A DNA stretch of 64,000 bases, taken from positions 62,001 to 126,000 of the forward strand of contig NZ_AULJ01000008.1 of NCBI RefSeq assembly GCF_000425225.1, given 5' to 3'. The position numbers and the translations under genes were made by a program. The notes under the pieces are model-generated. The model saw only the letters and a list, made by a program, of their open reading frames with translations. It did not search any database and had not been told where the DNA came from. Below are positions 1 through 64,000 of this stretch, in pieces (position 1 is the first letter of the stretch; each line of letters starts with the position of its first letter). The stretch is from Pontibacillus marinus BH030004 = DSM 16465 (lineage in GTDB: Bacteria > Bacillota > Bacilli > Bacillales > BH030062).

Positions 1-1
1 T

Positions 2-1348
2 GAGCATGTATTTAATCCAGAACACGCTCAATCATCAAGAGATTTTGAACCTGGTTCTGCTCTTGATTTAGCTAATGCCTATTTATTGCATGTCTTTGGG
101 GGAAATGGAAGTGACCCTACACCTCAATCAGATCTTCTTCAAAAATTATCGGGTACCTATAGTTATCCTCATGGAAATTTTATTATTCACCGAACACCAG
201 AAACGTTTACTAGCTTTAGTTGGCGGAACAATGTAATGCTGCTGAATCTACCTAAACAAGGAAATTGGAATATAACACCTATATTTAACAGTTATACAGG
301 GGTTATGAAGTTTGAAAGCTCTAAGGGGATAAAAGGTTTGACCAATGAGGAATTTATACGTGGTATGGAAATGAATCACTTGCAAAAATTTGATGAGGGC
401 TTTGCAACCACAGGTACCATAACACGTGGGGACGATGAAATCCAACAACAGCTTTCTGTTATCTCCTTACCAAATGGCCATAGTGTGTACACAGAGAAAA
501 TTACAGCATTAAAAGAATGTGAGATCAAAGAAGCGTACACAGGAAACCTTGGAGTGAGGAATGAAAACTATAAAGCTATTCCTCACTTAGCCCCGGGTGA
601 AAGGTCTGTCTATTTACCAGACAAAAACCATAGCTTCAAAGGTTTTATTGGTAAAGAAGACAATCAAGAATTTCATTGGGGACCTCAAGAATTTTTAAAC
701 CTTGATCATAAAATAGGGTTTATCATAAATGGATCTAATGGTGTTAAATATATAAATCGTCATCAGTACGCAAGGTGGAAAGGAATAGAAGACTTTTTAA
801 TTTTAAATGATCTTGGAAACCTATCTTTATCAGAAGGTGATTCATTACCGGTTTTTACTATTGTTACTATGCCGAATAAGTCTTTTCAAGAGACGGAGGC
901 ATTAAATAATGACACCACATTTTTTGATTGTACAGACAGTCATGTTCAAGTGATAAGCCATGGTCGATACTTAGTCTTTAACAACTTTAATACTTTAGAT
1001 AACTGGATCGTTGCTGAGGCTAAGATAAGTAATGATTTTCAATGTATATATGAAGGAATTAATGTGATACAAGATCAGGAATACAAATGGCAAGCCTATC
1101 TTCCAAGATTACAAAATGGATTTACAGAAAGTGAATGGAAGATTGTATCAAGTCAACTTTCTTCATTAAAATTGGAAATTCAAAGTAGAAATGGACGTTT
1201 AACATTTTTAAATTTATCTGAAGAATTATGTACGTTTAGGTTAAAGCATATGAAATCGAATGAAGAACTAGATATTAAGTTAAAAGGACAATCATTCCAT
1301 ACGATAAGTGCAGAACATTTATCTCATGATCCATACCACATGCAATAG
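2..1348 (+). CDS. 3' part of an unidentified carbohydrate-associated protein (5' end outside window)
   Basis: The reading frame is open from the window edge, and its first possible start (TTG at 86) has no ribosome site, so this is the C-terminal part (about 448 codons) of a longer gene. I do not recognise the family with certainty. The visible part is rich in aromatic residues and short beta-type segments (for example HRTPETFTSFSWRNNVMLL near 60-80 codons in), as in the C-terminal beta-sandwich domains of heparinase- or lyase-like polysaccharide enzymes. It lies 46 bases upstream of a GH38 alpha-mannosidase on the same strand, so a role in glycan breakdown is inferred from context. No membrane segment is visible in the part present. 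Confidence 0.55.
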   Translation, partial: EHVFNPEHAQSSRDFEPGSALDLANAYLLHVFGGNGSDPTPQSDLLQKLSGTYSYPHGNFIIHRTPETFTSFSWRNNVMLLNLPKQGNWNITPIFNSYTGVMKFESSKGIKGLTNEEFIRGMEMNHLQKFDEGFATTGTITRGDDEIQQQLSVISLPNGHSVYTEKITALKECEIKEAYTGNLGVRNENYKAIPHLAPGERSVYLPDKNHSFKGFIGKEDNQEFHWGPQEFLNLDHKIGFIINGSNGVKYINRHQYARWKGIEDFLILNDLGNLSLSEGDSLPVFTIVTMPNKSFQETEALNNDTTFFDCTDSHVQVISHGRYLVFNNFNTLDNWIVAEAKISNDFQCIYEGINVIQDQEYKWQAYLPRLQNGFTESEWKIVSSQLSSLKLEIQSRNGRLTFLNLSEELCTFRLKHMKSNEELDIKLKGQSFHTISAEHLSHDPYHMQ

Positions 1349-1394
1349 GAACAGGTATAGTTTTATATTTTGAGTGATCAAAGGAGAGCCAAAT

Positions 1395-4300
1395 ATGCTG
1401 TGGAAAGAAGAAAAATTAAAGAATCGAATAGATGAACTGGAACAATACAGGTACCGGGATCTTATTACTATACCATCTATGGCGATACAACTTGATACAG
1501 AGGGGAAGGTTGGAGAAAGGCCTCCAAACGAGGGAGAATGGTCTGATATTTCTATTGGTGAATATTGGAGAGGAAGAGACCTATATGCTTGGTTACAAAC
1601 CAAAGTATCCTTCCCTGACAATTGGAGTGGAAAACAAGTTGTCGGAATCTTTAATTTTGGTAAAACCGGTGGCGGTCATAACTCTGGTTTTGAATCCTTA
1701 CTATACATGAATGGTGAGCCTTTCCAAGGTGTTGATAGTAACCATAAAGAAGTGTTTTTCCCTGGTGAACTGCATGGAGAAACACTAGATTTAACATTCC
1801 GGTTATGGTCAGGTTTAGAAGGTGGAGGAGAACCAAAAGAACAAGAGCATCAAATTAAAAAGGCTGAGATCGGATGGCTGGATGAGGATGTTGATGACTT
1901 ATTTTTCACAAGTAAGGCCATTATTATGACGCTCCATCAATTAGATGAAAATCAACCTGAGCGAATTAGTTTATTAAATATTTTAGATAAGAGTTTTCAT
2001 TCAATCGATTGGTCAAATGTAGGGACTGATCTATTTTATGAGTCTGTTAAAGAAGCTAGAGATATTTTAAACGAACAGCTAGAAGAGTTAAATAAAGAGC
2101 ACTCTGTCACCATTCATTGTATAGGTCATACACATATTGATGTTGCCTGGTTATGGAGGTTAAAACACACCCGAGAGAAAGCAGCCAGATCATTTTCAAC
2201 AGTATTAAGGTTAATGGAAAAATATCCTGAATATCTTTTTCTTCAAACCCAGCCCCAACTATATGAATATATCAAAGATGATTATCCAGAAATTTATGAA
2301 CAAATGAAGGAACGAATTAAAGAAAAACGGTGGGAAGTGGATGGAGGAATGTGGCTTGAGGCAGATTGTAACATTCCATCTGGTGAATCGCTCGTTAGAC
2401 AACTTCTCTATGGAACACGTTTTATAAAAGAAGAGTTCGGCACAGAATCTAAATATTTATGGCTTCCAGATGTATTTGGATATAGCTGGGCTTTACCACA
2501 GATATTAAAGAAATCAGGCATTAACACCTTCTTAACCACAAAGATTAGCTGGAATCAATATAATCGAATGCCCCATGATACGTTTAAGTGGAGAGGAATT
2601 GATGGCACAGAAATTCTATCCCACTTCATAACCACACCTTATGTAAATTTCAACAGTGAATGGCGCTATGATTACAATGGCCATATTTTACCTGAGACTG
2701 TAAAAGGTATATGGAATGCTTATAGAAATAAATCCTATAATAATGAGCTATTACTTTCCTACGGCTATGGAGATGGGGGTGGCGGTGTAAATAGAGAAAT
2801 GCTCGAAATGCGTCGCCGTCTGGATCAAGTACCTGGGTTACCAAATGTAAAAACAAGCAGGGCAGATGAATACTTTGAAAAGCTTCACCAAAATGTGAAT
2901 GAAACAGAGGAATATGTTCATACCTGGGATGGAGAGTTGTATCTTGAGTATCACCGCGGCACCTATACGAGTCAAGCTGAAAACAAACGTAAGAATCGTA
3001 AGCTTGAACTGTTGTATAGGGAAACCGAGTTTAAGACAGCTTTAGAAAGCCTTTTAAATCGTGGTTGGGATATGTATCCTCATGATCAGCTTGCAAAAGG
3101 TTGGAAGATCGTTTTAAGAAATCAGTTTCATGATATTATACCAGGATCTTCAATTTCAGAGGTCTATGAAGATAGCTTACTAGAGTATCAGGAAGCTCAG
3201 CAAATCGCAGAACAAGAGTTATCTCTTTTAGAAGAAAGTAAAAAGGGAATTTATACAGTCTATAATAGTGCGCCTTGGGAAGTTACGGACATTGTAAAGA
3301 TTCCGATAAGTGATGAAATAAATGACGGTAGTTGGTTTGATATATATAACAACGAGTTAGAGGCGCAAAAAAGTAATAACAATTGGTTGATAAAAGTAAC
3401 AATCCCTTCTATGGGTTATACAACTGTGAATTTTAAGGAAGATGAAGGTCAAAAAAGTGAATCAAGTCCATTTGCATTCAATGAGGATGGAGTAGATACC
3501 CCTTTTTACACGATTAAATGGAATCGTAATGGGCATTTAGTTCAGATTTTTGATAAAGAAAATAATCGAGAAGTGTTACCAGAAGATGCAAAAGGGAACG
3601 TTTTTCAGGTATTTGAGGATAAACCACTGAGATGGGATGCCTGGGACATTGATATCTTTTATCAAGAAAAAATGCGTGAAGTACAAGATTTAGATGAAAT
3701 TAAGCTCATCGATAATGGAAGTTTAGCCGTTATTATTCAGTTTAAGTGGAAGTATTTTGATTCAACGATTACTCAAAACATGAGTTTATACTCTAATCAC
3801 AAACGAATAGAGTTTAATACAACCGTTGATTGGAATGAACAACAACAATTGCTCAAGGTTGCCTTTCCCGTTGATGTAAGAGCAACAGAAGCGACCTATG
3901 ACATTCAGTTTGGAAATGTAAAACGACCAACTCATTGGAATACAAGCTGGGATTGGGCAAGGTTTGAAACAGTGGGCCATCAGTGGGCCGATTTATCAGA
4001 AATGGGGTATGGCGTTAGCCTTCTTAATGACTGTAAATATGGTCATGACATTAAAGATAATATGATGCGTTTAACCTTAATCAAAACAAGTAATTACCCA
4101 GAGCCAAATGCTGATATTGGTACACATGTGTTTTCATACGCCTTATATCCTCATGCAGGAGACTGGCTAGAAGCAAATACTGTACAAGAAGCCTGGTCAT
4201 TAAATAACCCATGTACTTATTTGCAAAAGGAAAACGAGAAGGATCAATTTTCATTATTTCAAGTATCAAAGGAACATATCATGATAGATGCGGTGAAAAA

Positions 4301-4517
4301 AGCAGAGGATAGCAATCAATTTATTATTAGACTTCATGATTATTCAGGTGGTAGAGGTGAAGTTGAAATGACCAGTGAACTGAATATTAAGTCATGGCAG
4401 GAATGTGATTTGTTAGAAAGAGGGGTTGGTATTAAACAGAACTCAAGCGTTATGAAATTTAACCTAAACCCTTATGAAATAAAAACTTTTATTATTGATT
4501 TTAATAACACAAAGTAA
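1395..4517 (+). CDS. Glycoside hydrolase family 38 alpha-mannosidase
   Basis: Releases mannose from alpha-mannosides; no signal peptide, so cytoplasmic. The 1040-residue length fits full-length GH38 enzymes. Visible are the metal-binding HTHIDVAWLWR motif (H245, H247, D249), the nucleophile motif WLPDVFGYSWALPQI (D359), and the glycine-rich YGYGDGGGG stretch. The C-terminal half is the usual beta-sandwich region. The ATG at 1395 is chosen over the upstream in-frame GTG at 1374 because AAAGGAGAG lies just before it (1379-1387). It is followed by aldolase, dehydrogenase, kinase and isomerase genes on the same strand, which points to a mannoside-derived sugar pathway. Family assignment is firm; the exact linkage and substrate cannot be read from sequence. 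Confidence 0.93.
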   Translation: MLWKEEKLKNRIDELEQYRYRDLITIPSMAIQLDTEGKVGERPPNEGEWSDISIGEYWRGRDLYAWLQTKVSFPDNWSGKQVVGIFNFGKTGGGHNSGFESLLYMNGEPFQGVDSNHKEVFFPGELHGETLDLTFRLWSGLEGGGEPKEQEHQIKKAEIGWLDEDVDDLFFTSKAIIMTLHQLDENQPERISLLNILDKSFHSIDWSNVGTDLFYESVKEARDILNEQLEELNKEHSVTIHCIGHTHIDVAWLWRLKHTREKAARSFSTVLRLMEKYPEYLFLQTQPQLYEYIKDDYPEIYEQMKERIKEKRWEVDGGMWLEADCNIPSGESLVRQLLYGTRFIKEEFGTESKYLWLPDVFGYSWALPQILKKSGINTFLTTKISWNQYNRMPHDTFKWRGIDGTEILSHFITTPYVNFNSEWRYDYNGHILPETVKGIWNAYRNKSYNNELLLSYGYGDGGGGVNREMLEMRRRLDQVPGLPNVKTSRADEYFEKLHQNVNETEEYVHTWDGELYLEYHRGTYTSQAENKRKNRKLELLYRETEFKTALESLLNRGWDMYPHDQLAKGWKIVLRNQFHDIIPGSSISEVYEDSLLEYQEAQQIAEQELSLLEESKKGIYTVYNSAPWEVTDIVKIPISDEINDGSWFDIYNNELEAQKSNNNWLIKVTIPSMGYTTVNFKEDEGQKSESSPFAFNEDGVDTPFYTIKWNRNGHLVQIFDKENNREVLPEDAKGNVFQVFEDKPLRWDAWDIDIFYQEKMREVQDLDEIKLIDNGSLAVIIQFKWKYFDSTITQNMSLYSNHKRIEFNTTVDWNEQQQLLKVAFPVDVRATEATYDIQFGNVKRPTHWNTSWDWARFETVGHQWADLSEMGYGVSLLNDCKYGHDIKDNMMRLTLIKTSNYPEPNADIGTHVFSYALYPHAGDWLEANTVQEAWSLNNPCTYLQKENEKDQFSLFQVSKEHIMIDAVKKAEDSNQFIIRLHDYSGGRGEVEMTSELNIKSWQECDLLERGVGIKQNSSVMKFNLNPYEIKTFIIDFNNTK

Positions 4518-4548
4518 AACGATCAAATTAAACAATTGGAGTGATTTT

Positions 4549-5391
4549 TTGTCTATTATACCGAGGTTTAATCGTTTATTTTCAGAAGATGGGAAATGCT
4601 TTGATGTAGCAATTGATCATGGTTTTTTTAATGAATATTCATTTTTAACAGGAATCGAAAATATGGAAAAAGCCATAAGAACTATCGTTTCTGCTAATCC
4701 AGATGCCATCCAGTTGAGTCCTGGGCAGGCGAAGTTATTGCAATCCATACCAGGTAAAGAAAAACCCTCGTTGGTACTTCGCACGGATATTGCCAATGTA
4801 TATGGACGGGAGCTTCCAAAGCATTTATTTAGTCATTTAATCGAAAACCCTGTTAAACAAGCAATATCTTTAGATGCTGCCTGTGTAGTCGTTAATTTAT
4901 TGTTACTGCCTAATCAGCCAGAGTTATATCATCAATGCGTTAGGAATATTTGCAAACTTAAGCCTGAATGTGAAAAGTATGGTATGCCTTTAATGGTAGA
5001 GCCCCTTGTCATGCAAGCCAATGACATAAGTGGGGGCTACATGGTTGATGGAGATATTGAAAAAATTGTACCTCTGGTAAGACAAGGTGTTGAACTGGGT
5101 GCAGATATTATAAAGGCAGACCCTTGTGATCATTTAGAGGAGTATCACCGGGTTGTAGAGACTGCTTCAGGTAAACCTGTTCTACCTCGTGGAGGTGGAA
5201 GAGCTTCTGACGAAGAAATTTTAACAAGAACACACACACTTATGAACCAGGGAGCTTCTGGGATTGTATATGGACGAAATGTTATCCAACATCAACATCC
5301 AAATCAAATGACAAAAGCATTTATGGAGATTGTTCATAATAATGTAGCTCCTGAGGAAGCTGCTTTAATTCTACAGGGGGGGAGTAGATGA
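4549..5391 (+). CDS. Class I (Schiff-base) sugar-phosphate aldolase, DeoC/LacD/DhnA superfamily
   Basis: A 280-residue TIM-barrel aldolase candidate. An N-terminal FDVAIDHG motif and a GADIIKADP motif (K189 as likely Schiff-base lysine) match the DeoC/FbaB/LacD superfamily. GGGRASDEE and SGIVYGRN resemble the phosphate-binding glycine loops near the end. The start is taken as TTG at 4549, with GGAGTG five bases upstream, rather than 4495, which would overlap the mannosidase by 23 bases without a ribosome site. It would cleave a ketose phosphate made by the kinase two genes downstream. Substrate could be fructose-, tagatose- or another ketose (bis)phosphate; not resolvable here. Confidence 0.8.
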   Translation: MSIIPRFNRLFSEDGKCFDVAIDHGFFNEYSFLTGIENMEKAIRTIVSANPDAIQLSPGQAKLLQSIPGKEKPSLVLRTDIANVYGRELPKHLFSHLIENPVKQAISLDAACVVVNLLLLPNQPELYHQCVRNICKLKPECEKYGMPLMVEPLVMQANDISGGYMVDGDIEKIVPLVRQGVELGADIIKADPCDHLEEYHRVVETASGKPVLPRGGGRASDEEILTRTHTLMNQGASGIVYGRNVIQHQHPNQMTKAFMEIVHNNVAPEEAALILQGGSR

Positions 5392-6551
5392 GTGAAATAA
5401 TTAGATTTGGTGTGATTGGTTGCGGTTTAATGGGGCGAGAATTTGCGAGTGTAGTTTCGAGGTGGTGTCATCTTGAGGACGTTCATTTTAAACCAGAAAT
5501 TGTAGGTGTATGTGATACCAATGCAGAAGCTTTAGGTTGGTTTGATCACCATCTACCCAAATTAAAGGTCAAAACAACAAATTACAAAGAGCTATTGGAA
5601 TCAGAAGAAATTGATGCTATTTATTGTGCTGTTCCCCATTTTTTACATAAAGATATTTATATAGACATTATAAAAGCTGGGAAGCACTTACTTGGTGAGA
5701 AACCATTTGGTATGAATTCAGAAGATAATGCAGAAATTATGAAGGTAATTCGAATGCATCCAGAAGTTATTGTTCGCTGTTCTTCAGAATTTCCTTTTTT
5801 TCCAGGAGCCTATCAAATTATCAAATGGGTAAATGAAAATCGTTTTGGAAAAATCATAGATGTGGAAGCTGGCTTCTATCATTCTAGCGATTTAAATCCT
5901 AATAAAGCAATTAACTGGAAAAGAAAGATCGAAACAAATGGTGAATATGGATGTATGGGCGATTTGGGACTGCATGTAGTCCATTTACCTTTTCGTTTTG
6001 GCTGGAAACCTAATAGTGTCCGGGCTTTACTATCAAATATTGTAACAGAGAGACCTGATAAGAGAGGGGATTTAGTGCCATGTGAAACATGGGATAATGC
6101 TATTTTAGCTTGTGATGTTAAAGCTGAGGGTCAGAAGTTTCCTATGATTTTATCGATGAAACGAATTGCACCTGGGCATGCGAACACGTGGTTTATAAAG
6201 GTTAGAGGAACTGTGTTCTCAGCAGAATTTTCTACTAAAAACCCAAAGCAAGTCTCCTATTTATCGTACTCTCAAGGTGGGGACCAAGCATGGCAAATCG
6301 TTGATGTACCATATAAATCTGCCTATCAAACCATTACAGGAGGAATTTTTGAATTTGGATTCTCTGATTCGATTTTACAAATGTGGGCAGCTTTTTGTGA
6401 TGAAATCATTCATAAAGATGACATGAAGCAGCCATTATATTGTGCTACTCCTTCTGAAGCGGAATTAAGCCATAAACTTTTTACTGCTGCACTTGAATCT
6501 AATAAAACCTCAAATAACATCCTATTGGATACAAAGGAGGTAGTGCATTAA
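5388..6551 (+). CDS. Gfo/Idh/MocA-family NAD(P)-dependent sugar oxidoreductase
   Basis: A 387-residue enzyme with an N-terminal Rossmann motif FGVIGCGLMGRE (residues 7-18) and the EKPFG motif near residue 105 that carries the conserved lysine of Gfo/Idh/MocA dehydrogenases. Its ATG overlaps the aldolase stop by four bases (ATGA) and has GGGGGGAG upstream, so the two are translationally coupled. Members act on the C1, C2 or C3 hydroxyl of free sugars, inositols or glycosides. Some also take part in oxidation-assisted glycoside cleavage, which would be an interesting alternative beside a glycosidase. The substrate is not identifiable. Confidence 0.88.
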   Translation: MSEIIRFGVIGCGLMGREFASVVSRWCHLEDVHFKPEIVGVCDTNAEALGWFDHHLPKLKVKTTNYKELLESEEIDAIYCAVPHFLHKDIYIDIIKAGKHLLGEKPFGMNSEDNAEIMKVIRMHPEVIVRCSSEFPFFPGAYQIIKWVNENRFGKIIDVEAGFYHSSDLNPNKAINWKRKIETNGEYGCMGDLGLHVVHLPFRFGWKPNSVRALLSNIVTERPDKRGDLVPCETWDNAILACDVKAEGQKFPMILSMKRIAPGHANTWFIKVRGTVFSAEFSTKNPKQVSYLSYSQGGDQAWQIVDVPYKSAYQTITGGIFEFGFSDSILQMWAAFCDEIIHKDDMKQPLYCATPSEAELSHKLFTAALESNKTSNNILLDTKEVVH

Positions 6552-8278
<1,727 letters not shown>

Positions 8279-8288
8279 AAGGTAGGCA

Positions 8289-9332
8289 GTGAAGATGAAA
8301 TTATTCGGTAGGGAATGGACGAAAAGAGAACTATTATCACGGGTTGGTAATATTGCTCAGATCGGCGGGGTTAAACGGTTAACTTACAGTGAAGGGAAAG
8401 CCGCTGGTGTAGAAATTATAGAAGTTCGTACTGGTGCAGGTTTGACTTTTCATATTTCTCCTACACTTGGGTTTGATATTACCTTCGCTGAATACAATGG
8501 GGTACCGCTAACTTGGCAATCTCCAAATGGGATAGTAAATCCATTTTTTTACCAACCCAATGGAACAGAGTGGCTGAAAACGGCATCTGGTGGAATGTTA
8601 ATGACATGTGGTTTATTACAAGTTGGATCTCCTTGTGAAGATAATGAAGAACAGCTTGGTTTGCATGGGGAAATCCATCACACACCAGCTAAGAATGTAT
8701 CAGCTACTGCCTATTGGGATGAGGATGACTATATTATATCAGCATCTGGGGTGGTGGAAGAAACATCTATTTTTGGTTCATTCTTACAATTGAGAAGAGA
8801 AATAAAATGTTATTTAGGTGAAAATCGAATAATGATCAATGACGTAGTAGAGAACATTGGATTTGAAGAAGCTCCACATATGATTTTATATCATTTTAAT
8901 TTGGGTTTTCCTTTTATAACGAGCGATACAAAGTTGGATTTTCCATCCCAAAAAGTTGTCGCAAGAAATGAGCATGTGGCTATTGAGAATTATGATAAAT
9001 GGAATATACCGCAAAAGGATTATGAAGAAAGAGTGTATTATCATGAGAATTTGAAGGTTGATGAGAATGATCAAGCGAAAGTGACTATGGAGAACCCTGT
9101 ATTCCTAAGTGATAAAAGAAATCTAGCACTTGAAATATCATGGAATACTAGAAATCTACCTAATTTAATTCAATGGAAAATGTTACAAGAAGGGATATAT
9201 GTATTGGGGGTTGAACCTTCCAATTGTCATGTCGAAGGCAGATCTGTCGAAAGAGAAAAAGGTACACTTTCCTACCTGGCCCCTGGGGAGGAAAAGCATT
9301 ATTATTTGGTGGTTAATCTGAATACTAACTAA
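8289..9332 (+). CDS. DUF4432 aldose-epimerase-like protein
   Basis: A 347-residue protein with a galactose-mutarotase-type beta-supersandwich signature: LTFHISPTLGFDITFAEYNG early on, LGLHGEIHHTPAK near residue 120 and a histidine-containing ILYHFNLGFPF near residue 200. It fits the DUF4432 family, which is found in sugar operons and has no firmly assigned reaction. GTG at 8289 has AAGG six to seven bases upstream; ATG at 8295 is an alternative start. It is the last gene of the tight block; the next gene starts 122 bases downstream. Anomer interconversion of the pathway sugar is the likely role (inference). Confidence 0.75.
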   Translation: MKMKLFGREWTKRELLSRVGNIAQIGGVKRLTYSEGKAAGVEIIEVRTGAGLTFHISPTLGFDITFAEYNGVPLTWQSPNGIVNPFFYQPNGTEWLKTASGGMLMTCGLLQVGSPCEDNEEQLGLHGEIHHTPAKNVSATAYWDEDDYIISASGVVEETSIFGSFLQLRREIKCYLGENRIMINDVVENIGFEEAPHMILYHFNLGFPFITSDTKLDFPSQKVVARNEHVAIENYDKWNIPQKDYEERVYYHENLKVDENDQAKVTMENPVFLSDKRNLALEISWNTRNLPNLIQWKMLQEGIYVLGVEPSNCHVEGRSVEREKGTLSYLAPGEEKHYYLVVNLNTN

Positions 9333-9454
9333 CAATTCACCCATATAATGTAAAAGTATTGAGGAATAGCACGATCAGTATAATTACCATCGAAGAAAAA
9401 ACTCTTACCTATGTTCACAATGTGATGATATTAATTTGTAAGGGTGAGTGAAAA

Positions 9455-10639
9455 GTGTCTAATATATTACTAAAAAATGCAAAAATACATACCGGAGAAG
9501 AAAGTATTGACAAAGCATCCATTTGGATAACGGATGAGTTTATAAATGAGATTGGGGATAATGAAGCCTTTCAAAATATATTATTTGATCGAGTTATTGA
9601 TTGTGAAGACCAAGGCTGGGTGCTCCCGGGGATGATAGATCTCCATATTCATGGAACAAATAATGCAGATATAATGGATGGTACACAGGAAGCATTAGAA
9701 ACAATGTCAAAAGCACTGCCAAAAGAGGGGACAACTTCTTATTTAGCGACAACATTAACTCATGCAGAAGGTACTATTGAAAATGCTTTAAAAAATGTCC
9801 GGGATTTTATGCTTACTAGTAATTCTAATGGTGCTGAAGTTATTGGTGTTCATTTGGAAGGTCCATTTCTTAATATAGAAAAACGGGGTGCACAATTAGA
9901 AGAGTATATCCAAAAACCAAATATCGAATTATTTAATAAATGGTTTCAGTTATCGGGGAAATCTATTCAATTAGTAACTATGGCACCAGAAGAAGATGAA
10001 AATTATAAACTCGTCAATCATTTGAAAGAACTTGGAATCATTGTTTCGATAGGGCATACGAATTGTACATATAATCAAGCAAGAGAATCTATAAATAATG
10101 GAATAACACATGCTACACATCTATTTAATGGGATGTCTGGCATTCACCACCGCGATGTGGGTACTGCAGGTGCAGCTCTTTTATCTAATCAAGTGTTTGC
10201 TGAAATGATTTTGGATGGTTATCATCTTACGCCTGAAATAGCAGATCTGACCTATCGATTAAAAGGTCCTGATCACATAATCTTAGTAACTGATTCTATA
10301 AGAGCTAAATTTCTTGATGAAGGTTCATATGATATCGGAGGTCAAGTTGTCACTGTTATAGATAATAAAGTAATAAATGAAGAGGGTAAACTTTCAGGAA
10401 GTGTTCTGAAGATGAGTAAAGCACGCAAAAATTTTATGAAATGGATAGATAATGATATCTCAATTGTAACAAAAATTACTTCAACTAATCCTGCTAAACA
10501 TATAGGAGTTTATGGACGAAAAGGATCCTTACATACCGGGAAGGATGCTGATATTATTCTAGTTAATCATGAAGGAGAGATAATTCTTACTATTTGTAGA
10601 GGGAAGATTGTTTATGATGCTATTCAAAAAATACGGTAA
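9455..10639 (+). CDS. nagA: N-acetylglucosamine-6-phosphate deacetylase
   Basis: A 394-residue amidohydrolase-fold enzyme that deacetylates GlcNAc-6-P to glucosamine-6-P. Visible motifs are DLHIHGTNNADIMDG (metal and fold entry, near residue 64), the NagA hallmark EGPFLNIEKRGAQ (near residue 133), HTNCTYNQA, THLFNGMSG and the catalytic aspartate in LVTDSIRA (near residue 280). GTG start at 9455 is preceded by AAGGGTGAG. Combined with an alpha-mannosidase it suggests that a mannose- and GlcNAc-containing glycan is consumed. No nagB or PTS for GlcNAc lies in this window. Confidence 0.9.
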   Translation: MSNILLKNAKIHTGEESIDKASIWITDEFINEIGDNEAFQNILFDRVIDCEDQGWVLPGMIDLHIHGTNNADIMDGTQEALETMSKALPKEGTTSYLATTLTHAEGTIENALKNVRDFMLTSNSNGAEVIGVHLEGPFLNIEKRGAQLEEYIQKPNIELFNKWFQLSGKSIQLVTMAPEEDENYKLVNHLKELGIIVSIGHTNCTYNQARESINNGITHATHLFNGMSGIHHRDVGTAGAALLSNQVFAEMILDGYHLTPEIADLTYRLKGPDHIILVTDSIRAKFLDEGSYDIGGQVVTVIDNKVINEEGKLSGSVLKMSKARKNFMKWIDNDISIVTKITSTNPAKHIGVYGRKGSLHTGKDADIILVNHEGEIILTICRGKIVYDAIQKIR

Positions 10640-10642
10640 GGG

Positions 10643-11518
10643 GTGATGAGAATATATTTAGGTGGAATTGAAACTGGTGGCACAAAAGTCGTATGTGGTA
10701 TTGGCACAGAAGATGGGGAATTAGTTGAACGAACTAGCTTCCCAACAACTACGCCTAATGAAACACTTAACCAAATTTTTATGTTCTTTCATAATAAGAA
10801 TATCAAGGCAATTGGCATAGGCTCATTTGGTCCAATTGATTTAAATAAGGAAAGTAAAACATTTGGTTATATCAAGAATACCCCTAAGCCATACTGGAGT
10901 CAGTTAAATTTATTAGGTGAATTAACTAAGAGGTTTCCATTTCCTGTTGAATTGGACACAGATGTTAATGTCGCAGCTTTAGGTGAAATGAAATGGGGAA
11001 ACGCCAAAGGATTGGATAGCTGTATTTATATAACTGTAGGTACTGGAATCGGTGTAGGGGCTGTTACTGAAGGGGTGGTTTTACATGGGATGTCCCACTC
11101 GGAAATGGGGCATATATTAGTTAGGAGACATCCAAAGGATCATTTTAAAGGAATATGCCCATATCATAGAGATTGTCTAGAAGGACTAGCATCAGGCCCT
11201 GCCATTGAAGAAAGATGGGGAGAAAAAGGGGAAGACCTCATAGAATATCCAGAACTACTAGAATTTGAATCTTTTTACTTAGCTCAAGCAATTTCAAATT
11301 ACATACTCATATTATCACCTAAAAAGATTATTATAGGTGGTGGAGTTATGAAGAAAAAGAAATTATTACCAATAATACGTGATAAGGTTAAACAAAATTT
11401 AAATGACTATGTGCAATCAAAGGAATTAGATAAACTCGACTCTTATATTGTATCTCCTGGTCTTGGGGATAACGCGGGACTGTTAGGGGCTATTGCATTA
11501 GCTGAACGGTCATGTTAG
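10643..11518 (+). CDS. ROK-family sugar kinase, probably fructokinase (GmuE-like)
   Basis: A 291-residue ROK protein: ATP-binding GGIETGGTKVVCGIG at the N terminus, GIGSFGPIDL, the catalytic DTDVNVAALGE motif and a zinc-site region HILVRRHPKDHFKGICPYH...C. Length and motifs match Bacillus fructokinases of the GmuE/YdhR type. It begins three bases after nagA stops (GTG 10643, or ATG 10646), so the pair is co-transcribed. It could phosphorylate the fructose made from mannose by the upstream isomerase, giving fructose-6-P. Specificity among fructose, mannose and GlcNAc is inferred. Confidence 0.82.
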   Translation: MMRIYLGGIETGGTKVVCGIGTEDGELVERTSFPTTTPNETLNQIFMFFHNKNIKAIGIGSFGPIDLNKESKTFGYIKNTPKPYWSQLNLLGELTKRFPFPVELDTDVNVAALGEMKWGNAKGLDSCIYITVGTGIGVGAVTEGVVLHGMSHSEMGHILVRRHPKDHFKGICPYHRDCLEGLASGPAIEERWGEKGEDLIEYPELLEFESFYLAQAISNYILILSPKKIIIGGGVMKKKKLLPIIRDKVKQNLNDYVQSKELDKLDSYIVSPGLGDNAGLLGAIALAERSC

Positions 11519-11700
11519 TTAGCATAGGGTTTTGAGAAATAAGCATGACAGAGCCTGTCCCAACCAAAACGAACGAGTTGGTTTAGTGGTCTCAAGATTT
11601 GTTCTTTCATTGTTTTTTCCGTGAATCTCTTTGAATGGTTGTATTCATGATTAACTCCCCCTTTTTAGTGAATTTCTGCTCTCTTATAAACTAAAACCTT

Positions 11701-11838
11701 ATGAATCCTGTTTCTCTTCATCATTACGGTATTCCAAAATATCCCCAAGCTGGCAATCTAATGACTTACAAATCGCCTCTAATGTTGATAATCGAACAAC
11801 GATAAATTTCTGAAAATAACGACAATGGAGCGGTTTAC
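11701..11838 (-). pseudogene. Remnant of a YozG-like XRE regulator (C-terminal part only)
   Basis: The minus strand encodes a fragment ending RLSTLEAICKSLDCQLGDIL plus a short tail and stop. This is the conserved C-terminal half of small YozG-type HTH regulators, as I recall the family. The frame meets a stop upstream, and no start codon or N-terminal HTH half is visible, so it is a remnant. Further along the minus strand, at about 11665, a 13-codon ORF has a good AAAGGGGGAG site; it may be a second scrap of the same locus. It lies at the right border of the mannoside operon. Confidence 0.5.
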
Positions 11839-11888
11839 AATTAAAGCGTTGTCATAAAAGGTTCGAAATTTTGAACAGGAAATCAATC

Positions 11889-11935
11889 GAAAATGGGAAG
11901 GGTGATTAAAAATCTAATCACCCTTCCCATTTTTT
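11889..11935. terminator. Strong hairpin over the end of the sigma-54 regulator gene
   Basis: A long, nearly perfect inverted repeat (AATGGGAAGGGTGATTA / TAATCACCCTTCCCATT) followed by six T on the plus strand and four on the minus strand. It overlaps the last codons of the regulator at 11918 and probably terminates that minus-strand gene and any plus-strand read-through from the sugar operon. Confidence 0.8.
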
Positions 11936-13513
11936 CATTTTCTGTACGATCGTTGATTGGCTTACTTCTAAAACTTCCGCTACTTTTCTTGTGGTTTTAT
12001 ATTTTCTCATCGCTTTTGTGATCATTTCTCGTTCGACTTGTTCAATTGCTTGTTTAAGAGGGAGGATTTCTTGATCGTCTTTTCGTTTGGCGTCGTCCCG
12101 ACTTTGGGTAAGTTCTTCAGGTAGATCCTCTCGCGTAATTTGATCCTCAGGTGTGATCACGACTAACTGTTCAATTAAGTTTTTTAACTCACGGATGTTC
12201 CCAGGCCATTCATAGTCATATAAAGCATCTAGGGCATCAAGCGTAATGGTTTTGTTGAATCCATAGCTTGAATTATATTCTTGCAAGAAATGCTGCGTCA
12301 TCGCATGAATTTCTTTTGTACGCTCACGTAGTGGAGGAATACGGATCGGTACGACGTTTAATCGATAGTATAGATCTTCGCGGAAGTCCCCTTTTTCAAC
12401 TAGGTTCTTCAGATTCTTGTGAGATGCTGCAATGATTCTGACATCAATGTGCTTAAGTTTTGATGAACCAACAGGGTAAAAGGCTTGATCCTCAATGACT
12501 TTTAATAGTTTGACCTGGAGTTCTAGAGGTAAGTCTCCAATTTCGTCTAAAAATAACGTGCCCTGATCCGCAACCTCTAGTAGTCCTTTTTTCCCTTTGG
12601 TGAGAGCGCCGGTAAATACTCCTGGTTCATAGCCGAATAATTCAGCTTCGATTAAATTGGTAGGGAGGGCGCCGCAATTTAGTTCTAGAAAGCTTTTGCT
12701 AGAGCGTTTCGATTTCTCATGAATATGCTTTGCAATCATCGTTTTTCCGACACCTGTTTCACCTTGCATGAGAACCTGGGCGTCTGTTTTTGCCACCCGT
12801 TCTATGATGGTGATGAGGTTTTTCATTTTGTCACTCGCGTAAAAAGGTGACTCTTCAGTTTTGGAGTATGCTTCTTTTGAACTCTGTCTGAGGTTTTTTA
12901 ATTCTTGTAGGTCTTCAATTTGGTGCTTGAGCTCTAATAACTCTGTGATGTCTCTTACACTATTAATGACATAGAGGATTTCATCGTTGTTCGAAAAGAT
13001 AGGTGTTCCTGAAACAATGATATTACGGCCATTTGCGATTTTCTGCATGAGTGTTACGGGTCTTTTTTCTTTTAACACATGCAGAGATGCAGATTTGGAT
13101 ATGTAACCAGCTTTAATTACATCATCCATATGATAGCCAATGAGTTGCTCAGCTTTTAGGTCTGTTATACGTTCATAGGACTTGTTTACTTTTACAGTGA
13201 CACCTTCACCATTCGTGATGAACACTCCATCGTGAAGGGAATTGATAATGTCTGTGAAGATGGGGCTGTCTAGGATTTCGCTGTATTGGTGGTCAGTTTT
13301 GGTTTTTATTTCATGATTCTTTTGTATTTGAGCTGCTAATATATCTCCCAATGATTTACTTAGGTTGCCGCTATCTAATATGTCATGCATATCTTCTATG
13401 GATAGGGTGCCGATGATCTCACCTTCATCGTTTATGACTTCAATGATATCGATATTGGAATCTGAAAAGTGTTCGATGGCTTCGCTGATTTGAGCGGTTT
13501 GGTGTAGTTGCAC
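11918..13513 (-). CDS. Sigma-54-interaction regulator with CBS-like, PAS, AAA+ and HTH domains
   Basis: A 531-residue activator. In order: a CBS-like segment (residues 5-50), a PAS domain (about 85-200), a short coiled coil, an AAA+ sigma-54 domain with Walker A GETGVGKT near 253 and Walker B TLFLDEIGDL, and a C-terminal HTH with RKVAEVLEVSQSTIVQKMKK. The sigma-54 contact loop reads GVFTGA instead of the usual GAFTGA. The GTG start is supported by TGGAGG seven bases upstream. It is divergent from a symporter-amidohydrolase-dipeptidase block, the likely target. No clear -24/-12 promoter was found there, so direct control is uncertain. Confidence 0.9.
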   Translation of the reverse strand: MQLHQTAQISEAIEHFSDSNIDIIEVINDEGEIIGTLSIEDMHDILDSGNLSKSLGDILAAQIQKNHEIKTKTDHQYSEILDSPIFTDIINSLHDGVFITNGEGVTVKVNKSYERITDLKAEQLIGYHMDDVIKAGYISKSASLHVLKEKRPVTLMQKIANGRNIIVSGTPIFSNNDEILYVINSVRDITELLELKHQIEDLQELKNLRQSSKEAYSKTEESPFYASDKMKNLITIIERVAKTDAQVLMQGETGVGKTMIAKHIHEKSKRSSKSFLELNCGALPTNLIEAELFGYEPGVFTGALTKGKKGLLEVADQGTLFLDEIGDLPLELQVKLLKVIEDQAFYPVGSSKLKHIDVRIIAASHKNLKNLVEKGDFREDLYYRLNVVPIRIPPLRERTKEIHAMTQHFLQEYNSSYGFNKTITLDALDALYDYEWPGNIRELKNLIEQLVVITPEDQITREDLPEELTQSRDDAKRKDDQEILPLKQAIEQVEREMITKAMRKYKTTRKVAEVLEVSQSTIVQKMKKWEG

Positions 13514-13564
13514 TGTTTCGCCTCCAATGCTGGATTGTTTCGTATTATTTTATCACATCGTATG

Positions 13565-13606
13565 GTGCCTGACCCCCACCGCTTTAAAGCAGTGGGGGTC
13601 AGGCAC
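13565..13606. repeat. REP-a palindrome
   Basis: A 42-base palindrome, GTGCCTGACCCCCACCGC...GTGGGGGTCAGGCAC, with a TTTAAA centre. It lies between the divergent regulator and symporter genes. One of about a dozen near-complete copies in the window. Confidence 0.9.
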
Positions 13607-13653
13607 ACTATTATAGAGTTATTATTTTGAAAATTTATTTAATTTTAGTAGTA

Positions 13654-13686
13654 TGGTGTCAGGCATAGAGTCAAAATATGTCGAAT
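13654..13686. repeat. Degenerate REP-b element with TGTCGAA
   Basis: GGTGTCAGGCA followed by ATATGTCGAA, a worn copy of REP-b. It retains the TGTCGAA heptamer (13679-13685), 30 bases before the symporter start. Confidence 0.45.
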
Positions 13687-13715
13687 TTTCATACATAAGA
13701 GAGGGTTCTAGTATT

Positions 13716-15161
13716 ATGAGTTGGTATTTGGGGTATTTCATAATTTACTTTTCGTTTTTATTTGGAATGGGGTTTTATTATTTCTTTAAAGTAAAATCCT
13801 CAGAAGATTATTTGATTGCAGGGTGGAACATGGGTTTCTGGTCGATTGTCGGGACCATTATTAGTACATTTTGTGGAGCAGCGGTATTTATAGGCTGGGT
13901 TGGAATGGGCTTTAATGTAGGTATGTCAGGATTCTTTAAATTTGCTCTTCCGGCGTACTTGTTTAGTATTTTACTAGTATTACTATTTGCCAAACCGCTG
14001 CGTCGTCAGCGTTTGTTTACGTTAGCGGATTTGTTCAGTGAACGATTTGGTAGTCGTTTAGGTATTTTTCCTTCTATATTATCAGCATTTATTTATTCGG
14101 TTCCTACACTGGCATTACAAATTGTAGGGATGTCTACCGTATTCAAATGGGCATTTGGGATTGAGTTCACATGGGGAATTTTACTTTCTTTTGGACTTAT
14201 TTTGGCCTTTACGATTTTAGGCGGATTGCCTGCCACGATTATTACGGACGCTGTACAGGCAGTTATTTTAGTGGTTGGAATTATTCTTCTATTCGGGGCG
14301 AGCCTGAATTATGGTGGAGGTTTTTCAGAGATTCTAGAGAAAACTTCAGATGAATATCTAACGCCATTAGGTAATGCTGGGTTGTCAGGTGTATTACTGT
14401 TTGCGTTATCTGTGGGGCCATTCTACATTATATGGCAATCAACATGGCAACGTATATTTGCTTCTAAGACAGAGAAAGTGGCTCAAACTGCGGGGCTTAC
14501 GGCTCTCATCATTGGTTTATTTATTTCAATTTTTCCATATGCCATTGGAGTAATCTCTAGGCAGTTTGTTCCTGCAGATATGAATCCAGATGAAATTTTT
14601 TCTTACGTCACCGTTGATATGCTGCCTCCTGCATTAGGTGGGATTATTCTTATTGGATTGCTTTCTGCCCTTATGACAGGAGCGGACTCGTTTATTTTGC
14701 AAGGGAGTTCGAATCTAACAAATGACCTTTATCATCGTTTGGTTAATCCTGAAGCCAATAACCGTGAGTTAATGATTGTCTCCCGTATCAGTGTTGTGGT
14801 TATATCAGTTCTTGGCTTAATTGTGGCGTATTTAATCACAGATATCATTACAATGTACCAATGGGCGCTGCGTTTATCAGCTGTAACCCTTGTCATTCCA
14901 TTTTTAGCAGTCATGTTCTGGAAAGGGGTTACAAAGCGGGCGGTATTCATTAGTATGATCACGTCAGCTGTTGTAACAGTAATTTGGCCTTATCTCGAAA
15001 CAAGTTGGAATGAAACGCTTGTAGGCTTTGGTGTGTCTCTGGTGACCGTTGTAGGCATTAGTCTCATCACGAGTCATTCTGAAAGCGAAAAGATAAAGGC
15101 CGTTTATTTTGAGGATTTTGAACGAGCTAAAATAAAGAGCAATAACTCTTACAGTGCCTAA
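13716..15161 (+). CDS. Sodium:solute symporter (SSS family)
   Basis: A 481-residue membrane protein with about 13 hydrophobic segments. SSS features include KVKSSEDYLIAGWNMGFWS after the first helix, FCGAAVFIGWVGMG, and DAVQAVILVVGIILLFGA. The ATG at 13716, with GAGAGGG about ten bases upstream, is preferred over 13653, whose first 21 residues come from a repeat remnant. It heads a block with an amidohydrolase and a dipeptidase, so the cargo is probably an amide, peptide or modified amino acid (inference). A sigma-54-type regulator is encoded divergently. Confidence 0.88.
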   Translation: MSWYLGYFIIYFSFLFGMGFYYFFKVKSSEDYLIAGWNMGFWSIVGTIISTFCGAAVFIGWVGMGFNVGMSGFFKFALPAYLFSILLVLLFAKPLRRQRLFTLADLFSERFGSRLGIFPSILSAFIYSVPTLALQIVGMSTVFKWAFGIEFTWGILLSFGLILAFTILGGLPATIITDAVQAVILVVGIILLFGASLNYGGGFSEILEKTSDEYLTPLGNAGLSGVLLFALSVGPFYIIWQSTWQRIFASKTEKVAQTAGLTALIIGLFISIFPYAIGVISRQFVPADMNPDEIFSYVTVDMLPPALGGIILIGLLSALMTGADSFILQGSSNLTNDLYHRLVNPEANNRELMIVSRISVVVISVLGLIVAYLITDIITMYQWALRLSAVTLVIPFLAVMFWKGVTKRAVFISMITSAVVTVIWPYLETSWNETLVGFGVSLVTVVGISLITSHSESEKIKAVYFEDFERAKIKSNNSYSA

Positions 15162-15167
15162 GATCAG

Positions 15168-15194
15168 AGGTGCCTGTCTTTGGCAGGCACCTCT
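15168..15194. repeat. Short REP-derived hairpin between symporter and amidohydrolase
   Basis: GAGGTGCCTGTC / GGCAGGCACCTC hairpin, without a T-run, directly after the symporter stop and before the AAGGAGG of the next gene. It looks like a shortened REP core and might act as an mRNA processing or stability element. Confidence 0.6.
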
Positions 15195-15213
15195 AGTAAA
15201 TCAAGGAGGATGT

Positions 15214-16851
15214 ATGTACATGATTAAAGCGGATTACGTTTATATAAATGGAACCATTTTGACATTAGATGAAGAGGGGAGTAGAGCAGGATCGATTGCG
15301 ACATGGAATGGTGAAATAACTGGGATATGGAATGAAAAAGAACCAGGTGATCCAGTTTCAAAAGAGGCTACTGTCGTTGATTTAGAAGGGAAGACCATGA
15401 TCCCGGGGTTTGTAGATACTCACAACCACCTCTATTTATATTCACAAACGCGGGAGCAGATTGATTGTGCGACACCCCCGAATAAGACCATACAAGATAT
15501 TTTGGATCGAGTGAAAAAACAAACGAAAGAGGTTCCTGAAGGCGAATGGCTGATTGGATGGGGGTATGACGATACGCTATTAAAAGATAAACGTCATATT
15601 ACCCGCGATGAACTAGATGAGGTGTCCCCTGACAAGCCAGTTATGATCCGCCACATTTCTGGGCATTTGGCTGTCGTTAATTCTAAAGCGATCGAGGCAG
15701 CTGAAGTGAGTGAAGATGTAAAGGATCCTTCAGGGGGTCATTATGGTCGAGATGAGGAAGGTCGATTGAATGGTGTGTTATATGAATTCCCAGCAATGGA
15801 GCCTTTTTTTAATAGCTTACCAGAAAAAACAGTAGATGAGCTCGCTGAGAAAATTCAATACGCAGCTGAAGATTATTTAAGTGTTGGCATTACGACGAAT
15901 ACGGATGCTGGTGTGGGACTTGATCAAGGAATGAAAGAGTTTGATACCCATGTCAGAGCATTACAAAGTGGAAAGAATCCTTTGCGAATGCGATTTATGA
16001 TTCTTCACCATTTACTGCGTGATGGAGGACCATTCGATGGCATGGATGCTAAGGAGTTGGACCGCTATATTCAAAAGGAAACGGATGGTCGCGCTTCATT
16101 AGATAGTGCGAAATTTTTTCAGGATGGCTCGATTCAAGGACTGACAGGTGCTTTACGAGAGCCCTATTATCAACATCCAGAAGTAACTGGAGAATTGGTG
16201 TTTGATCAAGAATTGTTTAATGAGATGATCTCAGAAATGCATGAACGAGGGTTTCGTATTGCGACTCATGGTAATGGAGATGCAGCAATAGGCTCCATTA
16301 TTGAAGCCTACACTAGTGCATTGGATCGTCAGCCTAGAGATGATCATCGTCATAGAATCGAGCATCTTCAAACAGCCAAGCCATCTGATTTAGATACCAT
16401 GAAAGAGTATGATATAGCAGCTTCCTTTTTCATCAATCATGTGTACTATTGGGGAGACCGACACCGAGATATCTTTTTAGGACCAGATCGTGCTAGCAGA
16501 ATGAATCCACTTAGAGATGCGGTAGATAAGGACTTACTATATACACTTCATTCGGATAACCCTATAACAGCTATTTCTCCATTGTTTTCTGTCTGGGCTG
16601 CGGTAAACCGTGTAACGAGAAGTGAACAAGTTCTCGGAGAAGAGCAAAAAATATCGGTTGAAGAAGCATTGAAATCAATGACCATTTACGGAGCGGCTTT
16701 GAATTTTGAAGAAAATCTGACGGGATCCATCGAAATGGGAAAGCGAGCTGATTTAGTCGTGCTTGACCAGGATCCAACAGCTATTGACCCGATGGAGATT
16801 AAAGATATTTCTGTCTTGAAGACGATTATTGGAGGGGAGAGATTCTATTAG
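15214..16851 (+). CDS. YtcJ-like amidohydrolase (Amidohydro_3)
   Basis: A 545-residue metal-dependent hydrolase. The first metal site is GFVDTHNHLYLYS (near residue 70). FQDGSIQGLTGAL, the histidine motifs ATHGNGDAAIGS and HRIEHLQTAK, and LHSDNPITAISP near the end match the YtcJ/exoenzyme-regulatory amidohydrolase family. Two in-frame ATG codons (15214 and 15220) lie 4 and 10 bases after AAGGAGG; the first is reported. There is no signal peptide, so it is cytoplasmic. Its place between a symporter and a dipeptidase suggests hydrolysis of an imported amide or N-acylated compound; the substrate is unknown. Confidence 0.85.
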   Translation: MYMIKADYVYINGTILTLDEEGSRAGSIATWNGEITGIWNEKEPGDPVSKEATVVDLEGKTMIPGFVDTHNHLYLYSQTREQIDCATPPNKTIQDILDRVKKQTKEVPEGEWLIGWGYDDTLLKDKRHITRDELDEVSPDKPVMIRHISGHLAVVNSKAIEAAEVSEDVKDPSGGHYGRDEEGRLNGVLYEFPAMEPFFNSLPEKTVDELAEKIQYAAEDYLSVGITTNTDAGVGLDQGMKEFDTHVRALQSGKNPLRMRFMILHHLLRDGGPFDGMDAKELDRYIQKETDGRASLDSAKFFQDGSIQGLTGALREPYYQHPEVTGELVFDQELFNEMISEMHERGFRIATHGNGDAAIGSIIEAYTSALDRQPRDDHRHRIEHLQTAKPSDLDTMKEYDIAASFFINHVYYWGDRHRDIFLGPDRASRMNPLRDAVDKDLLYTLHSDNPITAISPLFSVWAAVNRVTRSEQVLGEEQKISVEEALKSMTIYGAALNFEENLTGSIEMGKRADLVVLDQDPTAIDPMEIKDISVLKTIIGGERFY

Positions 16852-16900
16852 TGCCTGACCCCCACCGCGGTGATACTTTAACGTGGTGGGGGTCAGGCAC
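16851..16900. repeat. REP-a palindrome
   Basis: A 50-base copy with the GGTGAT-ACTTTAACG centre, starting at the last base of the amidohydrolase stop codon. Any hairpin there would form at the 3' end of that coding region. Confidence 0.9.
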
Positions 16901-16964
16901 TTGTTTTCTGATATGATAGATGTGGAAAACAAATATATAGATTGTGGAAAAGGAGGACTCGAAC

Positions 16965-18401
16965 ATGTCACAGCAAGTCAATTTCTATGAAGAAGTAATG
17001 AAACGGAAAGAGGAACTCCTAGATGATTTAACACAGTTATTGAAAATAGAAAGTACAAAAGATTTGGAGAGAGCGAGCCCAGGGCGGCCAATGGGAGATA
17101 AGATTGGTGAGGCATTTGATTGGATGCTAAATCTTGCAGAACAGAATGGTTTTGAAACGGATCAACTTGATGGATATGCAGGTTGGGCTGACCTTGGTGA
17201 AGGAGACGAACCCATTGTTGCGCTTGGTCACCTTGATGTTGTGCCAGCTTCAGGTGAATGGAGCCACCCTCCTTTTGAACCTGTCATAAAAGAAGGGAAG
17301 TTATACGCACGAGGAGCTATTGATGATAAAGGACCAACCCTGGCAGCTTTTTATGCCATGAAGATTATTAAAGAACTAGAATTACCTTTACAGCATAAGC
17401 TCCGCCTGATTTTTGGTACAGATGAAGAAAGTGGCATGCGTGGTATGAAGAAATACGTGGAAGAGAAAGGACAACCTTCTTATGGCTTTTCCCCAGATGC
17501 GATCTTTCCGATTATTTATGCTGAAAAAGGACAGATCAATCCCACCCTTACAAAATCTATTCCTTCGACTGATGGTGGGGATTGTACATTAAAAACGTTT
17601 CATGGTGGGGAACGGATCAATATGGTTCCCGATGAATGTGTAGCTACTGTTGAGTTTCATGATCCATTGAAGATAGAGGAGGCTATACAAGAATTTGAGG
17701 ATTTTTGTCACAAAGAAAACTTGTCGGGATATACCAAGCATAAAGAGATAGGAATCGAGTTTCATCTGAATGGGACTTCTGTTCATGGGATGGAACCTTA
17801 TAATGGGGTGAATGCTGCCCTCCAATTAGCACATTTCTTATCCCGTTATACGTTTGATGAGCAGGGAAGTCAATTCATTCTATTTGTTCATGACAGAATG
17901 TATCAAGATTTCTATGGAAAACGATTAGATATAGATGTGGAGCATGAGGAAATGGGGCCACTTACTGTGAATGCAGGTGTGTTTCGTTATGAATTAGGGG
18001 GAAAAGCAGAAATCCACTTAAATATTCGCTGTCCGATAAATACCGATTATGATCATACAATCGATATGGTCGAAAGGGCAGGTAAGACCTATGATTTTGC
18101 GATTAGTGAGATTAGACAAAAAGAACCTCACTATGTGGATCGTAATCATCCAACCATTCAGGTGATGAAACAAGCATATGAAGAAGAAACCGGTGAGGAA
18201 GCAACTTTATTAACAACAGGTGGTGCCACATACGCTCGTTTCCTTAAAAACGGAGTTGCGTTTGGTGCGCTTTTCCCTGGAAAAACCATGACAGCCCATC
18301 AAATTGATGAATATATTGATATTGATGATCTGTTGAAAGCCACAGCCATTTATGCACGGGCACTGTATGAATTAGGGAATTTATCTGACTTAGAAGGTTA
18401 A
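16965..18401 (+). CDS. pepV: M20-family dipeptidase (PepV-like)
   Basis: A 478-residue zinc peptidase. Metal and catalytic motifs are visible: GHLDVVPASGEWSHPPFEP (near residue 88), YARGAIDDKGP (near 113) and GTDEESGMRG (near 152). TTGGATYARF and a late TAHQIDEYI complete the family signature. Length fits PepV/Xaa-His dipeptidases (about 470). ATG 16965 is chosen for the AAAGGAGG eight bases upstream; the longer frame from 16944 includes the ribosome site itself. It probably finishes breakdown of peptides brought in by the symporter block, although REP-a separates it from the amidohydrolase. Confidence 0.88.
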   Translation: MSQQVNFYEEVMKRKEELLDDLTQLLKIESTKDLERASPGRPMGDKIGEAFDWMLNLAEQNGFETDQLDGYAGWADLGEGDEPIVALGHLDVVPASGEWSHPPFEPVIKEGKLYARGAIDDKGPTLAAFYAMKIIKELELPLQHKLRLIFGTDEESGMRGMKKYVEEKGQPSYGFSPDAIFPIIYAEKGQINPTLTKSIPSTDGGDCTLKTFHGGERINMVPDECVATVEFHDPLKIEEAIQEFEDFCHKENLSGYTKHKEIGIEFHLNGTSVHGMEPYNGVNAALQLAHFLSRYTFDEQGSQFILFVHDRMYQDFYGKRLDIDVEHEEMGPLTVNAGVFRYELGGKAEIHLNIRCPINTDYDHTIDMVERAGKTYDFAISEIRQKEPHYVDRNHPTIQVMKQAYEEETGEEATLLTTGGATYARFLKNGVAFGALFPGKTMTAHQIDEYIDIDDLLKATAIYARALYELGNLSDLEG

Positions 18402-18403
18402 GA

Positions 18404-18440
18404 TTCGGGTGGTGCCTGTCACGCCCCGGATTTTGTCGAA
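18404..18440. repeat. REP-b element with TGTCGAA tail
   Basis: TTCGGGTGGTGCCTGTCACGCCCCGG then ATTTTGTCGAA, directly after the pepV stop. The tail contains the heptamer TGTCGAA (18434-18440). Confidence 0.8.
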
Positions 18441-18451
18441 TAATCTTATAA

Positions 18452-18501
18452 GTGCCTGACCCTCACTGCGGTGATGCTATAGAGCGGTGGGGGTCAGGCA
18501 C
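18452..18501. repeat. REP-a palindrome
   Basis: A 50-base copy, GTGCCTGACCCTCACTGCGG... / ...GTGGGGGTCAGGCAC, twelve bases after a REP-b, forming a REP-b/REP-a doublet as also seen at 48.8, 52.9, 57.6 and 60.2 kb. Confidence 0.9.
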
Positions 18502-18633
18502 TTATTATTTTGCATTTGTACCTCGTCCAATGTTGTATGATTCGTTTTGTTTATCATATTTTAGGTCAATGATTTGTTGGAAATTTTGTTATAATTTTAC
18601 TTAAATCTATTGATATGGAGAGGGGGGATAGAT

Positions 18634-19254
18634 TTGAGTATAACTTCAGAACTAAATGTTCTTTACGAACGATGGAAAAATGGAAAACATTTTATACCCG
18701 GTGGAGTTGTTGATGAGAATAAGTTTCAGAGTAGTTCTATTAAAGTATTAATGCTTTTAAAAGAAGTAAACGATACAAATGGTGATGAATGGACTCTTCC
18801 CGAGCATTTGAATAATCAGATACACCATCAGAAGTTCCGGCCTATATGGAGGAATGTTGGAATGTGGGTGTACGGAGCACAATTCAATTTTCCCCCCTAT
18901 CAGAATGCTAAGAAGCATGTTGGGGATGGGATCCGTTATGTAGCCACAACCAACCTTAAAAAGTCAGGTGGAAGTGGTTCAAGTAATATGGATGAAATCT
19001 GGGAGCATGCGAGAGATAATCAAATGCTTTGGAGGGAAGAGATCAAGATTATTAATCCAGACATCGTAGTGTGTGGAGGGACTTTTTCCGTAGTAAAAGA
19101 CATACTTGGTTTAGAAAGTGAATGGACATCGTCGGGGGCACAAATTGGCCATGCTTTAGATACCATATTTATAGATTTTTATCACCCAGCCTATCGGGTT
19201 AGTCCTAGGCTGTTATATCCGTACTTCAAAGAAACGGTACAGTCTTTATTTTAG
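18634..19254 (+). CDS. Uncharacterised protein, possibly uracil-DNA-glycosylase-superfamily-like
   Basis: A 206-residue soluble protein. The layout resembles the UDG superfamily: an early beta-strand with VLMLLKEVND, a central NPDIVVCGGTFSVVKDIL (the helix-strand core) and a late FIDFYHPAYR that could be the HP[S/A]xR loop. None of these is a strict match, so the family is a suggestion. Start TTG 18634 has GAGAGGGGGG about eight bases upstream; the 18610 start would include that site. It is 43 bases from a NERD-domain gene on the same strand, so the two may be co-transcribed. Confidence 0.6.
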   Translation: MSITSELNVLYERWKNGKHFIPGGVVDENKFQSSSIKVLMLLKEVNDTNGDEWTLPEHLNNQIHHQKFRPIWRNVGMWVYGAQFNFPPYQNAKKHVGDGIRYVATTNLKKSGGSGSSNMDEIWEHARDNQMLWREEIKIINPDIVVCGGTFSVVKDILGLESEWTSSGAQIGHALDTIFIDFYHPAYRVSPRLLYPYFKETVQSLF

Positions 19255-19297
19255 AGAAGCTTGTTTATTGTTAGACAAATAAAGGGGGAGGATGGTC

Positions 19298-20122
19298 GTG
19301 TTCCTAAATATTTTCAAAAGTAAAAAGCAAGATAAGAACAAAACAGATAAAAGCAATGGAAAACAAGTGGAGAAGAAAACTCAACATTCCCAAAAGGTTG
19401 CTGATCGAAAAGGTGAACTGGGTGAGTACAAAATTGATATCCAATTAGATCAACTTCCGGATGAATATAGATACCTTAGTGATTTATTAATAGAGAACCC
19501 ACAATCTAAGTCTGGTTATTCACAGGTTGACCATGTCATCCTAACTCCTTATGGAATCATTGTGATTGAAACGAAAAACTATCAAGGAACCATTTATGGT
19601 GGGAAGAAAAGAAAGACTTGGTCAGTTAATGGAAAGTTTAAAATGATGAATCCTTTTATACAGAACTACGGTCATATAGAAGCTATTAAACATATAATTG
19701 AACCACGTTTTCATGATCATTTTATTTCCATGGTTTCCTTTACTAAACGTTGCACCTTTAAAGTAGAAACTGACTTAAGAGACATTAAATCCTCGGAGAT
19801 ACTAGTGTACGATGTAGAATTGACTGAGTTTATTAAACGGAAAGTACATGTTCAAAAATTGATACATAAGGAACCGCTATTGAGTGAGCAAGATATTACT
19901 TCTTTAAACACTATCTTAAAGAAGGCTCATATCTCAGATCCTGCCGTGTTGAATAAACACAAAGAAGCCTTGAAGAGTGTGGTGAAGAAAAAAACGTCTG
20001 GGTCCGCAAAGTGTATAGTATGTGATAAACCTGTTTCAGATAAGGTGAAGAGCTATTGTATGTCGAATAAGAAGTTTGATGGGAAGGTTTATTGTTTTGA
20101 ACACCAGAAAGAGATGAAGTAA
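19298..20122 (+). CDS. NERD (nuclease-related) domain protein with C-terminal Cys-rich region
   Basis: A 274-residue protein. After a lysine-rich N-terminal stretch of about 40 residues, it has a NERD domain with GELGEYKIDIQL, a catalytic-like QVDHVILTPYGIIVIETKNY (D, E and K as in endonuclease-fold cores) and NPFIQNYGHIEAIK. The C terminus holds CIVCDKPVSDKVKSYC plus a later C and H, suggesting a zinc-binding treble clef. GTG 19298, six bases after GGGGGAGG, is the better start; the ATG at 19292 abuts that site. Function of NERD proteins in Bacilli is not established; DNA or RNA processing is an inference. Confidence 0.8.
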   Translation: MFLNIFKSKKQDKNKTDKSNGKQVEKKTQHSQKVADRKGELGEYKIDIQLDQLPDEYRYLSDLLIENPQSKSGYSQVDHVILTPYGIIVIETKNYQGTIYGGKKRKTWSVNGKFKMMNPFIQNYGHIEAIKHIIEPRFHDHFISMVSFTKRCTFKVETDLRDIKSSEILVYDVELTEFIKRKVHVQKLIHKEPLLSEQDITSLNTILKKAHISDPAVLNKHKEALKSVVKKKTSGSAKCIVCDKPVSDKVKSYCMSNKKFDGKVYCFEHQKEMK

Positions 20123-20129
20123 ACAAAAA

Positions 20130-20178
20130 GGGGGCCAGTTCTCTAGTCTATGAAATAAAAACAAGAGAACTGTCCCCT
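20130..20178. repeat. REP-c variant between convergent genes
   Basis: GGGGCCAGTTCTCT...AGAGAACTGTCCCCT: same layout as REP-c but with a variant arm. It lies between the NERD and histidine-kinase stop codons and could serve both as a terminator-like hairpin. Confidence 0.6.
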
Positions 20179-20183
20179 AGATA

Positions 20184-20897
20184 TTAATAAGGTAATTGAA
20201 TCAAAAAGCTTGGACCTTCTCCTTTTTTACTAGAGACATCGATTTGGCCACCATGATTTTTAATGAGGTTATAAGTAACCATCAATCCTAGCCCTGTCCC
20301 AGTTTCCTTAGTTGTAAAAAAAGAAATTCCTAATTGATTTAAATGTTCTTGAGACATCCCAGATCCATTATCATTGATCAATATTAAAACTGTGTGATCC
20401 TTTTGTTTAATATCTACAATGATTTCTCCATGGTTTGGTGTTGCTTCAATTGCATTTTTGATAATATTTATGATCGCTTGCTTTATTTGTACTTCATCAC
20501 ATTTTATATGTATAGGCTGATCATTAAAATTGCTATGGATAGAGATCTGTTTATTTTGAGCAGAGGGCTCTAGCAGAAACACGACGGACTGTATTAAAGC
20601 AACGATGTTTTGTTGTTGAACTTGGTGGGTTTGAGGTTTGGAGCAGTGTAAATAATCATTTGCCATCTTTTCTATTCGTTCTATTTCACTTCTCATGATC
20701 CCTACGTATTCTTTGCCTTTATTTGTTGTTTCTGTTTCTAGCAAACTCATAAAACCTTTTAAAGTTGTGAGCGGGTTACGGATTTCATGAATAACACTAG
20801 TGGATAATTCTCCTATGAAGGGAATTTTATCAGATTCTGTTGTTTCCTTTTTATCTCTCAAGTGCTTATGGCTATCCAAGTTTTGTTCTATCAACAA
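20184..20897 (-). CDS. Small soluble sporulation-kinase-like histidine kinase
   Basis: A 237-residue kinase with only a catalytic core. The H-box is VIHEIRNPLTTLKGF (histidine near residue 39), followed by a dimerisation helix pair, the N-box IINIIKNAIEA, the G1 box INDNGSGM and the G2 box GTGLGLMVTYNLI. There is no membrane segment or PAS domain, so any input must come through a partner protein. The core resembles KinA-E type kinases of the Spo0 phosphorelay. Start is TTG (two tandem), downstream of AGGGGGGAAG. No response regulator is adjacent, consistent with an orphan phosphorelay kinase. Confidence 0.85.
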   Translation of the reverse strand: MLIEQNLDSHKHLRDKKETTESDKIPFIGELSTSVIHEIRNPLTTLKGFMSLLETETTNKGKEYVGIMRSEIERIEKMANDYLHCSKPQTHQVQQQNIVALIQSVVFLLEPSAQNKQISIHSNFNDQPIHIKCDEVQIKQAIINIIKNAIEATPNHGEIIVDIKQKDHTVLILINDNGSGMSQEHLNQLGISFFTTKETGTGLGLMVTYNLIKNHGGQIDVSSKKGEGPSFLIQLPY

Positions 20898-21238
20898 AGA
20901 ACTTCCCCCCTATGATCATTAGTGTGTTTCAGTTAATCCCTTTATAAAAGTCTCACATATGAATCCCTTCCTCAAAAGCTATAAATCATCAAATCTCGCC
21001 ATTTTATTAAAAATTTCCATTGTTTTCTTCATTTTTCTCCATTTTTCATTGGGGAGTATCGAGATATTGAACTGCATAAAAATGAGGATAGTTCTTCTGT
21101 TTGTTAGATGAAAAATTGAATCATACACTATTTTGGCTAAATGCCTCTTCATCATCTGTTTATAAGGAAGTCAATTTACTATAATGGACGTATAAGATTT
21201 ATTGCTATGAAAATAAAACGTTAAAAGGAAGTATTCCA
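20898..21238. other. Intergenic region between divergent kinase and XRE-TPR genes
   Basis: A 341-base AT-rich stretch without a convincing ORF. It carries a single worn REP-c arm, GAGGATAGTTCTTCTGTTTG (21084-21103), and a TATAAT at 21180-21185 that could be the -10 of the XRE-TPR gene, although no good -35 accompanies it. Confidence 0.5.
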
Positions 21239-22204
21239 ATGAAAGAGTTCCCTTATGATAAGCATCGAATTGGAATGGTAATTAAAAGTTTAAGACAGGA
21301 AAGAGGAATGACACAGAAAGAACTTTGTCATGATATTTGTACGCAATCCAACTATGTAAGAATTGAAAAAGGTGATACAGAGCCAACATTGAATATTCTT
21401 TATTTACTCGTTAGTCGTTTGGGGATAAAGTTTGAAACTTTTCTAAAGATGACTAGAAGCGAAAGTATTGAATATGCCGAGGATACTATAGATGAAATTG
21501 TAAGGTTAATTAGGCTTCAAAGACACCAAGAAGCCTATGAGCTTATAAAAAAAGGGAAAAATAACCCTGCCATAAAAAACACTCCAGAGTACTTACAAGT
21601 TCTTATGTGGCATGAAAGCACCTGTTTAGTACGGGTGAACCAATCTCCGGAAGAAGGCATTGCTCTAGCAAAAGAGGCATTGTCACTTAGTCCAAGCCCA
21701 TACCACTACACAGAAACCGAAATTAATATCTTAAATAGTATTGCTTGTTTTTATCATGACATAGGGCAGGTAGAAGAAGCTAATCAATATTTTCATCAGG
21801 CTGAGGATGCTTATGAGAGGTTAACCAGACCAAAGGACGAAAAGGTTTTGATTAGAATCCTGATAAACTGGGCGGCGAATAACCAAATTGTTGACCCCAA
21901 AACGTCTTTGAAAAAATACAAACAAGGAATTGAGATTTGTATAAAGAATAATCAAATGTACTGCCTTGGCCAATTATATATGGGTGCAGGTGACCTATAC
22001 ACCCTATCAAAAGAAAAGGATTTGGCACTTGATTATAATAAAAAAGCACTTCATGTTTTTGAAATACAAAATAACCCCAAATTTGATTACATGATGAAAG
22101 CGATCCAAGAACAAATTGATTTACTTAATAAAGGAATATTCTCTGAACAAATGAACCCTAATGAAGAAAGAAAAAGAAAGTTTGCTAATAAAGAAAGAAA
22201 ATGA
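21239..22204 (+). CDS. XRE HTH plus TPR regulator (RNPP-like)
   Basis: A 321-residue protein. The N-terminal HTH (residues 8-65) includes LRQERGMTQKELCHDICTQS and YVRIEKGDTEPTL. The rest is helical with TPR-like repeats (for example residues 155-290, with YHDIGQVEEANQYFHQAED and YMGAGDLYTLSKEKDLALDY). This architecture is that of RNPP peptide-responsive regulators such as PlcR, NprR and Rgg. It ends in a lysine/arginine-rich tail. No secreted pro-peptide gene was seen downstream; a cold-shock gene follows. The cognate signal, if any, is therefore unknown. Confidence 0.82.
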   Translation: MKEFPYDKHRIGMVIKSLRQERGMTQKELCHDICTQSNYVRIEKGDTEPTLNILYLLVSRLGIKFETFLKMTRSESIEYAEDTIDEIVRLIRLQRHQEAYELIKKGKNNPAIKNTPEYLQVLMWHESTCLVRVNQSPEEGIALAKEALSLSPSPYHYTETEINILNSIACFYHDIGQVEEANQYFHQAEDAYERLTRPKDEKVLIRILINWAANNQIVDPKTSLKKYKQGIEICIKNNQMYCLGQLYMGAGDLYTLSKEKDLALDYNKKALHVFEIQNNPKFDYMMKAIQEQIDLLNKGIFSEQMNPNEERKRKFANKERK

Positions 22205-22207
22205 CGT

Positions 22208-22222
22208 GTGCGGGTCAGGCAC
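22208..22222. repeat. Half REP-a
   Basis: Only the right arm, GTGCGGGTCAGGCAC, four bases after the regulator stop codon. Confidence 0.6.
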
Positions 22223-22246
22223 TTTGTGTTTTTTCAACAAAAATTA

Positions 22247-22275
22247 TTCGACAAAAACCGGGTGGTGCCAGGCAC
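22247..22275. repeat. REP-b element, inverted
   Basis: TTCGACAAAAACCGGGTGGTGCCAGGCAC, minus orientation, with TTCGACA (22247-22253), the reverse complement of TGTCGAA. Confidence 0.75.
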
Positions 22276-22453
22276 TACAAAGAGGCACTACAAAGAATTA
22301 CAATGAATCCTATGCTTTGTTTAAATGCTATGATATAATAAAAATTAACTAATTGTTGTTCGGAATAATAGACCTAAGAAGTTGATACATCTTAAAGAAA
22401 TTGTTAGAGCAAGAATGGTAATACTTGTGCAAAATGCACATGGAGGAATTTAA

Positions 22454-22654
22454 ATGAGTAACGGTACAGTAAAATGGTTTAACGCAGACAAAGGTTTCGG
22501 ATTTATTGAAGTAGAAGGTGGAGACGACGTATTTGTTCACTTCTCTGCAATTAATGAAGAAGGCTTCAAAACATTAGAAGAAGGTCAAGCTGTTTCTTTT
22601 GAAATCGAGCAAGGTAATCGCGGACCACAAGCAGCTAATGTTGAGAAACAATAA
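22454..22654 (+). CDS. cspB: Cold-shock protein, CspB type
   Basis: A 66-residue single OB-fold RNA/DNA-binding protein. RNP1 KGFGFIEV and RNP2 VFVHFS are intact, and the whole length matches CspA/CspB proteins, which act as RNA chaperones. GGAGG lies about eight bases before the ATG. A TATAAT-like -10 at about 22334-22339 would leave a leader of roughly 110 bases, typical for cold-inducible csp mRNAs. A strong terminator follows. Paralogue assignment (B, C or D) cannot be made from one gene. Confidence 0.95.
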
Positions 22655-22661
22655 ATCATCC

Positions 22662-22698
22662 AAAAAAGCTCTTCCCTATATAGGGAAGAGCTTTTTTT
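22662..22698 (+). terminator. Terminator of the cold-shock gene
   Basis: AAAAAAGCTCTTCCCTATA / TAGGGAAGAGCTTTTTTT: a perfect 11 to 12 base-pair stem with a T-run, eight bases after the csp stop. Confidence 0.93.
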
Positions 22699-22708
22699 GT
22701 CCAAATTG

Positions 22709-22758
22709 GTGCCTGATCCCCACTCCATTAAAGCATTAACGTGGTGGGGGTCAGGCAC
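22709..22758. repeat. REP-a palindrome
   Basis: A 50-base copy, GTGCCTGATCCCCACTCC... with right arm GTGGGGGTCAGGCAC, downstream of the csp terminator. Confidence 0.85.
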
Positions 22759-22777
22759 TTTTATAGGCACTTTTATA

Positions 22778-22806
22778 TTCGGCAAAAACCGAGTGGTGCC
22801 AGGCAC
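22778..22806. repeat. REP-b element, inverted, one change in the box
   Basis: TTCGGCAAAAACCGAGTGGTGCCAGGCAC, with TTCGGCA in place of TTCGACA. It still matches TGNCGAA when reversed. It lies about 100 bases before the BASS transporter start. Confidence 0.7.
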
Positions 22807-22906
22807 TACAATTATTAATTTCTGTGAAGCATTATCAATTTAATGTTTTAAATTGTCGCAATATAATGTATAATCTGACAATAAATTATTTGAAGGAGTG
22901 ATATCA

Positions 22907-23878
22907 TTGAGAACTTTAGAAAAAATCAGTAGTTTTGTAGGGAGCACATTTGCAATTTGGGTATTACTATTTGCGGCCTTATCTTTTATTTTTCCTTCCG
23001 GGTTTACTTGGATTGTTCCGTACATTGTTCCTTTATTAGGAATCATTATGTTTGGTATGGGTCTGACGCTATCGGCTAATGACTTTAAAGAAGTCTTACG
23101 TCGTCCAAAAGAGGTGGCTGTTGGTGTTGGGGCTCAGTTTATTATTATGCCTTTTCTTGCCTTTGCACTAGTCACAATCCTACCTGTTTCACCAGAAGTC
23201 GCAGTTGGTGTTATTTTGGTCGGGTGCTGTCCTGGAGGAACTTCCTCAAATGTTATGACGTATTTATCAAAAGGAGATACAGCCTTATCTGTTGCGATTA
23301 CCGCTGTATCAACTGTCTTAGCACCAATTATGACTCCATTACTTATGCTACTTTTTGCTAGTGAATGGTTACCTGTATCAGCAGGAGCGCTTTTTTTATC
23401 CATTGTTAAAATTGTTCTAGTACCTATTATTTTAGGTCTTTTAGTTAAATACTTCTTAGGGGAAAAAATCGAAGCTGGTATTAAAGCATTGCCTCTTGTT
23501 TCAGTAATTGCTATTGTGGCAATTGTAGCGGCTGTTGTAGGTGTAAACCAAGAAAACATCGCTGAAACCGGTGCACTTATATTTGCTATTATTGTTTTAC
23601 ATAACGGGCTTGGCTACTTATTAGGCCTAGGCTTAGGGAAATTATTTAAAATGGACCAAACGAAAAGTAGAGCTGTTTCAATTGAGGTAGGGATGCAAAA
23701 TTCCGGACTCGGTGCTTCCTTAGCAGCGGTTCACTTTAGCCCGTTAGCCGCCGTGCCAAGTGCCATTTTTAGTGTATGGCATAATATTTCAGGCCCAATT
23801 ATTGCCACGATCTTTCGAAAGCAGCAAGAAAAAGACGAAATCAAAGATACAGATAAGAATGAAGAAGTTTCAGCTTAG
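22907..23878 (+). CDS. Bile acid:sodium symporter (BASS) family transporter, YocS-like
   Basis: A 323-residue membrane protein with about 9-10 hydrophobic segments. Family motifs are visible: LLGIIMFGMGLTLSANDF near residue 45, the glycine-rich VGCCPGGTSSNVMTYLSKGD near 107, and SIEVGMQNSGLGASLA near 260. It imports organic anions with sodium; bacterial members carry bile acids, pantoate or keto acids, and specificity is not readable here. TTG 22907 is the start, seven bases after GAAGGAGTG; the GTG within that site is the alternative. It ends with a charged, lysine/glutamate-rich tail. Confidence 0.88.
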   Translation: MRTLEKISSFVGSTFAIWVLLFAALSFIFPSGFTWIVPYIVPLLGIIMFGMGLTLSANDFKEVLRRPKEVAVGVGAQFIIMPFLAFALVTILPVSPEVAVGVILVGCCPGGTSSNVMTYLSKGDTALSVAITAVSTVLAPIMTPLLMLLFASEWLPVSAGALFLSIVKIVLVPIILGLLVKYFLGEKIEAGIKALPLVSVIAIVAIVAAVVGVNQENIAETGALIFAIIVLHNGLGYLLGLGLGKLFKMDQTKSRAVSIEVGMQNSGLGASLAAVHFSPLAAVPSAIFSVWHNISGPIIATIFRKQQEKDEIKDTDKNEEVSA

Positions 23879-23896
23879 TGCCTGATCCTCACCGCA
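23879..23896. repeat. Half REP-a joined to REP-c
   Basis: GTGCCTGATCCTCACCGC, the left REP-a arm only, ending six bases before a complete REP-c. It suggests that one repeat was inserted into or recombined with the other. Confidence 0.6.
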
Positions 23897-23901
23897 AACA
23901 T

Positions 23902-23953
23902 GGGGACGGTTCTTCTGTTTGTGAATTAAGATACAAACAGAAGAACCGTCCCT
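23902..23953. repeat. REP-c palindrome
   Basis: GGGGACGGTTCTTCTGTTTG... / ...ACAAACAGAAGAACCGTCCC, 21-base arms with a ten-base loop, downstream of the BASS transporter gene. Confidence 0.9.
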
Positions 23954-23995
23954 TAGTTACGTTAAACAAAATAATTGTTTAGGATGTGAAAACCC

Positions 23996-24241
23996 GTGAA
24001 TAAAATTGAAATATTAATGAGATTAGCGGATATAGGTAAAGAAGAACATAAAATATTTCAAGAAGCTGAAGATATAGGAATTGATTTATCAACAATTTTC
24101 GACCGTTTAAACACCTATTCATTATTTCGAGACATTTTAGGAATAACAGGTGATCCCATTCTTGAAACTGTACTTGATTATGAGAGTGATAAAATTACAA
24201 GGGAAGAATTGAAAAACTTTTTATTGAAAGTTGAAGAATGA
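23996..24241 (+). CDS. Small uncharacterised acidic protein
   Basis: An 81-residue, mostly helical, acidic protein that I do not recognise. It starts with GTG and has AGGATGTG about ten bases upstream. There are no membrane segments, cysteines or known motifs. The gene is isolated between two REP-c copies (23902-23953 and 24249-24300), the second starting eight bases after its stop codon. Codon use and ribosome site make it a plausible real gene. Confidence 0.6.
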   Translation: MNKIEILMRLADIGKEEHKIFQEAEDIGIDLSTIFDRLNTYSLFRDILGITGDPILETVLDYESDKITREELKNFLLKVEE

Positions 24242-24248
24242 GTAAACC

Positions 24249-24300
24249 GGGGACGGTTCTTTCGTTTGTTTATAGCCACACAAACAGAAGAACCGTCCCT
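24249..24300. repeat. REP-c palindrome
   Basis: GGGGACGGTTCTTTCGTTTG... / ...ACAAACAGAAGAACCGTCCC, 52 bases, one arm with a T/C change. Confidence 0.9.
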
Positions 24301-24392
24301 ATGTTTGCTTCCTTCGTCAAAAAGCGACAATTTTCTGTTCGGGTCTTTTGATATGATGAAAAAGAACTACAAAAAGAGGGGGGAGTTGTTGG

Positions 24393-25613
24393 TTGAAAAG
24401 TTTTTGGATATTATCAGGAATTATGATCGTCTTTATCACCATTTTTACAGAGCAACATATTGTTGCAGAAACTAGTGATGAATTCATAAAGACCACCAAA
24501 CGAACAATGATATACGATGAAATAGCGGGTGAGCGGATAAAAGTAGGAAGTTTAGAGAAGGGTCAAACGATTAAAGTTGAGGGGGAAAGTGGTAACTATT
24601 ATCAAATTCGCTTTTCACATGGTTTGGGACAGGTACTTAAACGTGATACAGTCATTGTGGAGAATTCAGGTTTTACTGGTAAGCTTTTAGAAGAAAAACA
24701 TGATCAGAATCAAATGATTATAACAAGAGATCATGTAACGGTATATGATAACGTTTCGGGTACATTAGTGCCATTTGCGAAGATAAATCCTAATATGCGT
24801 TATGCTGTCGTCAGGAGTTATGGAGAGAACTGGTGGGAGATCACAATAGGTGGCCGTATCGGTTATATCTATAAACCTGCAACTGAAATGGATACAGGGG
24901 TTCCGGTATTAATGTACCATCATATTTTAAAAGATAACGAGAACAAAAATTATAGAGACATCTCGACTACTATTTCATTAGATTTCTTCAATGAAAATAT
25001 GAAATATCTTGCTGATCATGAATATAAAGTTATAACGCTTCAAGAACTAGAAGGGTATTTATTAAGAAAAGAAAACCTTACAGGAAAAGTTGTGGCGATT
25101 ACGTTTGATGATGGATTAAAAACGAACTATTTATATGCTTATCCAATATTAAAAAAGTATGGATTTAAGGTAGCTGAGTTTACGATTACGAACCGAACTA
25201 GAAAAGATCCTACACCTTTTAACCCAGAAACGCTTCAATTTATTAGTATTACTGAAATAGATGAGATGAATGAATCCCAGATATTTAGTTTTCAAGCTCA
25301 TTCACATGGACTACATAGCCGTGACGTAAACTATAGCCCTTTAATGATTATGAAATCTTATCAAGAAATCATGCATGATCTGCAAACTAATCAAGAAATG
25401 TTAACTCCATATGGAGAAGTGAATTACTTTGCATATCCATTTGGCCAATATGATGAAGAAGCATTGCAAGCATTAAAAGATAGTGGATTTCGTATGGCAT
25501 TTACAACAAAACCAGGAAAGGTACAAATAGGGGATTCATTACTAGAACTCAAGCGCCAAGGTATTGGACCAGAGCATGATTTACAAGATTTTGATAGGAA
25601 GATAAGTAATTAG
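24393..25613 (+). CDS. Secreted polysaccharide deacetylase with SH3-like domains
   Basis: A 406-residue exported protein. An N-terminal signal peptide (residues 1-26, ending VAET) is followed by two bacterial SH3-like repeats (about 30-170) and a NodB/CE4 domain. The CE4 motifs are PVLMYHHIL, the metal-site ITFDDGLKTNY (near residue 238), SFQAHSHGLHSRD (metal histidines near 305) and YFAYPFGQYDEEAL. It would remove N-acetyl groups from cell-wall glycans or exopolysaccharide. The TTG start has GGGGGAG about eight bases upstream. REP-c copies flank it on both sides. Confidence 0.9.
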   Translation: MKSFWILSGIMIVFITIFTEQHIVAETSDEFIKTTKRTMIYDEIAGERIKVGSLEKGQTIKVEGESGNYYQIRFSHGLGQVLKRDTVIVENSGFTGKLLEEKHDQNQMIITRDHVTVYDNVSGTLVPFAKINPNMRYAVVRSYGENWWEITIGGRIGYIYKPATEMDTGVPVLMYHHILKDNENKNYRDISTTISLDFFNENMKYLADHEYKVITLQELEGYLLRKENLTGKVVAITFDDGLKTNYLYAYPILKKYGFKVAEFTITNRTRKDPTPFNPETLQFISITEIDEMNESQIFSFQAHSHGLHSRDVNYSPLMIMKSYQEIMHDLQTNQEMLTPYGEVNYFAYPFGQYDEEALQALKDSGFRMAFTTKPGKVQIGDSLLELKRQGIGPEHDLQDFDRKISN

Positions 25614-25636
25614 GAAGAAACATGGGGAAGAAACAT

Positions 25637-25688
25637 GGGGACGGTTCTTCTATTTGTGAAAAAAGATACAAACAGAAGAACCGTCCCT
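25637..25688. repeat. REP-c palindrome with short upstream duplication
   Basis: GGGGACGGTTCTTCTATTTG... / ...ACAAACAGAAGAACCGTCCC. Just before it, AGAAACATGGGG occurs twice in tandem (25618-25640), a possible insertion scar. Confidence 0.88.
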
Positions 25689-25728
25689 TTGATATGCTTG
25701 GTCTCTAATTACAAATTTTCTCTATGAC

Positions 25729-25923
25729 TTAGGTAACAGAGGTTCGAATCTGATTTTTACGATTTTGAAGGTCGGTTAGATATATATCTAATATCTGACT
25801 AATCTCAATAGTATGTGCGTGGTTAAGCCCTTTTTTTAGTCCCACGTTGATCATTCTCTGTCTCAACATACTAATTATAAATTTAGTTTCCTCAATCGAA
25901 AGGCATTTACATGATGTAAACAT
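25729..25923 (-). CDS. Spo0E-like aspartyl-phosphate phosphatase
   Basis: A 64-residue, two-helix protein. IEETKFIISMLRQRMINVG followed by IEISQILDIYLTDLQ reproduces the Spo0E-family pattern with the SQxLD motif. Such proteins dephosphorylate Spo0A~P and restrain sporulation. ATG 25923 is preceded on the minus strand by AAGGAGAATTGCCTAT, a good ribosome site. A TTGACA-N17-TATGTA candidate promoter (minus strand, 26005-26033) has a perfect -35 but a weak -10. Confidence 0.8.
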   Translation of the reverse strand: MFTSCKCLSIEETKFIISMLRQRMINVGLKKGLNHAHTIEISQILDIYLTDLQNRKNQIRTSVT

Positions 25924-26061
25924 ATAGGCAATTCTCCTTGGTGATGTAATAGGTAATATATACTAAAAACAAGATAAATTTTAACAAATAATAAGTTGAA
26001 AAGGTACATATTTTTTAAGTTACTGTGTGTCAATTTAGTGAACAAAAAAACATAGAAAAAC

Positions 26062-26113
26062 ATAGAAACGGTTCGTATGTTTGTGAAATAAGAGAGAAAG
26101 GCTAGAACTGTCC
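26062..26113. repeat. Degenerate REP-c
   Basis: ATAGAAACGGTTCGTATGTTTG...GGCTAGAACTGTCC: spacing and central GTGAAATAAGA match REP-c, but the arms have drifted. Confidence 0.5.
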
Positions 26114-26397
26114 AAACCAAATATTCTCTTTCATTATATAACAGCAACTTGAATGATCATTTTTATACGAGAGAATTACATATTTGACTATATTCCTCCA
26201 CCATAGAATTTAAAAAGCCTCGTTCGCACTTCACAAGATAAAATTGTTTCCTCAGGAGGAGGATCCGAATGCCTTGGGAAATGACTTGTATTGGATTGAA
26301 GTTCTCGATGGATACCAGGTTCACCTAAAAGTATTTGGGATATTCCCCCATAAGAAAAGTCTTCTTTTTTCTGAACAGAAAGGCAGGGATCGATACT

Positions 26398-26937
26398 ATG
26401 CCAAGGCAACCCAGGAAAAAGAGTAGAAGTGGCATTTACCATGTTATTGTACGAGGAGCGAATCGTTTTTCATAGGGATGAAGACCGGTTACGGTTCCTG
26501 GATACACTGAAACGATACAAGCTTGAAAATGAGATTCAGGTACTGGCTTGGTGTCTGATGGATAACCATGTGCACCTTTTGCTTAAGGAGAAAGACAAAA
26601 GCATCTCGGCACTGATGAAGAGGCTCGGCATTAGTTATGCTTCTTATTACAACTGGACATATAGGACAAACGGGCATCTGTTTCAGGACCGTTTCAAAAG
26701 CGAAGTGGTTGAATCGGACAGCTACCTTGCGACGGTCGTACGCTATATCCATATGAACCCTGTAAAAGCGATGAGTGTCTGAGTGCTTGGGGAGATTGGC
26801 GGGTGAGTTTGACAGATGAGGAGGCAAGAGGCGCTATTATGGAGGTCCTTGGCAATTTAGAGATTCCTCAGGTGAAGTCACTTTCTGGGAGGGAGCGAAA
26901 TGTGGTGTTGAAAAGAGTGAAGGAAATTAAAGGATGA
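26398..26937 (+). pseudogene. REP-associated tyrosine transposase (RAYT, Y1_Tnp), frameshifted remnant
   Basis: Three segments in frames 1, 2 and 1 join into one RAYT. The first, MPRQPRKKSRSGIYHVIVRG at 26398, runs into a stop after NRFS. The second starts around FHRDEDRLRFLDTLKRYK and carries the catalytic HUH motif MDNHVHLLL, then HLFQDRFKSE and YIHMNPVKA, ending at 26782. The third, SLTDEEARGAIMEVLGNL onward, ends at 26937. The usual WSSY region between NPVKA and the third part is missing, so there is at least one internal deletion. RAYTs are single-strand nucleases linked to REP palindromes. This copy cannot make a full protein. Confidence 0.85.
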
Positions 26938-27082
26938 TCTTCATCTCCTGAAATGAAGATTTTGGGTATAGTGTTTTTAAAAGGAGATATACGCTTGTAA
27001 ATTTTATGAGCATCACGAACAATAAAAGACCACTGAAGGTATGTGCTTTAATGTAATAATGGTTTTGCGTTTTCTTCCACAT
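26927..27082 (-). CDS. Possible 51-residue membrane peptide
   Basis: A short minus-strand frame, beginning MWKKTQNHYYIKAHTFSG, with one hydrophobic segment (about residues 18-36). It has AAAGGAAGGG five bases before its ATG and a promoter-like TTGAGA-N17-TATAAA 55-60 bases further up (27144-27172). Its end overlaps the RAYT remnant's tail by eleven bases. I do not recognise it; ribosome site and promoter are the only support. Confidence 0.35.
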   Translation of the reverse strand: MWKKTQNHYYIKAHTFSGLLLFVMLIKFTSVYLLLKTLYPKSSFQEMKIIL

Positions 27083-27143
27083 GAATCCCTTCCTTTAAAA
27101 ATTGTTTAAAGGCTTCATCACCTCAAAATAATTTTCATGTGAC

Positions 27144-27172
27144 TTTATAACTATATATTACAATATTCTCAA
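27144..27172 (-). promoter_or_regulatory. Candidate sigma-A promoter for the 51-residue ORF
   Basis: Minus strand TTGAGA (27172-27167), 17-base spacer, TATAAA (27149-27144). It is in an AT-rich region, so chance occurrence is possible. Confidence 0.4.
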
Positions 27173-27369
27173 AAAAATACAACAATTCAAAATAAAGCTA
27201 TCTCCTTAGGATAAAGTCCAAGAATTCTTCAATCAAAAGGAGTTCTTGAAATTCATTTGAATAATTCTAATGAATCAGGAATTAAGGTCTATTATTTTGG
27301 GTTAATTTGTTATACTATTATTCCCTTCACAACATCTAAAATGTAAAATGGAGATAGGAGGTGAAATTT

Positions 27370-27558
27370 ATGGTCTACGTGTTAGCAGTCCTTTTTCCCC
27401 CAGCAGCTATTATGGTAGTAGGGGAACCCAAGAAAGCCTTATTAAATCTAGTTTTATGGTTATTTTTCATTATCCCTGCCATTATCCATGCATTTTTTGT
27501 AATAGACGATTCTCGGGAAGAAGAGTATCTTAAGAAGCATGAAGAAAATCTAACCTAA
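27370..27558 (+). CDS. YqaE/Pmp3-family small membrane protein
   Basis: A 62-residue protein with two membrane segments: VYVLAVLFPPAAIMVVGEP and a second from about residue 24 to 46, ending in a charged tail. The FPPxA motif and length fit the Pmp3/YqaE family of stress-induced proteolipids, which affect membrane potential and salt tolerance in other organisms. ATG 27370 is chosen because AGGAGGTG (27356-27363) ends six bases before it; GTG 27361 lies inside that site. It stands alone, with no obvious partner. Confidence 0.8.
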   Translation: MVYVLAVLFPPAAIMVVGEPKKALLNLVLWLFFIIPAIIHAFFVIDDSREEEYLKKHEENLT

Positions 27559-27933
27559 ATTTGTATATCACTTTAAATATAAGAGGACAACTATTCTATG
27601 TATCATGATGAACCCTACATATCCTTTAGGGGACTTTTGGATCATTTTGTGTTTAATATCAGGTTGTTTTCATTCATTATATAATAATAAGTTCTCTGAT
27701 TATATTGCCTGGTCGTATATTTGCGATCAGGATCTTTTTTGCAATTCAAATCAAAGGGAAAAGTTTGTATTAGATATAAAGGAAGTTATATCTATCATTT
27801 TACCCCTTTATATTTTTTAGAACTAGTTCACTTATAAACTATAATTATCACTTGAATTATTGTCTAATACTGATGAAAGCATCAGAAAATACTCATAATA
27901 GTTGGTGACATTAAGGAGGCAAATAAAATCTTT
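27559..27933. other. Intergenic region without a convincing gene
   Basis: 375 AT-rich bases. A 71-codon frame at 27605-27820 has no ribosome site, an atypical composition (many C, W and Y) and no recognisable motif, so I do not call it. AAGGAGG at 27913-27919 belongs to the next gene. Confidence 0.5.
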
Positions 27934-29624
27934 ATGTTTTCAACCATTAAACACTATCAACATTTAAACCTTATTTTTAATAGCATACAGGATATGGTTT
28001 TCTTAATAGATGTACAGAAAGATGGTACTTTTCGCTATAGGAATGTAAATAACGCAGCTATGGAAAAAAGTAATTTGCCAAAAGATTTGATAGGCAAAAC
28101 CATTCATGAAATCATGCCGAAAGCTTCAGCAGATATCATTATAGAAAATTATCAAAAAGCTGTTCACTCAAAAGAAGAAGTATCTTATGAAGCAGAGATA
28201 TTCATTCACGACGAAACTGCGAAACAACTGCAAAAAAGGTATTATGAATCGAGAGTTACTCCGGTCTTAAATGATGAGGGGCAATGTGAATACCTCATAT
28301 CTATTACACATGACGTTACCGAACGTAAAGAGCAGGAACATGAGCTGAAGTTAGAGAAAGCCAAATTGGACATGATTCTAAATCATGCTGCAGATGCTGT
28401 ATTTACGTTTGATTCGAACGGGAAATATGTAACCGTAAATCCTGGGTTTACAAGACTATTAGGATGGAAAGAAGAGGATTTATTAAATGATCCATCTTTG
28501 AGCATTATCCCAACAGAATATAAAGAAGATTTCGGCGAAATTGTTGAAAAGCTTACAAATGGAGAAGTCATTGAAAATCATTTGTCCAAACGTTTAACTA
28601 AAGACGGTAATACAATCGATGTTATTTCTTCTTATACACCTATTTTGGAGAATGGTAAATTCCTAGGTGGTGTTGCCATGTATAAGGATATTACTGAATT
28701 CAAAAGAATGGCTGAGCAATTAAGGGATAGTGAACTAAGATACCGCCAAATTGCAGACCATCTCTCTGATTTAGTGACGGTAATTGATCCCACCGGAAAT
28801 ATTCTTTATGCTTCTCCATCTCATAAAGATACTTTAGGGCTATCTCCAGAGTTTTATGTAAATAAGTCTATCCTTACATTTGCGCATGGAGATGATATGA
28901 ATCAAATCCAACACTTTATAAAAAACATCGTTCACACGAGCAATCAAAGAGTGTGGAATTTCGGAGAATCACAAAAGATCGAGAAACATTATGGATTGAA
29001 GCAAAGGGAACCCCTGTCCTTGATATTTCCGGCAATGTAGATCGGATTATCGTCATATCTAGAGACATTGGTCAAATAAAAGAACGCGAGGAAACTTTTA
29101 AGCACCAAGCTCTACATGACCATTTAACAAACCTACCTAACCGCAGGATGTTTGATAATGCCTTAGAGAATGCAAAGGAAAAAGGAAAAAGAAGTAAAAG
29201 ACCACTAGCCTTATTTGCTTTAGATTGTGATCATTTTAAGCAAATTAATGATACATATGGTCATGAAGTTGGAGACGAAGTTCTTAAAGAATTTTCCAAT
29301 CGGATTAAACAAAAGGTTAGTGATAACTCTATTGTCTCACGTATAGGTGGAGATGAGTTCCTCATCGTTCAACCAGATATTAGAAAAAAAGAAGATGCTA
29401 CTAAAATTGCCAAGAGCATTGTATCATCAATGAAAACACCTTTTCAAATTGGTCACTTAACGATTCTTGTAGGTACGAGTATAGGGATATCCTTTTATTA
29501 CGGAGATGATATTAGTAAAGAGGATCTGTTAAAACAGGCAGATGATGCTTTATATGATGCTAAGCAGAGAGGGAGAGATTGTTTTAGAATCTATGCTGAG
29601 AGAAAACAATACTCTTTATGGTAG
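27934..29624 (+). pseudogene. PAS-PAS-PAS-GGDEF diguanylate cyclase, split by a frameshift
   Basis: Two overlapping frames make one protein. The first (from ATG 27934, 14 bases after AAGGAGG) holds two PAS domains and most of a third. It goes out of frame near 28950 and ends at 29040. The second resumes with EFRRITKDRETLWIEAKG and carries the PAS end, a linker and a GGDEF domain with intact IGGDEFLIV and LTNLPNRRMF. At 28950-28956 AGAGTGTGGAA would need to be AGAGTGGAA for continuity: an extra TG, or a one-base loss nearby. The protein would make c-di-GMP if the shift were absent. It may be a true mutation or a sequencing error. Confidence 0.8.
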
Positions 29625-29688
29625 CGGATCAAACACTTTTTTTGGCTAAGAGGGACATAGGGATAGGATTCATTGTCACTTTGTATAA

Positions 29689-29737
29689 GTGACTGTCCAC
29701 CACTGCAATGATACTGTAAAGAGGTGGATGATCAAGC
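29689..29737. repeat. Degenerate REP-a
   Basis: GTGACTGTCCACCACTGCAATGATACTGTAAAGAGGTGGATGATCAAGCA keeps the layout and centre of REP-a with several changes in both arms. This is an old copy. Confidence 0.5.
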
Positions 29738-29861
29738 AAATAATTAAGTTAGTGTAATTAAGAAATTCCATTTTCCTTTAAAACTTACAGCTATTATAGA
29801 TTTTTAGATGCTATTTTAGTAATATTAGATTTAGCAAATTTTAAAAGTAGGGGAAATTTTT

Positions 29862-30569
29862 ATGATTAAAAGAGCGAGTTTAATTGTCCTGTTATTTTTC
29901 GTTGCTTTTGCTAACCAAGCATCTGCAGAATCAGATTGGGATCAGGTGGGTGTATCTGTAACCAAAGAATGGAATATTCAATTTAACACTGTAATATTGC
30001 AGGATTCTATTAATGAAAATAACATTTATGTAACAGATAGCAACGGCAATAAATTAAGTTCAATACGATTAAGATCAAGTCTCAAAAGTGTAACTGTAAA
30101 GAACCTTAATCCTTATAAAGAAAAACAAACCTATTTCCTTCATATTACAACTGATGTGAAATCTATAAGTGAAAAATCTATCGCAAATAATGTGAAAATG
30201 AAGTTTGTCACAGCAGAGCAATCTTCATCAGATAGTAGTCAAGAAGAAGATACTACATTAAATGATATTTTGAGTGAATATGAAAAGAAGTTTTCTGATT
30301 TGCAATCTGATGCAGAGAATCGTTTTAACCAGCTAGTCAAGGATGCGAAAACTGAGTTAGCTAATGGAGGTGCTTTAGATGAACTAATGACCAAGTATTC
30401 TCAAAAAGCTACAGAATTAGAAGCAAGTACAGATGCATCATTTAATGCAATTTATGAGGATCTTGTTAATGAATTAGTAGAAAACGGCTATAGTTCTAGT
30501 GAAGCTGAGCCGTTTAAGGAAGAGTATGAAGCGGAGAAGAATGAAATGAAAGGTTCTGTTTCTTTATAA
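29862..30569 (+). CDS. Secreted protein with Ig-like and unrecognised helical domain
   Basis: A 235-residue exported protein. The signal peptide (residues 1-22) ends NQASA. Residues 25-118 look like a bacterial SbsA-type Ig-like domain, with NNIYVTDSNGNKLSSIRL and YFLHITTDVKSIS. An acidic Ser/Asp/Glu linker leads to a helical domain (about 135-235) rich in coiled-coil heptads. That domain closely resembles the C terminus of the protein encoded at 31650-32504: both have KY..A.ELEA.TDA.F...Y..L...LVENG followed by an acidic KE.Y stretch. No anchor is visible. Function unknown; surface or envelope role inferred. A terminator follows. Confidence 0.78.
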   Translation: MIKRASLIVLLFFVAFANQASAESDWDQVGVSVTKEWNIQFNTVILQDSINENNIYVTDSNGNKLSSIRLRSSLKSVTVKNLNPYKEKQTYFLHITTDVKSISEKSIANNVKMKFVTAEQSSSDSSQEEDTTLNDILSEYEKKFSDLQSDAENRFNQLVKDAKTELANGGALDELMTKYSQKATELEASTDASFNAIYEDLVNELVENGYSSSEAEPFKEEYEAEKNEMKGSVSL

Positions 30570-30576
30570 TAAAAGT

Positions 30577-30620
30577 TGCCTAGTACTAAACTTTAAAGTT
30601 TCTAGTACTAGGCATTTTTT
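30577..30620 (+). terminator. Terminator of the secreted Ig-like protein gene
   Basis: TGCCTAGTACTA...AAACTTTAAAGTTT...TAGTACTAGGCA then six T: long perfect stem with an internal palindrome, eight bases after the stop. Confidence 0.9.
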
Positions 30621-30736
30621 ATCTAATTAATCATCCTGCTCTTCACCAATGTTGGCAGAAATATTGGTGTTATATTCTAAGAACCTTAACTCATATAGGA
30701 TCTAAATCGTGGGTATTTATTCTCATTTTTGTAGAG

Positions 30737-30743
30737 TTCGACA
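30737..30743. promoter_or_regulatory. Candidate Spo0A box upstream of a Spo0E-like gene
   Basis: TTCGACA, the reverse complement of TGTCGAA, the 0A-box core. It is about 160 bases before the Spo0E-like gene at 30904 and is not inside a visible REP-b. A seven-base match alone is weak evidence. Confidence 0.35.
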
Positions 30744-30903
30744 TAATTATACAAATTATGATATTTCTGATGTGGTAGTATTCTCCTGCTAAAAATCAAT
30801 TATAAGGAGATATCATGTTGTTTGATAAGAAATACTATCTATACATAGATACACCATTAGTAAAAAAAGATGTTCCTTTTATTAGGGTAGTTGGAGGAAC
30901 AAA

Positions 30904-31086
30904 ATGATGAAAAATATGGAAGAATTAAGTGTAGAGATTGAGTTTAAAAAAGAAGAAATGATTAGAATTGCAAATGAAACTGGTCTTCTAAGTGAGGATA
31001 CATTGGAAGTAAGTCAAGAATTAGACAGATTACTTGTAGTGTACCAAAAGCAATTGAAAGGTCAAATACATGTTTCTGTACCTTAG
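30904..31086 (+). CDS. Spo0E-like aspartyl-phosphate phosphatase
   Basis: A 60-residue protein with the full Spo0E signature: IEFKKEEMIRIANETGLLSE then LEVSQELDRLLVVYQ, containing the exact SQELD catalytic-face motif. Predicted to dephosphorylate Spo0A~P. TTGGAGG lies about seven bases before the first of two tandem ATGs (30904 and 30907). The preceding 330 bases hold the neighbour's terminator, a TTCGACA box and little else recognisable. Confidence 0.82.
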   Translation: MMKNMEELSVEIEFKKEEMIRIANETGLLSEDTLEVSQELDRLLVVYQKQLKGQIHVSVP

Positions 31087-31483
31087 TGTCGGATTAAGTA
31101 CACTGCTTGTAAAAAATAGTATGTATCCAAGAAAATTCACGTTGATAAAGGGGGGGATGAACCCCTTTATCAACCAAACAAAGGTTTTCTCGGATTGTTA
31201 CCGACTTTCATCCAAAAAGTTTTTTCATGGGTCTCCCTAAATAGTCTTATACGAAATATCTTAAGGGGTGTCCAAATTTCCTTGAAAGCATAATAAGGCA
31301 AAATAATCCCTCCGACTCATTTTTAACTAGTATATTTCATTACTGTTAAAAAATGTATCGAACGGTGTCGGTTAGGTAAAAAAATCTAAATTATCAGAAA
31401 TTATAGTTGGTCCCCCATTTTTTAATGTAGAATTTGGAATTTATATAGTATAATAGTTTCTAATAGTGTCAGAGAGGTGCTTT
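31087..31483. other. Intergenic region with a large unexplained hairpin
   Basis: 397 bases without a clear ORF before 31484. It contains a perfect 13-base-pair palindrome, GTTGATAAAGGGG / CCCCTTTATCAAC (31141-31174). No T-run follows directly, so it is not a canonical terminator. A TATAAT at 31449-31454 is a candidate -10 for the next small gene. Confidence 0.5.
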
Positions 31484-31609
31484 ATGGAAGAAGATAAATA
31501 TCAATTAAAAATCATTATGGAAGATCTGATTAAGCGTAATGAGCAGATGGATATTTCTACAACTGAGGAAGTGTTGTCAGAGTTAATTAATTACCTGATG
31601 CTGAGGTAG
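31484..31609 (+). CDS. Very small protein, possibly Spo0E-related
   Basis: A 41-residue acidic helical peptide, starting MEEDKYQLKIIMEDLIKRNE and ending LINYLMLR. It has AGAGAGGTG about five bases before the ATG and a TATAAT some 30 bases upstream, so expression is plausible. The helix-loop-helix layout recalls Spo0E proteins, but the SQxLD motif is absent (EVLSELINYL in that position). It could be an inactive or divergent family member or something unrelated. Confidence 0.5.
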   Translation: MEEDKYQLKIIMEDLIKRNEQMDISTTEEVLSELINYLMLR

Positions 31610-31615
31610 AAAAAA

Positions 31616-31645
31616 GGGGACTAACGTTAAATTGGTTAGTCCCTT
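31616..31645 (-). terminator. Terminator of the membrane-anchored acidic protein gene
   Basis: GGGGACTAAC / GTTAGTCCC hairpin with a run of six T on the minus strand, five bases past that gene's stop. It may also stop the convergent small gene. Confidence 0.82.
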
Positions 31646-31649
31646 AAAC

Positions 31650-32504
31650 TTAAAAGTTCTCAAGTACTTTTGAAAGCATTTGACTTTCTCGACTTTCTTT
31701 TCTTTGCTTATAGTACTCTTTTACGTCTGAAGCGTCTTGTTTACTAAAGCCATTTTCGACCAGGTCTTGCTGAAGGGATGAATATAACCTCTGGAATGTT
31801 GCATCTGTTTTTGCCTCCAACTCTTTGGCTGCAGATTTGTATTTTTTAAAAAAATAACCGTAAGAAACTTTCTCTCCACTTTTTTTCTTTCTTTTATATT
31901 CATCATAAGCGTATGTTACTAAATTATTTAACTTTGCTAGTGCTTGATCTTGTAATGCCTGAAAAGATGGGCGATAGCGGTTTTTGATATCTTCAACGGT
32001 TGGGGAATTTTCATCTGTTTTATTTGATTTTTCCTCCTCTTGATTAGTCTCAGACTGGCTATCACTTTCTTTCTTTTCTTTTGTTTCATCTGATTCTGTT
32101 CGGTTATGAGAAGTTTCTGTGTTTTTTTTATCTGTGGTTTCGTTAAATGAGTTTTGACTAGAAGAAGTGTCCTTATTTGTTGATCTATTTGAGTCTACCT
32201 GATTTTGCTTTGAAGAAGTATCTTTACTATCCTCAGCTTCATTACTCTTATCATCTTTAGAGGACTCTTGGTTAGAAGGAGTTTCACTATCCCCGTTAGC
32301 TTGCTTTTTATCAGACCCCTCATTTTCAGATATTATGTTCTCATTATCTGGTAATGTAATATCAAATTCAGTATCTACAATTTTATCTACTTCCTCATCA
32401 GCTGTTTCATAATCCTTAATAAAGAATGTATATGTAAACCAGCTTCCACCAGTTAACGTCGCAATTACTAGGACTACTAAACTATATTTAATCCATTTCT
32501 TCAA
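31650..32504 (-). CDS. Membrane-anchored protein with acidic low-complexity linker and unrecognised helical domain
   Basis: A 284-residue protein. It has one N-terminal membrane segment (about residues 6-28), then roughly 130 residues dominated by S, D, E, K, N and T, and a basic helical C-terminal domain of about 105 residues. That domain shares KELEAKTDATFQRLYSSL and DLVENGFSKQDASDVKEYY with the C terminus of the secreted protein at 29862-30569, clearly a common family. The start is taken as TTG 32504, eight bases after AAAGG; GTG 32513 overlaps that site. The linker would span the cell wall and display the domain outside. Function unknown. Confidence 0.78.
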   Translation of the reverse strand: MKKWIKYSLVVLVIATLTGGSWFTYTFFIKDYETADEEVDKIVDTEFDITLPDNENIISENEGSDKKQANGDSETPSNQESSKDDKSNEAEDSKDTSSKQNQVDSNRSTNKDTSSSQNSFNETTDKKNTETSHNRTESDETKEKKESDSQSETNQEEEKSNKTDENSPTVEDIKNRYRPSFQALQDQALAKLNNLVTYAYDEYKRKKKSGEKVSYGYFFKKYKSAAKELEAKTDATFQRLYSSLQQDLVENGFSKQDASDVKEYYKQRKESRESQMLSKVLENF

Positions 32505-32721
32505 TCCTATCACCTTTCTTGCCTATTTTTTATGTATTATACCATTATTAACGAATGTAAAAAATCACTTAACAAGAACAATATTCCATTATACTAATTG
32601 ATGTTTACTAGATTTTGCTTTAATATGAATTTATATATCTTTTTTATCAGCCAGAATTTGCACAAAATATAGTTCGTTTGTATGTGAAAGCTATAATTTA
32701 TTTTAAGAGGTGAATGTAATA

Positions 32722-35202
32722 ATGAAGGAAAAGAATTTAAAACCTAAACTTAACAGTATTCTTGCTACATCACTGGCAACCTCTGCAGTTGTTAGCATTC
32801 CAACAGGAACAGTAATGGCAGCGGAGAATGACTATCAGGATGTACAAGATTTAGTAGATCGTTTAGATGGTGTCTATGATAACCTATCTACAGAAGATGG
32901 TCAGGCACTTCGCAATGCTAGAGATGCTTTTGTTAATGCATCTGATAGCACGTGGACTGAAATACATGCACAAATTACTGATAATCCATTAACTGAGGAA
33001 GAATTTAAGAACTTTACTACAGATTTGTCGGAGATTCTTTATGCAAGTAACACGAACCAATTAAAAACTGCTATCGATACGTTTTTAACTGAATATGATG
33101 CAGAATGGTTTAATACCAAACTTGGTGTATCTGTTACATCTGCAGAGATGTTGAACCTTATTGCGACTGTTGAGACAGAAGCTTTAAACCTGTTACAAAG
33201 TAGTAATAATAGCTATAAGTCCATGTTAGAAGCAGTATTTGCTGGTGGGGAAATCGATGATACAACTATGACTTTGCTTTTAAATGCTGCGTATGATAAA
33301 GCACTAACTAAGTTACAAGATGAGAGTTTTAAGTACCATGATGCATATGAGCAAGTAAATAATAAAATTTCACTCGATAAAGATGGTTTAATTGGTGTAT
33401 TAACTGGATTGAAAAATAATAGTAGCATCAGTAGTAATACGATAATTGAAGGTCAAAAATCTTTAATTCGTGCTGCACTAGCAGAAGTGGATAATACAGC
33501 ACCGGTTAAACCAACTGTTAATGCTATTGATAGTAATGATACATCTATCTCTGGTACTGCTGATAAATACTCCGAAATTTTTATTGTTGACCAAAATACG
33601 GGAAGTGTAATTCATGCTAACCCTACATATGCAGATGCAAACGGTAACTATTCTGTAACTATCCCAAGTCAATCAGCAGGCACGGTGCTAGAAGTGAAGG
33701 CAGTTGATGCAGCAGGTAATGAAAGTGCTGTGGAAACTGTTACAGTAACACAAGCTTCTACTGGTGGTAATACAGGAGGAAACACTGGTGGCGGTACCCC
33801 ATCTGGTGGAGATAACGGCGGATCTGATGATGAACCTGATAATACAGAAGACGAAGACGGTACAGAGGATTCTGAAGAAGATACAGGTGATGTTGATCTA
33901 GATGTGGATCCTGCCGACGGTGAAGTTATTGTAGATAATGATGCTGTTACGGTTACAAAAGAAAAGAATGAAGAAGGAAAAACGGTTGTTAAGGTTGAGC
34001 TAAATGCTGATGAAGTTGCAAAAGGACTTGAAGATAAAGAACCTGAACAAGTTAAGAGCATTCGTGTTCAAATAGAGAAGGACAATGCAGAAGATATTGG
34101 TGAAGTATCCATTCCATCAAATGCACTTAATGCCGTTAAAGAGAAGAACGAAAATGCGATTGTTGAAGTAGCTACAGATGGTGCTTCATACAAGCTTCCA
34201 GTAAATGAAGTAAATACAGATGAGCTTGCTAAAGAATTCTCTGAGCAACTTAAAGAGGAACTTGGTGACGAAGCTGCTGAATTGACTTCAGATGATGTTG
34301 AGATCTCTGTTCAAGTTAATGAAGTTCCAGAAGATGATGAACAAGTAGTAGAGAATGTTACACAAAATAATCTTCGACCTGTATCAAAGGTTATTGAATT
34401 TAAAGTGGAAGCTCGTACGAAAGACGGTAGTAAGAAGAAGGAAATCAAACGCTTTAAAAAGTATGTAGAGCGTGAAATAGAAGGCGACCAAGAATTTGAT
34501 ATGACTCACTCTACAGCAGTTCGCTTAAATGATGATGGAACGTTTACTGCTGTTCCAACGCTATTTGACGGCACTAAAGCTACAGTGAAGAGTATGTCTA
34601 ACAGTAAATATACAATCGTTGAGAACGACAAGACATTCTCTGATATTGAAGATACTTGGAACCAAGAAACGATTGAAAAACTGGCTTCTAAATATATTAT
34701 TCAAGGTAAATTAGATGGTACTTATGCACCGAAAGATCACATAAAGCGTTCCGAGTTCACAACGCTTATCTCTCGTGCGCTAGGCCTTGTTGATGAAGAA
34801 GTAGATTTTGAAGGTATGTTCCCAGATGTTAAAGAAGGTAAATGGTATGCGAACCATGTTGAAGCTGCTGTTGATGCTGGCATCATCCAGGGACGTGAAG
34901 ACGGTACCTTTGATCCAGATAGCTATGTAACTCGTAATGAAACTGCTGCTATGATCAAACGTGCTATGGATTTTGTAAGTTACGACAAATCCGAGTTAAA
35001 CCAAGATAAAGAGGTTACGAAATACGAGGACTACGATCAAATTGCAAAATGGTCCCGCGATAACGTTGAACTTCTTCTTCAAGCTGAGATCATGAGTGGC
35101 CGTGGAAACGGAAACTTCGATCCATACGGTGATATCAACCGTGCTGAAATGGCAAAAGTACTTGATGAGTTCTTGAGCTTTGTTAAGTTGATTAATGGTT
35201 AA
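32722..35202 (+). CDS. S-layer-homology surface protein with Ig-like domain
   Basis: An 826-residue exported protein. Signal peptide about 1-34 (ending TVMAA); helical region to about 255; bacterial Ig-like domain (about 258-345, with ISGTADKYSEIFIVD and VKAVDAAGNESAVETV); a Gly-rich then Asp/Glu-rich linker (345-400); a beta-rich region of about 240 residues; and three SLH repeats at the end (FSDIEDTWNQ..., FPDVKEGKWYANHVEAAVDA..., NRAEMAKVL). SLH repeats bind pyruvylated secondary cell-wall polymer, so this is a wall-attached surface protein. ATG 32722 follows AAGAGGTG by nine bases. The strong acidity fits a salt-tolerant host. Confidence 0.9.
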   Translation: MKEKNLKPKLNSILATSLATSAVVSIPTGTVMAAENDYQDVQDLVDRLDGVYDNLSTEDGQALRNARDAFVNASDSTWTEIHAQITDNPLTEEEFKNFTTDLSEILYASNTNQLKTAIDTFLTEYDAEWFNTKLGVSVTSAEMLNLIATVETEALNLLQSSNNSYKSMLEAVFAGGEIDDTTMTLLLNAAYDKALTKLQDESFKYHDAYEQVNNKISLDKDGLIGVLTGLKNNSSISSNTIIEGQKSLIRAALAEVDNTAPVKPTVNAIDSNDTSISGTADKYSEIFIVDQNTGSVIHANPTYADANGNYSVTIPSQSAGTVLEVKAVDAAGNESAVETVTVTQASTGGNTGGNTGGGTPSGGDNGGSDDEPDNTEDEDGTEDSEEDTGDVDLDVDPADGEVIVDNDAVTVTKEKNEEGKTVVKVELNADEVAKGLEDKEPEQVKSIRVQIEKDNAEDIGEVSIPSNALNAVKEKNENAIVEVATDGASYKLPVNEVNTDELAKEFSEQLKEELGDEAAELTSDDVEISVQVNEVPEDDEQVVENVTQNNLRPVSKVIEFKVEARTKDGSKKKEIKRFKKYVEREIEGDQEFDMTHSTAVRLNDDGTFTAVPTLFDGTKATVKSMSNSKYTIVENDKTFSDIEDTWNQETIEKLASKYIIQGKLDGTYAPKDHIKRSEFTTLISRALGLVDEEVDFEGMFPDVKEGKWYANHVEAAVDAGIIQGREDGTFDPDSYVTRNETAAMIKRAMDFVSYDKSELNQDKEVTKYEDYDQIAKWSRDNVELLLQAEIMSGRGNGNFDPYGDINRAEMAKVLDEFLSFVKLING

Positions 35203-35218
35203 TAGAAAATCTATAATT

Positions 35219-35257
35219 TAAAAAATCCCGTATCACTCTTGTGATGCGGGATTTTTT
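35219..35257 (+). terminator. Terminator of the SLH protein gene
   Basis: ATCCCGTATCAC / GTGATGCGGGAT stem with A-run before and T-run after, 16 bases past the stop. Confidence 0.92.
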
Positions 35258-35295
35258 AAGCTCTTTAGTGCATACTTTTACTGTCTTTATTTTTA

Positions 35296-35344
35296 GTGCC
35301 TGACCTCACCGTGGTGATGCTTTAACGTGGTGTGGGTTAGGCAC
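35296..35344. repeat. REP-a palindrome with worn right arm
   Basis: GTGCCTGACCTCACCGTGG...GTGTGGGTTAGGCAC: a 49-base copy with changes in both arms. Confidence 0.75.
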
Positions 35345-35365
35345 TTTTTAAAATTCATACTATAT

Positions 35366-35439
35366 GTAACGTTTTCTAGGGTATATATGACATTCCACAT
35401 ACTCAAACGTTACATTCCGTGCTCCAAACGTAACGTTTG
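35366..35439. promoter_or_regulatory. Three identical 9-mers upstream of the sigma-factor gene
   Basis: GTAACGTTT occurs exactly at 35366-35374 (+), 35405-35413 (as AAACGTTAC) and 35430-35438 (+). The last lies in the near-palindrome CAAACGTAACGTTTG (35425-35439). Spacing and orientation suggest an operator for a dimeric regulator or an autoregulatory promoter array. No known consensus is claimed. Confidence 0.55.
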
Positions 35440-35524
35440 CTCAGGTGATACGTAAGAAAGGCTTCGATATGATCAACCTACCGCGGAAAAACTGAAAAGC
35501 GCGCTTTTCGAATTGAGGCCGTTT

Positions 35525-36037
35525 GTGGTAGAAGAGTCGTTATCATTTGAACAGTTATTAGGAGAATATAAACCGATGATTCATAACCTCATAAATCGTT
35601 TAGGTATTATGGATCCTCATAAGGAATTTTTCCAGGAGGGCGTCCTCGCTCTTTGGGAAGTGAGCCAAACTTATGACGAAAAGAAAGGGAAGAGGTCTAC
35701 CTTCACGTATTTTATTATTCGCAATCGATTGATCAGCTTGATACGGAAAAAGAACCGTAAGCAGGAACAGATAGAAGAGATCATGGTAAAGAGTACAAAC
35801 GAGGCTACGATCGGTCCGCATGAGTTTGAATGGGATCCGTATTTATATCAGGAGATCATCAGTAAGCTGAGTAAGAATCAACGGAAGTGGTTTGATGGTT
35901 TTGTGATTGAGGATTTATCTATTAAGGAGATCGCTCTGCGTGAACAGGTGACAGTGGATGCTGTGAAGAATTGGGGGAGACTGGCGAAGCGGAAGTTGAT
36001 GAAGGAGCCAGTAGTGTTGGCGTACCTGGAAATATAG
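35525..36037 (+). CDS. Small sigma-70-family RNA polymerase sigma factor
   Basis: About 170 residues with sigma regions 2 and 4 only. Region 2 runs from YKPMIHNLINRLG through FFQEGVLALWEV and KRSTFTYFIIRNRLISLIRK. Region 4 is LSKNQRKWFDGFV followed by LSIKEIALREQVTVDAVKNWGRLAKRKL, an HTH. The order and length fit ECF-like or ComX/SigH-like minor sigma factors; no anti-sigma gene is adjacent. GTG 35525 with TGAGG six bases upstream is preferred; TTG 35513 is possible but has no ribosome site. Three copies of GTAACGTTT lie in the 160 bases upstream, suggesting specific control. Confidence 0.82.
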   Translation: MVEESLSFEQLLGEYKPMIHNLINRLGIMDPHKEFFQEGVLALWEVSQTYDEKKGKRSTFTYFIIRNRLISLIRKKNRKQEQIEEIMVKSTNEATIGPHEFEWDPYLYQEIISKLSKNQRKWFDGFVIEDLSIKEIALREQVTVDAVKNWGRLAKRKLMKEPVVLAYLEI

Positions 36038-36040
36038 GAA

Positions 36041-36083
36041 GTGCCTGACCCCCCACTGCTTTAAAGCGGTGAGGGTCAAGCAC
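36041..36083. repeat. REP-a palindrome between convergent genes
   Basis: GTGCCTGACCCCCCACTGC... / ...GGTGAGGGTCAAGCAC, 43 bases, between the sigma-factor stop and the CMD-family gene stop. Confidence 0.8.
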
Positions 36084-36109
36084 TTATAAAGGCATTTGTA
36101 AAGCACACA

Positions 36110-36484
36110 TTACTCATTATTCTTAAAAACCTCTGCCGCAATCCCCATTGATTGAACGGCTTTCGGGAATCCGACGTATCCTGAACAGTGGATGATGACT
36201 TCCATGATTTCTTCTTTGGATAGTCCGACGTTCAGAGCAGCTTCAAGGTGGACTTTGAGTTGATCAAATGCTCCTTGGGTAATGAGTGTTGTTAGAGTCA
36301 CGATTTCCCTTTGTGATAGGGAAAGTGCCTCTCGTGAGTAGAGGTCTCCAAAGCCAAATGAGACAATCATCTCCCAAAAGTCAGGGGAAATTTGCTTCAT
36401 CTCTTGCATACCTTTTCGAACCTCTGAGGAAAACAACTCTTCCATGGCTTGAATGCCGGCTTCGTATCGCTTCTTATCTTCCAA
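36110..36484 (-). CDS. Carboxymuconolactone decarboxylase (CMD) family protein
   Basis: A 124-residue helical protein of typical CMD length. MEELFSSEVRKGMQ, the ALSLSQREIVTLTTLITQG helix and the VHLEAALNVGLSKEEIMEVI segment match the 4-carboxymuconolactone decarboxylase fold. The lone cysteine in IIHCSGYVGFP lies where AhpD-type members carry CxxC, so peroxidase activity is unlikely. TTG 36484 is the start, seven bases after GGGGAGG and one base after the upstream gene's stop; the frame from 36526 would overlap it. It is co-transcribed with a ThDP enzyme. Substrate unknown. Confidence 0.85.
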   Translation of the reverse strand: MEDKKRYEAGIQAMEELFSSEVRKGMQEMKQISPDFWEMIVSFGFGDLYSREALSLSQREIVTLTTLITQGAFDQLKVHLEAALNVGLSKEEIMEVIIHCSGYVGFPKAVQSMGIAAEVFKNNE

Positions 36485-36485
36485 G

Positions 36486-38138
36486 TTACTGCCTCCCCAT
36501 GGTTGGTGGAATTTCATCTTCATCAACTAATACTTCCACCACGATAGGCTTCTGTGTTTCTTCCAACCTATGTAGTGCTCCTTTTATAGTATCGGTTAAA
36601 TCAGAAGAATGTTGACAGGTATATGCTTCAAGTCCCATAGATTCGGCAAATCGGGCTGCATCAAGGGCTGTTTCGTACACTCCACCTATGGATGTTCCGA
36701 TCATTTTTCGCATTCCTTTTTCAACCATGTCGAGTCGCCCATTATTTAGAACAATAAACAGTACAGGAGAGTCGTAATTGTAAGCCGTAGAAATTTCTGT
36801 GCCGTGCATGAACATACAGCCATCTCCAACTAAGCAAACAATCGGTTTCTCGGGAGCGGCTAATTTAGCTCCAATGGAATAACCAATGCCGTTACCCATT
36901 GCACCAAATATATCATCAAAGAAATATGTGCCTGGCTCGTATATATCAAAGTATCTAATGCCGTAGAAGGAGTGGCTCCCATCGTCACCAAAAACCACGG
37001 CTTCATTTGGTAACGCGTTTCGCAATGCTTGTAATGCTGAAGCGGCAGACATTCGCTCGCCTGGCATGTTTTCATTTATGACGTTCATTTCGATCGGTTC
37101 TAAAAAGGTTTCGCTATTTGTTTTAGGGATGTCTTTGAGAATTGTGGTTAGGTTTGATTGAATATCTCCAAGAACGGGGGTAGTGGGAACATTAATAGAT
37201 TTTCGAATAAAAGTTGGGTCATAATCAAAATGAATAAGGTGCTCTGGATACATCTCTTGAGAAAAGTCTGGGAGGGACATGTCACTTAATCTTGTTCCGA
37301 TAACGATTAAAAGGTCCACTCCTTGTTCAAGGTATTCCCTTGCTTCACTAGTGCCTCCTAACCCAAATGCACCCAGTGAAAGTTTGTGATTTGATATGAA
37401 CGTTCCTTTTCCTCCTGGAGTGGTGATGACGGGGATATTCCAATGTTCTGCAAGTTGCTGCACTTCATTATATGCTTTGCTAGAATGAACGCCTTTTCCA
37501 AGAAATAATAGGGGGCGTTTAGCTTCATTCAATTTTTCTACAACTTCATCAGTAGCTGGTGAAATCATTTGATGAGGTTCAGGTATTTCGATATGGAAAG
37601 GATCGATTTCTCCTAGTAAGATGTCGAACGGTATGGATAAATGGACGGGTCCTTTCACTCCTGTTACCGCTTTCTCGAGGGCATGCCTTAAAAGTGACTG
37701 GAGCATGTCCCCTCGTTCAACGCGGGCACTGAATTTAGTGACGGACTTAAACATCTCCACGAGATCCGTTCCGAACATGCTTGAGTCTTGCCCCATAGCC
37801 TGACCTGTATCTTTTAACGATGGATGTCCTGTGATAATCAAAAGGGGAGCGTGAAAAGCTTTTGCCTGACCAGCTGCGGTAAGAAGGTTTGTCCCACCAG
37901 GTCCGGATGTCCCTACTGCAACCCCTATTTTTTCATTCATCATGGCATAACCTGCAGCTTCAAACCCTGCAGCTCCTTCATGCTTACTTAAGACAAATTC
38001 CATATCATAATTTAATAGTTCAAAAATAATAGGGGAGATTGCTTTTCCCGGTATCCCGAAAATATGCTCAAGCCCCCAAGACTTAAAATTCTCGACTAAA
38101 ACGGATGCTGTCGTTCTCATGTTGTTTGTGGTTTGCAT
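36486..38138 (-). CDS. Acetolactate-synthase-like ThDP-dependent enzyme
   Basis: About 550 residues in the three-domain acetohydroxyacid-synthase/decarboxylase fold. The N-terminal Pyr domain has FGIPGKAISPIIFEL and the cofactor-activating glutamate in LSKHEGAAGFEAAGYA. The C-terminal PP domain has the ThDP-binding VGDGCMFMHGTEISTA...NN motif. Start could be ATG 38138 or ATG 38150; neither has an ideal ribosome site. It is directly followed by a CMD-family gene, and no acetolactate synthase small subunit is present. A catabolic decarboxylase or carboligase on a 2-keto acid is therefore more likely than a branched-chain biosynthetic role (inference). Confidence 0.85.
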   Translation of the reverse strand: MQTTNNMRTTASVLVENFKSWGLEHIFGIPGKAISPIIFELLNYDMEFVLSKHEGAAGFEAAGYAMMNEKIGVAVGTSGPGGTNLLTAAGQAKAFHAPLLIITGHPSLKDTGQAMGQDSSMFGTDLVEMFKSVTKFSARVERGDMLQSLLRHALEKAVTGVKGPVHLSIPFDILLGEIDPFHIEIPEPHQMISPATDEVVEKLNEAKRPLLFLGKGVHSSKAYNEVQQLAEHWNIPVITTPGGKGTFISNHKLSLGAFGLGGTSEAREYLEQGVDLLIVIGTRLSDMSLPDFSQEMYPEHLIHFDYDPTFIRKSINVPTTPVLGDIQSNLTTILKDIPKTNSETFLEPIEMNVINENMPGERMSAASALQALRNALPNEAVVFGDDGSHSFYGIRYFDIYEPGTYFFDDIFGAMGNGIGYSIGAKLAAPEKPIVCLVGDGCMFMHGTEISTAYNYDSPVLFIVLNNGRLDMVEKGMRKMIGTSIGGVYETALDAARFAESMGLEAYTCQHSSDLTDTIKGALHRLEETQKPIVVEVLVDEDEIPPTMGRQ

Positions 38139-38162
38139 GTTTCCTTTCATCCTCTCTACTCT

Positions 38163-40385
38163 TTAGTTGCTCTGCCATGCTAAGTACTTTTGTTCAATCT
38201 CTTGAGCAGGAAGTGGTTTGCTAAAGAAATAACCTTGTGTTACATCACATAGGTACTCTTTAAGGAAATTTAACTGATCAGCTGTTTCTACGCCTTCAGC
38301 AATCACCTGCAAGTTTAAGTTGTGAGCTAATGTGATGATCGCTTTTACAATTACGGCATCGTTGTGGTCATTCATAATCTCATTTACAAAGGATTTATCG
38401 ATCTTAATATAATCAATCGGGAAGTCCTTAAGGTAATTGAGAGAACTGTAACCTGTTCCAAAATCATCAATTGAAATACAAATACCTAATGCTTTTAATT
38501 GTTCTAATACAGAAAGGGAATAGTCATACTCCATTGCCATATATTCCGTAATCTCTACGACAAGGTATTGCGGATCCAGTTCTGTACGTTTTAATACACG
38601 CTCTATAAATTTGACGAGGTCTCTTGTAAGAAATTGTTGCGTTGATAGATTGACAGCAATTTTTACAGGTTCCATCCCGGCATCCTGCCATTTTTTATTT
38701 TGCGAGCATGCTTCATTAATGACCCATTCACCGATTTGAGTGATTAGCCCATTTTTCTCTGCTAGTTTAATAAATTTCGCTGGAGATAGAAGTCCAAGTG
38801 TAGGATGTTGCCAACGGATTAATGCTTCAAAGCCTATTAATTCTCCAGTTGCGTTATTGAATTGTGGCTGATAATGAAGGACGAACTCCTCATGATCCAT
38901 TGCTTTTCTTAAATCAGCCTCAAGACTATATTCCTCCATCATATCTTCTAGCAATTCGGATGTGTACACGACATAGCGATTTTTCCCTTGGGATTTTGCC
39001 TGATACATGGCGTTATCTGCATAAACCATCAAGTCTTCCATAGATATAGGTGAGTCAGGATAAATCGCTACTCCAATACTGGCTGTGGTGTGTAATTCAT
39101 TGGCACCCACATGAAACGGCTCATGAAAAAGCTCTAGAACTTTCTCTGCTTTTTCGGTTACATAGCTTTCATCTTCAAAGTCTTTTAGAAGGAAAATGAA
39201 CTCATCTCCACCCATACGTGCAAGCACATCTTTTTCACCAAGGCAACTATACAGGCGCTTACTTACTTCATCCAAGAATTGGTCTCCATTAGAATGACCA
39301 AAATTATCGTTAATAATTTTGAAACGATCGAGGTCAATGAATAGTAGAGCTAGGCTCCGATTTTGTCCCTCATTAATATCATGAATAATGGTTTCCATTT
39401 CGTTTTTTATGTATCGTCTGTTTGGTAAATCTGTTAGATCATCGTGATAAGCCAAGTAGTTAAATCTTTGCTGAAGTGAGTGACGTTTTGAGATATCTCT
39501 GAACTGACCGAAGGCACCAATCATTTTGTCCTCTTCATAAATGGGTTGCGCATCGAATAGACAGACGACCTCATTGCCATCCTCTTTTGTAAATTGAAGC
39601 TCTTCATTTTTGAATATCTTTTCGTGCTCGAGTACTTCCTTAAAATATTCACCCGTGAGAGGGGAGTTTTGGATGTTTCGTCCAACAACTGATTCTCTAG
39701 TATTATTCGAGATCTCTTGAGCGAAATCATTAAACTCAGTTGTGATCCCTTGCTCATCAGTGATAACAATCCCGTTACTTGTTCGGCTCAACATAATTTG
39801 ATTCATGATATTGAGCTGACGATTTTGTTTTCTTAGTAATAATTCTCTTTCAATCGAATCGACTGCCTGGGTTAGCATGGTTAAGAAGAGTGGGTTTTGA
39901 AACTGTTGAGGCATCATAATACATACACTGCCTAAAAGATTATTGTCATCAGTGTAGTGAAAAGCAGTTCCATAACACGCAATCTCATGTAGGAATGTAT
40001 GGTAATGTTGTTCGCCTATGATACTGATCGGGTGTTTTTGTTGTAAGGAAAGGCTGACTACATTTGTCCCTGTATCTTCTTGAGTAAATCTGCATCCTGG
40101 TATAATTCCAAACTGCTCAATGGTCGTTTTGATTGTTTCGTCTCCTTCGATATCGAGGAGATAGCCATTAGCATCAGATACGACAACGAGGATTGGAGTT
40201 CCTTTTAAGGAATCTAGCAATTTATTAGAAAAAAAGCTCACAACAGATAAGATTTCACTATAGGATCTTCTTTTTTGATCTAGTTCTATGTCGCTTAAAA
40301 ATTGCTTGGGACGGGAGACCTCATTCGGATCCATTCCCATTTCCCTACACATTCTATTCGATTCTTTTATGTACTGAGGTTCCAT
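38163..40385 (-). CDS. GAF-PAS-GGDEF-EAL c-di-GMP turnover protein
   Basis: A 740-residue soluble protein. The N terminus (about 1-190) resembles the GAF-type sensor of AcoR-like activators (GTPILVVVSDANGYLLDIEG, EDTGTNVVSLSL). A PAS domain follows (about 195-310), then GGDEF (LTDLPNRRYIKNEM, MGGDEFIFLL) and EAL (FEALIRWQHPTLG, FGTGYSSLNYL, IDKSFVNEI). Both active-site signatures are intact, so it could make and/or degrade c-di-GMP. ATG 40385 lies nine bases after GGAGGGGG. It is divergent from the DcuS-like kinase, with a REP-a between them. Confidence 0.92.
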   Translation of the reverse strand: MEPQYIKESNRMCREMGMDPNEVSRPKQFLSDIELDQKRRSYSEILSVVSFFSNKLLDSLKGTPILVVVSDANGYLLDIEGDETIKTTIEQFGIIPGCRFTQEDTGTNVVSLSLQQKHPISIIGEQHYHTFLHEIACYGTAFHYTDDNNLLGSVCIMMPQQFQNPLFLTMLTQAVDSIERELLLRKQNRQLNIMNQIMLSRTSNGIVITDEQGITTEFNDFAQEISNNTRESVVGRNIQNSPLTGEYFKEVLEHEKIFKNEELQFTKEDGNEVVCLFDAQPIYEEDKMIGAFGQFRDISKRHSLQQRFNYLAYHDDLTDLPNRRYIKNEMETIIHDINEGQNRSLALLFIDLDRFKIINDNFGHSNGDQFLDEVSKRLYSCLGEKDVLARMGGDEFIFLLKDFEDESYVTEKAEKVLELFHEPFHVGANELHTTASIGVAIYPDSPISMEDLMVYADNAMYQAKSQGKNRYVVYTSELLEDMMEEYSLEADLRKAMDHEEFVLHYQPQFNNATGELIGFEALIRWQHPTLGLLSPAKFIKLAEKNGLITQIGEWVINEACSQNKKWQDAGMEPVKIAVNLSTQQFLTRDLVKFIERVLKRTELDPQYLVVEITEYMAMEYDYSLSVLEQLKALGICISIDDFGTGYSSLNYLKDFPIDYIKIDKSFVNEIMNDHNDAVIVKAIITLAHNLNLQVIAEGVETADQLNFLKEYLCDVTQGYFFSKPLPAQEIEQKYLAWQSN

Positions 40386-40476
40386 TTTCACATTCCCCCT
40401 CCTGAAGTCCTATGAATCGACCTTCAAAACTTAAATATAAACGAAAGCGGTTGAATGTGTCAATTTCGTTCAAGAG

Positions 40477-40526
40477 GTGCCTGATCCCCACTGGAGTGAT
40501 GCAGTAAAGCGGTGGGGGTCAGGCAC
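40477..40526. repeat. REP-a palindrome between divergent genes
   Basis: GTGCCTGATCCCCACTGGAGTGAT... / ...GGTGGGGGTCAGGCAC, 50 bases. Confidence 0.88.
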
Positions 40527-40602
40527 CAGGTTTTATCTATTGTCTCAACTCAACTCATCCTCTATGATAGAGAAAATAATAAAAGTTCATTTGAGGGGTC
40601 TT

Positions 40603-42207
40603 ATGCTAAAGCGCTTACTAAACGTATCCTTACAAACCAAAATACTAGGCTTAGTTACAGCCTTAATCTTAATGGTGACCGTAATCTTAACGAGCGCCTT
40701 CACTTACATAGAAACCAAACAAATTCGAAATCATACAGGTAGTTTAGCTCTGCAAACAGCCAAAACCATTTCCTATATGCCCACTGTAATAAAAGGGATC
40801 CAAGAATTCTACCCATCCCGTGAATTAAGAACCTTAGCTACCCAGATGCAGGGACAAGTAGATGCGGATTTTGTTGAGGTCGCAACTAGAGATGGTGTGG
40901 TTTATTCGCATACCTCTAGATATTTAATTGGAAACAAACGGCCTTCTGATCAAAATTACACGGCTATTGTTTTCGGAGGCTACTATCAAACAGACACTGA
41001 ATTCAATGATAAAAAAGCACTAAGCGGGAAGGCGCCTATCATTGGCGAACAAGGAAGAATACTAGGTGTAGTCACAGTAGGTTATTTTTATGAAGGGATT
41101 CATGAGAGGATATCCGATAAGGTGTTTACCGTGATTACATTTTCAATCCTTGCCTTATTCCTGGGCTTAATGGGAAGTATCTTTTTAGCACGAAACATCA
41201 GGAGAGATACCTTAGGCCTTGAACCTGCTGAGATTGCTCAGCTTTATCGAGAGCGTGGAGCCATTCTTCGGTCTATTAATGAAGGGCTTATTGCTATGGA
41301 CAAAACAGGTCGTATTACCCTGATTAATCGTTCAGCCCGAAAACTGTTAGATATCGACAATGATTGGGTGGGGAAACAAATACATCTGATCTTACCCCAT
41401 GTGGATGTTGATGCTATTTTAAATGGAACTCAAGTCATCCATAATTGGGAGATGTATGAACAGGGACGTCAGCTTATCGTAACGTGTACGCCTGTTGTGA
41501 ATAAAAAAGAAGCCATTGGTGTAGTGGCGACTTTTAAAGATCAAACTGAAATCAGGGAAATGGCGGATACGATTTACGAGGTTCGTCAATATTCGGAAGA
41601 CCTCAGAGCTCAGACACATGAGTTCACCAATAAGATGTATATTCTTTCTGGCTTATTACAATTGGAGCATTATGATGAAGCCTTAGAAATGATCGAAGAG
41701 GAATCGAAAGTATTGGAAAAGCAAAATCAAATTCTGTTCCATCAAATACAGGATCCCAAGGTCCAAGCTATTATTCTAGGTAAAATTAGCAAAGCCTCAG
41801 AGAAAAAGATAGATTTAGAGATTGATTCCAATAGTTCATTAGCTGAGCTGCCTGAACATATTACCGTTTCTCCTTTAGTTACGATTCTTGGAAACCTCAT
41901 CGATAATGCTTTTGAAGCGGTGATGGACCAGGAGGATCAACACGTATCGATTTTCACAATGGACTTTGGTGATGACATTATTTTTGAAGTGACGGATTAT
42001 GGCAAGGGGATATCAAACGATGAAATTGATAAAATTACAGAAAAAGGATTCTCAACAAAAGGTTCCTATAATCACGGGTTTGGATTATATAATGTAAAAC
42101 AAGCCGTACTAGAATTAGGCGGATCCATGGACATCCAATCTGAATCAGGAATGACGACATTTACAGTTTACATCCCAAAAGAATCACCACAGGAGGGAGA
42201 AGCATGA
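40603..42207 (+). CDS. CitA/DcuS-family sensor histidine kinase
   Basis: A 534-residue membrane kinase. Two membrane helices (about 14-35 and 170-192) enclose an extracytoplasmic PDC-type sensor with VEVATRDGVVYSHT and GEQGRILGVVTVGY, as in C4-dicarboxylate or citrate sensors. A cytoplasmic PAS (INEGLIAMDKTGRITLINRS), the H-box RAQTHEFTNKMYILSGLLQL and an HATPase with NLIDNAFEAV and GFGLYNVKQAV follow. ATG 40603 has GAGGGG just upstream. It overlaps the response-regulator gene by four bases. The tricarboxylate-type transporter downstream is the likely target, and its substrate the likely signal. Confidence 0.9.
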   Translation: MLKRLLNVSLQTKILGLVTALILMVTVILTSAFTYIETKQIRNHTGSLALQTAKTISYMPTVIKGIQEFYPSRELRTLATQMQGQVDADFVEVATRDGVVYSHTSRYLIGNKRPSDQNYTAIVFGGYYQTDTEFNDKKALSGKAPIIGEQGRILGVVTVGYFYEGIHERISDKVFTVITFSILALFLGLMGSIFLARNIRRDTLGLEPAEIAQLYRERGAILRSINEGLIAMDKTGRITLINRSARKLLDIDNDWVGKQIHLILPHVDVDAILNGTQVIHNWEMYEQGRQLIVTCTPVVNKKEAIGVVATFKDQTEIREMADTIYEVRQYSEDLRAQTHEFTNKMYILSGLLQLEHYDEALEMIEEESKVLEKQNQILFHQIQDPKVQAIILGKISKASEKKIDLEIDSNSSLAELPEHITVSPLVTILGNLIDNAFEAVMDQEDQHVSIFTMDFGDDIIFEVTDYGKGISNDEIDKITEKGFSTKGSYNHGFGLYNVKQAVLELGGSMDIQSESGMTTFTVYIPKESPQEGEA

Positions 42208-42890
42208 GTGAGATTCGAGCAGTCATAGCAGAAGACGATTTTCGTGTGTTACGCATTCAAGAGCAATTCTTAGAAAAAATAGATGATGTACGTGTGGTAG
42301 GGAAAGCCTTAAATGCTCAAGAAACCTTGCAAGCGCTTGAAGAAAATGAGGTAGACCTCCTTTTACTAGATATTTATATGCCTGATCAGTTGGGAATCGA
42401 TCTTATTCCTGATATTCGAAAGAAGTTTCCAACCGTTGATATTATCATCATTTCAGCTGCAACGGATAAAGAGTTTTTAGAAGCGTGCTTACGTAACGGC
42501 GTCTTTTCTTATTTAATCAAGCCTGTGTCTTTAGAGAAGTTTACTGAAGTGATACAAGCATATAAGGAGCAAAATAGCCAGATTCAATCCAAAGAGGAAT
42601 TTGATCAAGCTTTTGCAGATAAAATGTTCGGGCTGAAAAAGCAAGAATCGGATTCGTTTCCGCAAGAAGAGTTACCTAAAGGCGTAGACCCTTTAACGCT
42701 AGAAAAGGTTATGGATGTTTTGCATCAAAATAAAGAGGGGCTGACTGCTGACTCAGTCGCTCAACAAATGGGTGCTTCGCGAACAACAGCCAGACGTTAT
42801 TTAGAGTACTTAATCTCCGTCAAAAAAGTCCAGGCTGAGCTAGAGTATGGTGTGGTAGGAAGACCTGAGCGTATTTATTCTAGTAAATAG
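42204..42890 (+). CDS. CitB/DcuR-family response regulator
   Basis: A 228-residue two-domain regulator. The receiver has acidic D11/D12, the phospho-acceptor D56 in LLLLDIYMP, and a late FSYLIKPVSLEKF with the conserved lysine. The C terminus is an HTH of the type seen with CitA/DcuS kinases: TADSVAQQMGASRTTARRYLEYL. It is translationally coupled to the kinase and ends at a strong terminator. Expected to activate the downstream transport operon. Confidence 0.92.
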   Translation: MSEIRAVIAEDDFRVLRIQEQFLEKIDDVRVVGKALNAQETLQALEENEVDLLLLDIYMPDQLGIDLIPDIRKKFPTVDIIIISAATDKEFLEACLRNGVFSYLIKPVSLEKFTEVIQAYKEQNSQIQSKEEFDQAFADKMFGLKKQESDSFPQEELPKGVDPLTLEKVMDVLHQNKEGLTADSVAQQMGASRTTARRYLEYLISVKKVQAELEYGVVGRPERIYSSK

Positions 42891-42927
42891 AACCCTGATC
42901 GCCTTTTGAAAGGCTCAGGGTTTTTTT
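42891..42927 (+). terminator. Terminator of the two-component operon
   Basis: AACCCTGA...GCCTTTTGAAAGGC...TCAGGGTT followed by TTTTT, directly after the stop codon. Confidence 0.9.
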
Positions 42928-42944
42928 ACATATTAGATTGTGGC

Positions 42945-43283
42945 CACATCCAGCTCCAGCGCCCAGCAACTAGTATGCTTGGGCCCACACGACGTGGGTC
43001 AGATCGACGTTGTCACAGGACGTGACGGTTTTAGTCGATCATTCTTTCTCCGTAAGATAAGTCAACATCGAATCGCTATGCTCTTCGTGTTTCCTTTACA
43101 CGTTTAGTGATATGAAATTTTAACAATGAAGAAATTCGACGTTGTTAAAATTTCTAGGTTAAAGTACCACGGCAACTAAGCTTCTGTCTGAGCCTGTCGG
43201 CTTGCCAATCAGCAAGTTTAGTTAATCTTACTGCGGCTCAGTCCAGCATATACGTTGCTACCCGGGCGCTTACGCTTTTGCAT
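42945..43283. repeat. About 335-base interspersed element with imperfect inverted ends
   Basis: It begins near CACATCCAGCTCCAGCGCCC and ends near CCGGGCGCTTACGCTTTTGC. The ends are partly complementary (AGCGCCCAGCAAC versus GTTGCTACCCGGGCGCT). The CCAGCTCCAGCGCC and GGGCGCTTNCGCTTTTG edges resemble a non-coding element I recall as frequent in Bacillaceae genomes. No coding frame. It lies between the two-component operon and the transporter operon. Confidence 0.5.
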
Positions 43284-43336
43284 AACTGTGAACAAAATGA
43301 ACAAAATTCCCTTAATGTTGTTTTCTATTTTAATTT

Positions 43337-43350
43337 TGAAAACGATTACA
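43337..43350. promoter_or_regulatory. CcpA cre site upstream of the transporter operon
   Basis: TGAAAACGATTACA matches the cre consensus TGWAANCGNTNWCA at every position. It lies 76 bases before the tctC start, in the leader or promoter region, implying carbon-catabolite repression. Confidence 0.75.
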
Positions 43351-43425
43351 TCGGCGGTCTTGGTATGTAAAATAATCATTGAAAGAAATAACAAAACTTT
43401 CAGACAAATTTGGAGGGGTAAAAAG

Positions 43426-44412
43426 ATGAAGAAATTATTGATTTTCTTAAGTATCCTTACGCTTATGGCTTTAACGGCTTGTGGCTCTCAGTCATCGAGT
43501 GGAGATGGAGGGGAGAGTTATCCGAGTAAAGATCTTGAGTTCGTAGCACCAGCTTCACCAGGTGGGGGTTGGGATGCGACAGCCCGTGCAATGAAGAAGG
43601 TATTAAATGATGAAAAGATTGTTGAAGAGAATATGAACGTTGTCAACAAACCTGGAGGTAGCGGAGAAGTAGGTTGGAAATACTTGAAGAAGCAAGATCC
43701 TCATACACTATCTGTTAACTCTAGTCTTGTACTTACCAATAACCTATTAGGTAAAAGTCAGCTAACATACAAAGACTTCACGCCTTTAGCGATTTTAACA
43801 ACTGAATGGGAAGCAGTAGCTATCCCGAAAGATTCTTCTATTAAAAATGCAGAAGCGTTAATGAAGCAACTGAAGAAAGATCCGAAGTCTCTTAAGATTG
43901 CAGTTGCACCAGGTCTAGGAAACGATGACCACTTATCCTTCGTTCAAGCAGCGAAAACATATGGTGTTGATGTAACGAAACTAGATTTCCTTGTGTATGA
44001 AAGTGGTGGCGATGTTGTTTCCGCACTACTTGGTGGACACGTTGATGTAGCAACAATGTCTGTATCTGAAGCGAAGCAACAGTATAAAGCAGATAAAGTT
44101 GATATCCTAGCTGTTTCCTCTGAAGAACGCCTTGATGGACTTGAAGATATTCCAACATGGAAAGAGCAAGGTGTAGACATGGTATTCCCTCACTGGCGCG
44201 GTGTTATGGGACCACCTGATATGACAGAAGAAGAAATTGCATATTGGGATGAAAAGCTGAAGAAAATGACGGAAACGGATGCATGGAAGAAGATTCTTAA
44301 GAACAATGAATGGCAGTCCTTCTACAAGGATAGTAGCGAAACGAAGAAGTTCTTAAAAGAACAAGAAGAGATGTATAGCGACCTTGTGAAGAAATCGGGT
44401 CTAGCCGAATAA
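43426..44412 (+). CDS. tctC: Tripartite tricarboxylate transporter substrate-binding lipoprotein
   Basis: A 328-residue extracytoplasmic binding protein. The lipobox LTAC places the lipidated cysteine at residue 19. After it come LEFVAPASPGGGWDATARAM, VNKPGGSGEVGW and HVDVATMSVSEA, the hallmark elements of TctC/Bug proteins. ATG 43426 follows GGAGGGG by about nine bases; the longer frame from 43255 runs through the repeat element and is rejected. It feeds the TctB-TctA membrane pair downstream. Substrates of the family are citrate and other di- or tricarboxylates. Confidence 0.92.
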   Translation: MKKLLIFLSILTLMALTACGSQSSSGDGGESYPSKDLEFVAPASPGGGWDATARAMKKVLNDEKIVEENMNVVNKPGGSGEVGWKYLKKQDPHTLSVNSSLVLTNNLLGKSQLTYKDFTPLAILTTEWEAVAIPKDSSIKNAEALMKQLKKDPKSLKIAVAPGLGNDDHLSFVQAAKTYGVDVTKLDFLVYESGGDVVSALLGGHVDVATMSVSEAKQQYKADKVDILAVSSEERLDGLEDIPTWKEQGVDMVFPHWRGVMGPPDMTEEEIAYWDEKLKKMTETDAWKKILKNNEWQSFYKDSSETKKFLKEQEEMYSDLVKKSGLAE

Positions 44413-44497
44413 AACAGGAATCTTAATCGTAAATGGAAGCAATGCGGTTGTTTCCATTTGCGATTCTTTACATTCATAGACGAAAGGGGAAACCGTC

Positions 44498-44944
44498 ATG
44501 GCGAGGCTTATTATGCCGTTACTATTTTTCGTTGTGAGTATCGGTGTCATCATAGCGACATTGAATCTACCAAAAGCCAGATTAGGAAATCCAAATGCAC
44601 CTGTTTACTTTCCAATGATGCTAGGGATTTTTCTCCTTATCTTGAGTATTGTGTATTTCATCCAAGAGTGGCGAAAGACGGAGATGGAAGAAAAAGAAGC
44701 TGTTCAAGAGCTTTTACAAGGAAGAGTCCCTAAGCTTATTGGTCTCTCTCTATTATTAGCCTTGGGTTATACGTTGATTTTTGAATGGATCGGCTTTTTA
44801 ATTTCAACCATTCTTTTTATGGCAAGCTTATTATTTTTAATTAACGGTAAGAAGAAGTGGATGGTCAACATCGCAACGGCTCTTATTTTTTCATTTGCAT
44901 CCTGGTATGCCTTTGGTGTACTACTTCAGGTCAGTCTACCGTAA
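44498..44944 (+). CDS. tctB: Tripartite tricarboxylate transporter small membrane subunit
   Basis: A 148-residue protein with four hydrophobic segments: one at the N terminus, one near 48-64 after YFPMMLGIFLLILS, and two in the C-terminal half (about 85-145). Length and the NPNAPVYFPMMLG signature fit TctB. AAAGGGGA lies about six bases before the ATG. It sits between tctC and tctA with short gaps, so it is part of the same transcript. Confidence 0.88.
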   Translation: MARLIMPLLFFVVSIGVIIATLNLPKARLGNPNAPVYFPMMLGIFLLILSIVYFIQEWRKTEMEEKEAVQELLQGRVPKLIGLSLLLALGYTLIFEWIGFLISTILFMASLLFLINGKKKWMVNIATALIFSFASWYAFGVLLQVSLP

Positions 44945-44959
44945 AGGAGTTGAGACGAA

Positions 44960-46483
44960 ATGGGCGTAGATATTCAAACCTTAATGGAAGGATTTAAAAC
45001 TGCAATGCAGCCTATGAATCTGTTATGGGTTCTAGTTGGCGGATTTTTAGGAACCGTTGTCGGCATGCTTCCTGGATTAGGACCTGCGACAGCAGTAGCC
45101 GTACTGATTCCGATCACATTTGGGATGGACCCGACTAGCGCATTAATTCTCATGGCTGCGATTTATTACGGTGCGATGTATGGCGGATCAAGAAGTTCCA
45201 TCTTATTAAATACACCGGGAGATGGCTCAGCCATTGCTGCTACATTTGATGGTTACCCAATGTCTCAGCAAGGTAGAGCGGGGCAGGCACTTGCGATGTC
45301 GGCAATCGCATCTCTAATTGGTGGCGTCATCGCCGTTATCGGGTTTATTTTTCTAGCAAAACCATTAGCTGAGTTCGCTTTGCAATTCGGACCCGCAGAG
45401 TATTTCTTATTGATGGTCTTTACATTATCAGCGATTGTATCTTTATCAAAAGGAAATATGGTAAAAGGCTTCATCTCGATGTCAGTGGGTCTTCTCTTGA
45501 GCACAGTTGGAGTGGATCTTCAAAGTGGTGTCTATCGTTTCACAATGGGGATTCCTCAGTTAAGTGAAGGTATTGATTTTCTTGTTATAATTATCGGAAT
45601 TTATGCGGTAGGGGAGGTTCTATATAACCTTGTTTCGATCGATAAGCCTAAGGGAGATAAAAAGTCGGTCGGAAAGAAGTGGATCACAAAAGATCAGTGG
45701 AAAGTATCCAAATGGCCGATTTTACGAAGCGGACCTTTAGGATTCTTGATTGGTGTTCTACCTGGAGCAGGCGGTTCCATCGCCTCTATGCTTAGCTATA
45801 CAACTGAACGACAGCTTTCGAAACGACAAGACCAATTCGGAAAAGGTGCTGTTGAAGGGGTTGCTGCTCCTGAGTCTGCCAACAACGCTGCATCTGTAGG
45901 TGCCCTTATTCCACTGTTAACGATGGGAATTCCAGGATCAGGGACGACCGCCGTTATGCTTGGAGCTATTATTATGCTAGGTGTTCAGCCTGGACCTTTA
46001 TTGTTCCAACATAATGGGGACATGGTGTGGAGCTTGGTCGGAAGTATGTTTATCGGGAACATCTTTCTTGTTCTCATTAACATTTTGTTATTGGGGTTAC
46101 TTGTGAAGATATTAGATACTCCGGCAAAAATCTTGTATCCCGTTATTTTTGTTCTGTCATTTATCGGAACGTACACCCTGAATTACAGTATTATTGATTT
46201 CTATATCTTGCTGTTGTTTGGTGTTGTAGGGCTTGCGATGAAGATCTACAAATTCCCGATTGCGCCACTTATCTTGGCGGTAATTGTTGGCTCAGATATG
46301 GAACAAAACTTCCGTAAAAGCTTAGTATCCTCTGATGGGTCTTTAGGGATCTTTTTTGAATCAACGGTTTCTGTTGTTCTTTTGATCCTAACGATTCTAT
46401 CTATTTCGTATCCATTTATTACGGAAATGATCCAGAAACGGAGAAAAACTCAGGATACAGCTGGGAACCATCATGAACTCTAA
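44960..46483 (+). CDS. tctA: Tripartite tricarboxylate transporter large membrane subunit
   Basis: A 507-residue permease with about 11-12 membrane segments. The family motifs are clear: VGMLPGLGPATAVAVLIP at about residue 35, YGAMYGGSRSSILLNTPGD near 75, and the second glycine-rich repeat GVLPGAGGSIASMLSYTTE near 270. It uses an ion gradient to import the ligand delivered by TctC. AAAGGAG lies about ten bases before the ATG. Its 3' end overlaps the next gene by 11 bases. Confidence 0.93.
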   Translation: MGVDIQTLMEGFKTAMQPMNLLWVLVGGFLGTVVGMLPGLGPATAVAVLIPITFGMDPTSALILMAAIYYGAMYGGSRSSILLNTPGDGSAIAATFDGYPMSQQGRAGQALAMSAIASLIGGVIAVIGFIFLAKPLAEFALQFGPAEYFLLMVFTLSAIVSLSKGNMVKGFISMSVGLLLSTVGVDLQSGVYRFTMGIPQLSEGIDFLVIIIGIYAVGEVLYNLVSIDKPKGDKKSVGKKWITKDQWKVSKWPILRSGPLGFLIGVLPGAGGSIASMLSYTTERQLSKRQDQFGKGAVEGVAAPESANNAASVGALIPLLTMGIPGSGTTAVMLGAIIMLGVQPGPLLFQHNGDMVWSLVGSMFIGNIFLVLINILLLGLLVKILDTPAKILYPVIFVLSFIGTYTLNYSIIDFYILLLFGVVGLAMKIYKFPIAPLILAVIVGSDMEQNFRKSLVSSDGSLGIFFESTVSVVLLILTILSISYPFITEMIQKRRKTQDTAGNHHEL

Positions 46484-47861
46484 AACGTTTTTGTTAGGCT
46501 TAGTTTTAACGATATATGTCTTGTTTTTTAACCCATTTCAAAGCTGGGATATTAAAATGCAGGCGATTGCATTACTCGTCATCATCCAAGTGTTGTGGCT
46601 GAGTCGGGTGTTTCCTTTAGCTTTTTCATCGTTAATTTTAATCATTTTGTTATCGGTTCACTTCTTTACTTATGAAGAAACGTTGAAGGTGATCGGATCA
46701 GAGGTCGTATGGTTATTATTTGCGACCTTTATCTTGTCCGGAGCTTTTATTGAATCAGGTTTAGCTCATCGGATTTCGTTGAAGATTTTAGCCCTATCGA
46801 AAGGGTCAGGTTCTCTCTTGATTCTTTTGTCGTATTGGTTAATCTTATTGCTTTCGTTACTGATTCCTTCAAATATTGGGCGTGGAACGTTAGTCGCTTC
46901 TCTTTTGGACCAAATTATGAAGCACTTATCGAAGCATCAAAATGTTCAAAATCTAGGGCGGAGTTTGTTTATTGGATTAAGTGTACTGTGCGCCCTGGCT
47001 GGGACGATGATTGTAACGGGAGCAAGTTCGACGATCTATGTGTTTGGGATTTTATCGGAGAGAGCTCCTGGGCTTAATTATATAAGTTGGTTCTTATTGA
47101 TTGGTCCAATTGTAATCGTGTTTACGATGATTTTCTGGTTCATCATGATTTCGTTCTTTCCACCTGAAAATACGGCGAAGGAAGAATTGAGAGAATTTCT
47201 TGATTTTAAAATGCGAGAGTTAGGATCTTTATCCAGAGCTGAAATAAAGATGTCTTTCGTGATTGTGTTTGTTGTGACGATGTGGATGACGCATGACTTA
47301 CATGAGATTTCGATCTCCTTGATAGGATTAATGGGAGCCTGTTTGACCATTCTGCCGAAGATTGGCATCTGGAATTGGGATGATGCGAAAGGGAAGATCA
47401 ATTGGGATTTAATTATCTTCTTCGCTGCTACGCTCATGGTTTCAAAACTGCTGATTGAAACGGATGCGACGATGTGGGTGTCGAATTTGTTTGTTGAACT
47501 CACTTCATCAAGTGGTAAGGTCGTTCTAATGCTTTCGCTAGTTGTGCTTACGTTATTGTTGCGGATGGTCTTTGTGAATGTGTTAGGGTTTATGACCATT
47601 ATGATTCCACTAGCTGTGTCGGTTGGTCAGCAGATGAGCTCAGTTGATCCTTTAATGGTAGCACTCATGGTGTTTGTCGTGGGTGTGCCAGGGTTCTTTT
47701 TCATTTTTCAATCCCCTGTACACTTGATTAGCCATTCGTATCATTATTTTGATCGAAAGGACTTATGGAGAGTAGGGCAAATCGCTGTAGTTTCGTGGGT
47801 TGTTGTGGTTTTGATAGCTGTCCTTACATATTGGCAAATCATTTTACAAGGAGGTTTATAG
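46473..47861 (+). CDS. SLC13/DASS-type anion transporter
   Basis: A 462-residue membrane protein with about 12 hydrophobic segments. LWLSRVFPLAFSSLILIILL, SEVVWLLFATFILSGAFIESG, an SNIGRGTL segment and MIVTGASSTIYVFG are like the twin substrate-binding loops of divalent-anion/sodium symporters (SLC13, ArsB-related superfamily). It starts inside tctA (ATG 46473, weak ribosome site), so it is coupled. It lies two bases before a methylisocitrate-lyase-like gene. A second carrier behind a complete TctABC set is unusual; export of a product or import of a related acid are both possible. Confidence 0.8.
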   Translation: MNSKTFLLGLVLTIYVLFFNPFQSWDIKMQAIALLVIIQVLWLSRVFPLAFSSLILIILLSVHFFTYEETLKVIGSEVVWLLFATFILSGAFIESGLAHRISLKILALSKGSGSLLILLSYWLILLLSLLIPSNIGRGTLVASLLDQIMKHLSKHQNVQNLGRSLFIGLSVLCALAGTMIVTGASSTIYVFGILSERAPGLNYISWFLLIGPIVIVFTMIFWFIMISFFPPENTAKEELREFLDFKMRELGSLSRAEIKMSFVIVFVVTMWMTHDLHEISISLIGLMGACLTILPKIGIWNWDDAKGKINWDLIIFFAATLMVSKLLIETDATMWVSNLFVELTSSSGKVVLMLSLVVLTLLLRMVFVNVLGFMTIMIPLAVSVGQQMSSVDPLMVALMVFVVGVPGFFFIFQSPVHLISHSYHYFDRKDLWRVGQIAVVSWVVVVLIAVLTYWQIILQGGL

Positions 47862-47862
47862 C

Positions 47863-48762
47863 ATGACGTGGATTATTCAAGAATCAAGATCTCAAAAGGA
47901 ATTAGCTCAGGAATTTTATGAAGGGATGAAAGATCGTAGCATTCTTAAAATACCTGGTGCGCATGATGCCATGTCTGGTCTTGTTGCTAAACAAGCTGGG
48001 TTTGAGTGTCTCTATTTATCCGGAGCAGCCTATACGGCTAGTCGAGGTTTACCGGATGTTGGACTCATACACTCTGAGGAAGTGGCTGAAAGAGCGCGTG
48101 ATATTATCCGTGCCACGAATCTACCGTTGTTAGTGGATATTGATAATGGGTTTGGTGGCGTGTTGAATACTGCTCGGACTGTGAAGGAAATGGAAGAAGC
48201 GGGCGTGGCGGCTATCCAGATTGAGGATCAGGATATGCCGAAAAAATGTGGCCATTTAAATGGAAAGAAATTAATTTCTGCTGAAGAGATGGTATCTAAG
48301 ATTCAAACGATTAAGAAGATCGCACCGTCCATTATTATTATTGCACGCACGGATTCGAAAGCTGTTGAAGGTGTGGATTCGGCGTTGGATCGTATGAAAA
48401 AATACGAAGAAGCTGGTGCAGATGCGATTTTTCCAGAGGCCTTTGAGAGTGATGAAGAGTTTGAAAAGGTTTCGCGAGAATTGGGTGCTCCATTGCTTGC
48501 CAATATGACTGAATTCGGGAAGACGCCCTATTATTCGGCTGAACAGTTTGAGTCGTTTGGTTATAGTATGGTGATTTATCCGGTCTCCTCTTTACGTGTA
48601 GCGGCCAAAGCGTATGAAATGCTGTATGGTGAGCTGATGGAAAAAGGGACTCAAAAAGATATTTTGGATCGAATGCAAACTAGAAAAGAACTATATGAGA
48701 CAATTGGGTTGGATGATTATGAGGCGCTGGATGAGCAGATTGCGAAGACAGAGCTTCCTTGA
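47863..48762 (+). CDS. prpB: 2-methylisocitrate lyase-like enzyme (PrpB/PEP mutase superfamily)
   Basis: A 299-residue TIM-barrel lyase. KIPGAHDAMSGLVAKQAGFE at the N terminus, the DIDNGFGG metal-binding motif (near residue 88), IQIEDQDMPKKCGHLNGK with the catalytic cysteine (near 125) and ARTDS are diagnostic of PrpB/isocitrate-lyase enzymes. PrpB splits 2-methylisocitrate into pyruvate and succinate. AAGGAGG lies about eight bases before the ATG. prpC and prpD are absent from the window, so the operon may use an imported (methyl)isocitrate-like acid rather than propionate. The exact substrate is inferred. Confidence 0.87.
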   Translation: MTWIIQESRSQKELAQEFYEGMKDRSILKIPGAHDAMSGLVAKQAGFECLYLSGAAYTASRGLPDVGLIHSEEVAERARDIIRATNLPLLVDIDNGFGGVLNTARTVKEMEEAGVAAIQIEDQDMPKKCGHLNGKKLISAEEMVSKIQTIKKIAPSIIIIARTDSKAVEGVDSALDRMKKYEEAGADAIFPEAFESDEEFEKVSRELGAPLLANMTEFGKTPYYSAEQFESFGYSMVIYPVSSLRVAAKAYEMLYGELMEKGTQKDILDRMQTRKELYETIGLDDYEALDEQIAKTELP

Positions 48763-48799
48763 GTTTCGGGTGTTTCCTTTTTTCGGGGCGGTGCCTTTT

Positions 48800-48836
48800 T
48801 TCGGGTGGTGCCTGTCACCACCCGGAATTTGTCGAA
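48800..48836. repeat. REP-b element with TGTCGAA tail
   Basis: TTCGGGTGGTGCCTGTCACC / ACCCGGAATTTGTCGAA; heptamer at 48830-48836. A partial duplicate, CGGGGCGGTGCC, precedes it. Confidence 0.85.
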
Positions 48837-48839
48837 CTG

Positions 48840-48881
48840 GTGCCTGCCCCCCACTGCTTTAAAGCGGTGGGGGGCAGGCAC
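48840..48881. repeat. REP-a palindrome
   Basis: GTGCCTGCCCCCCACTGC / GGTGGGGGGCAGGCAC, 42 bases; a compensated A-to-C/T-to-G pair keeps the stem perfect. It follows a REP-b by three bases. Confidence 0.92.
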
Positions 48882-48900
48882 TTTATATTGGAAATATTTA

Positions 48901-48929
48901 AAAAGAACCCGCTTTTGGGTTCTTTTTTT
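48901..48929 (+). terminator. Terminator of the transporter-lyase operon
   Basis: AAAAGAACCCGC / TTTTGGGTTCTTTTTTT hairpin with T-run, after the REP-b/REP-a pair. Confidence 0.85.
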
Positions 48930-48949
48930 GTGCGTAATTATCATAAGCA

Positions 48950-48986
48950 TTCGACAAAAACCGGGGCGTGCCAGGCACCACCCGAA
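48950..48986. repeat. REP-b element, inverted
   Basis: TTCGACAAAAACCGGGGCGT / GCCAGGCACCACCCGAA, minus orientation relative to the 48800 copy, with TTCGACA at its left end. Confidence 0.8.
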
Positions 48987-49143
48987 ATTGCCGCCCAATG
49001 TGCAATTTTGCAAAGTTTCAGTTTACAAAAGTTACACATTGAAACCCCTTTCATATTAGAGATAAAGGCTATACACTGAGGTTACGCAATGATCATTGAT
49101 GAATATTTTTGCAAACTTCATCATCCGGAGATGGAGGTTGATT

Positions 49144-51234
49144 ATGATTTTAGACCAACGAAGAACGCATATTTTATATCAAATTCAAAGCTCTCAAGTC
49201 CCAGTCTCTGAGCAATGGTTGCAGGATAAGATGGGTGTCTCATCACGGACAATCTATTACGATGTTCGACACATCAACGAGTGGTTAGAAAGTGAAGGCA
49301 TGGAGCCTATTCAACGCAAAAGGGGAGAGGGCTTTTATCTTCCTGATCATTCTAGAGATGCTATTAAAGATAAAGTCAACTTGACTCACCAATGGCAATA
49401 TCAATTATCTCAGGATGAACGAGTTCTATTAATCTCCTTGTATGCTTTGACCACTATTGAACCGATCACGATGAAGTGGTTATTAGAGAAGATGCAATTT
49501 AGTCGAGGAACGATTGTGAAAGATTTAAAACATGTGGATGAAAACATGAAATCCTATGACTTAAGGGTTCTCTATGAAAGAGGGAAGGGTTACAAGGTTA
49601 AAGGATTAGAACTGAAAAAGAGAAAGCTCTTGTCTTATTTCATTCAAACGATTCAACCGAAAGAAAAATGGTCGCATTTATGGGATGAGGTGTATGCAAT
49701 CTTTTCAAATCATTTTGAAAGAGAAGATGCTTCTCACATTATAAAAAGTCTAGTCCATGAATCCGAGCAATTTCTAGGCGTAACCTTTACAGATGAGATG
49801 CTAGAGTATTTAACGATCCAGCTTCACATTATGCTTATCAGAGCCAATCAAAATTTAGAAATCGATTCGGATGAGTTCGATGTCCTAGTCAATACGAAAG
49901 CCTATCAGTCAGCAAAATTGTTAGAGAAGCAGTTAGAAGAAGAATTTCAAATACAATTTTCGGATGAAGAAGTAGCTTATTTAACGACCCAGATCCTGGG
50001 CTCAAAAGTAGAGTATGATAATTTTTCAGCCACTTCTGAAGCGGAGCGGAAAAAGTTATACGACATCGTTAGACGGATCATTGATGAATTTCAAATATAC
50101 TCCTGCGTCCTGTTTGAAGATCGAGAGCAATTAGAGCAAAACTTGCTTACCCATATGAAGCCAATGTATTACAGGCTAAAATATGGTGTCTCCATGAACA
50201 GTGACATGTCTGAGTATATTCAAGATCAGTATCACGATGTTTATGAATTAACGCGTAAATCCCTATTTCCCCTAGAGGAAATGATTGGATTTAACATTCC
50301 TGACAATGAAGTTGCCTATATTGCGATGCACTTTGGGGGCTGGTTGAAAAAGCAAAATAAGACGCTGAATCGAAAATATCAAGCCATTATTGTCTGCGAG
50401 AACGGGATCGGGACATCGAATATGGTGAAAGCTCAGTTGGAAGCCATGCTTAACGATGTAGATATCGTTAAAGCAATGTCCTTCCGAGAATATAGAGAAA
50501 CCGACATTGATGTGGATATTATTTTTGCAACCAATTACTTGAAGCCAAAAGAAATTCCCGTTGTTCACGTACCCGTCCTATTGTCTGATTCTGATAAGCA
50601 ATATGTCATGAATCAATTAAGCCAACATCTATCACCAGGAGAAAAGAGCTTAAGCGAAGTGGAGCAAATGCTACAGGTGATTGATCAATATGCCACGGTT
50701 CATGATAGGGACGCATTAAAACAAGAGCTGGAGCATTATCAAACCAATCAAAATCATACAGAAAAGGAGCCTTACACCCCTATGCTGGATGAACTGTTAA
50801 CCTCAGAAACGATCCTGTTTCGAGATTCTATGAATAGTTGGGAAGAAGCGATTCGGACAGCTTCTGAACCTTTACTAGAACAAGGGAAAATCCAAGAAAA
50901 CTATATCGAAGCCATGATCAACAATGTTCATGAACTAGGTCCGTATATTGTCATCGCACCTCAAATTGCGATCCCACATGCAAGACCAGAAGAAGGTGTC
51001 GAGCAATTGGGAATGAGTTTACTTCGTGTAAACGATCCAGTGGCTTTTTCAGACCAAGAGAAGCATAACGCAAACTTAGTGATTGTTTTAGCTGCCATCG
51101 ATAATGAAACGCATTTAAAGGCACTATCTCAATTAACCACCATGTTATCGGAGGAAGATAACATTGGAAAACTAGTAAAAGCTCAAAATTCAGAAGAAGT
51201 AATCGAGTTAATCAACACTTATTCAACACATTAA
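49144..51234 (+). CDS. PRD-containing PTS-regulated transcription activator with EIIB and EIIA domains
   Basis: A 696-residue BglG/MtlR-type regulator. In order: HTH (residues 1-65, with VSEQWLQDKMGVSSRTIYYD), a second winged HTH, two PRDs (histidines in LVHESEQFL and QLHIMLIRA; DNEVAYIAMHFGGWL), an EIIB-like domain (IIVCENGIGTSNMVKAQLEA, cysteine present) and an EIIA domain (IAIPHARPEEGVEQLG, histidine present). ATG 49144 is used because GGAGATGGAGG lies seven bases upstream. It precedes ascorbate-type EIIB and EIIC genes and no separate EIIA, so its EIIA may serve regulation, transport or both. Confidence 0.9.
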   Translation: MILDQRRTHILYQIQSSQVPVSEQWLQDKMGVSSRTIYYDVRHINEWLESEGMEPIQRKRGEGFYLPDHSRDAIKDKVNLTHQWQYQLSQDERVLLISLYALTTIEPITMKWLLEKMQFSRGTIVKDLKHVDENMKSYDLRVLYERGKGYKVKGLELKKRKLLSYFIQTIQPKEKWSHLWDEVYAIFSNHFEREDASHIIKSLVHESEQFLGVTFTDEMLEYLTIQLHIMLIRANQNLEIDSDEFDVLVNTKAYQSAKLLEKQLEEEFQIQFSDEEVAYLTTQILGSKVEYDNFSATSEAERKKLYDIVRRIIDEFQIYSCVLFEDREQLEQNLLTHMKPMYYRLKYGVSMNSDMSEYIQDQYHDVYELTRKSLFPLEEMIGFNIPDNEVAYIAMHFGGWLKKQNKTLNRKYQAIIVCENGIGTSNMVKAQLEAMLNDVDIVKAMSFREYRETDIDVDIIFATNYLKPKEIPVVHVPVLLSDSDKQYVMNQLSQHLSPGEKSLSEVEQMLQVIDQYATVHDRDALKQELEHYQTNQNHTEKEPYTPMLDELLTSETILFRDSMNSWEEAIRTASEPLLEQGKIQENYIEAMINNVHELGPYIVIAPQIAIPHARPEEGVEQLGMSLLRVNDPVAFSDQEKHNANLVIVLAAIDNETHLKALSQLTTMLSEEDNIGKLVKAQNSEEVIELINTYSTH

Positions 51235-51248
51235 TGGAGGGAATTACA

Positions 51249-51515
51249 ATGAAAAAGATTTTAGTAGTATGCGGAAACGGATTAGGAAGCAGCATGATTG
51301 TGGAGATGAACGTAAATAGTATTTTAAAAGATATGGGAGAAGAAGCAGAAGTATCTCATACGGATTTAACTTCAGCTAAAACAGAACAAGCAGATCTTTA
51401 CCTTGGTTCAGGAGATATTGTGGATCATCTTGAGGATGGCAAGAAGAACATTGTAAGTCTGAACAATTTAATGGATAAAAAAGAACTTCGTGAAGCACTA
51501 GAGAACAATTTATAA
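51249..51515 (+). CDS. ulaB: PTS ascorbate-type EIIB subunit
   Basis: An 88-residue EIIB with the phospho-cysteine loop ILVVCGNGLGSSMIVEMNV (C9), the SgaB/UlaB pattern. ATG 51249 follows GGAGGG, which overlaps the regulator's stop, so the genes are coupled. It passes phosphate to the sugar via the EIIC encoded next. Ligand may be L-ascorbate or a related sugar acid. Confidence 0.88.
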   Translation: MKKILVVCGNGLGSSMIVEMNVNSILKDMGEEAEVSHTDLTSAKTEQADLYLGSGDIVDHLEDGKKNIVSLNNLMDKKELREALENNL

Positions 51516-51552
51516 GTAATCATAGAAAAAGAGTGAGGGAGGAAAAGGAGAC

Positions 51553-52917
51553 ATGGTAGATTTAATAATGAAAGATATATTAGGTACTCCGGCTATATTA
51601 GTAGGATTATTTGCCTTGCTAGGACTGGTAGCTCAACGTAAAAACATCGCAGATACAATCTCCGGGACATTAAAAACTGTTATGGGATTTGTGATCTTGG
51701 GAGCTGGAGCTAATGTATTGGTGCAATCACTAGGGAAGTTTAGTGATATGTTTGATAAAGCCTTCAGTGTAGATGGCGTTATACCAAATAATGAGGCGAT
51801 CGTGGCTCTGGCTCAAGATAGTTTTGGTACCGAAACAGCAATGATCATGTTATTTGGTATGGTTGCCAATATCGTGATTGCACGCTTTACGCCTTTTAAA
51901 TATATTTTCCTAACTGGGCACCATGCGATGTTTATGGCTTGTCTAATCGCTGTTATTCTAACGACTGGTGGACTAACAGGTGCTCCTATGGTGATTATTG
52001 GTTCTATTATTCTAGGTTCGATTATGGTTTTATTTCCTGCACTTTTACAACCTTATACACGTAAAATTACAGGATCCGATGACTTTGCAGTTGGTCACTT
52101 TGGAACTGCAGGTTATTTAGTATCTGCCTTCATTGGAGGAAAAGTTGGAAAAAACTCACGCTCCACTGAAGAAATTAATGTCCCGAAATCTCTTGGATTC
52201 TTACGAGATACTTCAGTATCCGTATCCTTAACGATGGTTATCTTGTTCTTCATCGTGGCAGGTTTTGCTGGTCCTACCTTTGTTGAAGACAATCTAAGTG
52301 GCGGACAAAACTTCCTCGTATTCGCCTTTATGCAAGGTCTAACGTTCGCAGCTGGGGTTTACATTATCCTTTCTGGTGTTCGTATGCTACTAGCTGAGAT
52401 CGTTCCAGCATTTAAAGGGATCGCTGATAAAATTGTTCCAAATGCAAAGCCAGCACTTGATTGCCCATCCGTATTCCCATTTGCGGGTAACGCAGTAATT
52501 ATTGGTTTCTTATCCAGTTTCATCGCAGGACTTTTAAGCATGTTCCTATTACCAATCTTCGGCTTAAAAGTTATCGTACCAGGCCTCGTTCCTCACTTCT
52601 TCACAGGTGCAGCAGCAGGTGTGTTCGGTAATGCAACTGGTGGACGTAAAGGCGCCATTTTCGGTTCAATGGCAAACGGAGTCATGATCAGCTTTTTACC
52701 AGCATTACTTCTACCTGTACTAGGATCCCTAGGGTTTGAAGGAACAACATTCGGAGACGCTGACTTCGGTGTTGTAGGAGTCATCTTAGGTAACCTTGTT
52801 AGCCTATTTGAATCCAATGTTCTATTCATCTTAATTACACTAGCAGTACTTGCAGTAGCCTTCTTCATAGGATGGAAAGTCCAAGGGAAGGACGAAGAGG
52901 AGACAGAAGCAGCGTAG
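51553..52917 (+). CDS. ulaA: PTS ascorbate-type EIIC permease (UlaA/SgaT-like)
   Basis: A 454-residue membrane permease with about 10-11 hydrophobic segments. ILGTPAILVGLFALLGLVAQ at the N terminus, FVILGAGANVLVQSLG, and HFFTGAAAGVFGNATGGRKG near residue 350 are typical of the UlaA family. AAGGAG is close before the ATG, and GGGAGG slightly further. It forms a PTS with UlaB. No ascorbate-6-P lactonase or downstream catabolic genes are in the window, so pathway use is not shown. Confidence 0.9.
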   Translation: MVDLIMKDILGTPAILVGLFALLGLVAQRKNIADTISGTLKTVMGFVILGAGANVLVQSLGKFSDMFDKAFSVDGVIPNNEAIVALAQDSFGTETAMIMLFGMVANIVIARFTPFKYIFLTGHHAMFMACLIAVILTTGGLTGAPMVIIGSIILGSIMVLFPALLQPYTRKITGSDDFAVGHFGTAGYLVSAFIGGKVGKNSRSTEEINVPKSLGFLRDTSVSVSLTMVILFFIVAGFAGPTFVEDNLSGGQNFLVFAFMQGLTFAAGVYIILSGVRMLLAEIVPAFKGIADKIVPNAKPALDCPSVFPFAGNAVIIGFLSSFIAGLLSMFLLPIFGLKVIVPGLVPHFFTGAAAGVFGNATGGRKGAIFGSMANGVMISFLPALLLPVLGSLGFEGTTFGDADFGVVGVILGNLVSLFESNVLFILITLAVLAVAFFIGWKVQGKDEEETEAA

Positions 52918-52936
52918 TATCATTCCGGATGGTGTG

Positions 52937-52974
52937 TTCCGGGTGGTGCCTGGCACCACCCGGAATTTGTCGAA
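52937..52974. repeat. REP-b element with TGTCGAA tail
   Basis: TTCCGGGTGGTGCCTGGCACC / ACCCGGAATTTGTCGAA; heptamer at 52968-52974. It is the most perfect copy in the window. Confidence 0.88.
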
Positions 52975-52995
52975 TTGAAGTGTAGTGAGTTACTG

Positions 52996-53039
52996 GTGCC
53001 TGACCCCCACTCTTTTAAAGTGATAAAGAGTGGGGGCAG
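52996..53039. repeat. REP-a, truncated right arm
   Basis: GTGCCTGACCCCCACTC...GAGTGGGGGCAG: the terminal TCAGGCAC of the right arm is lost. Confidence 0.75.
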
Positions 53040-53189
53040 TTTTTAAAAATAACATAAGATAGCATTAATACTATCAGTGTCGGTACACTATTTTCTATAA
53101 GCATGTTTTGTAATGTCTGATTCTAAAAATTTGAAGTTAAATATGTAGGTAATGTAGTAGCTTTTGAATTTTGTTGAGGGGGTGAATAT

Positions 53190-53477
53190 ATGAGTGATTT
53201 CTTCAAAAAGTATGCGAATATAAGAGGAGAAGACCATGTAAAGCATCTTCAGCTTGAAGGACAAATAGCGGCTCAAATTAAAACGAAACGTCAAAGTCTG
53301 CAGTTATCTCAACAAAAGCTTGCAGATTTAGTTGGTGTTCCAAAATCAACGATTGGAAGGATTGAAGCGGGCATAACGAGTCCTAGACTAGATACCTTAC
53401 TACAGATTTCAAAAGCATTAGACACTGCCTTTGTGATTGATGGTACGAATGATCAACCTGATGTCAAAATTCCATAA
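53190..53477 (+). CDS. Small XRE-family HTH protein
   Basis: A 95-residue DNA-binding protein. An N-terminal helical stretch is followed by a Cro/CI HTH (about residues 32-85): LQLSQQKLADLVGVPKSTIGRIEAG and LDTLLQISKAL. Size and layout resemble HigA-type antitoxins and small XRE repressors. No toxin-like frame was found beside it, so it is called a stand-alone regulator. The ATG has GAGGGGG about nine bases upstream. Target unknown. Confidence 0.82.
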   Translation: MSDFFKKYANIRGEDHVKHLQLEGQIAAQIKTKRQSLQLSQQKLADLVGVPKSTIGRIEAGITSPRLDTLLQISKALDTAFVIDGTNDQPDVKIP

Positions 53478-53479
53478 AA

Positions 53480-53529
53480 GTGCCTGACCCCCACCACGGT
53501 GATGCTTTAATGCGGTGGGGGTCAGGCAC
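53480..53529. repeat. REP-a palindrome between convergent genes
   Basis: GTGCCTGACCCCCACCACGG... / ...GGTGGGGGTCAGGCAC, 50 bases, between the XRE and manP stop codons; it may act as a shared 3' hairpin. Confidence 0.9.
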
Positions 53530-53539
53530 TTCTGTCTAT

Positions 53540-55495
53540 TTATTTAACTTCTTCCAACAACTCATATGCTTCTTCTTTAGTCTCAACGTTCAACAACTTT
53601 TCACGATACTCTTCATCCATCAACTGGCGAGATAACATCTGAAGAATCTTCAGGTGTTGGTCACCTTCGCTATCTTTCGGTACTGCGATCATAAAGATGA
53701 GTTTTGCAGATGTGCCATCGAAGCTATACCAGTCGACTCCGTCTTTTTTACGTCCGAAGACAACACTTGGTTTGGTAACGGTGTTTGATTTTCCGTGTGG
53801 GATGGCGATGTTCATGCCGATTCCTGTTGTGCTTTCTGCTTCGCGAGCTAGGATGGTTTGTTTGAATTCATCTTTTGATTGGATCGAACCATTTTGCTCT
53901 AGTTGATCTACCATGTGGTCAATTACGTCATCTCTTGTGTTTCCTTCTACATCAATGTCAATCAAGTTCATATTTGTGAGGTCTACAAGTTTTTCAGACT
54001 CTTCTGCTAGTGTTTTTTCTTCCTCAACAGGAGCCTCAGGTTGCTTTTCTGCGACAGGTTGTTCAGCCTGAGTTTCTTCAGTAGATGAAACTGTTGCTTC
54101 TGTTTCTACATCTTTTTTCAATAAGTTCGCAACCGTTGCAGTTACTAGAGAACCAGCGATAATTGCGATAAAGAACATAAATACGTTATCTACTGCGCCA
54201 AGTACAGCAACAATTGGACCGCCGTGTGCAACACGATCGCCTACGCTACCTAACATTGCAATAACGGCACCGACCATAGCACCTGCCATGTTACTTGGGA
54301 TTACGCGTAATGGGTCTTGCGCTGCGAATGGGATGGCACCTTCCGTGATACCGAATAGTCCCATTGTGAATGAAGCTTTTCCTGTTTCGCGCTCGGATGA
54401 TTGATATTTCTTTTTTTTCATAAATGTTGCAAGTCCCATTCCGATTGGAGGGATTGCGATTGCTGCTGCAATGGGTCCCATGATTTCGTAGTTACCTTCA
54501 CCGATCATAGCGGAACCGAATAGGAATGCTACTTTGTTTACAGGTCCGCCCATGTCAAAGGAGATCATGGCGCCTAAAATCAATGCTAGTAAAATAGAGC
54601 TTGTACCCTGCATGCCTTCTAACCAGCCTGTTAAGCTCGTGAATACCTGTGCAATCGGAGCACCTAGGAATAGTACGAAAATAAGTCCTACAGCAAGGGA
54701 TGCTAGTACAGGGATCACGATAATAGGCATGATCGGTTGTACAGCTTTTGGTACCTTCAAGTTCTTAATCCATAGTGCAATGTAACCAGCTAGGAAACCA
54801 GCGATAATACCGCCAAGGAAGCCTGCGCCAGCTTCACTTCCATAAAGTTCACCGTGATTGGCAATGTAACCACCCACCATACCAGGGGCTAGTCCAGGAC
54901 GATCAGCAATACTGTATGCAATAAATCCTGCTAAAATTGGAACCATGAATGAGAACGATGCTGCACCAATGCTTTCGATGGTTTTCCAAAATGAATCATC
55001 CGGTATGACGATTCCGCTTGGTGTTTTGTCGCCACCGATTGTTAGGGCGATGGCAATAAGTAGACCACCAATAACGATGAACGGAATCATGTAGGAAACG
55101 CCGTTCATTAAGTGACGGTAAATCGGGTTTTGCTTATCTTTCTTTTGACCGGAATCAGAGGAGGCTTCATTCCCGTTTCCTTGATAAATGGCTGCCTCTT
55201 TATTTCGAATTTGATTGATTAATTTTTCGGGTGAGTTGATCCCTTCTTGAACCCCAACAGCTACCATTCTTTTACCGTTGAAGCGGCTTTTCTCAACAGT
55301 TTTATCAGCTGCAATAATGACGCCATCAGCTTCACGAATATCTTGTTCTGAAAATTCGTTTTCAACACCAATGGAGCCTTGCGTTTCTACTTTAATCTCT
55401 ACACCTAATTTTTCGGCGGCTTTTTGTAGGTTCTCAGCTGCCATGTAGGTGTGTGCGATACCATTTGGACATGATGTAATCGCTAACAGTTTCAT
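53540..55495 (-). CDS. manP: PTS mannose/fructose-type EIIBCA transporter (ManP-like)
   Basis: A 651-residue fused PTS permease. Domain order is B-C-A: EIIB at the N terminus (ITSCPNGIAHTYMAAENLQ, C9), EIIC with about 8-10 membrane segments (about 125-455), a Gln/Glu-rich linker, and EIIA at the end (MNIAIPHGKSNTV, active histidine). B. subtilis FruA is A-B-C, whereas ManP is B-C-A and about 650 residues, so mannose is the best guess. GAAGGAGG precedes the ATG. A near-perfect cre lies in its leader and a ManR-like gene lies just upstream on the same strand. manA is not in the window. Confidence 0.82.
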   Translation of the reverse strand: MKLLAITSCPNGIAHTYMAAENLQKAAEKLGVEIKVETQGSIGVENEFSEQDIREADGVIIAADKTVEKSRFNGKRMVAVGVQEGINSPEKLINQIRNKEAAIYQGNGNEASSDSGQKKDKQNPIYRHLMNGVSYMIPFIVIGGLLIAIALTIGGDKTPSGIVIPDDSFWKTIESIGAASFSFMVPILAGFIAYSIADRPGLAPGMVGGYIANHGELYGSEAGAGFLGGIIAGFLAGYIALWIKNLKVPKAVQPIMPIIVIPVLASLAVGLIFVLFLGAPIAQVFTSLTGWLEGMQGTSSILLALILGAMISFDMGGPVNKVAFLFGSAMIGEGNYEIMGPIAAAIAIPPIGMGLATFMKKKKYQSSERETGKASFTMGLFGITEGAIPFAAQDPLRVIPSNMAGAMVGAVIAMLGSVGDRVAHGGPIVAVLGAVDNVFMFFIAIIAGSLVTATVANLLKKDVETEATVSSTEETQAEQPVAEKQPEAPVEEEKTLAEESEKLVDLTNMNLIDIDVEGNTRDDVIDHMVDQLEQNGSIQSKDEFKQTILAREAESTTGIGMNIAIPHGKSNTVTKPSVVFGRKKDGVDWYSFDGTSAKLIFMIAVPKDSEGDQHLKILQMLSRQLMDEEYREKLLNVETKEEAYELLEEVK

Positions 55496-55516
55496 GTTTG
55501 TTCCTCCTTCGCCTTT

Positions 55517-55530
55517 CGTAATCGCTTACA
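55517..55530. promoter_or_regulatory. cre-like site upstream of manP
   Basis: On the minus strand TGTAAGCGATTACG matches the cre consensus at 13 of 14 positions, 22 bases before the manP start, near TATATT/TATTAT promoter-like sequence. It implies CcpA repression. Confidence 0.6.
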
Positions 55531-55601
55531 TATAATATAACAGCGAGATCTCATCTAAAAAGACGAAATCTTTACCGTAGGCTCCGGAAGTATGTGATTT
55601 A

Positions 55602-57518
55602 TTATGATTTTAACGAAGCTAAAAAACTCATTGCATCTTTTTGTTGGGTTAAACGGTGAACGTGATCAGGGTTTTCACTTAGCTCTGATAGTTCTTGGAA
55701 CAATCGTTTTGTTTCCTCGCGATTTTGACTATGAACAGCCAGTAAACAGATGAACGATACCTTCTCAGATCCCCACTGAATCGGCTCTTCTAATGTAGCG
55801 ATTGCTACGGCCGATTGTTTTATATAATTGGGATTTCCGTGAGGGATGGCTAGCCCACCGCCGATGTTTGTTGATGCTGATCTTTCGCGTAATAAGCAAG
55901 TGTGGATATATTCTTCTTCGACGTACCCTTTTTTGTATAGCTGTGTTGCCAGTTCTTCGATTAGTTCATAGCGATGAACAGGTGGGTGTTGCAGGTTTAC
56001 AAGAAAAGGGCTGGTAAAAGTTAATAAGACGGATTCTTGCTTTTCTTTTTCAGGATTTTCTTTTATAAAAGTTTCTAGTTTCTGTTCATCTTTTGCCTCA
56101 AGTAATGGTGACACCACGATATGAGGTGTGCGGATGTTTTCCAAAGGGATGGTTGAGATTACAAAATCCACTTGGTTCTCTTTTAGATAATGAGACAGAT
56201 CTGCTCGGGCGATAGAATCAACTACAGTTAGGGTTTGAAATTTCCGTTCTATCTTGGTTTGGAGTAGTTGTGACATCCCGATTCCCATATGGCAGACGAT
56301 CAATACATTTTTCTGAATTCCTTCTTGAGAGGTTAGGCGTTCTAGAGCAGCTTGGAAGTGTAAAGTGATATAGGCTGCTTCCTCTTCAGGGATTTTGTAA
56401 GAAAAGTGTTGTTGAACGTCTTCTAATACAAGGAGTACTTGATCAAACATATGAGGATACATCTTCTTAATGTCTTCGAGCATCGGATTGGATACTGAGA
56501 ATGCATAATCCAAACGGTGCAAAGTCGTTTTGAGATGCGTCTGTAATCCATTTTTCAGCTGAATATCCTTATCGAAACTTAGCTCACCTAGTTCAGTCAT
56601 CCGCTCAATCATAAATTCTGTAATAGGGAAGAGGGAGGGATGAGATTCATCTGTTGAATCAAACCGAACCTTTCCGCCTAGAATGTGTAAAGTGATATAC
56701 ACGATTTCTGGTTCAGGGAAACGAACAACGAATGTGGGCTGGAGCTTATCGAGAAGCTCTTTTGTCCATGCGTATTCTTTTTTCTGTTTTATCTGTGAAA
56801 ATTCATTGGCCGATAGTTGTATGGGGTCCCCGATTTTAACGCGTTTGATCATCAATAATATATGGAGCGTGAGTCCGTTTACTGTGTCATCTGTAAAATA
56901 AAGCTCATGCTTTCGCTGGAAAGAATCTAGCTCATTTTTGATGATCGATACCTCATGATTATTGAACAAACGTTTGATCAAATGATCTGTACCCGTTTGC
57001 TTATGGGTTAAGTCGTGAACACGAGCGAGCGCTTTTCGCTTGTTTTTTTCTGTTCCTTCTATATAAATACCTACACGTTTCTTCGTAATCAACGCTAAGT
57101 CGAAGTTTTCGAGCCAATGTTGAATTTCCTCTAAGTCTCGTTTGACCTGAGATTTCGGTGCAAAATATGTGGATGTTATGCCGTTTATCGTTTTTGGTGA
57201 CTTGGACATTAGTAAATCATATGCCAAACGCATTACAAGGTCATCCTGGTCTTCTTCTGTATTTGCGTCTTCCTGATATACGTAGTTATAGAGAGATGAT
57301 TTTTCTGCCTCATCAATGTCTAAGGAAACACCAAAACCAGGTTTTCTGTTTATGGTAGCCTTCCAATCCTCTTCGTGAAGTAACAGTTCAATGCTTTTTA
57401 AGTCATTTCTTACTGTCTTCTCCGAACAATTTAGCTCTTCAGCAAGGTCTTGAACATACATATATTGATTTGGATTTCTAAGTAAAATTGAAAGTAACTT
57501 TTGGTGTCTTGGGTGCAT
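55602..57518 (-). CDS. manR: PRD-containing PTS regulator (ManR-like)
   Basis: A 638-residue activator, close to B. subtilis ManR (about 650). HTH at residues 1-60 (YVQDLAEELNCSEKTVRNDL), a second HTH-like region, two PRDs (GLTLHILLMIKR; EEEAAYITLHFQAAL), EIIB-like domain (VLIVCHMGIGMSQLLQTK) and EIIA domain (GGLAIPHGNPNYIKQ). The ATG follows AAGGTG. It lies 106 bases upstream of the ManP-like permease on the same strand, the manR-manP order of B. subtilis. It is expected to activate manP when mannose is transported and it is itself phosphorylated by HPr and the permease. Confidence 0.83.
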   Translation of the reverse strand: MHPRHQKLLSILLRNPNQYMYVQDLAEELNCSEKTVRNDLKSIELLLHEEDWKATINRKPGFGVSLDIDEAEKSSLYNYVYQEDANTEEDQDDLVMRLAYDLLMSKSPKTINGITSTYFAPKSQVKRDLEEIQHWLENFDLALITKKRVGIYIEGTEKNKRKALARVHDLTHKQTGTDHLIKRLFNNHEVSIIKNELDSFQRKHELYFTDDTVNGLTLHILLMIKRVKIGDPIQLSANEFSQIKQKKEYAWTKELLDKLQPTFVVRFPEPEIVYITLHILGGKVRFDSTDESHPSLFPITEFMIERMTELGELSFDKDIQLKNGLQTHLKTTLHRLDYAFSVSNPMLEDIKKMYPHMFDQVLLVLEDVQQHFSYKIPEEEAAYITLHFQAALERLTSQEGIQKNVLIVCHMGIGMSQLLQTKIERKFQTLTVVDSIARADLSHYLKENQVDFVISTIPLENIRTPHIVVSPLLEAKDEQKLETFIKENPEKEKQESVLLTFTSPFLVNLQHPPVHRYELIEELATQLYKKGYVEEEYIHTCLLRERSASTNIGGGLAIPHGNPNYIKQSAVAIATLEEPIQWGSEKVSFICLLAVHSQNREETKRLFQELSELSENPDHVHRLTQQKDAMSFLASLKS

Positions 57519-57567
57519 GCTTTCACCTTCTTATGTATTTGGTCCTAGGTGTAGTATAGACCAATGC

Positions 57568-57594
57568 GGTGCCTGTCACCACCCGGGGATTTTG
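57568..57594. repeat. Degenerate REP-b
   Basis: CGGTGCCTGTCACCACCCGGGGATTTTGT; the tail reads TTTTGTTGG, so the TGTCGAA box is lost. Confidence 0.6.
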
Positions 57595-57597
57595 TTG

Positions 57598-57647
57598 GTG
57601 CCTGACCCCCGGTGCGGTGATGCGGTAACGCGGTGGGGGTCAGGCAC
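57598..57647. repeat. REP-a palindrome
   Basis: GTGCCTGACCCCCGGTGCGG... / ...GGTGGGGGTCAGGCAC, 50 bases, followed by a short tandem GCACCGTGCAAGGCACCGTGC. Confidence 0.85.
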
Positions 57648-57714
57648 CGTGCAAGGCACCGTGCATAAAATTCAATGTGACAAGGGAGAATCTCTAATGA
57701 AGGAGGAGTTAGGG

Positions 57715-57870
57715 ATGAATTTTGAAGAGAAGAATCGTCGATCAAATCAGAATGAGGAGGGGGAATCAGGTAAGAAGAGGGAGCCTTATTTTGATCCTTC
57801 TATACCTGATGAACCTCTCATGTCTGATGAAGATACATCTATTAATGCATCCAATGCTAAGAAGAAATAA
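57715..57870 (+). CDS. Small hydrophilic protein
   Basis: A 51-residue, charged protein without hydrophobic segments, with MNFEEKNRRSNQNEEG at the start and several Lys at the end. AAGGAGG lies eight bases before ATG 57715; an earlier ATG at 57697 has no site. I do not recognise it. Composition resembles small spore- or stress-associated hydrophilic proteins, but nothing specific supports that. Confidence 0.55.
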   Translation: MNFEEKNRRSNQNEEGESGKKREPYFDPSIPDEPLMSDEDTSINASNAKKK

Positions 57871-57890
57871 CTCTTATGCGTATCTCTCCA

Positions 57891-58844
57891 TCATGATGCT
57901 TGATGGGGAGATACTTTATAAAGCTGATTTCCTAAATATCTAGCTAATTCAAGCATTCCATGGATATTCGCTTCTTGCTCAGCGTCCGTATTATAATTGG
58001 TATTCGTGTTAACATCATATGTGTACACTTGGCCATGCTGATCGTGAATCGCTTCAATGCCTGCTACTTCGATGGAATTGGCATATAGTAATTGTTCATA
58101 GTATTCGATGATCGGGTCACGATATTCAGTTAAGATCTCAAACTTCGCTCCACCTTCTGACTCTGCTCCAGTTGGGCAGTATTGATCTTCAATGGAACAA
58201 GCATCTGCAGGGCAGAGTTCGAAGCCTTCAGATGTGTCTACTTTTACTGCATAAAGGAACTTTCCACCCACAAATTCATGACGGATAATATAAGGTTTTG
58301 GTGCATCAATATATTGCTGTACTAAAGTAATACCATCTACAGGTTCCTCGAAATTCGCACCATATACATATTCCTCAAGAGCTTGAATAGAGTGAAAGAG
58401 CTGAACACCTTGACCTTTACCAGCACGATTATGTTTTGTAATAAAAGGGGAGAGGTTTAACTGCTTCGCTGCGCTTACAATGTCATCTTTTCCTAATGCT
58501 ACTAGAGTTTTAGGTGTTGTAACCCCGTTTTGATTTAAGCTCATATATTGCTCCACTTTGCTTAATTCCAAACTAAGTGCACGACTGCCGTTAACCACGG
58601 TTCTACCATGACGCTCCAGCCATGAAAGGACCGCTTTTGTAAATTCAGGTGCAAAACGGTGATTCCTTGTGTGTGAGGATGCACTCATTCGGTTATAAAA
58701 GACTCCTTGAGGTGGCTCCTTGGTTAAATCAATGGATCCATGATCGAGGTGCCAGCATTCGTAGGGAAGGTGCAACTCTTCTAAACGTTTCGTTAGGTGA
58801 GCGGTCCATTCTTCGTTTTCGTGTAATATATAAATTTTGCTCAT
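57891..58844 (-). CDS. RimK-like ATP-grasp enzyme
   Basis: A 317-residue ATP-grasp protein. The ATP-binding core includes PFITKHNRAGKGQGVQLF (near residues 134-152), then VQQYIDAPKPYIIRHEFVGG and the metal-binding end VYTYDVNTNTNYN. Closest in pattern to RimK-type carboxylate-amine ligases (peptide or glutamate ligation). The start overlaps the flavin oxidoreductase stop by four bases (ATGA), so they are translationally coupled and share a SAM riboswitch. An ATP-grasp ligase in a sulfur-regulated operon suggests formation or processing of a sulfur-containing amide or peptide (inference). Substrate unknown. Confidence 0.83.
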   Translation of the reverse strand: MSKIYILHENEEWTAHLTKRLEELHLPYECWHLDHGSIDLTKEPPQGVFYNRMSASSHTRNHRFAPEFTKAVLSWLERHGRTVVNGSRALSLELSKVEQYMSLNQNGVTTPKTLVALGKDDIVSAAKQLNLSPFITKHNRAGKGQGVQLFHSIQALEEYVYGANFEEPVDGITLVQQYIDAPKPYIIRHEFVGGKFLYAVKVDTSEGFELCPADACSIEDQYCPTGAESEGGAKFEILTEYRDPIIEYYEQLLYANSIEVAGIEAIHDQHGQVYTYDVNTNTNYNTDAEQEANIHGMLELARYLGNQLYKVSPHQAS

Positions 58845-59905
58845 GTTTGTAGCTCCTTTTTATGTGTTCGTTTTGCTTCAACTAAAGGCATGACCTTTTT
58901 ACTGAAGCGTTCCATTTCTTCTAATTGAGGTGAGCATTGTAGTAAAAGAAGGTCAACTCCAGCTTCTTCAAACTCTAAAATGCGTTCCGCGATTTGTTCG
59001 GGTGTACCAATGAGCTCAGGGCGTAATCCTCGATTTGAAACAGAGTAATCTAAAAGCTTCACTTGTTGTTCAAGCTGAGACTTGTTGGTGAAGTCTTGAT
59101 AACCAGCATAAGCGCTCGATTCTTTTACCTGTGTAATCCGGTTCAGCTCATCAAAAGCTTTCTGTTCTGTATCGCGGCAAATAACATAGGCTGCCATGCC
59201 GAATGATTGAAATGGAGGTTTACCGGCTTCTTTCCGTCTGCTCTTCATATCTTCAATTTTTGTTTGGACCTCTTCAACGGTGCCGCCATGCATGACATAA
59301 GCGTCACAATGATCAACAATTGTCTGTTTTCCGCGAGGGCTTTCTCCGCCAGCATATAGCTTCGGATTTGGTTTTTGTACCGGTTTAGGGTGGAGATGGG
59401 TGTCCTGAACCTCGTAAAACTTACCTTCATAACTGTAGGTCTCGTTTTCCTCAGCCCATAGGCCTTTTACAACTTCTAAAAATTCATCGGTTCTGTCATA
59501 TCGCTCATCATGCGCCGTGAATGCTCCGCCATATTGTTTCGCTTCTTCTCCCCACCAGGCTGACACGACATTTAAGGTGAAGCGGCCACCTGAAATGTGA
59601 TCAATGTTAGAAGCCATCTTTGCTGTAATGGCTGGGTTATGAAAGTTAGGGCGAACCGCTGCCATGATCTCGGTTGTCTCGGTCACCGCTGCTAGGCCAG
59701 CTGCCGTTGTCCAGGCTTCTAGAGAGTCATGTTCTGGTCCCTTAATATCATTTAAATAAAGCTCTGCGATTAAAGTCGTATCAAAACCTAACTGTTCTCC
59801 TTGCTGGATGACCTTTTTTGCGTATTCAAATGTGGTAGGCATTCCTTCATCCTCTACGTTCCGTAACCAACCTCCAAAAATCGGTAGCCAATAGCCATAT
59901 CTCAC
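58841..59905 (-). CDS. LLM-class FMNH2-dependent monooxygenase (SsuD/SfnG-like)
   Basis: A 354-residue luciferase-like TIM barrel. Motifs include RYGYWLPIFGGWLRNVEDEG at the start, HNPAITAKMASNIDHISGGR (flavin-site region, near 105), NVVSAWWGEEAKQYG and PKLYAGGESPRGKQ. The family includes alkanesulfonate (SsuD) and dimethylsulfone (SfnG) monooxygenases. GTG 59905 is the start, nine bases after AAGGAG; the longer frame from 59941 lacks a site. The SAM riboswitch in its leader supports a role in obtaining sulfur from organosulfur compounds. No flavin reductase or ABC transporter is adjacent. Confidence 0.85.
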   Translation of the reverse strand: MRYGYWLPIFGGWLRNVEDEGMPTTFEYAKKVIQQGEQLGFDTTLIAELYLNDIKGPEHDSLEAWTTAAGLAAVTETTEIMAAVRPNFHNPAITAKMASNIDHISGGRFTLNVVSAWWGEEAKQYGGAFTAHDERYDRTDEFLEVVKGLWAEENETYSYEGKFYEVQDTHLHPKPVQKPNPKLYAGGESPRGKQTIVDHCDAYVMHGGTVEEVQTKIEDMKSRRKEAGKPPFQSFGMAAYVICRDTEQKAFDELNRITQVKESSAYAGYQDFTNKSQLEQQVKLLDYSVSNRGLRPELIGTPEQIAERILEFEEAGVDLLLLQCSPQLEEMERFSKKVMPLVEAKRTHKKELQT

Positions 59906-59996
59906 ATCATTCCACTCCTTCATTGTTCTTATAGTAATCATATGAACTTACTTGGTTTAATGGTGCTACTAATTAACATTTATAGCTTTAATATAT

Positions 59997-60040
59997 AAAA
60001 AATCCCCTCTTCAAGTCTGGCAGACAAGAAGAGGGGATTT
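59997..60040 (-). terminator. Rho-independent terminator of the SAM riboswitch
   Basis: On the minus strand AAATCCCCTCTTC / GAAGAGGGGATTT, 13 base pairs, followed by T6. It lies right after the S-box aptamer and upstream of the monooxygenase, so it is the expression platform. Confidence 0.92.
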
Positions 60041-60055
60041 GGTATAAGGCTATCC

Positions 60056-60166
60056 CACACTTCTCATCTGCCAGGACACTGCCTGTTGGAATTGGCACGG
60101 TATTCACGTGGAACCCGTTGCCGAGGTTTCAAAGGGCCTTTCCCTCCACCTCTCTGGATAAGAAGA
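60056..60166 (-). promoter_or_regulatory. SAM-I (S-box) riboswitch aptamer
   Basis: Read on the minus strand, the conserved S-box blocks occur in order: CTTATCCAGAGAGGTGGAGG, GGCCCTTTGAAACC, CGGCAAC, GTGCCAATTCC and AGATGAGAAG, with pairing P1 between the ends. SAM binding favours the downstream terminator and shuts off expression. It controls the monooxygenase/ATP-grasp operon. Confidence 0.95.
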
Positions 60167-60194
60167 TTGAATTTTTTGATATATTGTAAATGTA

Positions 60195-60223
60195 ATCATA
60201 CACGGCGTGGGAGGAGGTGTCAA
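60195..60223 (-). promoter_or_regulatory. Sigma-A promoter of the SAM-riboswitch operon
   Basis: Minus strand TTGACA (60223-60218), 17-base spacer, TATGAT (60200-60195). Transcription would start near 60188, about 20 bases before the aptamer. The -35 abuts the end of a REP-b. Confidence 0.85.
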
Positions 60224-60252
60224 GTGCCTGTCACCACCCGGTTTTTGTCGAA
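60224..60252. repeat. REP-b element with TGTCGAA tail
   Basis: GTGCCTGTCACCACCCGG then TTTTTGTCGAA; heptamer 60246-60252. It directly borders the -35 of the SAM operon promoter. Confidence 0.8.
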
Positions 60253-60269
60253 GTATGTTGTTACAGAAG

Positions 60270-60319
60270 GTGCCTGACCCCCGCCGCTTTACAGCATTAC
60301 CGCGGTGGGGGTCAGGCAC
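60270..60319. repeat. REP-a palindrome
   Basis: GTGCCTGACCCCCGCCGC... / ...GCGGTGGGGGTCAGGCAC, 50 bases, 12 bases past the GH3 gene stop. Confidence 0.9.
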
Positions 60320-60331
60320 TACTTCACATTT

Positions 60332-62494
60332 TTATTTCAATTCAAACACTTTCCCGTTTTCTACTGTGCAGTTTTCTCCGATAAATACTTGGAATTTTCC
60401 TTTATCGCTCTTTAATTCCATGTCGGCATGGTAGTAGCGTAGTTGTTCTTCTGTAATGGTGAATTCAACCGTTTTGGATTCGCCAGGTTCTAGGTGGATT
60501 TTCTCGAATCCTTTCAATTCTCGAACGGGGCGTACAACTTCTCCTACTAGGTCACGTAGGTAAAGCTGAACGACTTCTTCACCTGCAACTTCTCCTGTGT
60601 TTTTCACTTGCACAGAAGCGGTTAGCGTATCTGTTTTACTTATCGTTTCAGATGACAATGTAACCTCACTATAATCAAACGTACTATAACTTAACCCGTA
60701 ACCAAATGGGTAGAGTGGGGTGTTTGGTGCATCCAGATACTGTGATTGGAAACGGAAGTCCGGGTCATTCAATTCTTGTGGACGTCCTGTATTATAGTGG
60801 TTGTAATAAATCGGCACCTGTCCAACTGAATGAGGGAAGGACATGGTTAGTCGTGCTGATGGATTTACTTCCCCAACCAAAATATCTGCTACTGCGTTTC
60901 CGCCTTCTGTACCTGGGTACCATGCTTCAACAATCGCATCGGAGTGCTCAATGACACCGTGCAAATCAAGCGGGCGTCCATTAAACAGTACAGTGATCAC
61001 TTTTTTGCCTAAAGCACGGATTTCTTTAATTAAATCCAGTTGAACTTGTGGTAGGCGGATGTCCGTTAAGGATCCTGCTTCTCCGCTCATATCAGAATGT
61101 TCGCCAAGAGCTAAAACAACGGTATCAGCACCCTCTGCAGTTTTTATCGCTTTATCAACCAACTCTTGTGAACCTTTTTCAATTCCACAGCCTTCTGCGA
61201 TTGATAGGTTTTCAGAAGAAACGTACTGACGTAACCCTGTTTCAACGGTTATGGTATCCTTGCTTTCGCCTCCCCATGACCATGGTCCAAGGATGTCTGT
61301 GCTTTTTGCAAATGGGCCGATGAGTGCTACCTTTTCACTTGTGTCTAACGGAAGTGTTTGTTTGTCATTTTTCAAAAGCACGATCGATTTAGATGCAAGG
61401 TCTCTAGCTACCTGACGATGTTCATCTGATAATATCACGCTTTTCTCTTCCTCAGGGTTAGCAGAACGGTAAGGGTCCTCAAATAAGCCTAGCTTTTGCT
61501 TTAATTGTAGAATTCGAAGGACAGCTTCATCGAGAACCTCTTCTTTTAGCTCTCCTTCTTCAATTAGAGCTTGTAGATAATTCACATAGCAAGACGTCAT
61601 CATTTCGATGTCCACGCCGGCTTCGGCTGCTTTTAGAGCGGCTTCTTTTTCATCTTCAGCAACACCGTGTGGAATTAATTCTTTTACAGCTCCCCAGTCA
61701 GAAATCAATACGCCATCAAAACCAAATTCCTCACGAAGGACTTTGCGCATGAGGTGTTTGTTTCCGGTAGAAGGGATTCCATTTAAAATATTGAAAGCTG
61801 TCATCACCATTTCACAGCCTTCATCAAGGGCAGCTTTATAGGCAGGAAGGTACTGTTCACGTAGCATCCATTCGGACATATCTACCGTATTGTAATCTCG
61901 ACCGCCTTCTGGAGCCCCGTATGCTGCGAAGTGTTTTACACATGAAGCAACTTTGTATGGATCGTTCACCAAGTCTCCTTGGAAACCTCGTACAAACGAA
62001 CGTGCGAATTCACTATTTAAAAACACATCTTCTCCTGTTGATTCCATGACACGTCCCCATCTAGGCTCTCGGGATAGGTCAACCATAGGTGCGTAGGTTA
62101 CATGAACGCCTGAAATAGCGGCTTCTTTTGCTGCAACTTCTGCACTTTTTTCAGCTAAGTCCAAGTCCCATGAACCACCGATTGCTAAGGGTACAGGGAA
62201 TATGGTTTTGAAACCGTGTACAATATCGGACATAAATAATAAAGGGATTCCTAGACGGTTATCCTCTAAGTGTTTTTTCTGGATATTGATCGTTTCTTGT
62301 GCGCCGGAAGCTCCCAGTACGGAACCAGCTTGTTCAATATCTTCTTCAGTAATATTCATGTCTACCATAGGACCTGTAATATGTCCTCGGTCTGAAGCTC
62401 CTTTAAAAAATGGAGTGGCTAATTGAACAAGTTGTCCGACTTTCTCCTGTAATGTCATTTCATTTAGTAATGATTCTAGTTGGTCGTTTCTCAT
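60332..62494 (-). CDS. Glycoside hydrolase family 3 beta-glucosidase/xylosidase (BglX-like)
   Basis: A 720-residue cytoplasmic GH3 enzyme (no signal peptide, unlike periplasmic BglX). The N-terminal barrel contains LGIPLLFMSDIVHGFKTIFP, KHFAAYGAPEGGRDY and the nucleophile motif FDGVLISDWGAV (Asp near 268). A middle alpha/beta domain has LALGEHSDMSGEAGS, and the fibronectin-like C terminus has VQVKNTGEVAGEEVVQLYL. ATG 62494 follows GGAGG by five bases; the frame from 62509 includes that site. It is divergent from a sugar-binding lipoprotein, and both promoters carry GAAACGTTTC. It would split beta-linked oligosaccharides after import. Confidence 0.93.
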   Translation of the reverse strand: MRNDQLESLLNEMTLQEKVGQLVQLATPFFKGASDRGHITGPMVDMNITEEDIEQAGSVLGASGAQETINIQKKHLEDNRLGIPLLFMSDIVHGFKTIFPVPLAIGGSWDLDLAEKSAEVAAKEAAISGVHVTYAPMVDLSREPRWGRVMESTGEDVFLNSEFARSFVRGFQGDLVNDPYKVASCVKHFAAYGAPEGGRDYNTVDMSEWMLREQYLPAYKAALDEGCEMVMTAFNILNGIPSTGNKHLMRKVLREEFGFDGVLISDWGAVKELIPHGVAEDEKEAALKAAEAGVDIEMMTSCYVNYLQALIEEGELKEEVLDEAVLRILQLKQKLGLFEDPYRSANPEEEKSVILSDEHRQVARDLASKSIVLLKNDKQTLPLDTSEKVALIGPFAKSTDILGPWSWGGESKDTITVETGLRQYVSSENLSIAEGCGIEKGSQELVDKAIKTAEGADTVVLALGEHSDMSGEAGSLTDIRLPQVQLDLIKEIRALGKKVITVLFNGRPLDLHGVIEHSDAIVEAWYPGTEGGNAVADILVGEVNPSARLTMSFPHSVGQVPIYYNHYNTGRPQELNDPDFRFQSQYLDAPNTPLYPFGYGLSYSTFDYSEVTLSSETISKTDTLTASVQVKNTGEVAGEEVVQLYLRDLVGEVVRPVRELKGFEKIHLEPGESKTVEFTITEEQLRYYHADMELKSDKGKFQVFIGENCTVENGKVFELK

Positions 62495-62524
62495 AATTAC
62501 CTCCAGCAAACTGTGTGATGATTT

Positions 62525-62534
62525 GAAACGTTTC
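62525..62534. promoter_or_regulatory. Palindromic operator at the GH3 promoter
   Basis: GAAACGTTTC, a perfect 10-base palindrome within TGAAACGTTTCGATT. It lies about 10-20 bases downstream of the predicted GH3 transcription start, as expected for a LacI-family roadblock site. Confidence 0.7.
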
Positions 62535-62551
62535 GATTCGATTTAAGTAGA

Positions 62552-62580
62552 AGTATATAGACCCGTATTCTCTGAGTCAA
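62552..62580 (-). promoter_or_regulatory. Sigma-A promoter of the GH3 gene
   Basis: Minus strand TTGACT (62580-62575), 17-base spacer, TATACT (62557-62552). Confidence 0.8.
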
Positions 62581-62640
62581 TAAGTAAACACTAAATAATA
62601 AAGGGTTTTCATAAAAATTTAGAAAAAATTAAAAAAGTTG

Positions 62641-62669
62641 TTGAAAGCGGATACATGATGTCGTAGAAT
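62641..62669 (+). promoter_or_regulatory. Sigma-A promoter of the sugar-binding lipoprotein gene
   Basis: TTGAAA (62641-62646), 17-base spacer, TAGAAT (62664-62669), start expected near 62676. Confidence 0.75.
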
Positions 62670-62679
62670 AACCTCAAGT

Positions 62680-62689
62680 GAAACGTTTC
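62680..62689. promoter_or_regulatory. Palindromic operator at the lipoprotein promoter
   Basis: A second GAAACGTTTC with the same TGAAACGTTTCGATT context as the GH3 site, just past the predicted transcription start. Confidence 0.7.
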
Positions 62690-62723
62690 GATTATTCATT
62701 TTTTAAAAAAAGGAGAATTCTTA

Positions 62724-63962
62724 ATGAAAAAATTACTTGTCCTTATGTCGATGATGGTACTATCCCTTGCATTAGTTGCTTGTTCTGGTGGCGATGAAGG
62801 TGAATCGGCAGATGGTGAAAAGACGTTAAAGGTATGGGCTATGGGTGAAGAAGGTAAGAAGCTTAAGGATTTTGTGAAAGATTTTGAAGAAAACAATCCG
62901 AAAATTACTGTAGATGTACAAGCTATTCCTTGGGGGAAAGCTCATGACAAATTATTAACGGCTGTTGCATCAGGAAATGGTCCAGATGTTTTACAGATCG
63001 GAACAACTTGGGTACCAGAGTTCGCTGAAGCAGGTGCATTTAAGGATTTATCTGAGTACATGGATGACTATGAATCATTTAATAAAGACAATTTCTTCGA
63101 CGGATCTGTTTCAACCATGAAATATAACGATCAAGTCGTTGGGGTTCCTTGGTATGTAGATACACGCGTTATGTATTACCGTACAGACTTATTAAAAGAA
63201 GCTGGATTTGACCAAGCACCAGATACTTGGTCTGAATTGAAAGATGCTGCGAAAAAGCTAGCTGACCGTGGTGAAGGACAGTATGGAATTGATATTGACC
63301 GAAATGACCAGATCAATCCATTTATTTTTGCATGGCAGAATGGATATGAAGCTGACCTTGCGAATAAGGATCTGAATTTTGAAAGCCCTGAATTCAAAGA
63401 AGCGATGGAGTATTATGTAAGTTATTTTGAACAAGGTCTTAGTCAAAAAGAAAAAGGCGGAGACATTATCCAAGGCTTCAAAACAGGGAAAAAGCCAATC
63501 TTCTTCAGCGGTCCTTGGATGATAGACATTATTCAAGATAAGGCGCCAGGAATAGAAGGTAAGTGGGCAACAGCTGTAATGCCTAAGAAAGAATCTAGAA
63601 CATCAAGCATGGGTGGATCAAACCTTGCTGTATTCCACAACACAGATAAAGTAGATGCTTCACTCAAGTTTATCTCTTATATGACACAAGTAGATACACA
63701 ATTAGATTGGTTAGAAACGTCTAACACACTACCTTCTCGTACGGAAGCATGGGAAGACTCTGCATTAAAAGACGATCCAATGTATGAAACATTCGGAAAG
63801 CAGCTTGAGCAAACAAAACCAGGCATTCAAACAGAGCAGTTTGAGCGTATTGCACAAGAACTATTAGCAACATTAGAAAAAGTTGTTGTAGGAGATGCGG
63901 ATTTAGAAAAAGAACTAGAGAAATTCAATAAAGAAGCACAGGAATTAATTACGGAAGATTAA
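62724..63962 (+). CDS. ABC sugar transporter substrate-binding lipoprotein (family 1)
   Basis: A 412-residue extracellular solute-binding protein. The lipobox LVAC places the lipid cysteine at residue 20, followed by an acidic SGGDEGESADG linker. The mature part shows the MalE-like fold elements LKVWAMGEEGKKLKDFVKDF, SGNGPDVLQIGTTWVPEFAE and PWYVDTRVMYYRTDLLKEAG. AAAGGAG lies about seven bases before the ATG. Permease genes presumably follow beyond the window. Divergent pairing with a GH3 enzyme suggests uptake of beta-linked oligosaccharides; the specific sugar is not identifiable. Confidence 0.92.
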   Translation: MKKLLVLMSMMVLSLALVACSGGDEGESADGEKTLKVWAMGEEGKKLKDFVKDFEENNPKITVDVQAIPWGKAHDKLLTAVASGNGPDVLQIGTTWVPEFAEAGAFKDLSEYMDDYESFNKDNFFDGSVSTMKYNDQVVGVPWYVDTRVMYYRTDLLKEAGFDQAPDTWSELKDAAKKLADRGEGQYGIDIDRNDQINPFIFAWQNGYEADLANKDLNFESPEFKEAMEYYVSYFEQGLSQKEKGGDIIQGFKTGKKPIFFSGPWMIDIIQDKAPGIEGKWATAVMPKKESRTSSMGGSNLAVFHNTDKVDASLKFISYMTQVDTQLDWLETSNTLPSRTEAWEDSALKDDPMYETFGKQLEQTKPGIQTEQFERIAQELLATLEKVVVGDADLEKELEKFNKEAQELITED

Positions 63963-63970
63963 AATGAATC

Positions 63971-63999
63971 GCAGGTGGAATCAGTCGATTTCGCCTGCC
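63971..63999 (+). other. Hairpin after the binding-protein gene
   Basis: GCAGGTGGAATC / GATTTCGCCTGC inverted repeat ending at the window edge. A T-run cannot be seen, so it could be an attenuator or an mRNA-stabilising stem common between binding-protein and permease genes. Confidence 0.55.
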
Positions 64000-64000
64000 T

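Follow-up and report, generated by a model that had tools for sequence, protein, structure and literature searches.

YxeK and CmoJ, the flavin monooxygenases of two salvage systems of Bacillus subtilis, belong to the NtaA/DmoA branch (TIGR03860) of the LLM enzymes. In these systems, YxeK/ScmK and CmoO/CmoJ, the amino group of an S-alkylcysteine is capped by acetylation, an LLM monooxygenase cleaves the C-S bond and a deacetylase removes the cap, according to the available portions of the reports (PMC9706529, PMC12757645, PMC10863075), the last of which gives CmoJ as a homologue of YxeK and DszA (PMC10863075). The window analysed here, a stretch of 64,000 nucleotides from Pontibacillus marinus BH030004 = DSM 16465, carries a two-gene operon in which an LLM monooxygenase is paired with an ATP-grasp ligase behind a SAM riboswitch. 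We found no description of this pair in the open-licence literature; an earlier mention is possible, for example in Rodionov et al. 2004, which reportedly deals with methionine regulons. The main text of an S-box paper (PMC3766115), for the terms searched in it, does not mention this monooxygenase or ligase.

The leader and its two genes

The unit lies on the minus strand, with the −35 box and the ligase stop codon as its two ends (57891-60223). Its promoter (60195..60223) consists of a −35 box, TTGACA (60223-60218), a 17-nt spacer and a −10 box, TATGAT (60200-60195), and agrees with the consensus at 11 of 12 bases. The promoter scan returned 3 promoter-like sites overall, fewer than the mean of 6.0 in shuffled sequences, so that the case for this promoter rests on its position and not on the number of sites. 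After a gap of 30 nt follows a SAM-I (S-box) aptamer (60061..60164, minus strand), which matches the Rfam model RF00162 over its full length (1-108 of 108) with 88.7 bits, against a gathering score of 44.4, and an E value of 9.4e-20; the leader is thus a member of the SAM-I family. It also folds far better than its shuffled counterparts (z −5.79).

Downstream of P1, two mutually exclusive structures of the kind expected of a SAM-I switch are found on the same strand. In the antiterminator (60019..60072), the 3' strand of P1 (60072-60060) pairs with 60031-60019 at 13 of 13 positions. The intrinsic terminator (60000..60040) has a perfect 13-bp stem (60040-60028/60012-60000, 13/13 pairs) followed by a T-rich tail; it is absent from the list of our simple terminator scan, which covers only loops of 3-8. 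The antiterminator excludes both P1 and the terminator because these elements have bases in common. Base pairing thus shows a leader that is able to form either P1 with the terminator or the antiterminator, which takes up the 3' strand of P1. Binding of SAM would favour the terminator, and both genes appear to come on together under SAM shortage.

The first gene (58841..59905, minus strand) encodes an SfnG/SsuD-like LLM flavin monooxygenase. The longest open reading frame reaches 59941, but the GTG at 59905 is the likely start rather than the ATG at 59941, because orthologues mostly begin with MRYG or MKYG and because AAGGAG lies ahead of this codon. The protein scores 209.1 bits against PF00296 (Bac_luciferase; cutoff 27.9), which places it among the LLM enzymes. 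The nearest NCBIfam model is that of SfnG (TIGR04021, 260.3 bits, cutoff 382.95); the scores for SsuD (TIGR03565, 191.2 bits, cutoff 518.2) and NtaA/DmoA (TIGR03860, 131.9 bits, cutoff 279.7) likewise fall short. By these cutoffs we reject membership in the SfnG and SsuD families, and the protein is not assigned to the NtaA/DmoA branch. The structure in PDB entry 3rao is matched with 580 bits. By sequence, the protein is a member of the superfamily of C-S-cleaving two-component LLM enzymes, with SfnG and SsuD as its nearest models, and it probably cuts C-S bonds with oxygen. The operon in the window has no gene for a partner NAD(P)H:FMN reductase.

The second gene (57891..58844, minus strand) overlaps the first by four bases, ATGA, at 58841-58844 and encodes a RimK/LysX-type ATP-grasp ligase of 317 aa. 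It scores above the cutoff for the RimK-type ATP-grasp domain (PF08443, 28.9 bits, cutoff 21) and below those for rimK_fam (TIGR00768, 64.9 bits, cutoff 143.4) and LysX_arch (43.3 bits, cutoff 275.6), and on these scores a RimK S6 ligase or a LysX is rejected. The AF2 model (pLDDT 83) superimposes on ArgX (3vpb) with Z 24.8 and rmsd 2.7 over 273 aligned residues and on LysX with Z 24.6; the matches to LysX, ArgX and RimK range from Z 24.8 to 23.5 at 17-19% identity, the closest being ArgX with LysW and RimK with RpsF. As modelled, the ligase has an ATP-grasp fold that is closest to the ArgX/LysX/RimK amino-acid ligases, and it probably joins molecules using ATP. Lys96, Lys137, Glu264, Asp277 and Asn279 are conserved at 1.00 in 93 sequences; they are putative ATP- and Mg-binding residues, with roles assigned from ATP-grasp patterns rather than from residue-level superposition. 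Three conserved cysteines (Cys211, Cys216 and Cys223) lie in a loop, residues 208-233, that is modelled with low confidence. The earlier note had proposed the promoter, the S-box, the terminator, the overlap, the two enzyme types and the extent of the unit, and all of these agree with the results above.

The genome of the same organism contains at least seven S-boxes, this leader included, among the 150 of 213 candidates that were scored (contigs C4, C11, C22, C24 and C36). The other six that were found stand ahead of the genes for MsrA and MetK, a MetY-like gene and two MetN-like transporter genes, one of the latter with a tandem of two S-boxes; MsrA and MetK were tested against their families, and the MetY-like and MetN-like genes were named by reading. 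An SsuA-family protein scores over its cutoff inside an ABC-transporter set on contig C3, which carries none of the seven S-boxes found among the same 150 candidates. No NtaA/DmoA enzyme in this genome exceeds the cutoff, and SsuE matches occur only below it (43.6 and 38.8 bits against 164).

Conservation of the pair and exchange of the ligase

Our survey covered 397 genomes of the order, 101 of which have a close orthologue of the monooxygenase. The RimK-type ligase adjoins it in 93 of the 101 (91, and G201 and G302 by coordinates) and a different ligase, referred to here as type 2, in 4; the RimK-type ligase is present elsewhere in 3 genomes, and the monooxygenase of G231 lies at a contig edge. 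An S-box is directly upstream in 90 of the 101, and in G030, beyond these 90, an S-box is followed by MetNPQ-like genes, the monooxygenase and the ligase. The pair is retained without an S-box and in reversed order at L153, L162, L163 and L168 and in G121 and G307. Judged from this gene order, the two genes are a conserved operon in the order. Neither outcome that the earlier note had named as refuting it, a pair not kept in other genomes or a leader that fails to score as a SAM riboswitch, occurred. Outside the order and within the class, S-boxes are rarer, occurring on only 3 of 15 fetched pairs, and in a draw of 249 genomes from the phylum the monooxygenase was found in two (E up to 1e-80), both Bacilli, the class of the window. 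The S-box, the terminator switch, the operon overlap and this conservation exclude chance or artefact as the source of the unit.

Ligase type 2 is a different ATP-grasp protein without a match to the RimK family. The order contains four close relatives of it (at least 58% identity), all beside the monooxygenase; three relatives of 40-41% identity at L242-L244 and those in 48 more distant genomes, most of which lack the monooxygenase, were rejected as not of its kind. The combination of ligase type 2 and monooxygenase recurs on two Deinococcus plasmids, one of them with an S-box; in D. peraridilitoris RF00162 (60.6 bits) precedes the two genes in the order ligase-monooxygenase; identity between the Bacilli and Deinococcus ligases is 39-42%. 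In a monooxygenase tree of 54 rows, from which ORFs outside 335-385 aa were dropped and in which a mispredicted ORF, L156, has a very long branch, the ligase label changes three times, and in bootstrap trees two to three times, so that even a single change is conceivable; the tree is too poorly resolved to give the number of recruitments of ligase type 2.

The two genes also occur apart. The ligase is present in 225 of the 397 genomes of the order and the monooxygenase in 104, so that the ligase must have a use without the monooxygenase. Among 52 fetched loci without the monooxygenase, three have an S-box of their own ahead of the ligase. For 22 of the 49 others, control by another known riboswitch was rejected, since Rfam searches gave no cis-regulatory RNA next to the ligase gene; the cobalamin riboswitch of L124 is 2.5 kb away from it. 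At L142 an intact ligase stands beside only a fragment of the monooxygenase. Conversely, three genomes have an S-box-controlled monooxygenase of 46% identity with no type 1 ligase and no type 2 match at E 1e-30, and such monooxygenases can therefore do without these ligases. At L070-L072 the neighbours of the ligase are DUF1806 (yojF-like) and bshB2 genes, the families having been tested on L070. We did not build on the bacillithiol link that these genes bring to mind, which was seen in only these three related loci among those read.

Companion genes are found near relatives of the unit, each in single lineages. MetNPQ-like transporter genes are present at L079, SsuABC-like transporter genes at L077, L091, L106 and L156, SsuE-type reductase genes at L091, L106, L109 and L187, and MetY behind the pair at L091 and L106; a NtaA/DmoA-type monooxygenase and an SsuE-type reductase are encoded divergently beside L091, L106 and L109, and MsrA is a further companion. 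The earlier note had stated that no transporter or flavin reductase accompanies the pair, which holds for the window and fails for these relatives. In Spirosoma a distant ligase occurs with two amino-acid permeases and an SsuD-like LLM enzyme, and a dicarboxylate/amino-acid symporter precedes the ligase at L166, L167 and on a Pediococcus plasmid. A PA4866-like acetyltransferase is encoded beside, and not within, the ligase type 2 operons of L111, L182 and L185. PA4866 acetylates methionine sulfone, and acetylation rather than ligation could be the capping step at these three units. L182, and this locus only, also has a divergent gene beside the unit for an M20 hydrolase that resembles HmrA and Xaa-Arg dipeptidase and is a possible deprotecting enzyme; the operon gene clusters found in at least four loci include no enzyme for deprotection. 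Together, MetNPQ, SsuABC, MetY, SsuE, MsrA, the acetyltransferase and the M20 hydrolase suggest sulfonates or sulfur amino acids in oxidised form as substrates, the sulfonate importer and the methionine importer indicating differing substrates.

Proposed function and competing explanations

We tentatively favour the reading that the unit serves SAM-riboswitch-controlled organosulfur salvage, in which the monooxygenase cleaves a conjugate made by the ligase. The ligase would spend ATP on coupling a sulfur-containing amino acid, or an amino/carboxy organosulfur compound, to a small acid or a second amino acid. A general flavin reductase would provide the FMNH2 with which the monooxygenase oxygenates the carbon next to sulfur in this conjugate, and sulfite, sulfinate or thiol would be set free. 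The tag would be taken off by a general peptidase, and the sulfur, perhaps with the carbon skeleton, would pass into methionine and SAM. The likeliest analogue would be the protect-cleave-deprotect salvage of B. subtilis, with ligation in place of acetylation. With less assurance, we infer that the most likely substrates are sulfur amino acids in oxidised form or the corresponding sulfonates; methionine sulfone, homocysteate and cysteate are examples. Cleavage of methionine sulfone or homocysteate next to the sulfur would yield aspartate semialdehyde and, as the sulfur product, methanesulfinate or sulfite, and both can be used to make methionine. The full form of this proposal, in which ATP-dependent amide or isopeptide ligation both protects an oxidised sulfur amino acid (e.g. 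methionine sulfone or homocysteate) and marks it for recognition before its oxygenolytic C-S cleavage, two ATP-grasp families were recruited to that step and SAM gates it in two phyla, we consider rather unlikely to hold in all its parts. The earlier note had postulated an uncharacterised sulfur step that joins the ligase to a C-S monooxygenase; this idea gains strength from the second ATP-grasp family and from S-boxes before the ligase alone. The ligase is not confined to the unit. The making or opening of an amide of a sulfur compound, which the note gave as an example, may be one form of such a step.

A serious competitor, to which we give a somewhat lower probability, is that the genes have two functions within one regulon: the monooxygenase would take the sulfur from a sulfonate, a sulfone or a sulfur amino acid, either free or acetylated, and the ligase would make an unrelated peptide or thiol-type conjugate that is useful when methionine is low, shared regulation being the sole reason for their proximity. 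The 52 ligase loci without the monooxygenase, the S-boxes that three of them carry and the three S-box-controlled monooxygenases without a ligase are consistent with such a division; SsuABC neighbours fit a free sulfonate, and the acetyltransferase beside three ligase type 2 units could supply the cap. However, co-regulation alone does not explain why a different ATP-grasp ligase occupies the same operon in four genomes that have no RimK-type ligase adjacent, nor why the pair persists where the S-box is missing and the order is reversed.

It is unlikely that the unit instead converts methyl-sulfur volatiles or by-products (dimethyl sulfone, dimethyl sulfide, 3-methylthiopropionate) to methanethiol or methanesulfinate for MetY, the ligase activating a carboxylate, for example that of methylthiopropionate, as an amide. 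The nearest model of the monooxygenase is indeed the dimethylsulfone enzyme SfnG, and MetY and the NtaA/DmoA-type and SsuE-type genes named above would suit this chemistry, but these neighbours are confined to few genomes, the amino-acid transporters that adjoin the ligase gene in Spirosoma, Pediococcus and two further genomes are left unexplained, and the part of PMC8234197 available to us names no ligase for SfnG or in the gene clusters described there. We consider it very improbable that the target of the ligase is a protein or carrier, in the manner of RimK with S6 and of LysX/ArgX with LysW, and that the monooxygenase acts on a carrier-bound or modified amino acid: the closest folds would allow it, but no short-protein family occurs in at least four loci among the listed ORFs of at least 60 aa.

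Comparison with known systems

The salvage reading offers a testable setting for a widespread ligase, namely low SAM, sulfur salvage and a C-S monooxygenase as partner, and the exchange of the ATP-grasp protein beside the same monooxygenase is evidence that ties the two reactions together even without knowledge of the substrate. Should the monooxygenase substrate receive its cap from the ligase, the unit would represent a second chemical solution to protect-cleave-deprotect, besides acetylation, and the SAM riboswitch regulon would gain a new pathway.

With LysX, ArgX and RimK, the ligase of the window shares the fold over about 273 residues and a PF08443 score above the cutoff, and it differs from them in its scores below the TIGR00768 and LysX_arch cutoffs and in its cysteine loop. 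SfnG, MsuD and SsuD belong to the same superfamily as the monooxygenase and provide its closest models and characterised structures, whereas the monooxygenase lies below every equivalog cutoff. The unit has RF00162 and a terminator switch in common with other SAM-I-controlled genes. The YxeK/ScmK and CmoO/CmoJ systems, as described in the portions of the reports available, provide an earlier case in which a protecting group is put on ahead of oxygenolytic C-S cleavage, with sulfur recovery as the aim. Some relatives with ligase type 2 do have an acetyltransferase, and once an M20 hydrolase, beside the operon. In contrast to the B. subtilis systems, the operon in the window consists of two genes, without an N-acetyltransferase or deacetylase; the ATP-grasp ligase is the sole partner of the monooxygenase, and the unit is under a SAM riboswitch.

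Leader RNA and layout of the operon

The operon lies on the minus strand and starts with a promoter-like site (60223-60195) that carries 11 of 12 consensus bases and lies upstream of a full SAM-I aptamer at 60061-60164 (RF00162, 88.7 bits). Downstream of the aptamer, two 13-bp structures compete: a terminator stem (60040-60028/60012-60000) and an antiterminator (60072-60060/60031-60019), which contains the 3' strand of P1. The arrangement is the one usual for an S-box, in which SAM binding keeps P1 and the terminator forms. The leader is followed by the LLM monooxygenase gene, likely at 59905-58841 with a GTG start and an AAGGAG ribosome site, and by the ATP-grasp ligase gene (58844-57891), which overlaps it by four bases; both are on the minus strand. 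As named by reading, the neighbors in the window show no sign of sulfur metabolism: upstream lies a beta-glucosidase-like gene, and downstream are PTS-type genes and a small convergent ORF.

Copies of a palindromic repeat with arms GTGCCTGACCCCC were found on either side of the operon (57598-57647 and 60270-60319), and about 50 bases separate one of the copies from the -35 box. The repeat matched 21 times in the window with at most one mismatch, against 0.03 expected, and exactly 126 times across the genome (61 forward, 65 reverse), crowded on few contigs among the matches listed. It resembles a short mobile or REP-like element. A Bacillaceae-1 RNA (RF01690, 74.3 bits), belonging to a small RNA family that is not known to have a function, was detected at 42984-43050 on the minus strand. 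Elsewhere in the genome, a tandem pair of S-boxes (L004 and L005, contig C11, 54748-55145) precedes a gene named by reading as MetN-like transporter.

Conservation of the pair and exchange of its ligase

The monooxygenase was present in 104 of the 397 genomes examined from the order Bacillales (E up to 1e-80), with at least 60% identity in 101 and about 46% in three. The RimK-type ligase, as found in the window, was present in 225 (E up to 0.001), a number that includes a few weak matches (for example, genomes G066, G118 and G353). The RimK-type ligase adjoins the monooxygenase on the same strand in 93 of the 101 (91 by script; G201 and G302 by coordinates, their fetched stretches being too short), and another ATP-grasp ligase, here ligase type 2, adjoins it in four. 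In G231 the monooxygenase lies at a contig end, and in G103, G168 and G193 neither ligase adjoins it, yet the RimK-type ligase is in the genome (its position in G103 is not listed).

The S-box was searched for with a model built from the seven S-boxes of the window's own genome; one was counted where it lay upstream of the first gene, at most 280 bases from the point at which that gene's BLAST match starts. By this measure, 90 of the 101 genomes have an S-box upstream on the same strand; in addition, G030 carries, in line, an S-box, MetNPQ-like genes, the monooxygenase and the ligase. The other ten showed no S-box upstream within the stretch fetched, and one of them, G179, has an S-box elsewhere in the stretch on the opposite strand. 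In an Rfam check of eight loci, RF00162 was found in seven, the exception being the ligase type 2-monooxygenase locus of Deinococcus deserti. Among 15 loci with both genes from the class Bacilli outside the order, only three have an S-box upstream; fetched loci were chosen, non-randomly, to spread over families. In four of the 15 (L153, L162, L163 and L168), the ligase precedes the monooxygenase without an S-box, as it does in G121 and G307 within the order. A phylum draw yielded the monooxygenase in two of 249 genomes, both from Bacilli.

The 46%-identical relatives, from three genomes of one genus (L188 4992-6011, L189 5007-6026, and L190), have their own S-box directly upstream, and the RimK-type ligase is absent from these genomes. 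They are a separate S-box-controlled LLM subfamily.

In G262, G324, G343 and G272, ligase type 2, a protein of ~415 residues, comes after the S-box and ahead of the monooxygenase; G272 carries both ligases. Ligase type 2 gave no Pfam hit in either of the two Bacilli copies examined and matched carbamoyl-phosphate-synthase-like and D-Ala-D-Ala ligase models of NCBIfam weakly. Its D. deserti homologue (39-42% identical, annotated as carboxylate-amine ligase) matched a carbamoyl-phosphate-synthase ATP-binding domain at 23.9 bits against a cutoff of 19.8. No BLAST similarity between the two ligases was detected at E 1e-3; both would be ATP-grasp proteins, and a different family does not imply an unrelated fold. 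On two Deinococcus plasmids, a monooxygenase 57-60% identical to that of the window lies directly behind ligase type 2, with RF00162 (60.6 bits) just upstream in D. peraridilitoris and, by annotation, a D-cysteine desulfhydrase and an Asp/Glu racemase ahead in D. deserti. In a third variant, found on a Spirosoma plasmid, a distant RimK-type ligase (32%), a pair of amino-acid permeases and an SsuD-like LLM enzyme follow one another.

The two proteins and their companions

The monooxygenase matched PF00296 and fell under the cutoffs of the best specific models, SfnG (260 bits against 383) and SsuD (191 against 518). Its nearest solved relative is 3rao (580 bits), deposited as a putative luciferase-like monooxygenase, followed by 8vw6 (390 bits) and SfnG 8t0u (168 bits). 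The ligase matched PF08443 weakly (28.9 bits) and fell under the rimK_fam cutoff (64.9 against 143.4 bits). Its AlphaFold2 model, built from eight input sequences (mean pLDDT 83), has a predicted fold matching ArgX with LysW (Z 24.8), LysX (24.6) and RimK (24.0), with ~273 residues aligned at 17-19% identity. Residues K96, K137, E264, D277 and N279, which presumably resemble the ATP and metal ligands of ATP-grasp enzymes, are kept across 93 sequences (the clustered ORFs, limited to lengths of 290-345 aa, together with the proteins of the window, Pediococcus and Spirosoma). The loop 208-233 is poorly predicted, and its C211, C216 and C223, conserved in at least 97%, are possibly part of a metal or substrate site.

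Companion genes are few, and the majority relate to methionine, amino acids or oxidised organosulfur. MetY and an SsuABC-type importer extend the operon in L091 and L106, where a divergent S-box also stands ahead of an SsuE-type FMN reductase and an NtaA/DmoA-type monooxygenase; these last two are present in L109 as well. In L187, a divergent S-box is followed by two reductase-like genes, one of them tested. SsuABC-like genes also occur in L156 (by clustering only) and L077. MsrA lies behind the monooxygenase in L112, the sole case among the loci searched with MsrA, and also follows an S-box in the genome of the window.

Between L067 and L174, 52 fetched loci carry the RimK-type ligase with no monooxygenase match, and three more (L073, L142 and L161) have a partial match only. 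An S-box lies directly upstream of the lone ligase in three of the 52 (L128, L135 and L158), and in L166, L167 and a Pediococcus plasmid the ligase is downstream of a dicarboxylate/amino-acid symporter. The ligase thus also has a separate role, tied in some lineages to SAM and in others to amino-acid uptake. In L070 (6957-8069), L071 and L072 (Evansella, Litchfieldia), a DUF1806 (yojF-like) gene and the bacillithiol-synthesis gene bshB2 come after the ligase gene; the two families were tested on L070 alone.

Proposed role of the pair

By analogy with the protect-cleave-deprotect route of B. subtilis and with amino-group capping by LysX and ArgX, we propose as most likely that the ATP-grasp ligase would cap the substrate, replacing acetylation, and that the monooxygenase would then cleave the capped compound. 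Because the neighbors are a mixture of sulfonate, methionine and acidic-amino-acid genes, we infer that an acidic sulfur amino acid (homocysteate, cysteate) or methionine sulfone would fit as substrate. The principal alternative is that only regulation connects the two enzymes.

The genes beside ligase type 2 favor a methionine-sulfone-like substrate. PA4866 is a methionine sulfoximine/sulfone acetyltransferase, and L182 of G272 (7827-9600) carries, divergent from the S-box operon, a PA4866/phosphinothricin-type acetyltransferase and an M20 hydrolase, which offers a candidate deprotecting enzyme (best solved relatives HmrA, 350 bits, and Xaa-Arg dipeptidase, 258 bits). In L111 (8712-9206) and L185 (near 7726-8214), from one genus, an acetyltransferase of 48% identity immediately precedes the S-box, on the same strand. 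All these acetyltransferases fall under the NCBIfam arsinothricin and phosphinothricin cutoffs, and no acetyltransferase match at E 1e-12 was obtained for L112 or either Deinococcus locus. The acetyltransferases also make it possible that acetylation, not ligation, is the capping step.

The individual parts of the pair are of known kinds; as far as the open-licence literature searched shows, neither the combination nor its conservation nor the exchange of ligases has been described. For the proposed capping by ligation, LysX and ArgX, the closest folds to the window ligase, protect an amino acid by ligating its amino group to LysW, and 3vpb is titled as an ArgX structure in complex with LysW and Glu. 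For cleavage of a capped compound, three reports (PMC12757645, PMC9706529, PMC10863075) describe how B. subtilis first N-acetylates S-alkylcysteines, then cleaves them with an LLM monooxygenase and removes the acetyl group, a route that the authors of PMC12757645 liken to a chemist's protecting group.
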